This document shows, one piece after another, positions 1-45,200 of a stretch of 45,200 nucleotides of DNA. Numbering within the stretch: the stretch's first letter is position 1; every line of letters starts with the position of its first letter. Source of the stretch: Aliarcobacter sp. (GTDB lineage Bacteria; Campylobacterota; Campylobacteria; Campylobacterales; Arcobacteraceae); assembly GCA_028703945.1 (NCBI GenBank), contig JAQVLW010000006.1, forward strand, positions 30,067 to 75,266, written 5' to 3'. The position numbers and the translations under genes were made by a program. Below the pieces are notes generated by a model that saw nothing but the letters and a program-made list of their open reading frames with translations, was not told the origin of the DNA and did not search any database.

Positions 1-1
1 A

Positions 2-1240
2 ATGAAAGATGGTTATTCTTTCCATTCAAGTGAAGAAGATTTAGTAAGAGAATTTAATCTAATGGAAGCAACTTATAAAAAAGTTTATACAAGATTAGGT
101 TTAGATTTTAGAGTTGTGGCTGCTGATTCAGGAGCAATTGGTGGAAGTGGTTCAAAAGAGTTCCATGTATTAGCAGATTCTGGAGAAGATACCATTGTTG
201 TTTGTCCTGATTGTGAATATGGTGCAAATATTGAAGCAGCGAACCGAAAATCTAGAAGTTTTGATTATTCTGTTTGTGGTGAATTAACAAAAGTTGAAAC
301 AGTTGATACAAAAACTATTGAAGAAGTTGCAGCTTTTTTAAATATTCCAAAATCACAAACTATAAAAGCTGTTATTAAAAAAGCTATTTATGAAGATAAA
401 ACTCAAATTGTTGTGTTTTTTGTAAGAGGTGATGATGAACTTGAAGAGACAAAAGCCTGTAATTCTGTAAATGCTTTAGAGTTAGATGAGATAAGTGAAA
501 ATGAGATAATAGAAGCTGGATTAGTTGCTGGTTATTGTGGACCTTTTGGACTTCCATCAAACATAACTTTTGTAATTGATAATGAAATTAAAGATTCAAA
601 AGGCTTAGCTTGTGGAGCAAATGAAATAAATTACCATTTAATAAACACAGATTTATCAACTTTAAAAGATATAAAATATTATGATTTAGTTGCTGTTCAA
701 GAAAGTGATAGTTGTTCTTGTTGTGGTGGAGCTTTAAAATATACAAAAGGAATAGAAGCTGGACATATTTTCCAACTTGGAACTAGATATTCAAGTGCAA
801 TGAATGCAAACTTTTTAGATGAGAATGGAAAAGCAAAACCATTTATTATGGGATGTTATGGAATTGGAGTTTCAAGATTAGTAGCAGCCGTGATTGAACA
901 AAACCATGATGATAAAGGTTGTATTTGGACAAAAGAGACAGCTCCATTTATGGTTGATATTATTGTTTCAAATTCTAAAAAAGAAGAAGAAGCACAAGCT
1001 GGTGAAAAAATCTATGAAGATTTAAAAGCAGCTGGAGTTCAAGTACTTTTAGATGATAGAATAAATGCACGATTTGGTTTTAAAATGGGTGATTTTGAAC
1101 TTATTGGTTTTCCTTATGCAATTATAATTGGTAAAAGATTATTAGAGGGATTTGTAGAAATCGTTGATAGAAAAACTTTAGAAAAAACTGATGTTAAAAT
1201 TGAAACAGTTGTTTCAAAAATATTAGAATTAATTAAATAA
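2..1240 (+). CDS. proS: Prolyl-tRNA synthetase, 3' part (5' end outside window)
   Basis: Class II aminoacyl-tRNA synthetase that charges tRNA-Pro in the cytoplasm. The frame is open from the window edge. The first in-window Met (MKDGYSFHSSEEDL) matches the internal motif-2 region of ProRS, so it is not the start; about 155 N-terminal residues of a roughly 570-aa bacterial ProRS are missing. Visible are the inserted editing (INS/YbaK-like) domain (roughly in-window residues 95-230, with ETKACNSVNALEL and GPFGLP), the motif-3 region (IMGCYGIGVSRLVAAVIEQ) and the C-terminal anticodon-binding domain (VQVLLDDRINARFGFKMGDFE). The mscS-like gene follows after 10 nt, suggesting co-transcription. The identification is firm. 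Confidence 0.96.
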   Translation: MKDGYSFHSSEEDLVREFNLMEATYKKVYTRLGLDFRVVAADSGAIGGSGSKEFHVLADSGEDTIVVCPDCEYGANIEAANRKSRSFDYSVCGELTKVETVDTKTIEEVAAFLNIPKSQTIKAVIKKAIYEDKTQIVVFFVRGDDELEETKACNSVNALELDEISENEIIEAGLVAGYCGPFGLPSNITFVIDNEIKDSKGLACGANEINYHLINTDLSTLKDIKYYDLVAVQESDSCSCCGGALKYTKGIEAGHIFQLGTRYSSAMNANFLDENGKAKPFIMGCYGIGVSRLVAAVIEQNHDDKGCIWTKETAPFMVDIIVSNSKKEEEAQAGEKIYEDLKAAGVQVLLDDRINARFGFKMGDFELIGFPYAIIIGKRLLEGFVEIVDRKTLEKTDVKIETVVSKILELIK

Positions 1241-1250
1241 AAGGGTAATT

Positions 1251-2111
1251 TTGGAAAAAGAGTTAGAAAAAAACATTGATACTTTAACAAAAGACATAAC
1301 TTCATATATTCCACATAATATTATAGAAATAGTTGGGTATTATGCTTTCTCTTTAGTAATGGCATTATTAGTTTTTATTATTGGGAAATGGGCTGTTAAT
1401 AAAATTGTTGATATTTTAGGAACGGTTTTACGAAAAGTAAAAGGTATGGATGAAACTTTAATTAAGTTTTTAGAAAATATCGTTTATTACGCTTTAATGA
1501 TAATTGTTCTTTTAACAGCTTTAGGAAAATTAGGAGTTGAAACAACTTCATTTTTAGCAATTCTTGGAGCTGCTGGTTTAGCTATTGGTCTTGCTTTAAA
1601 AGACTCTTTAGGAAATTTTGCTTCAGGTGTTATGATAATCTTGTTTAAACCTTTTAAAGTTGATGATACAGTGACAGCAGGTGGAGTTACGGGAACAGTA
1701 AAAGAAGTTGGTATTTTTAATTCTATATTTGTAACTGCTGATAATCAGAAAATTATTGTTCCAAATGGCGCAATAACATCAGGTTCAATTACAAATGTAA
1801 ATGCTTATGAAACTAGAAGAATTGATTTGATTATTGGTATTGGTTATAAGGATGATATTAAAAAAGCGAAAGAAGTATTAACAAATGTTGCGACCTCTAA
1901 TGAAAAAATTTTAGTTGATAAAGGAATTTCAGTTGTAGTTTCAGAACTTGCAACATCATCTGTGAATTTTACGATAAATGTTTGGGTTAAAACATCTGAT
2001 TATTCAGAAGTTAAATTTTATTTATTAGAAAATATCAAACTTTCATTTGATAACGAAGGAATTTCTATTCCGTATCCTCAACAAGATGTACACCACTATA
2101 ACAAAATTTAA
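1251..2111 (+). CDS. mscS: MscS-family small-conductance mechanosensitive channel
   Basis: Inner-membrane channel that opens on membrane stretch to release solutes on hypo-osmotic shock. At 286 aa it has the length of E. coli MscS. It has three N-terminal membrane segments (about residues 28-48, 72-92, 98-130). The third is the Gly/Ala-rich pore helix (AILGAAGLAIGLALKDSLGN), followed by the family beta-domain (ASGVMIILFKPFKVDD) and the cytoplasmic alpha/beta cage. The start is TTG at 1251 after an AAGGG ribosome site; no nearby ATG keeps the N-terminus. Its 3' end overlaps the next gene by 26 nt. Confidence 0.93.
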   Translation: MEKELEKNIDTLTKDITSYIPHNIIEIVGYYAFSLVMALLVFIIGKWAVNKIVDILGTVLRKVKGMDETLIKFLENIVYYALMIIVLLTALGKLGVETTSFLAILGAAGLAIGLALKDSLGNFASGVMIILFKPFKVDDTVTAGGVTGTVKEVGIFNSIFVTADNQKIIVPNGAITSGSITNVNAYETRRIDLIIGIGYKDDIKKAKEVLTNVATSNEKILVDKGISVVVSELATSSVNFTINVWVKTSDYSEVKFYLLENIKLSFDNEGISIPYPQQDVHHYNKI

Positions 2112-3483
2112 AATACCATCTATCTTAGAAGATATTTTAAAAGATCTACAAAAAATTGGAGCAACTCCAATTTTAGTAGGTGGTTGTGTTCGTGATTACT
2201 TTTTAAATATTCCAGTTAAAGATTATGATGTAGAAATCTTTGGAATAGACTGCATTCAAACAATAGAAAAATCTTTACAAAAATTTGGTAGCGTTAAATT
2301 GGTTGGAAAGTCATTTGGAGTTTTAACTCTAAGAGTTAATAAATATGATTTTGATTTTGCACTTCCACGAACTGAAACAAAAATAGGTTTATCTCATCAA
2401 GATTTTGAAGTAATAACAAACGCTAGTTTAAGTTTTAAAGAAGCAGCTATAAGAAGAGATTTTACTATAAATGCAATTGGCTATGATTTTTTTAAAGAAG
2501 AATTCATTGACCCTTTTGATGGAATAGAAGACTTAAAAACTAAAACCATAAAACATATAAATGACAAAACTTTTATAGAAGATTCTTTGAGAGTTTATCG
2601 AGCTGTTGCATTTGCTTCAAGATTTAATTTTAAAATAGAAGAAAAAACAAAAGAACTTTGTAAACAAATAGTTTTAAAAAATGAGTTAAAATATTTACCA
2701 AAAGAGAGAGTTTATGAAGAGTTTAAAAAGCTTTTTTTAAAATCATCTAAACCCTCAATTGGTTTTGAACTAATGAGAGAGTTAGGAATTCTAAAATATT
2801 TTTCAGAATTACAAGCTTTAATAAACTGTATTCAAGAACCTGAATATCATCCTGAAGGTGATGTTTGGGTTCATACAATGATGGCATTAGATGAAATGGC
2901 AAGAATTTTAAAAGAAGAAAATATAGAAAATGATTATAAGGAACTTTATCTTTTTTATAGTATTTTATGCCATGATTTTGGTAAGCCTTTTTGTACAGAA
3001 GAGATAAATGGTAAAATTACTTCTCATAAACATGAAAGTTTAGGAATAGAGCCAACAATTAGCTTTTTATCTAAAATTACAAATGAAAAAAAATTTATAG
3101 AGATTGTTTGTTCTTTGGTGAAAAATCATTTAGCGCCTTTTCAATTATATAAAACAGAATCATCTTTAAAAGCTGTAAAAAGATTGTCTTTGAAAGTAAA
3201 TATTGAAGATTTATGTTTAGTTTGTTTAGCTGATTGTTTAGGTAGAACCATACAAGATAAAGAAAAATGCCCAAAAGCAACTTCATGGCTTTTAACTAAA
3301 GCAAAAGAATTAGATATTCATAATGAGCCAATCAAACCAATAATTCAAGGAAGAGATTTAATTAAACTCGGATTTAAACCAAGTAATAAATTTAAAGAAA
3401 TTTTAGAATTTGCTTTTGATTTACAATTGGATGAGCATTTAGAAAAAGAAATAATCATAAAAAAAATTATTGAAAGATATTAA
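2086..3483 (+). CDS. cca: CCA-adding-type tRNA nucleotidyltransferase with HD domain
   Basis: Class II poly(A) polymerase/tRNA nucleotidyltransferase family; adds or repairs the 3' CCA of tRNAs. The N-terminus carries the hallmark GGCVRDYFLN followed by KDYDVEIFG (metal-binding DxE). The RRDFTINAIGYD motif and the neck/body region EDSLRVYRAVAFASRF follow. The C-terminal half has an HD phosphohydrolase-like domain (HTMMALDEM, LCHDFGKP, HKHESLG). The frame is open from a TTG at 2047, but ATG at 2086 (MYTTITKFKIPS) is preferred; neither has a strong ribosome site. It overlaps the mscS end by 26 nt. Assignment as the true CCA enzyme rather than a paralogue is by family only. Confidence 0.88.
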   Translation: MYTTITKFKIPSILEDILKDLQKIGATPILVGGCVRDYFLNIPVKDYDVEIFGIDCIQTIEKSLQKFGSVKLVGKSFGVLTLRVNKYDFDFALPRTETKIGLSHQDFEVITNASLSFKEAAIRRDFTINAIGYDFFKEEFIDPFDGIEDLKTKTIKHINDKTFIEDSLRVYRAVAFASRFNFKIEEKTKELCKQIVLKNELKYLPKERVYEEFKKLFLKSSKPSIGFELMRELGILKYFSELQALINCIQEPEYHPEGDVWVHTMMALDEMARILKEENIENDYKELYLFYSILCHDFGKPFCTEEINGKITSHKHESLGIEPTISFLSKITNEKKFIEIVCSLVKNHLAPFQLYKTESSLKAVKRLSLKVNIEDLCLVCLADCLGRTIQDKEKCPKATSWLLTKAKELDIHNEPIKPIIQGRDLIKLGFKPSNKFKEILEFAFDLQLDEHLEKEIIIKKIIERY

Positions 3484-3550
3484 AATAATTTATTTAAGCT
3501 AAATTTAAAATAAAAATAATAAAATATGCTCAACTTTAAAAGGAGAAAAT

Positions 3551-3988
3551 ATGAAAAGAATTATTACAATGTTAGCAGTTGCTGGATTAACAGCATCACT
3601 TTATGCAAACGAAAATACAGGTTGTGGATTAGGTTCACTTATAATTAAAAATCAAAGTACGACGGCACTACAAGTATTAGCTGCGACTACAAATGGAACT
3701 TCAGGAAATCAAACTTTTGGTATTACAAGTGGTACATCAAATTGTGCTAAACCAAATAATTTCGTATCAAATGATAAATTAAATAGATTTGTTTCTGAAA
3801 ATATGGATGAATTAGCAATGGATATTTCATCAGGTAAAGGTGAAACTTTATCAACAGTTGCAAAACTTATGAATGTTGAAAATACTCCTGAATTTTCTGC
3901 TAAATTACAAGCAAATTTTTCAACTATTTACTCAAGTGAAAATGTAACTTCAGCTACAGTTATTGATTCAATTGCTAAATATATGTAA
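3551..3988 (+). CDS. DUF3015-family exported protein
   Basis: A 145-aa protein with a signal peptide (MKRIITMLAVAGLTASLYA, cleavage near residue 19-20). The mature part contains NTGCGLGSLI, a repeated small/polar region (TTALQVLAATTNGTSGNQTFGITSGTS) and a second Cys (SNC), typical of the DUF3015 family. It presumably acts in the periplasm; the function is unknown. The ribosome site AAGGAG lies 6 nt before ATG. The stop lies inside the start region of the DUF4105 gene, so the two are translationally linked and probably work together. It sits apart from the preceding nucleotidyltransferase by a 67-nt AT-rich gap likely to hold its promoter. Confidence 0.85.
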   Translation: MKRIITMLAVAGLTASLYANENTGCGLGSLIIKNQSTTALQVLAATTNGTSGNQTFGITSGTSNCAKPNNFVSNDKLNRFVSENMDELAMDISSGKGETLSTVAKLMNVENTPEFSAKLQANFSTIYSSENVTSATVIDSIAKYM

Positions 3989-5774
3989 TTTCTTTAATAG
4001 AAAAAGTAAGTATTTTTTACTTACTCTTCTATTTTCTACTCTTTGTTTTTCTTCTTCAACTACAGATTTTTTTATTGAACAAATAAAACTATATGAAAAT
4101 CCATATTGGTCAAAATTATTACATTATACAAATGGCAAAAGTGAAATAGATTCAGATAACTTTTTTATATCAAAAGATGGTAAAACTGATTTAAAAAAAG
4201 AGTTATTTGAGACTATAAACTCATTAAAAAACGGGGAAAATGATATTTTATGTAGGTTTCCATTAAGAGTTAAGTGGCTAAAAGAAAATATTCCATCTTT
4301 AGAAAAGGAAATTGTTATTTATCCTTGTGCTCAATTGGATGAATATATTTCTTCAATTGATGCAAAGTATGTGACAATGGTTTTTCCAACAGCTCATATA
4401 AATTCACCAGCATCAATGTACGGACATACTTTTTTAAGAGTTTCTTCCAATGAAGATACTCCTTTAATATCAAATGCAATAAATTTTGCCGCAAAAACAG
4501 ATGATACAAATGGATTTATTTTTGCTTACAAAGGTTTATTTGGCGAATATGAAGGAAGATATTCAATTTTGCCTTATTATGAAAAAATCAAAGAATATAA
4601 TAATTTAGAACAAAGAGATATTTGGGAGTATGATTTAGATTTAACGCAAGAGCAAATAGATAGATTGGTTTTACATGCTTTTGAGTTAAAAGATTCATAT
4701 TCTGATTATTTCTTTTTTAAAGAAAATTGTTCTTATAATATTTTGTGGTTATTAGAAGTTTCAAGAAATGATTTAGATTTGGTTAGTCATTTTACTTTTA
4801 AAACTGTTCCTCTTGATTCTATTAAAATATTAAAATCATTTAATTTAATAAAAGATTCAAGGTTTCGTTATTCAAATATGGGAAAAATGAAAAATATTTT
4901 AGAGAAGAAAATAGAAAATAAAGAATATTTAAAAACTTTTATAAATGAGAATAAACCTTTAAATGAATCGTTGAGTATGGATGATAAAATATCATACTTA
5001 GATTTTAAGATTTTATATTTACAATATCAAAGAGCAAATAATCAATATGATAAAAAAGAATATTTAAATAAATATTTGCAATTATTAAAAGAAAGAAGTT
5101 CTTATAATAAAGCTTCTTCTTATGATATAAAAACTCCATTTAACCCTTTAGATTCTCATGATTCTGCTAAAGTATCATTTTTTTATGATTCGACTGATAG
5201 TTTTGAATTAGGACTAAAACCAGTTTATACTGATATTTATGACATAAGTGACGGTTATTTGGAAGGTGCTTACATTGATTTTTTTGATTTAAATATCAAA
5301 AAAAACAAAGATGAAAAGATTAAACTAGATAAATTTACTCTTTTAAAAATAAACTCATTAGCCCAACAAGATATGATTTTTAAGCCATTTTCTTGGGGAA
5401 TCGATTTAGGATATGAACATTTTAAAGATCAAAATGATTATTTAAAAATAAAACCAGAAACAGGGCTTACTTTTGGAAATGAGAAGAATTTTATTTATAC
5501 TATGATTGGTTCAAATCTTTATTATAAAAATAGTGATCAGTTATATTCTGTTGGAACATCTATTGGATTTATAACAAATCAATTTGAGGATATAAAACTA
5601 GGAATTAAATGCTCTTATGATAAATATAATAAAAGCCTTGAAAACAATGAAGTTGAAATATTTGCAACTTATAAAATGGAGCGAAATGTAGCATTAAATA
5701 TAAAATATATAAATGATGATTTATATAAAGATAATAAAGAACGAATAAAAGCTGGAATTTTTTACTATTTTTAA
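3963..5774 (+). CDS. DUF4105/Lnb-type protein, putative lipoprotein N-acyltransferase-like domain plus barrel-like C-terminus
   Basis: A 603-aa envelope protein. After a basic/hydrophobic signal segment (RKSKYFLLTLLFSTLCFSS) it has the DUF4105 core, with candidate catalytic residues His155 (SMYGHTFLR) and Cys256 (FKENCSYNILWLLE). DUF4105 includes Bacteroides Lnb, a lipoprotein N-acyltransferase. The last about 200 residues look like amphipathic beta-strands ending in aromatic YYF, suggesting an outer-membrane domain. There is no ATG near the 5' end; TTG at 3963 or 3972 must start it, both inside the preceding gene and without a clear ribosome site, so translation probably depends on coupling. 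Enzymatic function here is inferred from family only. Confidence 0.8.
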   Translation: MIQLLNICNFFNRKSKYFLLTLLFSTLCFSSSTTDFFIEQIKLYENPYWSKLLHYTNGKSEIDSDNFFISKDGKTDLKKELFETINSLKNGENDILCRFPLRVKWLKENIPSLEKEIVIYPCAQLDEYISSIDAKYVTMVFPTAHINSPASMYGHTFLRVSSNEDTPLISNAINFAAKTDDTNGFIFAYKGLFGEYEGRYSILPYYEKIKEYNNLEQRDIWEYDLDLTQEQIDRLVLHAFELKDSYSDYFFFKENCSYNILWLLEVSRNDLDLVSHFTFKTVPLDSIKILKSFNLIKDSRFRYSNMGKMKNILEKKIENKEYLKTFINENKPLNESLSMDDKISYLDFKILYLQYQRANNQYDKKEYLNKYLQLLKERSSYNKASSYDIKTPFNPLDSHDSAKVSFFYDSTDSFELGLKPVYTDIYDISDGYLEGAYIDFFDLNIKKNKDEKIKLDKFTLLKINSLAQQDMIFKPFSWGIDLGYEHFKDQNDYLKIKPETGLTFGNEKNFIYTMIGSNLYYKNSDQLYSVGTSIGFITNQFEDIKLGIKCSYDKYNKSLENNEVEIFATYKMERNVALNIKYINDDLYKDNKERIKAGIFYYF

Positions 5775-5804
5775 AAGATTAAAGAGAATTCTCTTTAATC
5801 TTTT
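5773..5804. terminator. Bidirectional terminator, perfect 32-bp palindrome
   Basis: A perfect inverted repeat (16 bp per arm, centre between 5788 and 5789) lies between the convergent DUF4105 and lnt genes. It starts AAAAGATTAAAG and ends CTTTAATCTTTT, so A/T tracts sit on both sides and either strand yields a stem followed by U residues. Both neighbouring stop codons overlap it. Confidence 0.85.
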
Positions 5805-7035
5805 ATGGTCTATAAATCCTGTTTGAACTACCATTTGCAATATGATAGATATTTACATCATATCTTTTAGAGTAATATTTAAGTAATAAATGTTGTAGTG
5901 TTGGCTCAATAGATGGGGTAAACCAAGCATTATTTGATATTGCAATCATATATTCTGTATCACCTAAATTCTCAAATATTTTATCTGTTGTTGCTTCATA
6001 ACAAATTGCATTTCTAAATTTTTCACCTTTTATTGTAAAATCAGTTGCTTTACTAGCTTTTGAATAATCTTGCGCCCCATTATAAAAAACTTTATTTATT
6101 AAATCAACAAAAAATTTTGGAAAAGGGATTTCTTCTCCAAAAGGAACTAAAACAACTTTTTTAGCAACTTGTACAACGCCATTACTAAAATGATAAGAAG
6201 CATTATAAATTTGGTCATTTTCTATATATATAGCGCCCGTAATAATATCAATCTTAGTAGATAATTCTTTTAGTTTTTGAAATAAAATTTCATTCCTATT
6301 TAATGGTGTTGTAAATGCAGTTTCTGGTAAAATTACTAAATCTTTATTTTGGCTTATTGCATAATATATTTCATCAAAATTTTGTTGTTCAAGGGTTGGT
6401 TTATATCGTTTGTCCCATCTTAGATTTTGATTTACATTCATTTGTGGCATATAAATTTTAGCATTAGGATTTTGAATATAATGACCTTTTGGGAAAGATA
6501 AAGCAAATAAAAGAGGAATAATTCCCAAAATCTTGAATCTTTTTAGTTTTATAATAAAATAAAAAGAAATTAGAACCAAAATAAAACTAAGTTTATCAAT
6601 ACCAATATAAGAATCAATAAAAATAAGTTCAAATTTCATCCAATTAAAACCAAAAGGAGCAAAAAAAGTAAAAGCAAAAATAGCTAATATTCTAAATGTT
6701 AATCTATCAAATAATGCAAAAAGATAAAAAATTACTCCAAAAACAATTCCAATACAGATTAAAATAACAGGAGTTAAATATACTAAATCATAGTATTGTA
6801 AACTAACAGCCATCCACCAACACCATAAAATTCCTGTCATAAATCCACTAATAAATAGAGCTTTTTTAGGAATAATTAATAAAAAATACAAAGCAAATAG
6901 TGCTACAATTGTATTTAAAAATTTGATTTCTATATTGAAATAACTCAAATAAATAAAAGTACTTAATAAAATTGAGCTGATGAAGCCTTTTATTATGAAG
7001 TTTTTGTTAGAATAATCGCGTTTTAGTAAAAACAT
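5803..7035 (-). CDS. lnt: Apolipoprotein N-acyltransferase
   Basis: Integral inner-membrane enzyme that adds the third acyl chain to the N-terminal Cys of lipoproteins. The N-terminal half has about six membrane segments (roughly residues 14-165). The periplasmic nitrilase-like domain follows with the Glu-Lys-Cys triad region: LVILPETAF (Glu), VVLVPFGEEIPF after the Lys region, and RNAICYEATTD (Cys). At 410 aa it is shorter than the about 510-aa E. coli enzyme, and it ends right after NGSSNRIYRP without the usual last membrane helix. That end may be normal for this group or a C-terminal trim. It is convergent with the DUF4105/Lnb-like gene. Confidence 0.92.
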   Translation of the reverse strand: MFLLKRDYSNKNFIIKGFISSILLSTFIYLSYFNIEIKFLNTIVALFALYFLLIIPKKALFISGFMTGILWCWWMAVSLQYYDLVYLTPVILICIGIVFGVIFYLFALFDRLTFRILAIFAFTFFAPFGFNWMKFELIFIDSYIGIDKLSFILVLISFYFIIKLKRFKILGIIPLLFALSFPKGHYIQNPNAKIYMPQMNVNQNLRWDKRYKPTLEQQNFDEIYYAISQNKDLVILPETAFTTPLNRNEILFQKLKELSTKIDIITGAIYIENDQIYNASYHFSNGVVQVAKKVVLVPFGEEIPFPKFFVDLINKVFYNGAQDYSKASKATDFTIKGEKFRNAICYEATTDKIFENLGDTEYMIAISNNAWFTPSIEPTLQHLLLKYYSKRYDVNIYHIANGSSNRIYRP

Positions 7036-7063
7036 AATAAACTACTTCTTAAAAGGAAATTTG

Positions 7064-7330
7064 ATGAATACAGATTTAATAAGCTCATTGCTACCTCTAG
7101 TTGCATTATTTGCAATTTTTTACTTTTTAATTATCCGACCACAACAAAAACAAGCGAAAGCTCATAAAGATATGGTTGCTAATTTGAAAAAAGGTGACAA
7201 AATTGTAACAAATGGTGGCTTAATTGTAGAGGTTGCAAAAGTAGAAGATACTTATTTTGTAGTAAAAAACAGTGATAATACTGAAATGAAACTTATCAAA
7301 GAGTTTGTTGCTAAACTTTTAGTAGAATAA
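7064..7330 (+). CDS. yajC: Preprotein translocase subunit YajC
   Basis: Small single-span accessory of the SecDF complex. The 88-aa protein has a membrane helix (SLLPLVALFAIFYFLIIRPQ, about residues 8-27), the RPQQKQAKAHKDM signature and the GDKIVTNGGLIVEVAKVED core. A TTG at 7061 is also in frame, but ATG 7064 has the better spacing (6 nt) from AAGGA at 7053-7057. It is the first gene of the yajC-secD-secF cluster, and is divergent from lnt across only 28 nt. Confidence 0.95.
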   Translation: MNTDLISSLLPLVALFAIFYFLIIRPQQKQAKAHKDMVANLKKGDKIVTNGGLIVEVAKVEDTYFVVKNSDNTEMKLIKEFVAKLLVE

Positions 7331-7347
7331 TTATCTTCAAAATCTAT

Positions 7348-7371
7348 AAGGTATGTAATTTTACATATCTT
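7348..7371 (+). other. Intercistronic hairpin between yajC and secD
   Basis: Imperfect inverted repeat: AAGGTATGTA (7348-7357), loop ATTT, TACATATCTT (7362-7371), i.e. 10 bp with one G-U pair. No strong U tract follows, so it is more likely an mRNA processing or stability element, or a weak attenuator, than a full terminator. Confidence 0.4.
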
Positions 7372-7409
7372 ATTTACTTCAAATTTAAAACCTAAACTAA
7401 GGAAAAAAA

Positions 7410-8975
7410 TTGAAATTTTTTAATTATAGACTTGTACTATTCCTATTATGTATGATTTTTGGTGTTGTTTTCTCAATTCCATCTTTATTACAAACAAATA
7501 CAGGAAAAAAAATGGCATTAGGGCTTGATTTACAAGGTGGATTACACATGCTTTTAGGTGTTAATACACACGAAGCAGTCGGTTCTAAGATTAAATCAAT
7601 TGCTACAACCGTAAAATATTTTTCAGATGATGAAGAGTTGTTAATCGACGGATTGTTAATAAATGAAGATAATGTTTCGTTTAGTGTATTAGATGCAGAT
7701 GAAATACCAAAAATTGATACGATGTTAAGTGGTATAAAAGGGCTAGCTATTACAAAAAGTGGCTTAGAATATACTATAAAATTAACACCTGAAGATATTA
7801 TCAAAACTAAAGATTTAGCAGTTGCACAAGCTGTTGAAACAATTAGAAATAGACTTGATCAATTTGGATTGTCTGAACCTAATGTTGTAAGACAAGGTGA
7901 AAGTGATATTGTCGTAGAATTACCAGGGATTAAAACAGCAGAAGATGAAAAAGCAGCAAAAGAGCTTATTTCTAAACCTGCAAATCTTGAATTAATGGCA
8001 ATTGACGAAGATAAAAATGATCAAGTTAATAACATGACAAATTCACAAGCTTCTTCTTATGGAGATGTTATTTTAGAAGATACAAAAAATCCAAATTTAA
8101 GATATCTTGTAAAAGAGATTCCAATTTTAAATGGATCTCAAGTAATTGATGCACAAGTTGCATTCGATAAATCAAATCAAGCAATTATCAATTTTACATT
8201 AAATTCGACGGGTGCTAGAATCTTTGGAGAATTTACTTCTAAAAATATTGGAAAAAGATTAGCAGTAGTTTTAGATGGAAAAGTTTATTCAGCACCAAAT
8301 ATTAGAGAGAGAATTGGTGGTGGAAGTGGACAAATTTCAGGTGGATTTACAGTTGCTGAAGCTGGAAATGTTGCAATTGCTTTAAGAAGTGGTGCATTAC
8401 CTGCAACTGTTACTTTACTTGAAAAAAGAAGTGTTGGACCGTCTTTGGGAGCTGATTCAATTAGAGCTTCATCAATTGCTTTAGTATCAGGGTTTTTGTT
8501 AGTTTTTGGATTTATGATTGTTTATTATAATGGCGCTGGAATTGTTGCAAATGTTGCATTAATTGCAAATGTTTTTTTAATAATTGCAATAATGGCAATG
8601 TTTGGAGCGACATTAACACTCCCTGGAATGGCAGGAATTCTTTTAACAATAGGTATGGCTGTTGATGCGAATATTATTATAATCGAAAGAATTAGGGAAA
8701 TATTAAGAGAAGGTGCATCAATTCCAAAAGCAATAGAAGATGGATATTTAAATGCAATTAGAGCAATTGTTGACTCGAATGTTACTACTTTATTAGTGGC
8801 AGTTGTTTTATATGTTTATGGAACAGGTCCTATAAAAGGATTTGCAGTAACAATATCTATTGGGATTATTACTTCAATGATAACTGGAATTTTAGGAACA
8901 CACGGTATTTATCAGGCATTACTTGCAAGAGGTGTTAAAACAAAAAATACATATACGTGGTTTGGAGCTAAATAA
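7410..8975 (+). CDS. secD: Protein translocase subunit SecD
   Basis: Inner-membrane partner of SecYEG that uses the proton gradient to pull exported proteins out. The 521-aa protein has an N-terminal helix (YRLVLFLLCMIFGVVFSIPSL), the motif GLDLQGGLHMLLGV, a large periplasmic region with P1/head domains, and five C-terminal membrane segments from about residue 350 (SIALVSGFLLVFGFMIVYY onward), including GMAVDANIIIIERIRE. The start is TTG at 7410, 6 nt after AAGGA. Its stop overlaps the secF start by 1 nt (TAATG), indicating coupled translation and stoichiometric assembly. Confidence 0.97.
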   Translation: MKFFNYRLVLFLLCMIFGVVFSIPSLLQTNTGKKMALGLDLQGGLHMLLGVNTHEAVGSKIKSIATTVKYFSDDEELLIDGLLINEDNVSFSVLDADEIPKIDTMLSGIKGLAITKSGLEYTIKLTPEDIIKTKDLAVAQAVETIRNRLDQFGLSEPNVVRQGESDIVVELPGIKTAEDEKAAKELISKPANLELMAIDEDKNDQVNNMTNSQASSYGDVILEDTKNPNLRYLVKEIPILNGSQVIDAQVAFDKSNQAIINFTLNSTGARIFGEFTSKNIGKRLAVVLDGKVYSAPNIRERIGGGSGQISGGFTVAEAGNVAIALRSGALPATVTLLEKRSVGPSLGADSIRASSIALVSGFLLVFGFMIVYYNGAGIVANVALIANVFLIIAIMAMFGATLTLPGMAGILLTIGMAVDANIIIIERIREILREGASIPKAIEDGYLNAIRAIVDSNVTTLLVAVVLYVYGTGPIKGFAVTISIGIITSMITGILGTHGIYQALLARGVKTKNTYTWFGAK

Positions 8976-9943
8976 TGGAAATTTTTAAAACAAATAAAAC
9001 TTATGGATTTATGGCAAAGAGAATACCACTTACGGCGGTTTCTGCAATATTAATAATTATTTCACTATTTTCTCTTTTTACTAAGGGATTAAATTTTGGT
9101 ATTGATTTTGCAGGTGGAACAGTAATTCAAATAAAATATGATAAAGAAGCCCCAATTTCCGATATTAGAAATATTTTAAAAGAGACTAGCCATTCAAACG
9201 CAGCAATTACTAAATTTGGAAGTGATCAAGAGATAATTATTAGAATTACAGGTAGTAATAGTAGTTTAGGTAATGATATTGGTGAAGAACTAAAAACAAC
9301 TTTAGCAAATACTGGTAATTTTGAAATTAGAAGAGTTGATATGGTTGGTGCAAAAGTTGGTGGTGAACTTGCTGAAAAAGGTTTAATGTCGCTTCTTTTA
9401 TCTTTTATTGGAATCATTATTTACGTATCTTTTAGATTTAATTGGAAATTTGCACTTGTTTCTTTGCTTGCATTAGTTCATGATGTTATTATTGCAATTG
9501 GTGCTGTTTCTTTATTTAATGTAGAAGTAAATTTAGATATATTAGCAGCAATTTTAACACTCTTAGGTTACTCATTAAATGATACAATTATTATTTTTGA
9601 TAGAATCAGAGAAGTTATTCAAACTACTAAAGAAGATGATCTAGAGAAATTAATTGATGATTCAGTTAGTAGAACTTTACCAAGAACGGTATTAACATCA
9701 TTAACAGTATTTTTTACAGTTTTAACTCTTTATTTATTTGGTGGAGAAATAATAAATGGATTCGCCTTTACTATGCTGGTTGGGGTAATCGTAGGTACAT
9801 ATTCTTCTATCTTTGTTGCTTCATCTTTCTTAGTTAATTTTAGATTCTCGATTGTAGATTATCGTGCAAAAGAAGTTGAGATAATTAGAGTTAAAAAAGA
9901 AAAAGCTAAAAATAGAGCTATGTTCGAACAAGGTACACTTTAA
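8975..9943 (+). CDS. secF: Protein translocase subunit SecF
   Basis: The second half of the SecDF motor, 322 aa. It shows the family FGIDFAGGTVIQIKY motif near the N-terminus after helix 1 (IPLTAVSAILIIISLFSLF), a short periplasmic domain, and five C-terminal helices with LLGYSLNDTIIIFDRIRE and SRTLPRTVLTSLTVFFTVLT. The start overlaps the secD stop by 1 nt. A strong intrinsic terminator 35 nt downstream closes the transcription unit. Confidence 0.97.
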   Translation: MEIFKTNKTYGFMAKRIPLTAVSAILIIISLFSLFTKGLNFGIDFAGGTVIQIKYDKEAPISDIRNILKETSHSNAAITKFGSDQEIIIRITGSNSSLGNDIGEELKTTLANTGNFEIRRVDMVGAKVGGELAEKGLMSLLLSFIGIIIYVSFRFNWKFALVSLLALVHDVIIAIGAVSLFNVEVNLDILAAILTLLGYSLNDTIIIFDRIREVIQTTKEDDLEKLIDDSVSRTLPRTVLTSLTVFFTVLTLYLFGGEIINGFAFTMLVGVIVGTYSSIFVASSFLVNFRFSIVDYRAKEVEIIRVKKEKAKNRAMFEQGTL

Positions 9944-9978
9944 TATTTGCTAGTTTATAAATATAATTATGTTTTTAT

Positions 9979-10014
9979 AAAGGGGAGAGTCTTTTGACTT
10001 TCTCCTTTTTTTTT
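9979..10014 (+). terminator. Intrinsic terminator of the yajC-secD-secF unit
   Basis: Stem AAAGGGGAGAGTC (9979-9991), loop TTTT, right arm GACTTTCTCCTTT (9996-10008): 13 bp with two G-U pairs, followed by an uninterrupted T tract to 10014. This is the classic form for + strand termination. Confidence 0.9.
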
Positions 10015-10270
10015 GATTTAATTTTTGTTAGAGTTTTGAGAGCTATTTATGGTGATGCTTTTTGAAACACTGTGAATTTTTTTTATAATGTATGTAGATG
10101 AAGCAATAAATTTCGGGACATTAATTTATCAATTAATCATGTTAATAAGACAAAATACAAGAAGAAATAGGATTATAAAAATATTCAAAAGAACCATAAA
10201 AAGCAATTATTTATCATTCTTTAGCTAAAATAGTAGTCTTAACAAAAGCAAAAATTATAAAAGGATAAAA
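10015..10270. other. Gene-poor stretch (with the secDF terminator, 9944-10270 lacks a confident gene)
   Basis: After the secDF terminator there are about 250 AT-rich bases. A 46-codon open frame on + (ATG 10088 to stop 10226-10228; MYVDEAINFGTLIYQLIM, then a basic tail) has no ribosome site and no family I recognise, so it may be a gene remnant or chance. The end of the stretch must contain the promoter of the next gene; its ribosome site AAAGGATAAAA ends at 10270. I see no tRNA or known RNA here. Confidence 0.5.
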
Positions 10271-10615
10271 ATGGATTGGGGTAAAGTAACCTATATTTTC
10301 TTTTCACTAATGTCTTTAACTACAACTGCTGGTTTTTTATATGAACCAAATGCTATTGCACTATTTATTGCAGCAGGAGTTAATGTAATCTCTACAATAT
10401 TAAAACTTGGAGTTAAAAATCTACTTGCAGCTGAATTATTAGCTAGTTCGTTGGTTGCTGATTTACACCTGATTCCTGCATTTATGGTACTTACATTTTC
10501 AAATGATTTACCTTTAGCAATTTCTTTAGCGATTGGTGCCGTTGTTGCTAATATTTTTTCAATTGCTTTAGCTTTAATTGAAAGTTCAAAAAGTCAAAAT
10601 AAGGATGAGTTTTAA
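10271..10615 (+). CDS. DUF6394-like small membrane protein
   Basis: A 114-aa very hydrophobic protein with three to four membrane segments (about residues 5-22, 26-42, 50-72, 75-103) and a short charged tail ([11 protein letters not shown]). The sequence resembles the conserved DUF6394 family of Campylobacterota; this is from memory, and no function is known. AAGGA lies 6 nt before ATG. It overlaps leuS by 1 nt (TAATG), so it is the first gene of a leuS-lptE-folC-helicase-antiporter run. Confidence 0.72.
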
Positions 10616-13080
10616 TGGAATATATTTCAAAAGAGATTGAAAAGAAATGGCAAAATTTTTGGACTGAAAACCAATCTTTTGAACCAAGTGATGATCAAAC
10701 AAAAGAAAAAAAATATATTTTAAGTATGTTCCCATACCCAAGTGGAAGAATTCACATGGGACATGTGAGAAACTATTGTCTAGGAGATGCTTTTGCTAGA
10801 CATTTTAGAAAATCTAATTTTAATGTTTTACATCCGATTGGTTGGGATAGTTTTGGAATGCCAGCTGAAAATGCAGCAATAAAACACAAACTCCATCCAA
10901 AAAAATGGACTTATGAAAATATTGATTATATGAGAGATGAATTAAAAGCTTTAGGTTTATCTTTTTCACAAACTAGAGAATTTGCAACTAGTGATGAACT
11001 TTATACAAAATGGGAACAAGAATTTATCATCAAAATGTATGAAGCTGGAATAATTTATAGAAAATCTGCAACAGTAAACTGGTGCCCACATGACTTAACA
11101 GTTTTAGCAAACGAACAACTTGAAGATGGTTGTTGTTGGAGATGTGGAACTGAAGTTGTTCAAAAAGAGATGCCAGGATATTATGTAGGAATTACAAAAT
11201 ATGCTCAAGAATTGCTTGATGATTTAGAATTACTAAAAAATGATTGGCCAAGTCAAGTTTTAACTATGCAAGAAAATTGGATAGGAAGAAGTGAAGGGTT
11301 GGAGTTTAAATTTGAATTATCTGTTGAGTCAAAAGCAAAATTAGAGAGACAATTTACTAAATATCTTGTGTTTACAACGAGACCTGATACTATTTATGGG
11401 GTTTCATATTCAGCACTTGCACCTGAGCATCCAATTGTAAAGTATATGGTTGAAAATAATCTTTTACCACAAAAAAAGATAAATGCAATAAAAGAGATGC
11501 AAAAAGTTACAGAGCGAGATAGGGCAACACAAGAGAAAGAAGGTGTTTCTTTAGAAATTGATGTTATGCATCCTTTAACAGGGGCGGGAATTCCTGTTTG
11601 GGTAGCTAATTTTGTTTTAGCATCTTATGGTGGTGGTGCAGTTATGGCAGTTCCTGCTCATGACCAAAGGGATTTTGAATTTGCAAAAAAATATGATTTG
11701 CCAATTAAACAAGTAATTGTTGGTATAGATGGTGTAATTGCAAAACAAACAGAAGCATATACAGCAGAAGGTAAACTAATAGATAGTGAAGGATTTACAG
11801 GTTTAGCAAATACAAAAGCTAAAAAAGCAATTATTTATCACTTTGAACAAAACTCATTAGGTGTAAAACAAGTTAACTTTAAACTAAGAGATTGGGGAGT
11901 TTCAAGACAAAGATATTGGGGTGCTCCAATTCCTTTTGTACATTGTCCTGATTGTGGATTAGTTCCTGAAAAAACTGAAAATTTACCAATTGCATTACCT
12001 GAAGATGTTGAAATTACAGGTGAAGGAAATCCCCTTGATAGTCATCCAACATGGAAACATTGTTCTTGTCCAAAATGTGGAAAACCAGCTATTAGAGAAA
12101 CAGATACTTTAGATACATTTGTTCAATCTTCTTGGTATTTTTTAAGATATGCAACAAATCCAAAATCTTGGAATGAAGTTGGTATTTCAAAATCAGATAG
12201 TGATTATTGGATGGATGTTGATCAATATATTGGTGGAATTGAACATGCGATTTTACACCTTTTATATGCTAGATTTTTTACAAAAGTATTAAATGATTTA
12301 GGTTATACAAATTCAAGAGAACCATTTAAAAGACTACTTACTCAAGGTATGGTTTTAAAAGATGGGGCAAAAATGTCTAAGTCTAAAGGAAATGTTGTAG
12401 ATCCAGATTTAATAGTTGAAAAATATGGAGCAGATACAGCAAGACTATTTATGATGTTCGCTGCACCTCCTACAAAAGAGCTTGAATGGAATGATAGTGC
12501 TGTTGATGGGGCATATAGATTTATTAAAAAATTCTATGAAAGAGCTGCAAATGTAACTCATAATGGTTTAGAAACTTTTGCTACTCTTGATCATTCAACT
12601 TTGAATAAAGATGAAAAAGAAGCAAGAAAAAAAGTATATGATGCTTTAATAAAATCAAATGAAGTATTTAATAAAACTTATACTTTTAATACTTTAATTG
12701 CTTCTTGTATGGAAGCTTTAAATGCTTTACAAGTTCAAAAAAATGAAGCTATTTGGGCTGAGGGTTATTATATTTTAACTAATATTTTAGAACCAATAAT
12801 TCCTCATGCTTGTTGGGAATTATCAAAACAGTTATTTAATCTTGAGAATTTCAATAAAGAACTTATTGTAAAAGAAGAAGTTTTTACTTTTGATTCTATT
12901 ATTTTAGCCGTAACTGTTAATGGTAAAAAAAGGTGTGAGATTGAAGTTGCTCCTGATACTTCGAAAGAAGAGATTTTAGTACTTGCAAAAATAGCAGCTG
13001 CTAAATGGTTGGGTGAGAGTGAGTTATTAAAAGAGATAGTTGTTCCAAATAAACTTGTGAACTTTGTAATAAAAGGATAA
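10615..13080 (+). CDS. leuS: Leucyl-tRNA synthetase
   Basis: Class I synthetase charging tRNA-Leu. The 821-aa length is normal for bacteria. The HIGH motif is HMGH at residues 47-50 ([14 protein letters not shown]) and KMSKS is at 586-590 ([14 protein letters not shown]). Between them lie the CP1 editing domain (TTRPDTIYG, and [19 protein letters not shown] with the conserved Asp) and zinc-type Cys pairs (CPDCG, CPKCG, also WCPHD and CCWRCG). The anticodon-binding C-terminus follows. lptE follows after 7 nt, the same neighbour pair as in E. coli. Confidence 0.98.
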
Positions 13081-13087
13081 AACTATT

Positions 13088-13615
13088 ATGAATATTTTAA
13101 AAAAAGTACTATTTGTGCTTTTTACTTTTACTATTTCATTTTCAATATTGGGTTGTGGATACAAACCTGCAACTTATTATGCAAAAGAAGAGATTTCAGG
13201 AAAAGTATTTCTAAAAGTTACTATTGATTTAGTAGATCCACAAAATTCTGTTTTAATAAAAGATGAAATAAACAAGTTATTAATACAAAAATTAGATGCT
13301 AATCTTGTAGATAAAGAATCTTTGGCAGATACTGTTATGAATGTTGTAGTAAATAGTGTTAGTATGCAAACTTTACAATATGATGAATCAGGATATAATA
13401 AATTATATAGAGCAGTTGTAGTTATTAATGTTTCTTATTTTAAGAAAAGTGATAACAAAAGAAAATCATTTACAGTTGATGGAGATTATAACTTTTCAGT
13501 AGATAATGGTACCTCAATAAATGATACTCAAAGATTTAATGCTATTCAAAAAGCTTCAGATAAAGCTGTTGAAGAAGTATTATCAAAAATTGCAGTAGCT
13601 TCGTTTAAAAAATAG
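13088..13615 (+). CDS. lptE: LPS-assembly lipoprotein LptE
   Basis: Outer-membrane lipoprotein that plugs LptD and helps insert lipopolysaccharide. The 175-aa protein has a signal peptide ending in lipobox SILGC (Cys at residue 23), so the mature N-terminus is CGYKPATYYAKEEISGKVF. The remaining alpha/beta fold (KDEINKLLIQKL, YRAVVVINVSYF, AIQKASDKAVEEVLSKIA) and the position just after leuS support the call. Sequence conservation in this family is low, so context carries weight. folC starts right at its stop codon (TAGATG). Confidence 0.82.
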   Translation: MNILKKVLFVLFTFTISFSILGCGYKPATYYAKEEISGKVFLKVTIDLVDPQNSVLIKDEINKLLIQKLDANLVDKESLADTVMNVVVNSVSMQTLQYDESGYNKLYRAVVVINVSYFKKSDNKRKSFTVDGDYNFSVDNGTSINDTQRFNAIQKASDKAVEEVLSKIAVASFKK

Positions 13616-14788
13616 ATGTTAGTAGATTTTAAAAAAGCAAACTTAGAAGAATTTTTGAAATATAAAACTCTTTATTATGACAAGATAGATTTTACTGTTG
13701 TAAAGTCTTCTTGGGATAAACTATCAAAAAAAATAAAACTTCCTTTTGTAATTCATATTGTTGGAACTAATGGCAAAGGAAGTACTGGAAGATTTTTAGC
13801 TCACTATTTACACAAAATTGATTTTAAAGTATTACACTATAGCTCTCCACATATTATGAAATTTAATGAAAGAATTTGGATAAATGGTTTTGACGTTAGT
13901 GATGAAAATTTAGAAATTGCACATCAATTTTTACAAAATTTATTTGAAATAGAACTTTTAGAAAAATTAACATATTTTGAATATACAACTCTTTTGGCTT
14001 TTTATTTATCAAAAGATTTTGATTATTTAGTTTTAGAAGCTGGTCTTGGTGGGGAATTTGATGCTACAAATGTGGTTGAAAATAATCTGTCATTAATTAC
14101 AACTATTGGACTTGACCATCAAAGTTTTTTAGGAAATACTGTTGAAGAAATAGCAGCTACAAAAATGCGTTCAGTTGATAATAAAATGCTTATTGGTTAT
14201 CAAGTTTTTCCTGAAGTTGTTCAAACTGCTTTTAAAGTAAAAGAGCAAATTTTAAAAGAGAGAAATAAAAATATAGAGATTATTGAAGTAAAAGATTTTG
14301 AAAAGTATCCTATAAATGATAAGTTTGCTTCGTACTTAAAAAGAAATTTACACCTTGTAATCGCTTGTTTAAATGAGTTAAAAATTCCTATAAATTTAGA
14401 ACTTTTTGATGATGTTCTACTTTTTGGAAGATGTCAAAAAATAGCTTTTAATATCACCATTGATGTGGGACACAATCCTTTGGCAGCAATGGTTATTGCA
14501 AAAGAATTTGAAAATAAAAAAATCACTTTGATATATAACTCTTATGCTGATAAAGATTATGTTGAAGTTTTAAAAATATTAAAACCAATTATAAAAGAGC
14601 TTGTAATAATTGAATTAGATGATAAAAGAGTTGTAAAAAAAGAAGAATTATTAAAAATTATCAAACAATTAAATATAACAAATAAAGAGACAATAAAAAT
14701 AGAAGAAAATGAAGAGTATTTAGTTTTTGGTTCATTTTTAGTTGTTGAAAAGTTCTTATCTTTGATTGGTTACAATGAAAACTCTTGA
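13616..14788 (+). CDS. folC: Folylpolyglutamate / dihydrofolate synthase (Mur-ligase family)
   Basis: ATP-dependent ligase that joins glutamate to dihydropteroate and/or folates. The 390-aa protein has the P-loop GTNGKGSTG (residues 50-58), then YSSPHIMKFNERIWING, the VLEAGLGGEFDATN motif and the TTIGLDHQSFLG region, all diagnostic of FolC. The C-terminal domain contains IDVGHNPLAA. The start directly abuts the lptE stop; the end overlaps the helicase gene by 14 nt. Confidence 0.94.
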   Translation: MLVDFKKANLEEFLKYKTLYYDKIDFTVVKSSWDKLSKKIKLPFVIHIVGTNGKGSTGRFLAHYLHKIDFKVLHYSSPHIMKFNERIWINGFDVSDENLEIAHQFLQNLFEIELLEKLTYFEYTTLLAFYLSKDFDYLVLEAGLGGEFDATNVVENNLSLITTIGLDHQSFLGNTVEEIAATKMRSVDNKMLIGYQVFPEVVQTAFKVKEQILKERNKNIEIIEVKDFEKYPINDKFASYLKRNLHLVIACLNELKIPINLELFDDVLLFGRCQKIAFNITIDVGHNPLAAMVIAKEFENKKITLIYNSYADKDYVEVLKILKPIIKELVIIELDDKRVVKKEELLKIIKQLNITNKETIKIEENEEYLVFGSFLVVEKFLSLIGYNENS

Positions 14789-16898
14789 AAAAGAACTAGA
14801 AAATCTTTATATTCAAAAAAATAAAATTGAAGATGAAATAGAACTTTTAAAAGAAAAAATAAAGATTGAAAAAGAAAAAGTAGTTTTAAAAAAAGATTTT
14901 ACAAAAGACGAAAAAATAGAACTTTTTAAATCTTTATTTGTTGGTCGTTTTGATATTTATGCAAAAAAATGGATTAGTCGTGATGGAAATAAACAAGGAT
15001 TCTATCCTGTAACTGCCACTTTCCAAGGTGAAGATTATCTTCCTTTGACAAATAAAGATATTGAAGAGCATTTAAGAGGAAATATTTTTTTAGCAACTTA
15101 TTGTATAAACTTGCAGAATATTTCTAAATTTATTGTTTTTGAAATTCTTGATGAGGATAAATATAAACTTCAAATAACTCTAAACTCTCTAAATATAAAT
15201 GCTTATTACGAACTAAATTCTTATAATGCAATTTTTGTTTGGATATTTTTGCAAGATGAACTTCCTTCAAAAATAGTTTTTAATTTTGCGCAGTTTATTT
15301 TAAAAAAAGCAAATATAAGTGCAAAAATTTATCCAAATAAAGAGTTTGCAACAAAAGAGAGTTTGGGAAATAGCCTTGAACTTCCACTTCATTTAAAATT
15401 TAGAGATAAAAATAAAACAGTATTTATAGATGTAAATACAAATAAAATTTATGAAGATCAATGGATGGTTTTAAATTCTGTGCAAAAGGTTTCAAAACAG
15501 ATAGTTTATAGTTTTAATGAAAATTCAGACTCTGTAAATTATGAAAAAGATTTTGAAAAAATAAGTTTTCCAACACAAAAATTAGAGATTGTTTTATATG
15601 ATTTTATCTATATTCCAACTTTGAATTTATCAAAATCATTTTTAAATAAATTAAAATCATTTGCAACCTTTGAAAATCCTCAAATAAAAATTCTTTTGAA
15701 TTTGAGAAAACCACTTTATAATACTCCAAAATATATAAAATCATTTGATGAAGATGAAAAATATTTGATGTTACCGCGAGGTTTAAAAGAAAAAATTGTA
15801 GATTTTTTTAATGCAAATGCAGTTAATTTTTCTTTTATTGATAGAAGACATTTTAAAGAAATCCAAACTAAAAAAGTAACTTTTACTTTAAGACCTGAAC
15901 AAAGTGATGCAATAAAAGAGATTAAAAAAACAGATTTTTCAATTTGTGTGGCACCTCCTGGATTTGGGAAAACATTACTTGGTGCTAAAATCTTTGAACA
16001 AAGAACATGTACAACTATGATTGTTGTAAATAAAAATATGCTTTTAAATCAATGGATCGAGCGATTTGTTGATTATTTTGGATATGACAAAAAAGATATT
16101 GGATATTTAGGAAAAGGTCATAATAAATTAAATGGAATAATTGATGTGGCAACAATGCAGAGTCTAAAAAATGGCCCTGAAATAATAAATAATTATTCTT
16201 TTGTAATAGTTGACGAATGCCATCATATTCCTGCAATTACTTTTGAGCAAATTATTAAAAATTTTAAAGGTAAATATATCTTAGGTTTAAGTGCAACTCC
16301 AAATAGAAAAGATGATTTGCAACCTATTTTATATCAGCAATTAGGTGAAATTTCTTATGAATATAAGAAAAAAAGAACGCATACTAATAAACTGCAAATA
16401 ATACGAACAGATTTTGAAAGTAGTGCTGATAACTACTCTACAATTATAAATGAGTTATGTTTAGATGAAAATAGAAATAATTTAATAATACAAGCAATAA
16501 AAACTAATATTCAAAGAAAAATTTTAGTTTTAACCGATAGAATAGAGCATATAAACATTTTAGAAAATCTTTTGCAAAAAAATAATATTGATTATGTTTG
16601 TGTTCATGGAAGTTTGAATAAAAAAGAACAAGTAGAGAATATGGCATTAGTAAATACTAAGTCATTGATAATTGCAACAACTTCATATTTTGGTGAAGGA
16701 ATTGATTTCCCCCATTTAAATACGATTATGTTTGTAACTCCAATTTCATATTATGGAAGACTTGTTCAATATCTTGGACGAATAGGACGAGGAAATCAAG
16801 AGTGTTTAGCCATTGATTTTTTAGATTCAAAAAATGCAATGTTAAACTCAGCCTATAAAAAAAGGTTAGAGGGATACAAACAAATGCATTATAAATAA
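14775..16898 (+). CDS. TOTE-type primase-like domain fused to SF2 DEAD/DEAH helicase
   Basis: A 707-aa protein. Residues about 3-40 form a coiled coil (LEKELENLYIQKNKIEDEIE). Residues about 45-240 resemble the archaeo-eukaryotic-type primase domain of TOTE conflict systems (LFKSLFVGRFDIYAKKW, then a YPNKEFATKESLGNSLELPL region). The expected DxD and His appear replaced: FEILDED around residue 123, and AIFVWIF where AHVWIF is usual. The C-terminal half is an SF2 helicase with Walker A APPGFGKT (393-400), DECHH (480-484), LGLSATPNR and VQYLGRIGRG. ATG 14775 is preferred over TTG 14766. It is a single gene in a housekeeping operon, with no nuclease partner visible. Confidence 0.78.
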   Translation: MKTLEKELENLYIQKNKIEDEIELLKEKIKIEKEKVVLKKDFTKDEKIELFKSLFVGRFDIYAKKWISRDGNKQGFYPVTATFQGEDYLPLTNKDIEEHLRGNIFLATYCINLQNISKFIVFEILDEDKYKLQITLNSLNINAYYELNSYNAIFVWIFLQDELPSKIVFNFAQFILKKANISAKIYPNKEFATKESLGNSLELPLHLKFRDKNKTVFIDVNTNKIYEDQWMVLNSVQKVSKQIVYSFNENSDSVNYEKDFEKISFPTQKLEIVLYDFIYIPTLNLSKSFLNKLKSFATFENPQIKILLNLRKPLYNTPKYIKSFDEDEKYLMLPRGLKEKIVDFFNANAVNFSFIDRRHFKEIQTKKVTFTLRPEQSDAIKEIKKTDFSICVAPPGFGKTLLGAKIFEQRTCTTMIVVNKNMLLNQWIERFVDYFGYDKKDIGYLGKGHNKLNGIIDVATMQSLKNGPEIINNYSFVIVDECHHIPAITFEQIIKNFKGKYILGLSATPNRKDDLQPILYQQLGEISYEYKKKRTHTNKLQIIRTDFESSADNYSTIINELCLDENRNNLIIQAIKTNIQRKILVLTDRIEHINILENLLQKNNIDYVCVHGSLNKKEQVENMALVNTKSLIIATTSYFGEGIDFPHLNTIMFVTPISYYGRLVQYLGRIGRGNQECLAIDFLDSKNAMLNSAYKKRLEGYKQMHYK

Positions 16899-16915
16899 AT
16901 TAATAAAGGAATTAA

Positions 16916-18529
16916 ATGTTAGGAATTATCGTTGCAACAACACTTATTACTCTAGTTTTAAATCTAATATTAAAAAAAGTACAATTACCAACAATTATTG
17001 GATATATTTTAACAGGTACGATTATCGCCTATACTTTTAATTTGCATTCAGCTGCTGACAATCATCAATTAAAAGAGATTGCAGAGTTTGGTGTAGTTTT
17101 TTTAATGTTTACAATAGGTTTAGAATTTTCTTTAAATCATTTAAAGAAAATGAGAAGAGAAGTGTTTTTTACAGGAACTTTACAAATAGTAATAACAACA
17201 ATTTTTGTATATTTAATTGCAAGATTCGTAATAGGTTTTAATACTCAAACAGCTTTAATAATTGGAACAGTTTTATCTTTATCTTCAACAGCAATTGTTT
17301 TAAAAACTTTTAATGAAACAAAAGAAATAAACAAACCTCATGGACGAAGAGTTTTAGGAATTTTAATTATGCAAGATATTGCAGTTATTCCTATTTTATT
17401 AATGATTTCATTTTTTTCAATGACAGAAGAAGGAGCATTGGTTTTCACTATTGGGAAAACTATTTTAGCGGCGGTTGTATTATTAGCTTTATTATATTTT
17501 AGTGGTAGATATTTATTAGAACCATTTTTAAGATATGTATCTTCTACAAAATCTGATGAACTATTTGTAGCTTCAGTTTTACTTTTAGCTGTGGGATCTG
17601 CATATTTAGCATACTATTTTGGGTTTTCATATTCTCTTGGAGCATTTATTGCAGGTATGATGATTTCAGAAACTAAATTTAAACATCAAGTTGAAGCTGA
17701 CCTTATTCCTTTTAGAAATATACTTTTAGGAGTATTTTTCATAACAGTTGGGTTACAGATAAATTTTAAAGTAATTTTTGAATATGCTTGGATTATTGCA
17801 ATCTTATTGCCATTAATAATGGGATTAAAATTTATAGTAATTTATACTCTTGTAAGATATGAAGATAATAAAAGAGTAGCTTTTAAAACAGCACTTTCTT
17901 TGATTCAAATAGGTGAATTTTCATTGGCTATTCTAGAATTAGCAAGAAGTCAAAATTTAATTGATATAACATATTCTCAAATATTAATAGTAACAATTGT
18001 AATATCAATGATTTTAACACCGATTATTTTAAAAAATCTTTCAAAAGCAACTGCTAGATTAATTCCTGAAGATGTTATGATGATAACAAATACATATAAT
18101 ATTGCAAAAGATACAGAAAATCATGTTGTTGTATTAGGGTATGGAAGATTTGGTCAAGCAATAGTAGAAGAGCTAAAAACATTTGGTCAAAATTACGTTA
18201 TTTTGGAGCATAATGTAAAGTTTTATCAAATAGGAAAAGATAAAGGAGAACCTATAGTTTTTGGAAATGCTGCACAAAGACACATTTTAAATTCAATAAA
18301 TATTAAAAAAGCATCTGCTGTAATAGTTGCTGTTAATAACCCTGAAATCCTATATCTTATTTGTCAAGCAGTTAATGATTTAACACACAATAGCAAAACA
18401 ATTGTAACAGTTACAACAGATGCAGAAAAAGACGCATTAAAAGGTTTACATTTAAAACATGTTATTGTAGAAACAAAACAAATAGCAAGGGCCGTTGTTG
18501 ATGAAATTATGTATTGTAGGCTTTCATAA
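16916..18529 (+). CDS. CPA2-family monovalent cation:proton antiporter with TrkA-N domain
   Basis: KefB/KefC-like inner-membrane antiporter or channel for K+ or Na+ against H+. The 537-aa protein has about 12 membrane segments up to residue 385, with LPTIIGYILTGTII, FMLFTIGLEFSL-type helix (VFLMFTIGLEFSLNHL) and GAFIAGMMISETKF. The cytosolic TrkA-N/RCK domain begins at HVVVLGYGRFGQAIVEEL (about 402-419). It lacks the C-terminal RCK-C/TrkA-C domain and ends shortly after VDEIMYCRLS. An AAAGGA ribosome site precedes ATG. It is the last gene of the + strand run, ending in a bidirectional terminator. Confidence 0.88.
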   Translation: MLGIIVATTLITLVLNLILKKVQLPTIIGYILTGTIIAYTFNLHSAADNHQLKEIAEFGVVFLMFTIGLEFSLNHLKKMRREVFFTGTLQIVITTIFVYLIARFVIGFNTQTALIIGTVLSLSSTAIVLKTFNETKEINKPHGRRVLGILIMQDIAVIPILLMISFFSMTEEGALVFTIGKTILAAVVLLALLYFSGRYLLEPFLRYVSSTKSDELFVASVLLLAVGSAYLAYYFGFSYSLGAFIAGMMISETKFKHQVEADLIPFRNILLGVFFITVGLQINFKVIFEYAWIIAILLPLIMGLKFIVIYTLVRYEDNKRVAFKTALSLIQIGEFSLAILELARSQNLIDITYSQILIVTIVISMILTPIILKNLSKATARLIPEDVMMITNTYNIAKDTENHVVVLGYGRFGQAIVEELKTFGQNYVILEHNVKFYQIGKDKGEPIVFGNAAQRHILNSINIKKASAVIVAVNNPEILYLICQAVNDLTHNSKTIVTVTTDAEKDALKGLHLKHVIVETKQIARAVVDEIMYCRLS

Positions 18530-18553
18530 CTAAAGATTAATTTCTTTAGTTAT
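18526..18553. terminator. Bidirectional terminator between antiporter and tonB
   Basis: Perfect 11-bp inverted repeat ATAACTAAAGA (18526-18536) / TCTTTAGTTAT (18543-18553), with a 6-nt loop. It is followed on + by GGTTTTAATTTTTG, and lies between convergent genes. The antiporter stop codon lies in the left arm. Confidence 0.7.
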
Positions 18554-18567
18554 GGTTTTAATTTTTG

Positions 18568-19245
18568 TTATTTTATTTGATAAACAATAGGTACAGTTAT
18601 TTCCCAATAGTTTTTATTTAACTCTTTTGGAATAGGTTCAATAGTCGAAATATCAACAAAAATTTTTAATGCAGCTTCATCTAATTTCTCAAAATCTGAA
18701 CTTTTACTAATTTTTATATTTGTTATTTGACCATCTTTTGAAATAGTAAATGTTACATAAACTTTTCCTTTTTGATTTAATCTTTTAGCACTATTTGGAT
18801 AAACCTTATTTTTCTCAATTTTAGCTCTTAGTTGAGATAAATATAAAGCTTCAATATTTTCTATTTCACTTGTATTTAGTTGATTAGGTAGTTCCTTTGA
18901 AATGGGCGTATTTTCTAAGGGTTTTGTATTTTGTATAACTTCAATCTTTGGTTCTTCCATGGTTTTTTCATATTCGCGCTTTTTTTGTTTATGTCTTTTT
19001 TCTTTTTTAGGTTTGTGAATTTTATTTTCAATAATTGGTTCAGGTATAACTTTTCCTTCAATAGGTTGCGATTCACTTTGTGGTATTGGTTCTTGTTGAG
19101 TTATTTTAATATGATTAAGAGAGATAATTTTTTCTTCTTTTTTTTCAGGAATAATTACAGAATCTGCAAAAACAAAAAAACAAAAAAATACGGCGATTAA
19201 ATATAAAATTATAGTTATAAAAAATGAGTTTAAATATCTACTCAT
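18568..19245 (-). CDS. tonB: Energy-transducing protein TonB
   Basis: Transmits proton-motive energy from ExbBD to outer-membrane receptors. The 225-aa protein has a single N-terminal anchor (about residues 8-27, FFITIILYLIAVFFCFFVFA), then a Pro/Glu/Lys-rich periplasmic spacer (about 35-125) with a strongly basic patch (KPKKEKRHKQKKREY). The C-terminal TonB domain follows (YLSQLRAKIEKNKVYP, KGKVYVTFTISKDGQI, DEAALKIF). The ATG overlaps the exbD stop as ATGA. The two TonB-dependent receptors in the window are plausible clients. Confidence 0.95.
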   Translation of the reverse strand: MSRYLNSFFITIILYLIAVFFCFFVFADSVIIPEKKEEKIISLNHIKITQQEPIPQSESQPIEGKVIPEPIIENKIHKPKKEKRHKQKKREYEKTMEEPKIEVIQNTKPLENTPISKELPNQLNTSEIENIEALYLSQLRAKIEKNKVYPNSAKRLNQKGKVYVTFTISKDGQITNIKISKSSDFEKLDEAALKIFVDISTIEPIPKELNKNYWEITVPIVYQIK

Positions 19246-19619
19246 TTTTTTGTCACTATTGAAACATTTGAATAATTATGTTTTTTTAACATATCTAAAA
19301 CTTGAACAAAAGATTCAAACTTTGTATTTTTATCTGTATTTATATGAATAGGAGTCTCTTTTGATGAAAGTAAAATCATTTTTTCTACTTCTTCTAAGAT
19401 TTCTACTTTATTTTCATAAAGTATTTCCCCGTTTTCTTGAATAACAATAATTATTTCTTTATCTGGTTTTAAGTTATCTGCATTTGAAGCATTAGGCAAA
19501 GAAATAGGAATTATTCCTTTTGAAATAAATGTAGAAGTTAATAAAACTATTGCTAAAAGTACAAGTAAAACATCAATAAATGGTATAACATTTATTGAAT
19601 CATATTTCTTCAGTTTCAT
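19242..19619 (-). CDS. exbD: ExbD/TolR-family biopolymer transport protein
   Basis: Proton-channel partner of ExbB. ATG 19619 (MKLKKYDSINVIPFIDVLLV) is chosen over an upstream frame opening at 19643, because GGAG sits 7 nt before it. The 125-aa product has one membrane helix carrying the essential Asp (Asp16 in PFIDVLLVLLAIVLLTS) and a periplasmic domain (IPISLPNASNADNL, EIIIVIQENGEILYENKVE, IHINTDKNTKFE). It overlaps exbB by 20 nt and tonB by 4 nt, giving a tightly coupled exbB-exbD-tonB operon. Confidence 0.95.
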   Translation of the reverse strand: MKLKKYDSINVIPFIDVLLVLLAIVLLTSTFISKGIIPISLPNASNADNLKPDKEIIIVIQENGEILYENKVEILEEVEKMILLSSKETPIHINTDKNTKFESFVQVLDMLKKHNYSNVSIVTKK

Positions 19620-20031
19620 ATAAACTCTCCAAAACTTCAGCATATCTACTTAGAATATTATAAAATACCATAGAAATAATTGCTACAACCAAACCAACTG
19701 CTGTGGCTTTTAATGCAAGGGCTAAAGATGACATGATTTTAGCAGCTTCAATGTCTCCATTACTCATTGTCATAAATGTAAGCATAATTGCTAATACGGT
19801 TCCTAGTAGTCCAATATAAGGAGAATTTGAAGCAATAGTCCCTATAATTGTAAGATGTTTTGTTAATGCGACGTCTAAATGTTTTTTATTTTTATAAGAA
19901 GTTATGTTAATTTTTTTATAAAAGAAAATTCTTTCTATAAAAAACCAAACGGCAATAAAACTCATAAAAACAAGAAGTCCTATTACTCCATAGTCAACTG
20001 TATGTTTTAGAGTTTCTATATTCATATCCAT
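19600..20031 (-). CDS. exbB: ExbB/TolQ-family proton channel protein
   Basis: First gene of the TonB energising operon. At 143 aa it is the short ExbB form seen in Campylobacter/Helicobacter, lacking the long cytoplasmic loop of E. coli ExbB. It has three membrane segments (about residues 15-33, 57-78, 93-122), with SPYIGLLGTVLAIMLTF and SSLALALKATAVGLVVAI matching the MotA/TolQ/ExbB pore. AAGGA lies 8 nt before ATG 20031. A perfect Fur-like palindrome lies 49-61 nt upstream of the start, so iron repression is likely. Confidence 0.94.
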   Translation of the reverse strand: MDMNIETLKHTVDYGVIGLLVFMSFIAVWFFIERIFFYKKINITSYKNKKHLDVALTKHLTIIGTIASNSPYIGLLGTVLAIMLTFMTMSNGDIEAAKIMSSLALALKATAVGLVVAIISMVFYNILSRYAEVLESLYETEEI

Positions 20032-20079
20032 TTTTGCGATCCTTTTTACATTTTATAAAGGGAATCATAATACAATATT

Positions 20080-20092
20080 GATAATAATTATC
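20080..20092. promoter_or_regulatory. Fur-box-like operator, perfect 6-1-6 palindrome
   Basis: GATAATAATTATC matches the Fur core (GATAAT-N-ATTATC) at 12 of 12 arm positions. It lies in the 147-nt divergent gap between exbB (-) and the tolC-macAB operon (+), so it could control both. This is an inference from the motif; no binding evidence is available. Confidence 0.75.
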
Positions 20093-20178
20093 TTAATTGA
20101 AATATACACTTAATGTTTTGTTAAAGATTCATTAAAACAAATCATATACAATTACGATAATTAAATAAAGGAGCTTTT

Positions 20179-21375
20179 TTGAAGAAAATTATTATTCCTT
20201 CTTTACTTTGTTCTTTACTCCTTGCAAATGAGTTAGATATTTTGCAAAAAGACAAAAAAGAGTTAAGACAAATAGAAAAAGAAGTTATACAAAAAAAGTA
20301 TGAAGGTGCAAAGGATGATTGGATTGGAACAATTAATCTAAATTCAGGATTAACAAGAAATCATTCTTTCTCTAAAGACAATGACTCTTTTAATAAAAGT
20401 ATTTCAATTGGTTTCACACAAAGTGTGTATGAATCAGGTGGAATAGAATTTGGAATTAAACATGCAAATGATGAATTAACTTCAGAAATAATTGCATGGG
20501 AAAATGCAAATGTTGCAATTTTACAAACTATATATGAAACACTTTTAAATATAAAAAAACTAAAGCTTCAAATTGAACAAAGTGATTACTCATTAAAAAA
20601 TAAAAATATTGAACTAATAATAAAAAGAATTCAATATGAAGCAGGGAAAGTAGATATTATTGATTTGAATAATGCAATTATGTCAAAAAATAATCAACAA
20701 AAAGAGAATATTTCTTTAAAAAATTCATTAAAAGATAAAGAGTATGAACTTTCAAAATATACAAGTTTAAAATCAAATGAGATAGAAATTATTGATTTTA
20801 AAATCATAAATAAAGATAAGTTTTTGAGAGATAACTTAAATATTAAATATGAAAATTCAAAAGTTGAATTACTCGATACAAGTTATAAGCAACTAAAAAG
20901 TACATATTTACCAAAAGTTAGTTTAAGTACAAGTGCTGGATATTCTAATAATGAAAATTTAACTACGAATGCAACAGGTGATGATGAACGAAATGGTTCA
21001 ATTGGTTTAAATATGTCGATGCCTTTATTTGATATTACAAAAGATGCAAAACTTGAAAAATCAAAACTAGAAGTGTTAAAACAAAAAGTGAATGTAACTG
21101 ATATAAAAAATGAGTTAGTTTATGAATATGAGCAAATTTTAGCTCAAATTAATACTTATGATGAGTATGAAAAAACAATAGATAGTAATTTAAAATTATA
21201 TGATGATTTAATTATGGTTAATAAAAGTTCAAATTCTGCTGGAATGACTTCTGATTATGACTTAGAAGTTTTACAAAATACAAAAATTATAAATGAATAT
21301 GATTTTCAAATAAATGATATTAATAAAAAACTTCAATACTCAAAATTATATTTTAAAACAAAGGCTGATATTTAA
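20179..21375 (+). CDS. TolC-family outer-membrane efflux protein
   Basis: Outer-membrane channel of a tripartite exporter. The 398-aa protein has a short signal (MKKIIIPSLLCSLLLANELD), then two repeated alpha-helical/beta-strand units of the OEP family. The first runs from about residue 45 (WIGTINLNSGLTRNHSF); the second includes YLPKVSLSTSAGYS and GLNMSMPLFD. It is slightly short compared with E. coli TolC (about 470 mature). The start is TTG 20179, after AAGGAG at 20168-20173. It overlaps the adaptor gene by 1 nt (TAATG). Confidence 0.88.
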   Translation: MKKIIIPSLLCSLLLANELDILQKDKKELRQIEKEVIQKKYEGAKDDWIGTINLNSGLTRNHSFSKDNDSFNKSISIGFTQSVYESGGIEFGIKHANDELTSEIIAWENANVAILQTIYETLLNIKKLKLQIEQSDYSLKNKNIELIIKRIQYEAGKVDIIDLNNAIMSKNNQQKENISLKNSLKDKEYELSKYTSLKSNEIEIIDFKIINKDKFLRDNLNIKYENSKVELLDTSYKQLKSTYLPKVSLSTSAGYSNNENLTTNATGDDERNGSIGLNMSMPLFDITKDAKLEKSKLEVLKQKVNVTDIKNELVYEYEQILAQINTYDEYEKTIDSNLKLYDDLIMVNKSSNSAGMTSDYDLEVLQNTKIINEYDFQINDINKKLQYSKLYFKTKADI

Positions 21376-22640
21376 TGGATACAAATTTACAAAATGAATT
21401 AAATAAATATTCAAATAAGAATTCAAATAAAAAATATTTTTTTATAATTTTTATAATTTTATTTTTAGGTTCAGGAATTTATTACTATTTTTTTATAAGT
21501 CAATCACAAAAAGTTGAGATTGATTCATATAATACAAAAAAAGTAACTCGTGGAGATTTATCTGTTATTGTTAGCGCAACAGGAATATTAAATCCAACAA
21601 ATAGCGTAGAAATTGGGGTTGAAGTATCTGGAACAATAAAAGAGATTTATGTAGATTTTAATGATGAGGTTGAAGTAGGGCAACTTTTAGCTGTACTTGA
21701 TACTAAAAAATTACAATCAGAAGTTGATGGACAAACAGCAAGTTTAGGTATTTCAAAAGCTAATTTAAAAGAGAGTGAAGTAAATGTAAGAAATAAAAAA
21801 ACAGTTTATGATAGAACTTTAAAAATGTACAATAGTTCAGGTGGAAAATATCCAGCTGTAAATGAACTTGATGATGCAAGATTTGCTTATGAAAGTTCAG
21901 TTTCTTCTTTAGAAGCTTCAAAAGCAAAGGTTGAACAATCATCTTTTAGTTTAAATACTGCAAAACAAAATCTTGATAAAGCCTATGTAAAATCTTCTAT
22001 AAAAGGAATAGTTTTAAATAGAGCTGTTGAAGTTGGACAAACATTGGCAGCTTCTATGAACGCCCCAAAACTTTTTACTTTAGCAAAAGATTTAACTCAA
22101 ATGGATTTAATAGTAAGTATCGATGAATCAGATGTTGCTGATATAAAAAAAGGTTTAGATGTAACTTTTACTGTGGATGCGTATCCTAATAAAACTTTTA
22201 AAGGAAAAATAAAACAAGTAAGATTAAATCCAGTTGATGTAAATGGAGTTGTAACTTATGAAACAGTTGTTGTTGTTAATAATGAAGAATTACTTTTAAG
22301 ACCTGGAATGACTGCAACTGCTCAAATAAATACAAAACAAAGTTTGGATAAATTGATGATTCCAAATACAGCTTTAAGATTTAAGCCAAAAATTCAATTA
22401 GAACAAAAATCAAATACAATGAATTTAGTTCAAGGTCCAAGACGACCACAAGGTGAAAATGTTTCAAAAGATTTAACTAAAAAGGAACTTTCTCATATAT
22501 ATATTTTAGAAAATAATCAACCTAAAAGAATTATGGTAAAAGTTTTAGAAACAGATGGAAAAACAACAACAGTTGAATCAAATGATTTAAAAGTTGATGA
22601 TGAGTTGATTATTTCGCAAAAGAGCGATAATGCAAAGTAA
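21375..22640 (+). CDS. macA: MacA-like periplasmic adaptor (HlyD/MFP family)
   Basis: Links the inner-membrane ABC transporter to the TolC-like channel. The 421-aa protein has one N-terminal anchor (about residues 22-40). The barrel/lipoyl domains follow (VSATGILNPTNSVEIGVEVSGTIKEIYVD, DDEV-type lipoyl half DFNDEVEVGQLLAVLD), then a coiled-coil hairpin (about 115-195), the second lipoyl half (SIKGIVLNRAVEVGQTL) and a membrane-proximal domain (LLRPGMTATAQI). It overlaps the ATPase gene by 11 nt. Confidence 0.9.
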   Translation: MDTNLQNELNKYSNKNSNKKYFFIIFIILFLGSGIYYYFFISQSQKVEIDSYNTKKVTRGDLSVIVSATGILNPTNSVEIGVEVSGTIKEIYVDFNDEVEVGQLLAVLDTKKLQSEVDGQTASLGISKANLKESEVNVRNKKTVYDRTLKMYNSSGGKYPAVNELDDARFAYESSVSSLEASKAKVEQSSFSLNTAKQNLDKAYVKSSIKGIVLNRAVEVGQTLAASMNAPKLFTLAKDLTQMDLIVSIDESDVADIKKGLDVTFTVDAYPNKTFKGKIKQVRLNPVDVNGVVTYETVVVVNNEELLLRPGMTATAQINTKQSLDKLMIPNTALRFKPKIQLEQKSNTMNLVQGPRRPQGENVSKDLTKKELSHIYILENNQPKRIMVKVLETDGKTTTVESNDLKVDDELIISQKSDNAK

Positions 22641-23334
22641 AAAAACTATTATTGAATTCAAAAATATAGTTAAAACTTACGGTGTTGGTGATACCAAAAC
22701 TTACGCCTTAAATGGAGTAAATCTTTCTATAAAAGAGGGTGAATTTGTAGCTATCATGGGAGCTAGTGGAAGTGGAAAATCAACAGCTATGAATATGATT
22801 GGTTGTTTAGACAAGCCAAGTAGTGGAGAATATTTATTTAATGGGATAAGTGTAGGTGATTTAAATAGAAATCAAATGGCACTTTTACGAAGAACTTATT
22901 TAGGATTTGTTTTTCAGAGTTTTAATCTTTTAGGAAGAACAAGTGCTTTAGAAAATGTTGAACTTCCTTTAGTTTATAGAAAAATCCCAGCTAAAGAAAG
23001 AAAAAAATTGGCTTTTGAAGCATTAAGTAAAGTCGGTCTTCAAAGTGTAGTTAATAATACTCCCGCACAACTTTCAGGTGGGCAACAACAACGAGTTGCA
23101 ATTGCTAGAGCTATTGTTTCATCTCCTTTAGTTTTATTGGCAGATGAGCCAACAGGAAACCTTGATAGTATAAAAAGTATAGAAATTATGAATTTATTAA
23201 AACAGTTAAATGAAGATGAAAATATCACTGTAATTATGGTAACTCATGAAGAGGAGATGGCTGCTTTTGCAAATAGGATTATATATTTTAGAGATGGAAA
23301 TATTGAAGATAGCTTAAAAAAAGGATTTAAATAA
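22630..23334 (+). CDS. macB: MacB-type ABC transporter ATP-binding protein
   Basis: A 234-aa nucleotide-binding protein of the MacB/LolD class. Walker A is GASGSGKST (44-52), followed by Q-loop FVFQSFNLL, signature LSGGQQQR, Walker [14 protein letters not shown] and H-loop MVTHEEEM. In E. coli MacB the ATPase is fused to the permease; here they are separate genes joined by a TAATG overlap. Context (MacA- and TolC-like genes) favours efflux rather than the lipoprotein-sorting LolD role. Confidence 0.9.
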
Positions 23335-24545
23335 TGATAATAAATGCTTTTTTACTCGCTTTAAAAGAGATAAGAAGAAATATCTTACGCTCTTTTTTAA
23401 CTATTTTAGGAATAGTAATTGGAGTAGCTTCTGTGATTGCTATGGTAATGATTGGTGATGGAACAACTGCAAATGTAAAACAAAGTATTTCTAAACTTGG
23501 AACTAATATGTTAACTTTAAGAGTTGGTCAAGAAAGACGAGGACCACCAAAAGAAGATAATAGTGCAAAACCATTTACAGAAGGCGATATAAGTGCCATA
23601 AAAAATGAGGTACAAAATATAAAAGCAGTTGCTTCTGAAAATAATACACGGATAAATATTGTTTATGGAAATAAAAGTAATAGTGCTTCGGTGATTGGTA
23701 CAAATAATGACTATTTTGTTATAAAAGATTGGGAAGTAACAGATGGAAGAATTTTTGATGAGAGTGAATTAAATAGTGGAAAATCTTCTTGTATTATAGG
23801 AACTACGATGGTTAAACAGCTTTTTGGTGAAGATAATCCTATTGGCACAAATATTAGGCTTAAAAATTTAAGTTGTAATGTAATTGGAGTTTTAAAATCA
23901 AAAGGTGCATCAGCTTTTGGTAGTGATCAAGATGAAATAATTATTGTTCCACTAAAAATGTTTCAACAAAAAATTAAAGGAGATAAGGATATCACATCAA
24001 TTTTGATTTCAATCACATCTGGAAAATATATCGAAAATGCCAAAACTGAAATAACATCATTAATGCAAGAAAGAAGAAGTTTAAGAGTTGATGAACCTGA
24101 TAATTTTCACATAAGAGATATGGAAGAAATGCTTTCAGCCATGACATCAACAACAAAAATGTTAACTTATCTTTTAGGTTCGATTGCCGGAATTTCATTG
24201 CTTGTTGGTGGAATTGGAATTATGAATATTATGCTTGTTTCTGTAACTGAAAGAACAAGAGAAATAGGGACAAGACTTGCAATTGGGGCTATGGAAAATG
24301 AAGTTTTATTACAATTTTTAGTTGAAGCAATTGTTTTATCAACATTGGGTGGAATTATAGGAATAATTTTAGGTTTAGCAATAGGTTTTGTTGCAGTTGA
24401 TGTTATGGAATTAGCATTTATTATAAACAATCAAATAATAATGATATCTTTTTTCTTTTCAACTTTAATTGGAGTTGTTTTTGGATATTTTCCTGCTAGA
24501 AAAGCAGCAAGATTAAACCCTATTGATGCTTTGAGATATGAATAA
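23334..24545 (+). CDS. MacB-type ABC transporter permease
   Basis: A 403-aa FtsX/MacB-family permease with four membrane helices. Helix 1 is near residues 18-40 (LRSFLTILGIVIGVASVIAMVMIGDG), a periplasmic MacB core domain spans about 45-270, and three C-terminal helices follow (LLGSIAGISLLVGGIGIMNIM, EAIVLSTLGGIIGIILGLAIGF, IMISFFFSTLIGVVFGYFPA). It ends with the family sequence RKAARLNPIDALRYE. It is the last gene of the tolC-macA-ATPase-permease operon, followed by a hairpin terminator. Confidence 0.93.
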   Translation: MIINAFLLALKEIRRNILRSFLTILGIVIGVASVIAMVMIGDGTTANVKQSISKLGTNMLTLRVGQERRGPPKEDNSAKPFTEGDISAIKNEVQNIKAVASENNTRINIVYGNKSNSASVIGTNNDYFVIKDWEVTDGRIFDESELNSGKSSCIIGTTMVKQLFGEDNPIGTNIRLKNLSCNVIGVLKSKGASAFGSDQDEIIIVPLKMFQQKIKGDKDITSILISITSGKYIENAKTEITSLMQERRSLRVDEPDNFHIRDMEEMLSAMTSTTKMLTYLLGSIAGISLLVGGIGIMNIMLVSVTERTREIGTRLAIGAMENEVLLQFLVEAIVLSTLGGIIGIILGLAIGFVAVDVMELAFIINNQIIMISFFFSTLIGVVFGYFPARKAARLNPIDALRYE

Positions 24546-24551
24546 ATTTAG

Positions 24552-24586
24552 AATAAAATCTTTTCTATTATAGAGAAGATTTTATT
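24552..24586. terminator. Terminator between macB permease and ankyrin gene
   Basis: 15-bp stem: left arm 24552-24566 (AATAAAATCTTTTCT), loop ATTAT, right arm 24572-24586 (AGAGAAGATTTTATT), with one G-U pair and A/T runs on both flanks. It serves the convergent genes; the ankyrin gene stop codon lies in the right arm. Confidence 0.8.
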
Positions 24587-25100
24587 TTGATTGAAGTAAA
24601 TTAAATTTCTGGATTAGATACTCAATTTTTAGATTATGCGCGAGATTTAATGCACTGTTCCCTAAAAAATCCTCATGAAGAAAGTTTGCCCCATTATCAA
24701 TTAAGTAATTTATACTATTTAATTTATTATATAAAACTGCATAAATAATGGGAGTAGAGTTTATATCATCTATTTCATTTAGGTTTACACCACAATTTCT
24801 AAGGCATTTTATAACTTTTACATTATCCTTATAAACAGCATAATTAATTGCTGATAAATTAGGTGAAACTTCTGTACTAATATTTAGGCGCATTAATTTT
24901 TCTATTGAAGAAATATTTCCTTTGTTTATTGCCCAAAATAAAGCATTTCTTCCTCTAAAATCTTTTGTATTTACATCAATAACTTTAAGAGATAATACTT
25001 CAAATAAAGTATCCCACTTATCTTCATTTATTAAAGTAAAAAAGATTTTATTTAACAGCTGTTCCTCTATATTGTTATTTAAAAAGATATTATTAGACAT
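24582..25100 (-). CDS. Ankyrin-repeat protein
   Basis: A 172-aa cytoplasmic protein with about four ankyrin-like repeats. The clearest are DFRGRNALFWAINKGNISSIEKLM, LSAINYAVYKDNVKVIKCLRNCGVNLN, NSTPIIYAVLYNKLNSINYLIDNGAN and FLGNSALNLAHNLKIEYLI. There is no signal peptide. Partners and function are unknown. AGGAG precedes ATG 25100, and an 11/12 Fur-like box lies 17-29 nt upstream. The position beside iron genes suggests iron-responsive expression. Confidence 0.82.
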   Translation of the reverse strand: MSNNIFLNNNIEEQLLNKIFFTLINEDKWDTLFEVLSLKVIDVNTKDFRGRNALFWAINKGNISSIEKLMRLNISTEVSPNLSAINYAVYKDNVKVIKCLRNCGVNLNEIDDINSTPIIYAVLYNKLNSINYLIDNGANFLHEDFLGNSALNLAHNLKIEYLIQKFNLLQSK

Positions 25101-25116
25101 TTTAACTCCTTTATAT

Positions 25117-25129
25117 TGATAATCAATAT
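25117..25129. promoter_or_regulatory. Fur-box-like operator before the ankyrin gene
   Basis: GATAATCAATATC matches the 6-1-6 Fur core at 11 of 12 arm positions. It overlaps a perfect 17-bp palindrome (ATATTGAT-A-ATCAATAT, 25112-25128). It sits immediately upstream of the ribosome site of the minus-strand ankyrin gene. Confidence 0.55.
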
Positions 25130-25162
25130 CATAATATAAAGAATCTTAAGTGAAGTTTAAAT

Positions 25163-25375
25163 TTAGTCTATTTGAGGTTTTATTTTTTTAGATTTTTTTG
25201 GTTGATATAACATATGATGCCAAAGTGCAAAGCCACAAAATGCAACACCTGCAACAACATGAACTTTTTTAGCAACGCTATTTTTCATAAACATAGAAGT
25301 TACAACAGTAGCACCAAGTGTTGCTGTCATTCCAATTTTTGCAGTTTCTTTTTGCAGTTCTAAATCAAATTTCAT
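25163..25375 (-). CDS. Small two-helix membrane protein, unknown function
   Basis: A 70-aa protein: amphipathic start (MKFDLELQKETAKIG), a first helix (MTATLGATVVTSMFM, about 16-30), a second helix with several His residues (KKVHVVAGVAFCGFALWHHML, about 37-57) and a very basic tail (PKKSKKIKP). The paired His residues on a membrane helix could bind heme or metal; this is speculation. The start ATG 25375 overlaps the end of the 38-aa reading frame, so the two are translated together. It lies downstream of the P1B ATPase operon, behind its own Fur-like boxes. Confidence 0.72.
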   Translation of the reverse strand: MKFDLELQKETAKIGMTATLGATVVTSMFMKNSVAKKVHVVAGVAFCGFALWHHMLYQPKKSKKIKPQID

Positions 25376-25481
25376 CTCTTTCTTTCCTTTTTTTTCTTCG
25401 TTCCATTGTTCTTACAGTTTTATTTATCGTTTTCATAGTTAAAACAGCTGTTAATGCAGTTGCTAGTAATAATATTGGCAT
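25365..25481 (-). CDS. 38-aa membrane-anchored basic peptide
   Basis: A short reading frame with a hydrophobic N-terminus (MPILLLATALTAVLT) and a strongly basic C-terminus (TMERRKKRKERDEI). It is supported by AAAAGGA 7 nt before ATG 25481 and an 11-nt overlap with the next gene. Two Fur-like boxes lie just upstream, at 25494-25506 and 25539-25551. It resembles no family I can name. It is likely a small inner-membrane protein co-expressed with the 70-aa protein. Confidence 0.6.
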   Translation of the reverse strand: MPILLLATALTAVLTMKTINKTVRTMERRKKRKERDEI

Positions 25482-25493
25482 AGTATTCCTTTT

Positions 25494-25506
25494 GATAATA
25501 ATTACC
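25494..25506. promoter_or_regulatory. Fur-box-like operator (proximal) before the small membrane genes
   Basis: GATAATAATTACC matches the 6-1-6 core at 11 of 12 arm positions and lies 13 nt upstream of the 38-aa gene start. Close to a start codon, it would block transcription or early elongation if bound. Confidence 0.55.
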
Positions 25507-25538
25507 ACAATTCTATCAGAAGAATCTTAAATAAAACT

Positions 25539-25551
25539 GATAACTATTATC
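25539..25551. promoter_or_regulatory. Fur-box-like operator (distal) before the small membrane genes
   Basis: GATAACTATTATC matches at 11 of 12 arm positions. It lies between the stop of the P1B ATPase gene (25558) and the 38-aa gene. With the proximal box it forms a pair 45 nt apart, suggesting that the downstream pair of genes has its own iron-controlled promoter. Confidence 0.55.
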
Positions 25552-25557
25552 ATATTA

Positions 25558-27669
25558 CTATCTTATATTAACACCTTTAATTGAATTAAACAATAATCCA
25601 ATAGTAGTTCCATTATGTAAAACAGCTGTTACTATTGGAGAAAACACTCCAAATGTTGCACCTGCAAGGATACAAGAGTTTATTCCAACGGTTGCATTAA
25701 AGTTATTGTTAATCAAATTCATTGTTTTATTAGCATACTCTTTTGCTTCGACAACAGCCATAATATCATCTTTTAACAATGAAATATCAGCCGTTGCTTT
25801 TGCAATATCTGCACCTCTGCTCATTGAAATACCAACATGAGCTGATATAAGTGCTGGTGCATCATTAATTCCATCACCTACAAAAGCCACTTTTTTGCCT
25901 TCATTCATTAGCTCTTTTACTATTCTTGCTTTATCTTGGGGTAAAAGTTCTGCTCTTACTTCATTTATTCCTAATTCATCAGCTATCATTTTTGCTTTTT
26001 GTTTTGTATCACCTGTTAGCATAATGATATTTTTTACGCCTAATTTTTTTAGTTTTGAAATGGCTTCTTTTGAATTGTGTCTTAACTCGTCGGCTAAAGT
26101 AATAGTTCCTAAAAGTTTTCCGTTATAAGCTATATAAAGTAAAGTTCTTCCATCTCTTAAAGAATTTTCAATTTTATCTTTATGTTCAGTGAAATCAATC
26201 TTTTCATCATCTTCTAAAAAGTGGCGACTTCCAATAATTACAGATTTTCCTTTTACTTCTGTTTTTACTCCATGTGCCACTATAAATTCAACTTCTTCAT
26301 GGTGCATGTGAACAAAACCTCTTTGTTTTGCTGCTTTTACAACAGCTTCTGCAACAGGATGAAAATAGTGTTCTTCAGTTGATGCAGTAAGATTTAAGAG
26401 TTCATCTTCACTCCATTTATCATCATAAGATTCCACACAAATTACTTCTAACTCTCCAGCTGTTAAAGTTCCTGTTTTATCAAAAACAAAAGTATCAGCA
26501 TTACTCAAAGCTTCAATTGATTTTGCACCTTTTATCATAATTCCATTATGACCAGCTTTTGAAATAGTAGATTTAAAAGCAACAGGAGTTGCAAGTTTTA
26601 AAGCACAAGAATAATCAGCTTGTAAAATAGAAGCTACTCTTTCAAAATCTTTTGCAAAAATATATGAAATGGTTGCAAGTCCCAAAGTTACTGGAACTAA
26701 TTTATTTGCTAGTTTATTTGCTTTTAATTGAACAGATGATTTTTCATTTAAAGAGTTTTCAATATAGTGTTTTATTCTTTGAGTTGCTGTGTTTGCTCCA
26801 ACATTTTCAGCCCAAATCCTAAATCTTCCTTCTTCTACAATTGTTCCTGAAATTACTCTATCACCTCTATATCTTATTATTGGTTCAGCTTCTCCTGTCA
26901 TTGAAACTTGATTTACGCTTCCCGTTCCCTCAACAATATGTCCATCCACAGGAATCGTATTTCCAATTCCAACTACTACAATATCACCAATTTCAATATT
27001 TTTACTTTTTACTAAGATTTCAGTGATTTTTCCATTTATTTTTTTTTCTATCCAAGCTTCTTCAACATTTGGTTTTGAAAGTTCTTTTAATAAATCATCA
27101 CTTTTGTGAACAGTTGTTTCTTCAATATATTCACCAAGTTCAAGCATTGCATTTGTAGAGTTTGCAGCTAGATAATCTTTTCTATAAATAGAAATTGCAA
27201 CAGCTGCACTTTCTAAAACTTTTGAAGTTAATCCTTCTTTTAATAACTCTTTTGAACCTTCAATTAACAATGGAATTGATGCACCTGTTGTAATTCCTGC
27301 TTTTAATAAATCATTTGTTATAAATCTTTCAGCAATTAACGCACTGGTTGCTCTAACCATTCCATTTATTGATGGTTCTTTACTTCCAACGCAAGATATA
27401 CAAACAGCTGCAACATCGTCTTCGCAAGATTTTAATAAATCTTCAATAGTAAGTTTGTTTAAAATCTCTTCTATTTGTATACTTATATCTTTATGTAATT
27501 CAAAAATAATGCTAAATGCTTTTTTATTTATTCGTACACTTTTTATATCTTTTATTTTTTCAAAATAGTTTTTTAAGATATTTTCATCTATAAATTCATC
27601 TTTTAGTAAAAAATATTTGTATCTAGATCTTAGATTAGTTTGATGTACTTTAATAAATTTTTTATTCAT
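25558..27669 (-). CDS. fezB: P1B-type metal-transporting ATPase, FezB (ferrosome)-like
   Basis: A 703-aa P-type ATPase, last gene of a compact six-gene operon. It has the phosphorylation site Asp397 (FDKTGTLTAG), A-domain TGEAEP, the N-domain HP motif (HYFHPVAEAVV) and P-domain MLTGDTK and GDGINDAPAL. The membrane metal site reads SCALKLATP (Cys355) instead of CPC or SPC, the pattern I associate with the P1B-6 group that includes FezB, an iron transporter of ferrosome membranes. The N-terminal about 80 residues look like a degenerate HMA fold without CxxC; a CISC motif follows near residue 90. It starts 2 nt after the previous stop. The transported ion (Fe2+) is inferred from class and context. 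Confidence 0.8.
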   Translation of the reverse strand: MNKKFIKVHQTNLRSRYKYFLLKDEFIDENILKNYFEKIKDIKSVRINKKAFSIIFELHKDISIQIEEILNKLTIEDLLKSCEDDVAAVCISCVGSKEPSINGMVRATSALIAERFITNDLLKAGITTGASIPLLIEGSKELLKEGLTSKVLESAAVAISIYRKDYLAANSTNAMLELGEYIEETTVHKSDDLLKELSKPNVEEAWIEKKINGKITEILVKSKNIEIGDIVVVGIGNTIPVDGHIVEGTGSVNQVSMTGEAEPIIRYRGDRVISGTIVEEGRFRIWAENVGANTATQRIKHYIENSLNEKSSVQLKANKLANKLVPVTLGLATISYIFAKDFERVASILQADYSCALKLATPVAFKSTISKAGHNGIMIKGAKSIEALSNADTFVFDKTGTLTAGELEVICVESYDDKWSEDELLNLTASTEEHYFHPVAEAVVKAAKQRGFVHMHHEEVEFIVAHGVKTEVKGKSVIIGSRHFLEDDEKIDFTEHKDKIENSLRDGRTLLYIAYNGKLLGTITLADELRHNSKEAISKLKKLGVKNIIMLTGDTKQKAKMIADELGINEVRAELLPQDKARIVKELMNEGKKVAFVGDGINDAPALISAHVGISMSRGADIAKATADISLLKDDIMAVVEAKEYANKTMNLINNNFNATVGINSCILAGATFGVFSPIVTAVLHNGTTIGLLFNSIKGVNIR

Positions 27670-27671
27670 AA

Positions 27672-28028
27672 TTACTGTTCTTGATTAGCTTGCATTTGAG
27701 CTTTTGTATCTTCATATCTCTCTTTTAGCTCTTCAATTCCAGCACTAAAAAGTTCACTTCCTTTTCCAAAAGCTTTAAAAAGAGTATCTTGTGCATTTTT
27801 ATTTGTAAGAAGATAAGTAACTGCAGCTCCTAATAATGCTCCTTTTATAAAATCACCACTTGTAAAAGTGCTTTGTGTTGGAATAGTTCCTTGTTGTGAA
27901 TTTTGTAAAGGATTAAAGTTTTGATTAATATAAGGATTTTGATTTATATTAACACCTGATTGGTTATTCTTTGGTCTACTATTTTCAATATTTATATCAT
28001 ATTGAGCTGGTTGATTTTGATTATTCAT
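27672..28028 (-). CDS. Asn/Gln-rich protein with glycine-zipper membrane helix
   Basis: A 118-aa protein (ATG 28028, MNNQNQPAQYDI). The first about 55 residues are low-complexity, rich in Asn, Gln and Pro. A membrane helix with a glycine zipper follows (FIKGALLGAAVTYLLTN, about 66-82), then an amphipathic Glu/Lys-rich tail (ELFSAGIEELKERYEDTKAQ). A frame extension to 28055 exists, but the internal ATG gives the normal 8-nt overlap with the upstream gene. The function is unrecognised. By position it is a candidate structural protein of the iron compartment, with the N/Q-rich arm perhaps a scaffold or interaction region. Confidence 0.72.
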   Translation of the reverse strand: MNNQNQPAQYDINIENSRPKNNQSGVNINQNPYINQNFNPLQNSQQGTIPTQSTFTSGDFIKGALLGAAVTYLLTNKNAQDTLFKAFGKGSELFSAGIEELKERYEDTKAQMQANQEQ

Positions 28029-28383
28029 AATCTTCTTCCAGTGGACAATTTTCATTTGTTAAATATTTTTGATCAAGTTTTTCTTCAATTACTTCAATAG
28101 CATATATTCCCATCATTCCGATTGATGCAGCAGTTATTGCTTTGAATAATCCACCTTTTTGACCTAAATAATTTGCAGTTGCAATTGCACTTCCTGTAAC
28201 AATAGCACCTTGAGAAGTTCTTTTAATAGTGTCTTTTATAGCATCTTTTTTTGAAATCTCTCTACTTTTTGTTTTTTTATAGTTAATTGCACCACTTATA
28301 ATTGCACTTGCAACCGCACCACTTATTACATGTCCTAATACATTTCTTGGTGTTCCTGTATTAATAGTTAAATCTTTTATCAT
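28021..28383 (-). CDS. Glycine-rich multi-helix membrane protein
   Basis: A 120-aa protein from ATG 28383 (MIKDLTINTGTPRNVLGH), overlapping the upstream stop as ATGA; the longer frame from 28443 is not needed. It has three Gly/Ala-rich hydrophobic segments: VLGHVISGAVASAIISGAI (about 15-33), TSQGAIVTGSAIATANYLG (about 56-74) and FKAITAASIGMMGIYAIEVI (about 79-98). They are separated by a Lys-rich loop, and the tail is acidic with one Cys. Such packing is reminiscent of magnetosome-type membrane proteins. No defined family is recognised; a role in the iron-storage membrane is inferred from the operon. Confidence 0.7.
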   Translation of the reverse strand: MIKDLTINTGTPRNVLGHVISGAVASAIISGAINYKKTKSREISKKDAIKDTIKRTSQGAIVTGSAIATANYLGQKGGLFKAITAASIGMMGIYAIEVIEEKLDQKYLTNENCPLEEDYE

Positions 28384-28616
28384 AATACTTCTTCCTTGAT
28401 TTTTTCTTTTTTCTTCTCTTCTACACACTCTTTTGTAGCACAAATAGTTTCTTTGATTTCGTTTACATTTTCTTTAGTTTTTTCTAAAGTAGCATTTGCA
28501 AAATCTTTTGATTTTTTAAATAATTTTGAAGTTTTTTCTTTTAAAGTATCTTTATTTTTAAAAGCAATAACAGCACCAGCACCAACAGCTAAACCTAATA
28601 TAAATGGTAAAGGCAT
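28380..28616 (-). CDS. YtxH-like small membrane protein with charged coiled tail
   Basis: A 78-aa protein with an N-terminal glycine-zipper helix (PFILGLAVGAGAVIAF, residues 4-19), then a long Lys/Glu-rich amphipathic helix, two Cys in the segment ETICATKECVEEKKK, and a charged end. It resembles YtxH-like proteins in layout only. It starts 3 nt after the ferritin-like gene stop and overlaps the next gene by 4 nt. It is probably membrane-anchored with a cytoplasmic helical arm. Confidence 0.72.
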   Translation of the reverse strand: MPLPFILGLAVGAGAVIAFKNKDTLKEKTSKLFKKSKDFANATLEKTKENVNEIKETICATKECVEEKKKEKIKEEVL

Positions 28617-28619
28617 TTT

Positions 28620-29306
28620 TTACTCCTCTTCTTCAGTAATATTTTTTTTTGAAAGGTAATTATTTAAAATTGCAATAGTAGCAGCTCCTAAAACAGCACC
28701 ACTAACCATAGATAAATTTAATTTAGAGAAAATATTAGAGATTGAACTCTCATCAATATTTCCACTCATAATATCATCTAATATAACTTGATATTCTCCT
28801 AGTTTTTCCATAATATTTTCTGGATTGATATTTGTTATACTTCCACTATTATAATGGCTTAATACAGAATTTCTAAATGCTGGTAAATGGTTATTAAAAG
28901 ATGCTGCTTGAAGTCTATAAAGAGTGTCTTTTACATCATTTTCAATTGTAAATCCTAGTAAATTGTTGTACATAGCAATATTACTTATTTCACCAGCAAC
29001 TCCTAATTCGCAACACTCTATTAAAGTATTTGGGATTTCTATTTTTGAAGCCCAATCGTTTATGGGAACTTCAACTCCATACTTTTCCATTAATTTTATA
29101 AGTGCAGCATAATGTACAGCTTCAGCTTCTTTTATATTTACAAAAGGTTGAAGTAAACCAAATCTTTCAATTATTTTTGTATAAGTTTCATAAGCTTTAA
29201 ACTCATCATAAACAGCAATTCTTAAAATTTGAGAAATTATGGGTATTTGACTATTTACATCAATTCGAGCGGATATTAATAGTGCTTCATCAATATTTGT
29301 TTCCAA
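28620..29306 (-). CDS. Membrane-anchored ferritin-like protein
   Basis: A 228-aa protein with a four-helix ferritin-like domain (about residues 15-165): helix A YDEFKAYETYTKIIERFG, helix B with an ExxH pair (EAEAVHYAALIKLMEKYG), helix C GVAGEISNIAMYNNLL and helix D QAASFNNHLPAFRNSVL. Helix D keeps His, but the expected carboxylate beside it looks replaced by Asn, so the di-metal site may be incomplete. Unlike soluble ferritins it ends with a membrane helix (MVSGAVLGAATIAILNNYL, about 199-217) and an acidic tail (EEEE). It is second in the six-gene operon, directly abutting the HMA-like gene. Confidence 0.75.
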   Translation of the reverse strand: METNIDEALLISARIDVNSQIPIISQILRIAVYDEFKAYETYTKIIERFGLLQPFVNIKEAEAVHYAALIKLMEKYGVEVPINDWASKIEIPNTLIECCELGVAGEISNIAMYNNLLGFTIENDVKDTLYRLQAASFNNHLPAFRNSVLSHYNSGSITNINPENIMEKLGEYQVILDDIMSGNIDESSISNIFSKLNLSMVSGAVLGAATIAILNNYLSKKNITEEEE

Positions 29307-29621
29307 TTAAATAACCTCCTTTGCAAGTCTATTTATTAATATAGATAATTCTTCTATATTTTTATTTTTAACCAAATCTTCCCAATGTGTTGGTTTGAAT
29401 ATAGTTGGCTCATAAATGATTGTAATAGATGCAATAATTTTATTTATTTTAATACTAATTATTCCATCTATTTTATTTGGTAAATTTTCAATATCACTGA
29501 TAGTTATATTCCCACCTGAATCTTTTATTTTAGGATTTACTCTAACCCTTAATCTCCCAGGTGTGTGGGCGATAATTGAAAAAAAACTAGCAATTTTTAT
29601 AATATCTTCTGTACTAATCAA
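29307..29621 (-). CDS. HMA-like (HMA2-type) small protein, first gene of ferrosome-like operon
   Basis: A 104-aa protein. After a short N-terminus it reads IIAHTPGRLRVRVNPKIKD, then about two betaalphabeta elements (ISDIENLPNKIDGIISIKINKIIASITIIYEP), matching the ferredoxin-like HMA2 fold, but without the CxxC metal site. It could be a metal-chaperone-like adaptor or a lipid/partner-binding module for the P1B ATPase, whose own N-terminus is similarly degenerate. AAGGA lies before ATG 29621. The operon promoter with a Fur-like element lies in the 80-nt gap upstream. Similarity to fez operon members is inferred. Confidence 0.72.
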   Translation of the reverse strand: MISTEDIIKIASFFSIIAHTPGRLRVRVNPKIKDSGGNITISDIENLPNKIDGIISIKINKIIASITIIYEPTIFKPTHWEDLVKNKNIEELSILINRLAKEVI

Positions 29622-29673
29622 AATAATCCTTTCATTGTTAGTATTCTTTCTTAGTTACTCTTAAGTTTAACTT

Positions 29674-29696
29674 ATTATAAATTAAAAATCATTATC
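29674..29696 (-). promoter_or_regulatory. Putative promoter and Fur-like element of the ferrosome-like operon
   Basis: On the minus strand a TATAAT -10 hexamer (29679-29674) is preceded by GATAATGATTTTT (29696-29684), which keeps 10 of 12 positions of the Fur core, in the -10/-35 spacer. The start codon of the first gene is about 50 nt downstream. The layout fits repression by Fur or the adjacent Fur paralogue. Confidence 0.5.
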
Positions 29697-29701
29697 AGTT
29701 T

Positions 29702-30154
29702 TTATTTTTGGCAGGTTTCACAAACCCCATAAATAGTCATAACATGTTCTTTTAAAATAAAATTATTCTTTTCAGCAATTTTCATTTGTTTTAATTCTAT
29801 TAAATTATCTGAAAATTCTATAATAATTCCGCAAGAAGTACAAATAAGATGGTCATGATGTTCAGCAATATTTAGTTCATATCTAACAACACCATCTCCA
29901 ATATCCAATTGATTTACGAGCTTTGTATCATGAAAAAATTTCATAGCACGATAGACAGTTGCGATTCCAATTGATACATTATAGTTTTGTTTGATTTTAT
30001 TTGAAATCTCATCAGCTGTTAAATGTTCTTTTGAAAAATATAAAATTTTTAATATATAATCTTTTTGAATTGAGTTTTTTAAACCTATCTTTGATACATT
30101 ATTTTTAAAGTTTCTTAAAAAAATATCAAATGATATTTCTTGATTATTTTCCAT
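29702..30154 (-). CDS. Fur-family transcriptional regulator
   Basis: A 150-aa metal-dependent repressor. The N-terminal winged helix (LKNSIQKDYILKILYFSKEHLTADEISNKI, IGIATVYRAMKFF) is followed by the dimer/metal domain with EHHDHLICTSCG and a C-terminal second Cys pair (VCETCQ), i.e. two CxxC structural zinc ligands. It could be Fur, PerR or a system-specific paralogue; sequence alone does not decide. It lies directly upstream of the ferrosome-like operon in the same direction, like dedicated regulators of such clusters. Its ATG overlaps the stop of a 47-aa reading frame (TAATG), so translation is coupled. Confidence 0.92.
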   Translation of the reverse strand: MENNQEISFDIFLRNFKNNVSKIGLKNSIQKDYILKILYFSKEHLTADEISNKIKQNYNVSIGIATVYRAMKFFHDTKLVNQLDIGDGVVRYELNIAEHHDHLICTSCGIIIEFSDNLIELKQMKIAEKNNFILKEHVMTIYGVCETCQK

Positions 30155-30297
30155 TAATTAAAACCTTTTATGAAAATAAATATAACACTTAAAAATAGAG
30201 TAAAACCATATAATTTCCATAGATTTTTATGTATTTTAATGTTTTTCTTGTATAACGATGAATTTGTAATGTCCATTTGATTAAATAATTGTTTCAA
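30154..30297 (-). CDS. 47-aa membrane peptide coupled to the Fur-family regulator
   Basis: A short frame from TTG 30297 (MKQLFNQMDITNSS), ending in a hydrophobic helix (LYGFTLFLSVIFIFIKG, about 29-45). Support comes from an AAGGAG site 7 nt before TTG and the 1-nt TAATG overlap with the regulator start. The ribosome site can pair with an upstream CTCCTT (30319-30303 hairpin). It may be a real small membrane protein or a leader peptide controlling translation of the regulator. No family is recognised. Confidence 0.6.
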   Translation of the reverse strand: MKQLFNQMDITNSSLYKKNIKIHKNLWKLYGFTLFLSVIFIFIKGFN

Positions 30298-30302
30298 AAT
30301 AG

Positions 30303-30319
30303 CTCCTTTTATAAAGGAG
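30303..30319 (-). promoter_or_regulatory. Hairpin masking the ribosome site of the 47-aa leader gene
   Basis: In minus-strand mRNA, CTCCTT (30319-30314) can pair perfectly with AAGGAG (30308-30303) across a 5-nt loop, covering the ribosome-binding site of the TTG start at 30297. The 6-bp stem is short, so the effect is uncertain; it suggests translational control of the leader/regulator pair. Confidence 0.35.
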
Positions 30320-30350
30320 AATATTAACATTACTTATCTTAAAGAATATT

Positions 30351-30363
30351 GATTGTAATTATC
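30351..30363. promoter_or_regulatory. Possible Fur-like operator in the regulator/hypothetical divergent gap
   Basis: GATTGTAATTATC keeps 10 of 12 arm positions of GATAAT-N-ATTATC. It lies between the minus-strand leader/regulator unit and the plus-strand gene at 30424, and would allow autoregulation. It is weak evidence in such AT-rich DNA. Confidence 0.35.
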
Positions 30364-30423
30364 ATTTTAAATCTAAATTAAGTAATTTATACATATAATC
30401 AAAAAAAATAAAAAGGATTTTTT

Positions 30424-30816
30424 ATGTTAAATGTTACTCTTTTAACATCTGTTGCAAAAAGTGCTTTAGTTGGAGCAGTTGTTACAAAAATAGTTGATAC
30501 TTTGATTTCTTCAAAAATAAATAATAAGATAGAACAAAATAAATGGATTAGAAATACAAAATTAGAGTTATTTTCAAAATTGACAGAAGATATATTATCA
30601 ACTGACTCTACAAATATTTCTATTCAATTAAGGGAAATAAAAAAAACATCAGCAAAAATCGTATTATTAATTAATGATAGAAAATTAAGTGATAAAATTG
30701 AAAATTATACAAATGTTTTGATGAAATTTAATGAAAATGAACGAGTTGAAAAAAATGCATTAAGTTTAGTAAATAAAGATATGATTTCTTTTTTAAGTAG
30801 AAATATAAAATTATAA
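30424..30816 (+). CDS. Hypothetical protein with N-terminal hydrophobic segment
   Basis: A 130-aa protein with a hydrophobic, Gly/Ala-containing N-terminus (MLNVTLLTSVAKSALVGAVVTKIVDTLI), followed by a Lys/Asn-rich, predicted helical region (NKWIRNTKLELFSKLTEDIL) with no Cys. No family is recognised. AAAAAGGA lies 6 nt before ATG. It is transcribed divergently from the leader/Fur-family unit, and its 3' end overlaps the convergent histidine kinase gene by 6 nt. The N-terminal small-residue helix is loosely like those of the ferrosome-like operon, so it may be a further accessory protein. Confidence 0.65.
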   Translation: MLNVTLLTSVAKSALVGAVVTKIVDTLISSKINNKIEQNKWIRNTKLELFSKLTEDILSTDSTNISIQLREIKKTSAKIVLLINDRKLSDKIENYTNVLMKFNENERVEKNALSLVNKDMISFLSRNIKL

Positions 30817-32634
30817 TCTAAAAGAAATAGATAAATGGGTTCCATTTGAATTTATAATTTTTAGCTTACCATTTAATTGAATAGTAGCTATAGAATTAAT
30901 TAAATTTAATCCAAGAGAATCCATTTTTTCTAAGTTGAAATCATTTTTTAGACCTATCCCATTATCTTTTATCTCTAAAATATAGCTATTATCTATAAGT
31001 TTAAAACTTAAATTGATAACACCATTCTTTTCTATAAAAGCATATTTAAAACAATTTGTTAAAGCTTCATTTATTATCAATCCACAAGGCATTGCATAGT
31101 CTATATCTAAAAAAACTTTGTCTATATTCATAATAATCTTAATTTTATCATTATTTTCAAAGGTTGATTTTATATCTTCAATTAGTTGTTCTACATAATT
31201 TTTAAAATCTATTGAGTCAAGATTTTTTGATTCATAAAGTTTTGTATGCAATAAAGACATTGTATAAATTCTATTTTCAATATTTGAAAGAGCCTCTTTT
31301 GTACTTAAATCTTGAATCCTAAATTTTTGTAATTTAATGAAATTTATTGTTAATGAAAGATTATTTTTTACTCTATGGTGAATTTCTTTTAAAAGTAATT
31401 CTTTTGATTTTAGTGAATTTGAAAGTTCAATTGTTCTATTTTCAACTTCAAAATCTAAATTTTTTATATTATCTTCTATCTTATCTAACATTGAATCAAA
31501 GGCAACTCCAAGAATTCCTACATCATCATTTCCTTTTATATTGCTTCTTAAATTTAGTTTTCCTAAACAAATTTGTCTAGCTGTATTTGATAATGTATCA
31601 ATGTTTTTAATCCATCTTTTAAATAAAAAATAGCCAAATAAAATTGAAATCAAAAGTGCTACAATAGATATAGGTAATATTTTTATTATTGGACTATTTA
31701 TGTTATTTTTAAAGTCATCTTCAAATGCACTTAAAACAAAAATGAAACTTTGATCATCTTTTTCATAGATTTTGCTAATCCATGTTAATGTAGTTTTATT
31801 CTCACTTTTGTGTTTAATATTTTTTGTATTTTCAACTTCTAAAATATCTTTTATTGTTAGTTCACCACTTTTTGGTAATCTATAATTTGAGATTTTACTT
31901 ACGCAAAAGTTTTTGTTGTTTTCATTGTCTATTGTATCAAGGGATTTATTTAAATCTTCCCCTTGTATTTTATTATTTATCCACATTATATATATTTTAC
32001 CATTGTGAATATTTTCAGTTAAAGAAAAACCTTCTTGAACTATTTTTTTTACATCTTGTTCAATATTTTTATATTCATTACTAAAATATGAACTGCAAGA
32101 GAGTTGTAGTTCTTGATTTTTTATTTTTGTTTTGAAAGTGTAATAAGTTGGATGGGGACAAAAAGTTTTTACATCATCAAGATTATTCCAAGTATCATAA
32201 GCATACTCTTTAAAGTTAAATTTTTTATTTATTCTTTCATTTTTTAAAGATAATAAGTTTGTATTATTTTCAAATAAATCTATATTACAATTAAATTTTG
32301 TACTCAGATTTAGCAAATCCTTTTCTATGTTTTTTTGAGTATAGTTTTCCTCAAGATTTATATTAATTTTTATTTTATCAATTAAATTTGTTATCTCTTT
32401 TTTTGATTCATTTTTTTTAAGTAAACCATATTCTTTGAAATAAGCAACTACTAAATCAATTTGAGATTTAGTTAAAAGTACCATTTTTTCGGTTTGTAAA
32501 AGAGCATTTTTATATTGGTCTTTTTCTATTTTTGGGATTAATAAAATAAATAAAACTGATAAAAGAAGTAATCCTAATAAAAAAAAAGTAAAACCAATTT
32601 TTAGACTAATAGGTAGATTTTTATAATTTGCCAA
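30811..32634 (-). CDS. Membrane sensor histidine kinase (HisKA_2 type)
   Basis: A 607-aa kinase with helix 1 at about residues 9-32 (IGFTFFLLGLLLLSVLFILL), a long extracytoplasmic sensor region (about 33-315, Cys-containing: FCPHPTYYTF, LQLSCSSYF), helix 2 (IIKILPISIVALLISILFGYFL) and a HAMP linker. The dimerisation/phosphoacceptor box EIHHRVKNNL (His419/His420) and a HATPase_c domain (NEALTNCFKYAF, IKDNGIGL) follow. It begins directly at the stop of the response regulator. The signal is unknown; the divergent TonB-receptor operon is the likely target. Its stop region overlaps the opposing hypothetical gene. Confidence 0.9.
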   Translation of the reverse strand: MANYKNLPISLKIGFTFFLLGLLLLSVLFILLIPKIEKDQYKNALLQTEKMVLLTKSQIDLVVAYFKEYGLLKKNESKKEITNLIDKIKININLEENYTQKNIEKDLLNLSTKFNCNIDLFENNTNLLSLKNERINKKFNFKEYAYDTWNNLDDVKTFCPHPTYYTFKTKIKNQELQLSCSSYFSNEYKNIEQDVKKIVQEGFSLTENIHNGKIYIMWINNKIQGEDLNKSLDTIDNENNKNFCVSKISNYRLPKSGELTIKDILEVENTKNIKHKSENKTTLTWISKIYEKDDQSFIFVLSAFEDDFKNNINSPIIKILPISIVALLISILFGYFLFKRWIKNIDTLSNTARQICLGKLNLRSNIKGNDDVGILGVAFDSMLDKIEDNIKNLDFEVENRTIELSNSLKSKELLLKEIHHRVKNNLSLTINFIKLQKFRIQDLSTKEALSNIENRIYTMSLLHTKLYESKNLDSIDFKNYVEQLIEDIKSTFENNDKIKIIMNIDKVFLDIDYAMPCGLIINEALTNCFKYAFIEKNGVINLSFKLIDNSYILEIKDNGIGLKNDFNLEKMDSLGLNLINSIATIQLNGKLKIINSNGTHLSISFRL

Positions 32635-33372
32635 TTATTTAACTTTTAATTTATAACCAGATTCAAAAATATTTTCAATAATTTCAAATCCTATTTTTTG
32701 TTTTAATCTATAAATTAAAGTTCTTAACTTACCCAAATCATACAAACTTTCTCTCCAAATATAGCTACTAATTCGTTCAAATGAAACAACTTCTTTTTGA
32801 TAATCACTGAGTAATTCAATTAGTTTTATTTCATTCCCTGTTAATTTCATAGGTTCATTATTTTTATAAAGAATAGATTTTCCTTTGTGAAATTTAAAAT
32901 CATTTTCTAAAAATATAAAATCATCATTATTTACAAAAAGTTCATTATTTTTAAAAAAATAGTTATGTTTATTTAGACTTGTTTGTATTGTTGTATGTAA
33001 TTCTTTGTCTTTACATGGTTTAATCAAATATCCATAAGGTTCGCAAGAAAGAGTTTTTTCTATAGTTTTTTCATCTGAATATGAAGTAAGAAAAATAATT
33101 GGTATTTTTCTTGTTTGCCATAAAAATTTAGCAATTTCAATACCGCAAGAGGAGTTTTTTAATTTTATATCAACCAAAGCTAAATTAGGAATAGAACTAT
33201 TTAGATGATTTATTGTTCCTTGCATAGAATTTTCAATTCCAGAAACGCTGTATCCAAAATTTTTTAAAGTATATTTTAATCCTAAAGCCAAAACAGCTTC
33301 ATCTTCAATAATTAAAATTGAAATATCTTTTAAATCGTTTTTTGACAAAATATTACCCTCTTGTGATTTCAT
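32635..33372 (-). CDS. Response regulator, receiver plus OmpR-type winged helix
   Basis: A 245-aa two-component regulator. The receiver domain (about 17-130) shows the acidic pocket E23-D24-E25 (LIIEDEAVLA), phospho-acceptor Asp68 (LALVDIKLKN), Thr in IIFLTSYSDE and Lys in GYLIKPCKDKE. The C-terminal region (about 160-245) resembles the OmpR/PhoB DNA-binding domain (LTGNEIKLIELLSDYQKEVVS, YDLGKLRTLIYRLKQKIG). It abuts the kinase gene and is divergent from the TonB-dependent receptor, with 53 nt between the start codons. Confidence 0.9.
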   Translation of the reverse strand: MKSQEGNILSKNDLKDISILIIEDEAVLALGLKYTLKNFGYSVSGIENSMQGTINHLNSSIPNLALVDIKLKNSSCGIEIAKFLWQTRKIPIIFLTSYSDEKTIEKTLSCEPYGYLIKPCKDKELHTTIQTSLNKHNYFFKNNELFVNNDDFIFLENDFKFHKGKSILYKNNEPMKLTGNEIKLIELLSDYQKEVVSFERISSYIWRESLYDLGKLRTLIYRLKQKIGFEIIENIFESGYKLKVK

Positions 33373-33404
33373 TGTGATTTGTATCAGTTATGATACTCAA
33401 TATC
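33361..33404. promoter_or_regulatory. Operator-like cluster between response regulator and TonB receptor
   Basis: Three elements overlap here. A 9-bp direct repeat TTGTGATTT occurs at 33361-33369 and 33372-33380, an 11-bp period typical of OmpR-type regulator sites; the first copy is inside the regulator coding start. An inverted repeat GTATCA-N4-TGATAC lies at 33381-33396. GATACTCAATATC (33392-33404) keeps 10 of 12 Fur-core positions. Any of these could set expression of both divergent genes. Confidence 0.4.
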
Positions 33405-33425
33405 AATTTAAAATAGGATTAAACA

Positions 33426-35408
33426 ATGAAACAAAAATTTTTATTAAGTTCGTTAACTGCGTTAATTTTAATGGCTAATAATTTGAACGCACAAGAAACA
33501 ACGCAACTTGAAGAAGTAAGTGTTTGGGAGACACAGGTTGTGAGTTCATCTTTAAATTTAGGTGAAAATGCAATTGAAACAAAACAAGCTGATCATTTAA
33601 GTGATTTACTAAGAGATTTACCAGGTGTTGATGTTGGTGGAACGCACTCAATCAATAATAGAATAAATATTAGAGGTTTACAAGATGAAAATCTTGATAT
33701 TACTCTTGATGGTGCAAAAGTTCAAAATGCAAATATGTTTCATCATATTGGAAATTTACTTATAAATCCAGATATTTTGAAAAAAGCTGATATTCAAGTA
33801 GGAACAAACTCTGTTGTAAATGGTAGTTTAGGTGGTTCTGTTGCTTTTGAAACAAAAGATGGAAAAGATATGCTTGATGCAGGAAAAGATTTTGGAGCAA
33901 GAATTTCTTCAACTTACAATTCAAATGATAGTATAGGTGGTTCAATAACTGGTTATGGGAAAGTATCACAAAATACAGATTTTTTGGTATATCATAATCA
34001 TTTAAATAAAAATGATTGGAAAGATGGGGCTGGATTAGAAACTTTTGGCTCAGATGGGGAAGTTCAAAATACTTTAGTAAAACTAGGACATAATTTAAGT
34101 GATACTCAAAGAGTTTCTATCTCTTATGATACTTTAACAGATGAAGGAGATTATTCTCCAAGACCAGATTTTGGAAGGGCTTATAATGAAGCTAGAACAG
34201 GACTTTATACTTATCCAACAGAATATAATAGAGAAACAATTACTTTAAAACATGAGCTTAATTTAGGAGATAAATTAGTTTTAAATAGTACAGTTTATAC
34301 AAATGAGAATGAACTTGAAAGATATGAAAAACTAAATGGTACAACTCCTGTTAGACCAGGTGCAACACAAGGTTTACTAAATGGTAAAGTATCTACAGAA
34401 GGATTAACAACTAAAGCTCAATCAAGTTTAAAAACAGGAGATATTCTTAACACTTTTACTTATGGTGGATTGTATGACACACAAACAAGTAAAGTTACTT
34501 GGAATGGCGCAAAATATGGAGATAATGAAAAAGCAAAATTAGGGGCTTTGTATGTTGAAAATGCAGTAGATTTTGATAATGGATTAGTTCTTACACCTGG
34601 TGTTAGATACAATCATTATGATTTTGATGGGGTATATGGAAAAATAAAAGATAACAAATTTACTTATGGATTAGCTAGTGAATATTCTTTAACAGATAAT
34701 TTAACTTTACTTGCAAGTGCAACTACTCTTTACAAAGGTGTAGAAATGGTTGATGTTTTAGCTGCAAATAGAGTATATGCACCAGATACTCCTGATTTAA
34801 AGGCTGAAACAGGAATAAATAAAGAAGTAGGATTTACTTATAATGCAGATAATCTTCTAGGTGCAAATAGTATAGGTTTTTCATTTAAATATTTTGATAC
34901 AGATATTGATGATTATATTAAAACAGTTGGTTATGAAATGACAAATGCTGGAACATTAAATCTAAAAGGATTTGAGTCAAGTTTTTTATATAAATTAGAT
35001 AAATTTAGTGGATTAGTAACTTATGCACATTCTAAAACAAACTATGAAAAAACGGGTTTAAGTGATCCAAAAGAACCAGGAGACAGCTTATCAATAGGTT
35101 TAGATTATAAACTTTTATCTAATTTATCTATAGCTTGGGATTCTTTATTTGGCTTTAAACAAGATGATGTAGCAGGTAGTGAATATAATATAAAAGATGC
35201 ATATAATGTTCATGATTTTGCAGTAAATTGGAAACCAAAAGTTATAAAGAATCTAACACTTATTGCAGGAGTTGATAATATTTTTGATGAAGCTTATATT
35301 TCACATATTTCTGAAAATAGAAGTTTTCTTGTTGGAAGTAATCTTGTAAGTACAGGAGATTATGAAGCAGGACGAAATGTTAAAGTGACTTTAGCTTATA
35401 AATTTTAA
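33426..35408 (+). CDS. TonB-dependent outer-membrane receptor 1 (heme/siderophore type)
   Basis: A 660-aa receptor with a signal peptide (MKQKFLLSSLTALILMANNLNA), TonB-box-like LEEVSVWETQVV and a plug domain (ADHLSDLLRDLPGVDVGG, INIRGLQDENLDITLDGAKVQNANM, VGTNSVVNGSLGGSVAFETKDG). A 22-strand barrel ends in terminal Phe (VKVTLAYKF). The segment YAPDTPDLKAETG is placed like the conserved loop of heme receptors, but the substrate cannot be fixed. It is first of four co-directional genes with a PepSY-TM protein, an arrangement common for ferric-siderophore reduction at the inner membrane. Confidence 0.9.
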   Translation: MKQKFLLSSLTALILMANNLNAQETTQLEEVSVWETQVVSSSLNLGENAIETKQADHLSDLLRDLPGVDVGGTHSINNRINIRGLQDENLDITLDGAKVQNANMFHHIGNLLINPDILKKADIQVGTNSVVNGSLGGSVAFETKDGKDMLDAGKDFGARISSTYNSNDSIGGSITGYGKVSQNTDFLVYHNHLNKNDWKDGAGLETFGSDGEVQNTLVKLGHNLSDTQRVSISYDTLTDEGDYSPRPDFGRAYNEARTGLYTYPTEYNRETITLKHELNLGDKLVLNSTVYTNENELERYEKLNGTTPVRPGATQGLLNGKVSTEGLTTKAQSSLKTGDILNTFTYGGLYDTQTSKVTWNGAKYGDNEKAKLGALYVENAVDFDNGLVLTPGVRYNHYDFDGVYGKIKDNKFTYGLASEYSLTDNLTLLASATTLYKGVEMVDVLAANRVYAPDTPDLKAETGINKEVGFTYNADNLLGANSIGFSFKYFDTDIDDYIKTVGYEMTNAGTLNLKGFESSFLYKLDKFSGLVTYAHSKTNYEKTGLSDPKEPGDSLSIGLDYKLLSNLSIAWDSLFGFKQDDVAGSEYNIKDAYNVHDFAVNWKPKVIKNLTLIAGVDNIFDEAYISHISENRSFLVGSNLVSTGDYEAGRNVKVTLAYKF

Positions 35409-35417
35409 AGATAAAAA

Positions 35418-35723
35418 ATGAAAAAAAGTTTTTACTCCTTTTTAAATGAACCCAAAACCAAAATTGGTTGGGTTCATGGTTTTTTAGCCTGTATAGGAAG
35501 TGTGTTCATTGGATATTTAATAATGGCTTTTTTTAGTTTAGTAATAAATTCTGATTATGCTTTTAAACTAATACCTTCTATGATTATTACTCCTATACTA
35601 ATTTGCATTATAGGAATTTGGCTTTTATTTTGTAAATCTTATTTCGAAATCATAAAAAAGATTCTATATACAATAGGTTTTATTTTAATTTTATTTTTCA
35701 TAAAAGGATTTTTTTATGCTTGA
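35418..35723 (+). CDS. Small three-helix membrane protein of iron-uptake operon
   Basis: A 101-aa protein with three membrane segments (about residues 18-43, 51-72, 80-99). The sequence begins MKKSFYSFLNEPKTKIGWVHGF. It sits 9 nt after the receptor stop and overlaps the PepSY gene by 8 nt. Small membrane proteins (DUF3649/'iron uptake protein' types) occupy this slot in comparable siderophore operons; I infer an accessory role with the PepSY protein, not a defined activity. Confidence 0.7.
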   Translation: MKKSFYSFLNEPKTKIGWVHGFLACIGSVFIGYLIMAFFSLVINSDYAFKLIPSMIITPILICIIGIWLLFCKSYFEIIKKILYTIGFILILFFIKGFFYA

Positions 35724-37275
35724 AAAATTGAGTATTAAATACCTTATTCGCGCACATATGGTTGTAGGTCTATTTTGTATATTTCTTTTTTATATTAGTT
35801 CTTTTTTTGGTACGATAACTTTCTTTTTACCGTATTTAAATCAATGGGAATTTCCTTCAAAACATATAGAGAAATCACTTGATTATAGTTTTAATATCGA
35901 TAATAAATTAGATGAAATAATAAATAAGTATAAATTAGATATAAAAAATATAGAGATACTTCCACCTTCTTTTAAAGATTCAAGAATAAGTATCTCTTCA
36001 AAAAACCAATCAACAATTTTTTTAAACCCAAATACAAACCAAGAATTAGACACTTTTTATGAATATAGTAATATTAGTGAATTTATAAATGAAATACATT
36101 TTGGAGAAAATATTCCTATTATTGGAACATTTTTAATGGGATTAGCTTCAACTGCCATAATATTTCTAATATTAACAGGAATAATTCTTTTTATATCAAA
36201 TAAGAAAAAAATAAAAGAAAAAAAGACTCCTAAAAAAATATGGTTTAATTGGCATAAAAAAATTTCTTTGATAATAATTCCTTTTCTTTTAATATTTGTA
36301 ATTACAGGTGCTTTTATTGGTTTGATGTTAAATACTTCAAATATATTTTCATTAAGTGTTTCTCAATATAAAGAATCAAATCTTAGAAAACTTGTAGCTC
36401 CAATAATATTTAAACAAAAAGAAAATTTACCTTCAAGTCAAATAAATAGTGAGATGTTAGCTTTGTCATTATTATATAAAACTGCAAAAGAAAATTATAA
36501 AAATCTTGAAATAAGAAAAATCAATATTTATAACTACAAAAAAGAAAATTCTCAAATAGTATTTAGTGGTTACTTAAATAATAATAGGGCATTAAGTGGA
36601 AATATAAATAGAGTTGATATTACTTTAAATAGTATAAATGCACAAGTTTTATCAAAAACAAATTTAGACCAAACGCACGGAATTAAACAAAGTTTATCAG
36701 CATTTTATTTTTTACATTTTTTGCCAGATGAAACAATAGGTATAAGGATTTTATTTTCGATTTTTGGAATACTTCTAATTGCAAGTTTAGCTTTTGGATA
36801 TTTACTTTGGGCAGAAAAAAAATTAAATAGTGTAAAAGATTATATGTTTTCAGCATTTATGAATAAATTTGCTTTATTAGTTATTGTAGGAGTTCTTCCT
36901 GCTTGTAGTTTATTATTTGTTCTTCATTGGATTATTCCTTTTGAAATAATTGATAGAGATATTTGGATAAAAGGACTTTTTTATACATTTTTATGTTTAT
37001 CTTTTTGTTATATTTTATATGAAAGTCAAATACTAAAAATTATAAAAGTCTTATTATTTATTACAGGAATTTTTTTATTTATTGCAGTTTTTTTACATGG
37101 ATATAAAACAAATATTTATATTTGGAATAGTTTTGAACAAAATTTAATGGTTATTTTTTATGTGGATTTGGTTTTGCTTTTAATATCTTTTTTGAGTTTC
37201 TTTTTTTCAAAGAAGATTTCAAATAAAGGTATTTTAAATAGATTTGATTATAAAAGGAATCTAGATGTTAAATAA
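35716..37275 (+). CDS. PepSY-associated TM-helix protein (putative ferric/siderophore reductase)
   Basis: A 519-aa inner-membrane protein of the PepSY_TM class. It has a first helix (AHMVVGLFCIFLFYISSFFG), a periplasmic PepSY-like region (about 60-135), a helix near 143-165, the WFNWHKKISLIIIPFLLIFVITGAFIG helix with conserved His, another periplasmic region with DQTHGIKQSLSAFYFLHFLP, and four or more C-terminal helices. Conserved His residues on the helices suggest heme-b ligation, as in FpvG-like reductases that free iron from siderophores. It overlaps the genes on both sides by 8-11 nt. Confidence 0.82.
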   Translation: MLEKLSIKYLIRAHMVVGLFCIFLFYISSFFGTITFFLPYLNQWEFPSKHIEKSLDYSFNIDNKLDEIINKYKLDIKNIEILPPSFKDSRISISSKNQSTIFLNPNTNQELDTFYEYSNISEFINEIHFGENIPIIGTFLMGLASTAIIFLILTGIILFISNKKKIKEKKTPKKIWFNWHKKISLIIIPFLLIFVITGAFIGLMLNTSNIFSLSVSQYKESNLRKLVAPIIFKQKENLPSSQINSEMLALSLLYKTAKENYKNLEIRKINIYNYKKENSQIVFSGYLNNNRALSGNINRVDITLNSINAQVLSKTNLDQTHGIKQSLSAFYFLHFLPDETIGIRILFSIFGILLIASLAFGYLLWAEKKLNSVKDYMFSAFMNKFALLVIVGVLPACSLLFVLHWIIPFEIIDRDIWIKGLFYTFLCLSFCYILYESQILKIIKVLLFITGIFLFIAVFLHGYKTNIYIWNSFEQNLMVIFYVDLVLLLISFLSFFFSKKISNKGILNRFDYKRNLDVK

Positions 37276-37606
37276 AAAATTAGCTAATATTTTTCTTTTT
37301 TTTATATTAAATATTAATCTTTTTGCGCATAAAATCCCAAGTGTTGATATTTCTTTAACTTATTTAGAAAATGATTTTTTTAAAATACAAATAGTTTCAG
37401 ATGTACAAAAAGAGATTACTTTTGCAAATCAAATTAAAATAGTATCTATAAAAGATAATAAAGTCTTAAAGGAACTTCTTTTAACAAATGAAAATAATGT
37501 TTTAGAAATTCCAACTGTTCCATATTATGTATTAATAAAAATAAATGAATCTTTATTTTTTAGAAAAGGAATTGAACCTAAAAAAGGATTTAAAAAAAAG
37601 TTTTGA
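37265..37606 (+). CDS. Small exported protein at the end of the receptor operon
   Basis: A 113-aa protein with a signal peptide (NKKLANIFLFFILNINLFA, cleavage near residue 21), then a beta-rich domain (IPSVDISLTYLENDFFKIQIVSDVQ, and IPTVPYYVLIKINESLFFRKG) and a Lys-rich end (PKKGFKKKF). No family is recognised. It starts 11 nt before the PepSY gene stop, so it is coupled to it. Presumably periplasmic, it may assist in metal or siderophore handling. Confidence 0.65.
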   Translation: MLNKKLANIFLFFILNINLFAHKIPSVDISLTYLENDFFKIQIVSDVQKEITFANQIKIVSIKDNKVLKELLLTNENNVLEIPTVPYYVLIKINESLFFRKGIEPKKGFKKKF

Positions 37607-37622
37607 TATAAATCATTGTTTA

Positions 37623-37635
37623 GATAAATTTTATC
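37623..37635. promoter_or_regulatory. GATAAA-T-TTTATC palindrome before the zinc-ribbon gene
   Basis: A perfect 6-1-6 inverted repeat with 10 of 12 positions of the Fur core, 38 nt upstream of ATG 37673. It could be an operator or only a small stem-loop at the end of the preceding operon. Confidence 0.35.
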
Positions 37636-37672
37636 AATTATACTTCCTTTGAATTTTTTAGAAGGAAGTACA

Positions 37673-37861
37673 ATGTTTGGTTGGTTATTTAAAAACAAAG
37701 AGAAAAAAAAAGTTGTTCGTTTAAGAACTTTTGTATGTAAACATTGTAAATATACTTGTGAGGGATGTGATACAAGATTTTGTTATGCTTGTTATTCAAA
37801 TCCTGGAAACCCTTGTCCTAAATGTGGAAAAACCAACCTTCAGGAAAAGGAGAAAGCTTAG
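37673..37861 (+). CDS. Small four-CxxC zinc-ribbon protein
   Basis: A 62-aa protein (ATG 37673 with AAGGA 7 nt upstream; a TTG at 37649 is in frame but has no ribosome site). After a basic N-terminus (MFGWLFKNKEKKKVVRLR) it contains four CxxC pairs within 32 residues: CKHC, CEGC, CYAC and CPKC. This suggests two zinc ribbons or another metal site. There is no signal peptide; it is probably cytoplasmic. It is convergent with the hemerythrin/PAS gene, with 6 nt between stops. Function is unknown. Confidence 0.72.
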   Translation: MFGWLFKNKEKKKVVRLRTFVCKHCKYTCEGCDTRFCYACYSNPGNPCPKCGKTNLQEKEKA

Positions 37862-37867
37862 GTTTTC

Positions 37868-38845
37868 TTAATTCCAGTCTAAAAGTCTTTTTTCACCCTC
37901 AAGAGCTCTAATCTCAGTAACATCTTGAGACATTTCAATTACACCTTTGTAATTTCTTTCTTCATCTCTAATTGCAAAATATCTTATATGAATAAATTTA
38001 CCTTTAAATTGAATCCAAAACTCAGCTGTATCTTGTCGTCCTGCTTTAAATTCTTCAAGAATTTTTAGAACTTGGTCAACACTTTTTGGAGGATGGCAAA
38101 ATTTAACTTCACGCCCAATAATTCCAGCACTTCTTGGGAAAACTCTTTCATCCCCTCTGTTATAAAAAACAACTTTGTCATTTTCATCAACATAAGTAAT
38201 ATCAACAGGTAAAAATTTAAATATGAAATTAACTTGTTCCATAGTTAAATATCCCTCATCAAAGTGAGTTCTATCTTCAAGTGAAAAAGATAATTTTCTT
38301 TTTTTTGTATCTAAACTTGGGTGAATATATTCTTCTTCTTTAATTTCAGGGTATCTAACAGGTGGCGTTGCAAACATCCAACCAATCTCACAGTCACCCT
38401 CATACATCTCTTTCCAGTCATCTTCATTTAGCAAATTCATAGCATTTGGTAAAAGTCTATTTTCTTCTACTGACATCAATTGAGAAAGGCTATTAAATAC
38501 AACAATTAAAGAATTTAGTACATTTTCAAAATCTTTATCTTCGATTTTTTTTCTTACATTTTTTATTTCAGCTCTAATTTGGTCATGAAAAGCCCACATA
38601 CCTTGACTAGGACTTGTCCAACCGTATTTTTCAAGATATGGAAAAAGTTGATTTTCTTTTCTTGCAAAGTGTTTTTCAACTTGACTTAGTTGGTTGAAAA
38701 GATTAAAAAATAGTTGAAAATCAGTGTTTATATCTACTTTAAAAAGCTCTTCAAAAAGTTGTTTTATTAAGATATTTTCTTCAAGATAAACTCTTACAGG
38801 GTGACCTTGTGGAAAGTGGTTTATATTATTTGTTAAGTTATCCAT
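37868..38845 (-). CDS. Hemerythrin-like (DUF438-type) plus PAS sensor protein
   Basis: A 325-aa cytoplasmic protein. The N-terminal hemerythrin HHE-like four-helix domain (about 10-150) carries HPVRVYLEEN, EKHFARKENQLFPYLEKYGW, WAFHDQIRAEIK and VEENRLLPNAM, providing His/Glu ligands for a di-iron site that could sense oxygen or NO. The C-terminal PAS domain (about 200-320) includes FLPVDITYVDENDKVVFYNRGDERVF, FCHPPKSVDQV and GVIEMSQDVTEIR. There is no output domain, so it probably signals through a partner. It is divergent from fumC. Confidence 0.87.
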   Translation of the reverse strand: MDNLTNNINHFPQGHPVRVYLEENILIKQLFEELFKVDINTDFQLFFNLFNQLSQVEKHFARKENQLFPYLEKYGWTSPSQGMWAFHDQIRAEIKNVRKKIEDKDFENVLNSLIVVFNSLSQLMSVEENRLLPNAMNLLNEDDWKEMYEGDCEIGWMFATPPVRYPEIKEEEYIHPSLDTKKRKLSFSLEDRTHFDEGYLTMEQVNFIFKFLPVDITYVDENDKVVFYNRGDERVFPRSAGIIGREVKFCHPPKSVDQVLKILEEFKAGRQDTAEFWIQFKGKFIHIRYFAIRDEERNYKGVIEMSQDVTEIRALEGEKRLLDWN

Positions 38846-38892
38846 TTTGTTTATTCCTTTTTATTTAGGAGAAATATAGCAAATTGATGTAT

Positions 38893-38922
38893 ATTAACAA
38901 TGATATTAATCAAGATGTTAAT
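38893..38922. promoter_or_regulatory. Nested palindrome with FNR/CRP-type core in the fumC divergent gap
   Basis: TGAT-ATTA-ATCA (38901-38912) fits the TTGAT-N4-ATCAA FNR consensus, with A in place of the outer left T. It is flanked by the outer inverted pair ATTAACA (38893-38899) and TGTTAAT (38916-38922). It lies 48 nt upstream of the hemerythrin/PAS gene and about 65-95 nt upstream of fumC, suggesting oxygen- or nitrosative-stress control. Confidence 0.45.
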
Positions 38923-38986
38923 AATTCAATAACAATTAAGATAATATATACAATAATGATAACCTATATCAAAATTAGGAAAGAGT

Positions 38987-40384
38987 ATGGATTATAGAAT
39001 TGAAAAAGATACAATGGGTGAGATTAATGTTCCAAATAATAGATATTGGGGTGCTCAAACTCAGAGAAGTTTGCAGAATTTCCCAATTGGTGATGAAAAA
39101 ATGCCAAAAAAAATCATTGAGGGCTTTGCATATTTAAAAAAAGCTTGTGCAATTGTAAATAAAAAATTAGACAAATTAGATGACATTAAAACAAATGCGA
39201 TTTGTATTGCTTGTGATGAGGTTATTAAAGGAAAATTATATGATGAATTTCCTTTAGTTGTTTGGCAAACTGGCTCAGGAACTCAATCAAATATGAATAT
39301 AAATGAAGTTATAGCTTCAAGAGCTACTGAGATTTTAGGAAAAGATTTTAGAGTAGAAAAATTAATACATCCAAATGATGATGTAAATAAAGCTCAAAGC
39401 TCAAATGATACTTTTCCAACAGCTATGAGAATTGCTTTTGTTTTAGATATTCAAGATAGATTAATTCCTGCAATAAATGTTTTAAAAACAACTTTTGAGA
39501 ATAAATCAAAAGAGTTTGAAAATATCGTAAAAATTGGAAGAACACATCTTCAAGACGCAACTCCACTTACTCTTGGGCAAGAAATTTCAGCTTATGTTGA
39601 TATGTTAGAAAAAGCATTAAATCAAATAGATGATAGTATGAAATATCTTGTTGAATTAGCAATTGGAGGAACTGCTGTTGGAACAGGATTAAATTCTCAT
39701 CCTGATTTTTCACCTATGGTTTGTGAAGTATTAAATACTTTAACAAATACAAAATATCCTTTTAAATCTCATCCAAATAAATTTCATGCCCTAACAGCCC
39801 ATGATGCAGAAGTGGTTTTAAGTGGAGTTTTGACAGCTCTTGCTTCAAATCTTATGAAAATTGCAAATGATATAAGATGGCTTTCATCAGGTCCTAGATG
39901 TGGAATAGGTGAGCTTAATATTCCTGAAAATGAACCAGGAAGTTCAATAATGCCAGGAAAAGTAAACCCAACTCAAAGTGAAGCCATGACAATGGTTGCT
40001 GTTCAAGTTATGGGAAATAATACAACCATTGGTATTGCTGCATCCCAAGGAAATTTTGAATTAAATGTATTTAAACCTGTGATTGCTTTAAATATTTTAC
40101 AATCAATTAGACTTTTAAGTGATACGATGATTGCATTTAATGACAATTGTGCAATAGGAATTGAACCAAATTTAGTAAATATAAATAAATATCTAAATGA
40201 TTCTTTAATGCTAGTAACCGCACTAAATCCATATATTGGATATGAAAAAGCAGCACTTATAGCAAAAACAGCTCACAAAAATGGTACAACACTTAAACAA
40301 GAAGCTGTAAATCTGGGGATATTAAGTCAAGAAGAGTTTGACTCTTATGTAAAACCAGAAAATATGATAAAACCTAGTTTATAA
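38987..40384 (+). CDS. fumC: Class II fumarate hydratase
   Basis: TCA-cycle enzyme interconverting fumarate and L-malate; iron-independent. The 465 aa match the family length. Motifs are [31 protein letters not shown] (substrate loop) and the fumarase/aspartase signature [13 protein letters not shown] (from Gly318). The ribosome site is AGGAAAG before ATG. Having the iron-free class II enzyme fits an organism with a strongly iron-regulated lifestyle, though class I genes may exist elsewhere. An 81-aa acidic gene follows after 13 nt. Confidence 0.97.
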
Positions 40385-40397
40385 TTTGGAGATTTGA

Positions 40398-40643
40398 TTG
40401 AAAGAGTTAGAAAAATATTTTTTACTTGATGAGTTTGAAGATGGATGGGGAATGGATGATGAGTTTATTTGTGAGGAACAATTATTTGATTATTGTGTCG
40501 AAGTTTTATTTATTCCTGATGAAAAAATAGATGAATTAAACATGAGAAATGATGAACTGGAAATTGTTCTAAAAGATTTAGAACTTGAAGATATACATGA
40601 AGATTGGTATGTAAATCTTCTAAAAAATTCTAAAGAAAATTAA
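40398..40643 (+). CDS. Small acidic hypothetical protein
   Basis: An 81-aa, very acidic protein (MKELEKYFLLDEFEDGWG, then many Asp/Glu, e.g. DELEIVLKDLELEDIHEDW). There is no signal or membrane segment, and one Cys pair (EFICEEQLFDYC). No family is recognised. It starts with TTG 40398, 6 nt after GGAG, just downstream of fumC and probably co-transcribed. A hairpin terminator lies right after the stop. Confidence 0.68.
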   Translation: MKELEKYFLLDEFEDGWGMDDEFICEEQLFDYCVEVLFIPDEKIDELNMRNDELEIVLKDLELEDIHEDWYVNLLKNSKEN

Positions 40644-40647
40644 GAAA

Positions 40648-40677
40648 AAAGAAGAATCATTTAATAGATTCTTCTTT
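40648..40677. terminator. Terminator shared by the fumC unit and the TonB-receptor 2 operon
   Basis: 11-bp perfect stem AAAGAAGAATC (40648-40658) / GATTCTTCTTT (40667-40677) with an 8-nt loop. On the minus strand it is followed by a T run (from AAAAAA at 40645-40650), so it ends the receptor operon well. On + it is followed by A residues and is weaker. Confidence 0.75.
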
Positions 40678-40690
40678 AAAAAAAATAGTG

Positions 40691-42745
40691 TTAGAATTTA
40701 ATTCTAGCACCTGCAAAATAATAAGCACCTACATTTGTTCCTAGTTCTTCTTCAATTTTTTTATCAAAAATATTATCAATACCAGTATATAAAGTCAAAG
40801 TTTTATTCACATCATAATTTACTCCAACATCAACAAGTGTATAATCATCTGTTGTTGCACTATTTTGAGTATCTGAGTATTGTTCCCCTAAATATCTAAG
40901 TGATAAATTTGTTGCTACATTTGATAAAATTTTGTAGTTAAATCCTAAAGATGCAGATAAATCAGGTGTAAATATCAACTCTTTATTCGTACTTTTATCT
41001 TCTGTATTAAGATATGTTAGATTGAAATTTAAATCAGCATTATCATTAAGTGTATAATCAAGGTTTAATTCAACACCTTTTATATCAACTTTATCTAAAT
41101 TTTCAGAAGTATAATATTTTGCATTTCCTGCTCCATAAGATACAAGTTCGATTTTATCATCTATTTTTGTGTTAAATAAAACAATTTCTGAAAAAAGTTT
41201 TTCTAATCTATTTGATAGGGCTATTTCAAAAGTTTGTGATTGTTCAGGTTTTAAATCATAAGCAGTTGTTTTAGGTCCAAAAACTACATCTGAACCAAAT
41301 CTTTTTCCATCTTTGTATGAAGGTGAAACTACATATAATTCTGCAATATCAGGAGCTCTATATCCTTGAGCATAATTTGCTCTAAGATTTGTATTTTCTG
41401 TTAGTTTTTGAACAAGTCCTGCTTGAATAGTTGCCTTATTATCAGCATTTGAAATTTTGTCATATCTAGCACCCATTGTGGCATTTAGACTATCTGTTAG
41501 AGCTATTTCATCTTGAACAAAAAGTGATTCATATTTTACTTTTTTTGTAATAAAATCACTTGAACTTGCAACTGGATTTATAGCACTTGAATCTCTTGTT
41601 TCTTCTCTAAATTCAACTCCTGTTGTAATAATATTTGAATCATTTAAACTATAAGTTAGATTTGATTCAATAGTATCAATTGTTACATTTGCACTAAATT
41701 TTGTACTAACTGGACCTGCAAAAGTTATAGGAGTAGTTTCATTTCTTTTTTTATAATATGAACGGTAAACTTTAGTTTGTCCTGATAAATCATCATTTAT
41801 TTGATATTTTAAATCACTTGAAACATCAAATCTTCTATTGTTATCTTCAGAGTTTACAGGTGTATTTTTAATTAACCCTCCACCTGCATACTGCGCACTT
41901 CCTATATAAGTTCCTTCTCTATTCTCATCTAAATAATTTAAATCAACTCCTAAAGTTACACTATCATTTAAATCTTTTTCGATTCTAGTTCCTATATTTT
42001 TTACATTTGAATCATCACCAAATGTTACTTTGTTTGTCCCATTAATTCCATTTTGTGGATTTGCTGCTAATACAGCACCCGTTGTTGGATTTGTAGCAAC
42101 TTGTGTATAACTTTTATTTTTTGAATATGAACTTGTATCAATGATTGAGCCAAAAAGTTTATATTTAATATCTTCTTTTTTTCCAGCTGTTGTGAAGTTT
42201 ACATTTTTTTCTTTTGCTTCACCATGTCCATTTTGTCCATATTTTACATCAAGAGTTGAATTATTTTTGTCAACTTTTTTAGTGATTATATTTATAACTC
42301 CACCAATAGCATCAGAGCCATAAAGTGTAGACATAGAACCTTTTACTATTTCAATTCGCTCAATCATTGCTGCTGGAATTCTATTTAATTCATAAGGACC
42401 CTCAGTTTCTCCTGATAATCTTTTCCCATCAATTAAAATTAGTGTTCCATTAGCTCCTGCTCCTCTTATTGAAACAGAAGCTTTTGAAGCAGAACTAGGA
42501 TGTGGAAATCTTCCAAACTGAGCATTTATTGATGGAATTTTCTCAAATACATCTTTTAGAGTTGATGCTGAAATTCTTTCAATATCTTCTTTTGTAACAA
42601 CAATAACAGAAGCACTAACACCATCTATATTTTTTTCAGTTTTTGTGGCAGTTGTGACTGTAACATCTTCTAACGCCGTATTTGCGAAACTGTTTTGAAT
42701 TAAAACAAAACTCGTGATTGTTGAAAGCAAGACTAATTTTTTCAT
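40691..42745 (-). CDS. TonB-dependent outer-membrane receptor 2 (CirA/FepA-like)
   Basis: A 684-aa receptor with a signal peptide (MKKLVLLSTITSFVLIQNSFA), TonB-box-like ALEDVTVTTATKTEK, a plug domain (SVSIRGAGANGTLILIDGKRLSG, IERIEIVKGSMSTLYGSDAIGGVINIITKK) and a barrel ending in GARIKF with terminal Phe. The substrate is unknown. It is last in an operon with an ABC ATPase, NnrS and a NitT/TauT-type binding protein, which suggests uptake of a small organic or metal-chelate ligand rather than a classic ferric siderophore. AAGGA lies before ATG 42745. Confidence 0.9.
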   Translation of the reverse strand: MKKLVLLSTITSFVLIQNSFANTALEDVTVTTATKTEKNIDGVSASVIVVTKEDIERISASTLKDVFEKIPSINAQFGRFPHPSSASKASVSIRGAGANGTLILIDGKRLSGETEGPYELNRIPAAMIERIEIVKGSMSTLYGSDAIGGVINIITKKVDKNNSTLDVKYGQNGHGEAKEKNVNFTTAGKKEDIKYKLFGSIIDTSSYSKNKSYTQVATNPTTGAVLAANPQNGINGTNKVTFGDDSNVKNIGTRIEKDLNDSVTLGVDLNYLDENREGTYIGSAQYAGGGLIKNTPVNSEDNNRRFDVSSDLKYQINDDLSGQTKVYRSYYKKRNETTPITFAGPVSTKFSANVTIDTIESNLTYSLNDSNIITTGVEFREETRDSSAINPVASSSDFITKKVKYESLFVQDEIALTDSLNATMGARYDKISNADNKATIQAGLVQKLTENTNLRANYAQGYRAPDIAELYVVSPSYKDGKRFGSDVVFGPKTTAYDLKPEQSQTFEIALSNRLEKLFSEIVLFNTKIDDKIELVSYGAGNAKYYTSENLDKVDIKGVELNLDYTLNDNADLNFNLTYLNTEDKSTNKELIFTPDLSASLGFNYKILSNVATNLSLRYLGEQYSDTQNSATTDDYTLVDVGVNYDVNKTLTLYTGIDNIFDKKIEEELGTNVGAYYFAGARIKF

Positions 42746-42753
42746 TTTTTTCC

Positions 42754-43725
42754 TTATTTGTAATATAAATTTGAATCGGGAATTTTCCCACCTATTGATT
42801 TTGGTTCACTTTTTTCTAAAATATTAAAGAAAAACTCCAAATCATCTTTTGCTTCAATTGCTTTTACACTTTCAAAAGAAACATGTTCAATTGAATCAGC
42901 AAGTCCAAGAACTTCTAACATTGGAAGAGTTTTTACAACTAAAGTAGCAGCTTCTTTGGGATTTTGTTTATACCAGTTAAGTGATTTTTCATATTCTGCT
43001 AAAAATCTATTTATTAGTTCTTCTTTTCCTTTTGTATCTCCTAAAAAAGCAATTCCTGCTTGTGGTATTTTTGCTTTGGTTTGAAATAATTCTCCCCACT
43101 CTTTTTGCAAATCTACGCTTCTATATAAATCAGGTGCAACTACACTTATTGGAAAAGATTTTGTTTTTCTCAAAGCGATTGAAATAGCAGGTTCTGCTAA
43201 AAGTGCATGGTCAACTCTTCTTAAAATCAGCATTTGCATAGCATCAACTGGACTTGCGACATATTGGATTTTAAAATCTTTTTTAGAGTCAAGTCCATTT
43301 TTTTTTGCAAGTTCTTGAAAAACAATATCAGGCATATCAGCTCTAAATGGAACAGCAATCTCTTTATCTTTAAAATCTTTTAGTGTTTTTAGATTTGGGT
43401 CACGGCTTATCATTCCTAATATTCCCCAAATAGAAACATTTAGAAGTTTTATATCAACTTCTTTGTTATATAAAGTTGCTGCTACATTTGTAGGAAGTGC
43501 AATAAAATCCACATCCCCTTTTAGTATTAAAGCTCTTAGTTCATCTGGATTTTTCCATAATCTAAACTCTATTTTTTTATCTAAATCTTTTAGTGCATCA
43601 GTTTGTATCATATGCATAATGGGATGAGATACAGTTGCAAATGGACCTGCAACTACTATTTTATTTTCATCTTTTGCAAAAAGTGAGAATAAAAAAACAA
43701 AACAAATTAAAAATATTTTTTTCAA
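42754..43725 (-). CDS. Periplasmic substrate-binding protein (NitT/TauT, SsuA/NMT1-like)
   Basis: A 323-aa protein with a signal peptide (MKKIFLICFVFLFSLFA). It has the two-lobe binding fold of the NMT1/SsuA family: KIVVAGPFATVSHPIMHMI, ELRALILKGDVDFIALPTNVAATLY, LKDFKDKEIAVPF, QMLILRRVDHALLAEPAISIAL and helical LINRFLAEYEKSLNWYKQNPKEAATLV. It would deliver a ligand to the ABC transporter whose ATPase is encoded at the window end; the permease is not in view. It lies 8 nt before the receptor gene in the direction of transcription. Confidence 0.88.
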   Translation of the reverse strand: MKKIFLICFVFLFSLFAKDENKIVVAGPFATVSHPIMHMIQTDALKDLDKKIEFRLWKNPDELRALILKGDVDFIALPTNVAATLYNKEVDIKLLNVSIWGILGMISRDPNLKTLKDFKDKEIAVPFRADMPDIVFQELAKKNGLDSKKDFKIQYVASPVDAMQMLILRRVDHALLAEPAISIALRKTKSFPISVVAPDLYRSVDLQKEWGELFQTKAKIPQAGIAFLGDTKGKEELINRFLAEYEKSLNWYKQNPKEAATLVVKTLPMLEVLGLADSIEHVSFESVKAIEAKDDLEFFFNILEKSEPKSIGGKIPDSNLYYK

Positions 43726-43745
43726 AATAAAACTCCTTTTTAAAG

Positions 43746-44981
43746 TTAACCTTTTATTCCATCTGCTCTAGAACTTAGTAAAAATGGGGAAAAGATTTTT
43801 ATATAAATAATAAATGGAATACTCCAAAGAATTGAAGATATTATGTAAGCTGGTATTGCATACTCTTCATAAAATGGAATAAAACTTCTAATAAATGTTG
43901 AAATAATTATTAAAAAAACTCCAAGATGAAGCCAATTATTTGTAAATATTTTTCTTCCTGTGTGAATTGTTGAAATAATTATCATAACTATAAAAAACAC
44001 TAAACCAAAAGTTCCCGTTGTTAAAAAATGTCTAAAATGATTTAAGACAAAAATTTCTTCATTTAAATAATCATAAGCTAAAAAACCATAACCTAGTGCT
44101 GTGATAATTAAAATACTCATCAAATAAATGATAAAAGGTTTAAATAAAATATTGTTATCTTTTAAAATAAAATCATTTAATATCCCTAAAATTGAAGCCA
44201 TACAAGCAAGTGCTAAATAGGCTAAAATTGAGTTATTTGGAAATAAAAACTCAACTGCTGTGTAAAAAATTACACAGAAAATAGCAAGATTGTATCTGGG
44301 TGGTCTTGAATAAAATGTCTCATCAATATTTTCTTGTTCCAATAACTCATTTATCGCTTCCATATTTATTCTTCTAAGGGCTAATAAAATTAAAACTATA
44401 AATGCCCCAAGAGATAAAATCAAAATAGAATGAGCATCAATAGTTATGATATTTGCAACACTTAAAAAAAACATTGTTTGTATAATTAAAATTGCAACTA
44501 ATGTAAAACCAAGAGAAATATGTCTTTTGTTTATATCTGCAAAAACTGGTTTTATAACTAATGCAATAATCCATATAGTTAAAGAAATATTTAGAATTGC
44601 TACAAAATAAACACCTGAAAAATCCATAAACCAAAAACTAAGCCTTGAAACAAACCATAAACCTACAATATAAAGCAATTTTTTTCCAACTATTGGAATA
44701 CTTCCTGGGAACATTTCAGGTACTCCTGTTAGAAAAAAAGCAATAATTCCTGCAATTCCTAGCCCAAAAATCATTTCATACATATGCCAATTTAAAAGAT
44801 TTGAAATAAAACTTAAATTTATATATCCACTAAAAGCTAATGACCATAAAATAATAGAAATCACAATATATGGAGCTAAAAGTAATAAAATGGGTCTAAA
44901 TCCATAAGCTAAATAAGCAGGAAAATCACCTTTTGGATAATAAGCATAATGTTTTGATGCGTATTGTTTTTCATTTTCCAT
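43746..44981 (-). CDS. nnrS: NnrS-family heme/copper membrane protein
   Basis: A 411-aa, about 12-helix inner-membrane protein of the NnrS family, tied in other bacteria to nitric-oxide stress and denitrification. Visible family features are AYLAYGFRPILLLLAPYIVIS near the N-terminus, NLLNWHMYEMIFGLGIAGIIAFFLTGVPEMF with the conserved WHxHE-like histidine, FVLNHFRHFLTTGTFG and IHTGRKI. The ATG overlaps the ABC ATPase stop by 1 nt (TAATG), so it is translated with the transporter; this pairing is unusual. Confidence 0.9.
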   Translation of the reverse strand: MENEKQYASKHYAYYPKGDFPAYLAYGFRPILLLLAPYIVISIILWSLAFSGYINLSFISNLLNWHMYEMIFGLGIAGIIAFFLTGVPEMFPGSIPIVGKKLLYIVGLWFVSRLSFWFMDFSGVYFVAILNISLTIWIIALVIKPVFADINKRHISLGFTLVAILIIQTMFFLSVANIITIDAHSILILSLGAFIVLILLALRRINMEAINELLEQENIDETFYSRPPRYNLAIFCVIFYTAVEFLFPNNSILAYLALACMASILGILNDFILKDNNILFKPFIIYLMSILIITALGYGFLAYDYLNEEIFVLNHFRHFLTTGTFGLVFFIVMIIISTIHTGRKIFTNNWLHLGVFLIIISTFIRSFIPFYEEYAIPAYIISSILWSIPFIIYIKIFSPFLLSSRADGIKG

Positions 44982-45200
44982 TATTTAAATCCTAATTCAA
45001 AAGTATTAATAATATATTCATCACTTAAAAGTTTTGCAGTTTGCTCATATACAAAAGAGTCATCTCGTTTTTTTCTTGGTGTATCAATTTTAAAACTTTT
45101 TACAATATGACCCACAGGTTCAGCTTTTAATACAAGTATTTCATCACTTAATTTTATAGCTTCCATTAAATCGTGTGTTATGAATAAAATACTTAATTGA
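44981..45200 (-). CDS. ABC transporter ATP-binding protein (NitT/TauT class), C-terminal part
   Basis: The frame is open to the window edge. Reading on from 45200 it gives QLSILFITHDLMEAIKLSDE, i.e. the H-loop (THD) region of an ABC ATPase, then ILVLKAEPVGHIVKSFKID and a C-terminal tail typical of SsuB/TauB-like proteins. The Met at 45166 is internal. The Walker motifs lie outside the window. With the binding protein and receptor it forms an uptake operon. Confidence 0.85.
   Translation of the reverse strand, partial: QLSILFITHDLMEAIKLSDEILVLKAEPVGHIVKSFKIDTPRKKRDDSFVYEQTAKLLSDEYIINTFELGFK

Follow-up and report, generated by a model that had tools for sequence, protein, structure and literature searches.

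Does the compact gene cluster in this Aliarcobacter contig encode a ferrosome, and which genes belong to it? The window, that is, the 45,200 nucleotides of contig JAQVLW010000006.1 analysed here, contains six tightly packed genes at 25558-29621, all on the minus strand, which the initial annotation had described as a compact six-gene ferrosome-like (fez) iron-storage operon. The open reading frames, named g1 to g6, span 29621-29307, 29306-28620, 28616-28380, 28383-28021, 28028-27672 and 27669-25558. The junctions between them are, in order, 0 nt, 3 nt, a 4-nt overlap, an 8-nt overlap and 2 nt, and the compact arrangement is thus as described. The same is true of the domain content: a weak HMA_2 protein, a ferritin-like/DUF2202 protein, three small Gly-rich membrane proteins and a P1B ATPase. 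The unit extends beyond 25558, however. The full operon has eight genes, in which g1-g6 are followed, after a 76-nt gap, by two genes that overlap each other (g7 and g8). The order g1-g2-g3-g4-g5-g6 is kept in all 20 sampled Arcobacteraceae loci, representing 13 genera, and a match to the ferritin-like gene was obtained in 67 of 104 Arcobacteraceae genomes (E<=0.001, a few of the matches being weak), which indicates that the arrangement did not arise by chance. Both g7 and g8 are conserved in most Arcobacteraceae relatives, and g8 follows the core in 18 of the 20 loci. Many other genera beyond the Arcobacteraceae also have the fez synteny.

The ferrosomes of Rhodopseudomonas palustris CGA009 are the product of six genes, RPA2333-2338 (PMC12016538). 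We read the Rhodopseudomonas operon in congeneric genomes, and this reference set is defined by genus and gene order rather than by accession. The genome with the reference FezA-FezB-FezC homologues is one that we take to be that of Desulfovibrio magneticus RS-1. The inferred FezB of this genome has as neighbours a g3-like protein of 86 aa and a protein of 146 aa with an HMA domain and a g8-like end, so the cluster fits fezA-fezB-fezC.

The g6 protein (25558-27669, minus strand; 703 aa) matches the P1B ATPase model TIGR01525 with E=8e-147. It has SCALKLATP at residue 354, and its TGE, DKTGT, HP and GDGxND motifs are intact. The hhalign comparison with Rhodopseudomonas-type FezB gives E=8e-191, and the identity to Rhodopseudomonas FezB is about 50% over the matched part. 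In a tree of 60 P1B ATPases, g6 falls in a clade of 34 sequences (support 100/100) together with Rhodopseudomonas FezB and the inferred D. magneticus FezB. The references of P1B-1 (CopA, SilP), P1B-2 (ZntA, CadA, PbrA-type) and P1B-5 (a PCP-motif protein on pSymA) lie outside this clade; P1B-4 is absent from the tree, as no certain P1B-4 sequence was obtained (pMOL30 was read for one). Four other P1B ATPases found in the same genome, all with CPC motifs, also lie outside. The ATPase, for which grouping with the Cu/Zn P1B classes had been named as the adverse outcome, groups with FezB instead, and g6 is identified by its phylogeny as FezB, a P1B-6-type ATPase.

Additional P1B ATPases are found at fez clusters elsewhere. 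In some clusters (L043, L044, L048, L051, L081, L153, L206 and L207), a second ATPase with the site CPC[AS]TxLAASTA, forming its own clade (100/100), is encoded just upstream of the HMA gene, and the Desulfovibrionaceae loci L206 and L207 have a third P1B ATPase after a FeoA-type gene. FezB-type ATPases of Gemella, Akkermansia and Jettenia (L073, L077, L083, L092, L131 and L121) have no recognisable MamC-like or YtxH-like partners.

The small proteins could not be assigned by Pfam and NCBIfam family names alone, which were too weak, and their identities were resolved by profile-profile comparison. We used hhalign to compare profiles of the Arcobacteraceae genes with those of Rhodopseudomonas-type operons, mostly from alphaproteobacterial loci and a few others. 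All six Rhodopseudomonas fez genes have a counterpart at the locus. The HMA_2-like protein g1 (29307-29621, minus strand; 104 aa, TTG start) matches Pfam HMA_2 with E=2e-5, below the curated cut-off, and the HMA protein family of the Rhodopseudomonas operon with E=2.9e-8. The FezA-like g3 (28380-28616, minus strand; 78 aa), which has an N-terminal Gly-rich helix, shows modest matches to the Rhodopseudomonas 107-aa protein (hhalign E=3.6e-6) and to the 86-aa protein encoded next to the inferred D. magneticus FezB (hmmsearch E=3e-5). The two-helix membrane protein g4 (28021-28383, minus strand; 120 aa) and the YtxH-like g5 (27672-28028, minus strand; 118 aa) match their Rhodopseudomonas fez counterparts with hhalign E=2.1e-10 and 2e-16, respectively. 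Off-target profile pairs are weaker, except for FezC against g1 (2.6e-8), which both have an HMA domain, and a weak cross-match between g5 and g3 (1.5e-4). The homology of the small proteins to Fez members, which had at first only been inferred, is therefore borne out gene by gene.

The g4 protein in the window also matches the NCBIfam model for the magnetosome protein MamC (E=6.5e-4, 20 bits), without reaching its equivalog cut-off of 100 bits. The model is matched by 24 of 34 members of the g4 family, in many of them remotely over nearly the whole profile. The best match is in Desulfovibrionaceae (1.3e-10), the best score is 41.4 bits, and relatives in Vibrio and Ferrimonas match with about 1e-8; the family members of Rhodopseudomonas and Azospirillum do not match the model. 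All 24 matches are well under the 100-bit cut-off, and we rejected g4 as a MamC equivalog. By these profile matches, g4 is a remote relative of MamC and not a member of the MamC family.

Downstream of fezB, g7 (25365-25481, minus strand) encodes a predicted 38-aa single-helix basic protein, counted from its ATG; its position is conserved in most Arcobacteraceae. The FezC-like g8 (25163-25375, minus strand) encodes a membrane protein of 70 aa with two conserved histidines. In an alignment with the inferred D. magneticus FezC and Rhodopseudomonas FezC, G43 and H53 are invariant and H39 is nearly so. The matches to these two proteins are modest (hmmsearch E=3.6e-5 and hhalign E=6.4e-5, respectively), and that to Pfam DUF4405 (0.009) is below the cut-off. 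Haem B binding by FezC has been found experimentally for the Desulfurispirillum indicum protein (PMC11334425), and both histidines are kept in g8. Several relatives (L044:9882-10559, L051, L081 and L063) have a fusion of g8 with a SpoIIAA-like domain (PF11964, up to 2e-20). An ankyrin-repeat gene lies downstream of g8 in the window, at 24582-25136, and has a Fur-box-like palindrome of its own (25112-25136).

The second gene, g2 (28620-29306, minus strand), encodes a protein of 228 aa that matches ferritin-like/DUF2202 profiles with 9e-5, the matching profiles being those of DUF2202 and rubrerythrin, and its nearest solved sequence is MJ0754. The AlphaFold2 model is a four-helix bundle with a pLDDT of 94-98 over residues ~11-150, and it matches bacterioferritins with Z of about 17. 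As helical models can reach Z of up to about 14 without kinship, profile and ligand evidence also counts beside the fold match. Diiron-type ligand positions are found at E35, E62, H65, E106 and H140, and 26 of the 34 proteins in the alignment have all five. In the g2 family, helix 4 has Phe, Tyr or Leu in place of its usual Glu. The ligands are partly lost in several Helicobacter and Campylobacter members and in some others, so we rejected a ferroxidase role for all g2 proteins. On profile and model evidence, g2 belongs to the ferritin-like superfamily and has a predicted diiron-type site. The C-terminal 57 residues of g2 form a separate Gly-rich module. The same module is the C terminus of a Pro/Gln-rich Desulfovibrionaceae protein (4.9e-8 and 3.2e-6) and of a Cereibacter protein (1.1e-5), and the search gave no matches on shuffled sequences. 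It is shared with a fez protein in lineages that lack the ferritin domain. Because of this recurrence, g2 appears to be a ferritin domain fused to a fez membrane module.

A g2-type gene is present in 15 of 19 Campylobacterales operons, in six of six from Rhodocyclales and in the only Pseudomonadales operon with full upstream sequence; none was found in the nine alphaproteobacterial operons examined. It lies between the HMA and FezA-like genes in two phyla. FezB is found in 102 of approximately 300 Campylobacterota genomes, and 97 of these 102 also have g2 (96 matched, plus G003, which was missing from the second search). Eleven Campylobacterota genomes have a g2 match without FezB, and these are weak matches to the ferritin domain only.

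All six gene families of the R. palustris operon have homologues at the Aliarcobacter locus, as the proposed six-gene parallel had implied, but the six genes originally listed include the extra ferritin-like gene and omit fezC (g8). Compared with R. palustris, the Aliarcobacter locus adds the ferritin-like gene and g7, has fezC last rather than first and without the N-terminal HMA part, and has separate Fur-box-like sites before g7-g8. The FezA-like, FezB and FezC families are common to Aliarcobacter and the presumed D. magneticus fezABC, whereas the latter set has three genes, with no MamC-like, YtxH-like or ferritin-like gene seen in that cluster, and its FezC carries an HMA domain, which g8 does not. 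Thauera and other Rhodocyclales, as well as Azotobacter, have the HMA, ferritin-like, FezA-like, MamC-like, YtxH-like and FezB genes in the same order, and the g8 profile found no g8-type FezC downstream of these clusters. The designation 'Arcobacter-type' is right in denoting a fez operon but too narrow, as the variant spans the Campylobacterales and a similar order is found in Rhodocyclales and Azotobacter. The g2 protein has the ferritin-like domain in common with DUF2202/MJ0754-like ferritin-fold proteins; unlike them, it is fused to a Gly-rich membrane anchor and encoded inside a fez operon. A complete ferritin-bearing fez operon is carried by an Arcobacter plasmid from chicken meat (L061, CP129951.1), and fez clusters are likewise present on plasmids of Azospirillum and Vibrio.

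A Fur-family regulator gene (29702-30154, minus strand; FUR E=2e-32) lies directly upstream of g1, associated with the operon but not a Fez part, and most relatives have such a gene next to the operon or close by. The genome has four Fur-family genes, of which the operon-adjacent one is not the best match, and calling it a Fur paralogue was fair. A Fur-box-like GATAATGAT element is found ~75 nt upstream of g1 (29678-29696, minus strand) at a position that recurs in relatives: in most of 21 Arcobacteraceae loci, a GATAATGA element precedes g1 by ~70-76 nt, although in single genomes it is only marginally above shuffles. Between fezB and g7, the Fur-box-like palindrome GATAATAGTTATCA (25533-25557, minus strand) is intact in nine of 13 Arcobacteraceae. 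A second site before g7 (25494-25512, minus strand) reads GATAAT-n-ATTATC in most relatives and is imperfect in the window. At least one intact palindrome of this type is found in the fezB-g7 gap in 11 of the 13 Arcobacteraceae examined. The fez genes of Clostridioides difficile are repressed by Fur (PMC12574912). The Fur-box-like sites of the Aliarcobacter locus suggest induction in iron starvation, and we infer Fur control of the operon. Another Fur-box-like palindrome lies at 20074-20098 of the window, flanked by an ExbB-like gene and a gene for an outer-membrane efflux (TolC-like) protein.

Six gene-for-gene profile matches, the FezB clade (100/100) and the synteny together indicate that the locus is very probably a ferrosome operon, from which organelle formation and iron storage can be predicted; the original fez reading is supported. 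The model best supported by homology is as follows. FezB would move Fe(II) into a compartment formed by vesicles or by inward budding of the cytoplasmic membrane. The Gly-rich g3, g4 and g5 proteins would shape or coat this membrane. The HMA protein g1 would deliver or sense metal, and transmembrane electron transfer by FezC would allow iron to be redox-cycled. The diiron ferritin-like four-helix domain of g2 would be placed on the ferrosome membrane through its Fez-type anchor, where it would most likely oxidise or buffer Fe(II) at the surface. We infer the direction of transport, and likewise the membrane localisation and chemistry of g2.

Alternatively, the ATPase might export Fe(II) across the cytoplasmic membrane, with the small proteins as accessories and no organelle. 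For one P1B-5 ATPase, a link to the export of Fe(II) and Ni(II) has been described. The export reading is improbable here, since the fez partners are conserved as a complete set and operons of this kind give rise to ferrosomes in R. palustris; g6 also lies outside the P1B-5 branch in our tree, which has no P1B-4 reference. Still less probable, to the point of being hardly credible, is a copper or zinc detoxification operon: general P1B profiles do score high with g6, but its membrane site is SCALKLATP instead of CPC, and the tree parts it from the CopA- and ZntA-type references and from the four CPC-motif paralogues in the genome.

Within the ferrosome reading, g2 might store or detoxify iron on its own and have no more than the transcript in common with the fez genes. 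An ordinary ferritin is encoded elsewhere in the genome, and free-standing DUF2202-type matches occur in other Campylobacterota. We consider this unlikely, because the C-terminal anchor of g2 is common to fez proteins, the gene keeps its place between the HMA and FezA-like genes in two phyla, and it tracks FezB across genomes. A ferrosome-associated g2 is the reading that we prefer.

The fez operon itself is already known. In the literature that we searched, a partial set without the primary ferrosome papers, we found nothing relevant on ferrosomes in Arcobacter or Campylobacterota, and no Campylobacterota ferrosome experiment; prior mention is possible. Likewise, we came across no description in this set of the anchored ferritin-like fez component or of its distribution among Campylobacterota and Rhodocyclales. 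By sequence homology, the ferritin-bearing form of the operon is found across relatives of Arcobacter, Campylobacter and Helicobacter. We suggest, with a confidence somewhat short of even, that Campylobacterota and also Rhodocyclales might have hybrid iron stores with a membrane-tethered ferritin-fold enzyme, and that a MamC-type protein common to ferrosomes and magnetosomes might hint at a common ancestry of some of their parts. The locus gives a precise and testable prediction, namely that a large group including Campylobacter concisus and Helicobacter species has a lipid-bounded iron organelle. A membrane-anchored ferritin-like protein would join two known kinds of bacterial iron storage, and the relation to MamC would open the origin of magnetosomes and ferrosomes to testing.

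Follow-up and report, generated by a model that had tools for sequence, protein, structure and literature searches.

The window analyzed here, a stretch of 45,200 nucleotides from an Aliarcobacter species, contains a run of minus-strand genes preceded by a Fur-family regulator. It includes a ferritin-like, C-terminally tagged protein at 28620..29306 (-), for which we use the working name FTL. The following features were assigned:

29702..30154, minus strand: Fur-family regulator upstream of the operon (Pfam FUR, 112 bits; found beside many fez loci)
29307..29621, minus strand: small HMA_2 domain protein, 104 aa (Pfam HMA_2, 24.9 bits, below cut-off; synteny; Azospirillum homology)
28620..29306, minus strand: FTL, 228 aa, TTG start
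28836..29249, minus strand: four-helix ferritin-like domain of FTL, residues 20-157 (model, structural matches, conservation)
28665..28721, minus strand: predicted Gly-zipper membrane segment of FTL, residues 196-214, LNLSMVSGAVLGAATIAIL (hydropathy; tag as in two neighbouring fez proteins)
28623..28664, minus strand: charged C-terminal tail of FTL, NNYLSKKNITEEEE (sequence)
28380..28616, minus strand: GZ78, 78-aa protein with an N-terminal Gly-zipper
28021..28383, minus strand: 120-aa Gly-rich two-segment protein (MamC-like profile match)
27672..28055, minus strand: GZ127, 127-aa Gly-zipper/YtxH-like protein
25558..27669, minus strand: FezB-type P1B ATPase, 703 aa, with a degenerate N-terminal HMA_2 domain (TIGR01525, 490 bits)
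25163..25375, minus strand: FezC-like DUF4405 protein, 70 aa, putative heme cytochrome (weak DUF4405 match; matches the Azospirillum HMA2-DUF4405 protein)
24582..25100, minus strand: ankyrin-repeat protein downstream of FezC (near relatives only)

After the Fur gene, the genes are arranged in the order HMA_2 protein, FTL, GZ78, 120-aa MamC-like protein, GZ127, FezB and DUF4405-like protein, and the order from the HMA_2 protein to FezB was constant in all complete loci examined. The TTG start of FTL is preceded by GCAAAGGAGGTTATTTAA. The small HMA_2 protein is encoded directly upstream of FTL in nearly all loci, and its homologue in the Azospirillum fez operon is the second gene, while FezB is 45% identical to the ATPase of that six-gene operon. 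TIGR01525 and Pfam identify FezB as a heavy-metal P1B ATPase with an N-terminal HMA_2 domain. The ankyrin-repeat protein probably lies outside the operon core. A Fur-box scan returned 23 weak matches where 15 were expected, the one near the operon start (29681-29696) being unconvincing, and promoter and terminator scans were uninformative in this AT-rich DNA. Judged from sequence, FTL is almost certainly a member of a ferrosome (fez) operon. The iron operon in which an earlier note on this DNA had placed the gene was thus borne out as a complete fez operon with FezB and FezC homologues that is kept across species.

Fez operons have reportedly been described, by Grant in 2022 and Pi in 2023, for Desulfovibrio magneticus, Rhodopseudomonas palustris, Shewanella putrefaciens and Clostridioides difficile. 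As in the window, the operons of these four species contain FezB, the DUF4405-like cytochrome FezC, HMA2 and Gly-zipper proteins. In Desulfovibrio ferrosomes, FezC is a heme cytochrome of the DUF4405-like type, and the putative iron transporter FezB is a component of ferrosomes (PMC10979944), while R. palustris ferrosomes are formed from six fez genes, RPA2333-2338 (PMC12016538). Our own comparison beyond Campylobacterota covered plasmid-borne operons only, from Azospirillum and Vibrio. The Azospirillum operon encodes an HMA2-DUF4405 protein, HMA2, two small hypothetical proteins, a YtxH-like protein and the ATPase. Sequence similarity pairs the HMA2, YtxH-like, ATPase and DUF4405 proteins of this operon with the HMA2 protein, GZ127, FezB and FezC of the window, respectively; the two small proteins correspond in position and in having Gly-rich segments, and an alignment of the fourth protein with the MamC-like family is possible. 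The FezC-like part is fused to HMA2 in the first gene in Azospirillum (L091 4076-4555) and is a separate last gene in Campylobacterota. The six other genes are thus present in Azospirillum without FTL, and the Vibrio operon likewise has the other genes and lacks FTL, which makes FTL apparently a seventh, phylum-specific gene of the Campylobacterota ferrosome operon.

Several further observations were made on the operon. The MamC profile is colinear with the 120-aa family and matched 23 of 27 members at E<0.1 (best 3e-9) and none of ten reversed sequences, the window protein itself scoring 20 bits, far below the NCBI cut-off of 100. This match suggests that membrane proteins of ferrosomes and magnetosomes share an ancestor. 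In two groups of loci (L105-L107 and L108-L110), the MamC-like gene is apparently fused to GZ127. In several lineages, another P1B ATPase is encoded just upstream of the operon, a divergent one that scores about 250-280 bits to FezB (L043-L045, L048-L051, L071-L074, L081 and L086). The operon is also carried on the 133-kb Arcobacter plasmid CP134847.1 (L094). The ATPase is annotated in two pieces on one of two similar Arcobacter plasmids, and FezB of L005 has an in-frame stop; both may reflect decay or sequencing error.

The distribution of FTL closely follows that of FezB. In the family of the window, FTL was found in 63 of 104 genomes. A FezB orthologue is present in each of these 63 and in one further genome, making 64, and in that last genome a contig end cuts the FTL gene, so that FTL would be present in 64 of 64. 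None of the 40 family genomes lacking FezB encodes FTL (Fisher p 4e-28, uncorrected for relatedness, the counts being related genomes and not independent events). Across Campylobacterota, FezB was detected in 136 of 397 sampled genomes. Outside the family, FTL accompanies FezB in 96 of 104 genomes (93 by profile and three as diverged, anchorless forms), leaving eight without it, and no tagged FTL was found in sampled Campylobacterota genomes without FezB. Profile matches in FezB-less genomes were weak, and those examined are ordinary DUF2202 proteins. In one genus (L105-L107), a diverged FTL of 146 aa keeps its operon position and has lost the ExxH residues and the tag. Based on this distribution, an anchored ferritin-like protein appears to be a standard part of the ferrosome gene set in the phylum of Campylobacter, Arcobacter and Helicobacter. 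A hybrid of ferritin and ferrosome had been proposed for this locus, and the combination is well supported because FTL is linked near-universally to FezB over the phylum; it suggests that Campylobacterota combine ferritin chemistry with membrane-enclosed iron storage. The window genome also encodes a conventional ferritin-family protein (G000:C60:10419-10826, L121; 116 bits). Since this gene occurs in a fez-bearing genome, ferrosome and ferritin stores probably coexist there.

The closest named relative of FTL, from Arcobacter caeni, is 92% identical. No NCBIfam model names FTL, the copy on an annotated Arcobacter plasmid is labelled only 'DUF2202 domain-containing protein', and no relatives were found in the viral contigs searched. 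AlphaFold modeling of eight sequences gave a four-helix core within a single chain (helices 23-49, 55-75, 95-119 and 123-154) with a core pLDDT of about 90 (block values mostly 77-96). The best Foldseek match of the model is MJ0754 of Methanocaldococcus jannaschii (DUF2202; PDB 3q4n-3q4r), a ferritin-like bundle, at E 3.5e-4. VIA-align superimposed FTL on bacterioferritins and MJ0754 with Z 16-17 and rmsd mostly 2.1-2.8 A over 132-141 residues (Z 16.6 across 141 residues for MJ0754 alone). A profile built on 25 FTL homologues found MJ0754 at E 3e-6, and Pfam DUF2202 (PF09968) matched 17 of the 25 at E<0.01 and FTL itself as a borderline pass (22.7 bits, cut-off 22). AlphaFold, Foldseek, VIA-align and Pfam thus agree with the earlier assignment of a four-helix ferritin-like domain. 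The classical Ferritin profile (PF00210) matches two other loci of the same genome and not FTL. Without a PF00210 match and with no ExxH on helix D, FTL is probably not a cage ferritin. On a methanotroph plasmid (L096 2726-6112), a soluble DUF2202 protein of 141 aa is encoded next to feoB and a gene for a cation P-type ATPase, a further tie of DUF2202 to iron transport.

The putative ligands of FTL are E35, E62, H65, E106 and H140, with N138 as an additional helix D residue. An ExxH pair had been claimed; this holds for helix B, where E62-H65 is the single true ExxH, and fails for helix D, which reads NNH (N138 N139 H140; motif S-F/Y-N-N-H). The canonical helix D carboxylate position, three residues before H140, is occupied by F/Y (137), and N138 adjoins it two residues before the histidine. 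For comparison we used the bacterioferritin register, with model residue 21 on chain residue 4. In this register, structural alignment places E35 on E18 and Y42 on Y25, and motif-based placement sets E62/H65 on E51/H54, E106 on E94 and H140 on H130. A sequence-profile alignment with E. coli Bfr was not significant, its sole aligned stretch putting E106 on E94 in agreement with the structural register. In bacterioferritin, the ligand roles of E18, E51/H54, E94, H130 and the Glu of the second ExxH are established. Five of these six are present in FTL and the helix D carboxylate is missing, as in its relatives, so that the site is at best a five-ligand variant.

Comparing the metal site with DUF2202 proteins, as had been suggested earlier, brought out a shared Glu/ExxH/Glu/His pattern. 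MJ0754 has a similar ligand set, with a helix A Glu, a helix B ExxH, a helix C Glu and a helix D His lacking the canonical carboxylate. Its helix D motif is SxNH, one residue shorter than the SxNxH of FTL and its nearest soluble relatives. Classical DUF2202 proteins of Campylobacterota have SYNH or SYSH, again with no carboxylate. All 43 of a diverse set of fez homologues have N138 and E106, whereas position 138 is D, E or N in soluble DUF2202 relatives. The earlier observation that an Asn replaces the helix D carboxylate therefore stands in that the carboxylate is absent and N138 is fixed, but the absence is not peculiar to FTL. Because the carboxylate is also missing from MJ0754 and classical DUF2202 proteins, its absence is a DUF2202 feature, fixed as Asn in FTL.

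About two thirds of the FTL diversity sampled, the window protein among them, strictly conserve all five ligand positions. E62/H65 and H140 are lost in one supported clade of eight sampled sequences (family f3, probably Campylobacteraceae), which retains E106, N138 and mostly also E35 and the Gly tag. Further losses of the ExxH site are scattered across the FTL tree, while gene order and usually the tag persist. Because several lineages lose the metal site yet keep the gene, ferroxidase activity or iron chemistry, as read from these alignments, cannot be the only role of FTL everywhere. One reading of this erosion is that FTL is a scaffold or adaptor whose bundle serves structurally, bringing in FezB and the Gly-zipper proteins or arranging them at the membrane, metal binding being vestigial. 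Lineages without the ExxH and helix D His that still conserve the Gly tag, E106, N138 and gene order are what it would predict. However, a pure scaffold needs none of the five ligands so strictly conserved elsewhere, and we consider this reading rather unlikely. Less probable again is a rubrerythrin-like di-iron protein that scavenges peroxide or O2 to shield the ferrosome membrane and FezB and does not process stored iron. The Rubrerythrin profile matches 11 of 25 FTL members (best 1.8e-6), and genes for peroxiredoxin and cytochrome bd occur near those of soluble DUF2202 relatives. We nevertheless regard it as improbable, as no rubredoxin domain or partner was recognised in the operon and FTL is linked to iron transport genes throughout the phylum.

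FTL contains one hydrophobic segment only. LNLSMVSGAVLGAATIAIL has a mean Kyte-Doolittle hydropathy of 1.85, above the usual membrane cut-off of 1.6, and any other 19-residue stretch of FTL reaches at most 1.03. Over 38 homologues, the C-terminal segment has a median of 1.7 and reaches at least 1.6 in 24, being borderline in some, whereas none of the core stretches reaches 1.6. G203 and G207 are invariant in all 38. The FTL C-terminal profile matched the N-terminal segment of GZ78 with a probability of 90% (reversed control 9%) and the central segment of GZ127 with 78% (reversed control 3%). A search of the 2812 ORFs in 48 loci with this profile recovered, beyond FTL, 16 GZ127, 10 GZ78 and one MamC-like protein at E<0.01, and no unrelated ORFs. 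Because the profile matches GZ78 and GZ127 and nothing unrelated, at least three operon proteins share one Gly-zipper tag, with FTL alone bearing it behind a ferritin-like domain. No such tag was seen in the soluble DUF2202 relatives examined. The Gly-zipper helix described earlier therefore stands as a predicted membrane segment, by its hydropathy, invariant glycines and likeness to GZ78 and GZ127, and membrane attachment of FTL is very probable.

It is far less probable that the C-terminal segment is a soluble oligomerisation helix and FTL an ordinary soluble DUF2202 protein. Apart from the borderline hydropathy of some members, this would fit the modeling, where the C-terminal part of the full model has low confidence (pLDDT about 40-60) and the region folded alone gives helices at 162-180, 186-195 and about 204-226 with no confident packing (pLDDT about 60, pTM 0.29). 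The specific similarity to the GZ78 and GZ127 segments and the invariant glycine spacing argue against it. With no evident signal peptide at the N-terminus and the tag at the C-terminus, the ferritin-like domain should face the cytosol, leaving only the short tail inside. The acidic tail noted earlier is present in the window protein (EEEE) but is not a general trait, being net negative in just 22 of 38 homologues. A mineral nucleator facing the ferrosome lumen, to which operon context and this tail had pointed, is thus highly unlikely, as the predicted topology puts the domain on the cytosolic side.

The computations directly gave the fold, ligand conservation, shared tag and fezB linkage of FTL; membrane insertion, cytosolic orientation, iron binding, oxidation and delivery to FezB we infer. 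Our preferred reading, which we hold with about even confidence, is that a DUF2202-type di-metal domain is tethered to the cytosolic ferrosome face and handles Fe(II) for FezB, in the manner of a split MbfA, and serves as a scaffold where the site has decayed. Here, a soluble DUF2202-type domain would have been joined to the Gly-zipper tag carried by other Fez proteins, which would hold it at the cytosolic side of the ferrosome membrane or, at sites of ferrosome formation, of the inner membrane. Fe(II) would most likely be bound, probably at the di-metal site E35, E62, H65, E106 and H140. FTL may then buffer or oxidise Fe(II) before passing it to FezB, a P-type ATPase, and the small HMA2 protein and the cytochrome FezC would act as partners. 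Where the ExxH has decayed, FTL would remain as membrane scaffold or adaptor.

Ferritins and ferrosomes are usually presented as alternative ways of storing iron. The linkage of FTL to fezB and the shared tag offer a concrete route for Fe(II) to FezB and a redox step before storage, and ferrosomes are predicted in Arcobacter relatives and in families resembling Helicobacteraceae and Campylobacteraceae. Lineages lacking the metal site or the anchor, or FTL altogether, represent natural controls for separating enzymatic from structural roles. A wider proposal, which we consider possible though somewhat doubtful, is that Campylobacterota ferrosomes are hybrid iron stores in which a surface-displayed ferritin-like ferroxidase loads FezB and the MamC-like protein links ferrosome and magnetosome mineral control. 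If true, this would be a third use of ferritin chemistry besides cages and encapsulin cargo, and lineages lacking site or anchor are already available in nature. Our literature search found no description of a ferritin-like ferrosome protein and no mention of DUF2202 or MJ0754. The ingredients of FTL are each known, and it is their combination, the phylum-wide linkage and the shared tag that we did not find described in the literature searched.

Among known systems, MbfA of Bradyrhizobium and Agrobacterium resembles FTL in having a non-cage, N-terminal ferritin-like domain associated with a membrane and with iron transport. This domain is cytosolic and ferroxidase-active and is needed for iron export by MbfA's own membrane domain (PMC7762939). 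In MbfA, a VIT-type transporter domain is part of the same chain, whereas FTL carries only one tag, and transport would fall to a separate P-type ATPase, FezB. Pfam gave no VIT match in FTL, which was rejected as an MbfA member for lack of a C-terminal VIT/CCC1 transporter domain. EncFtn was likewise rejected, its similarity to FTL being weak (E 0.057 over a short stretch). The encapsulated ferritins EncFtn and IMEF, non-cage ferritin-like ferroxidases attached to a separate storage compartment (PMC7762939), are comparable to the arrangement proposed for FTL. In their case, the compartment is a protein shell (encapsulin) and most EncFtn protomers have two helices, while the predicted compartment of FTL is bounded by a membrane and its domain is a four-helix bundle.
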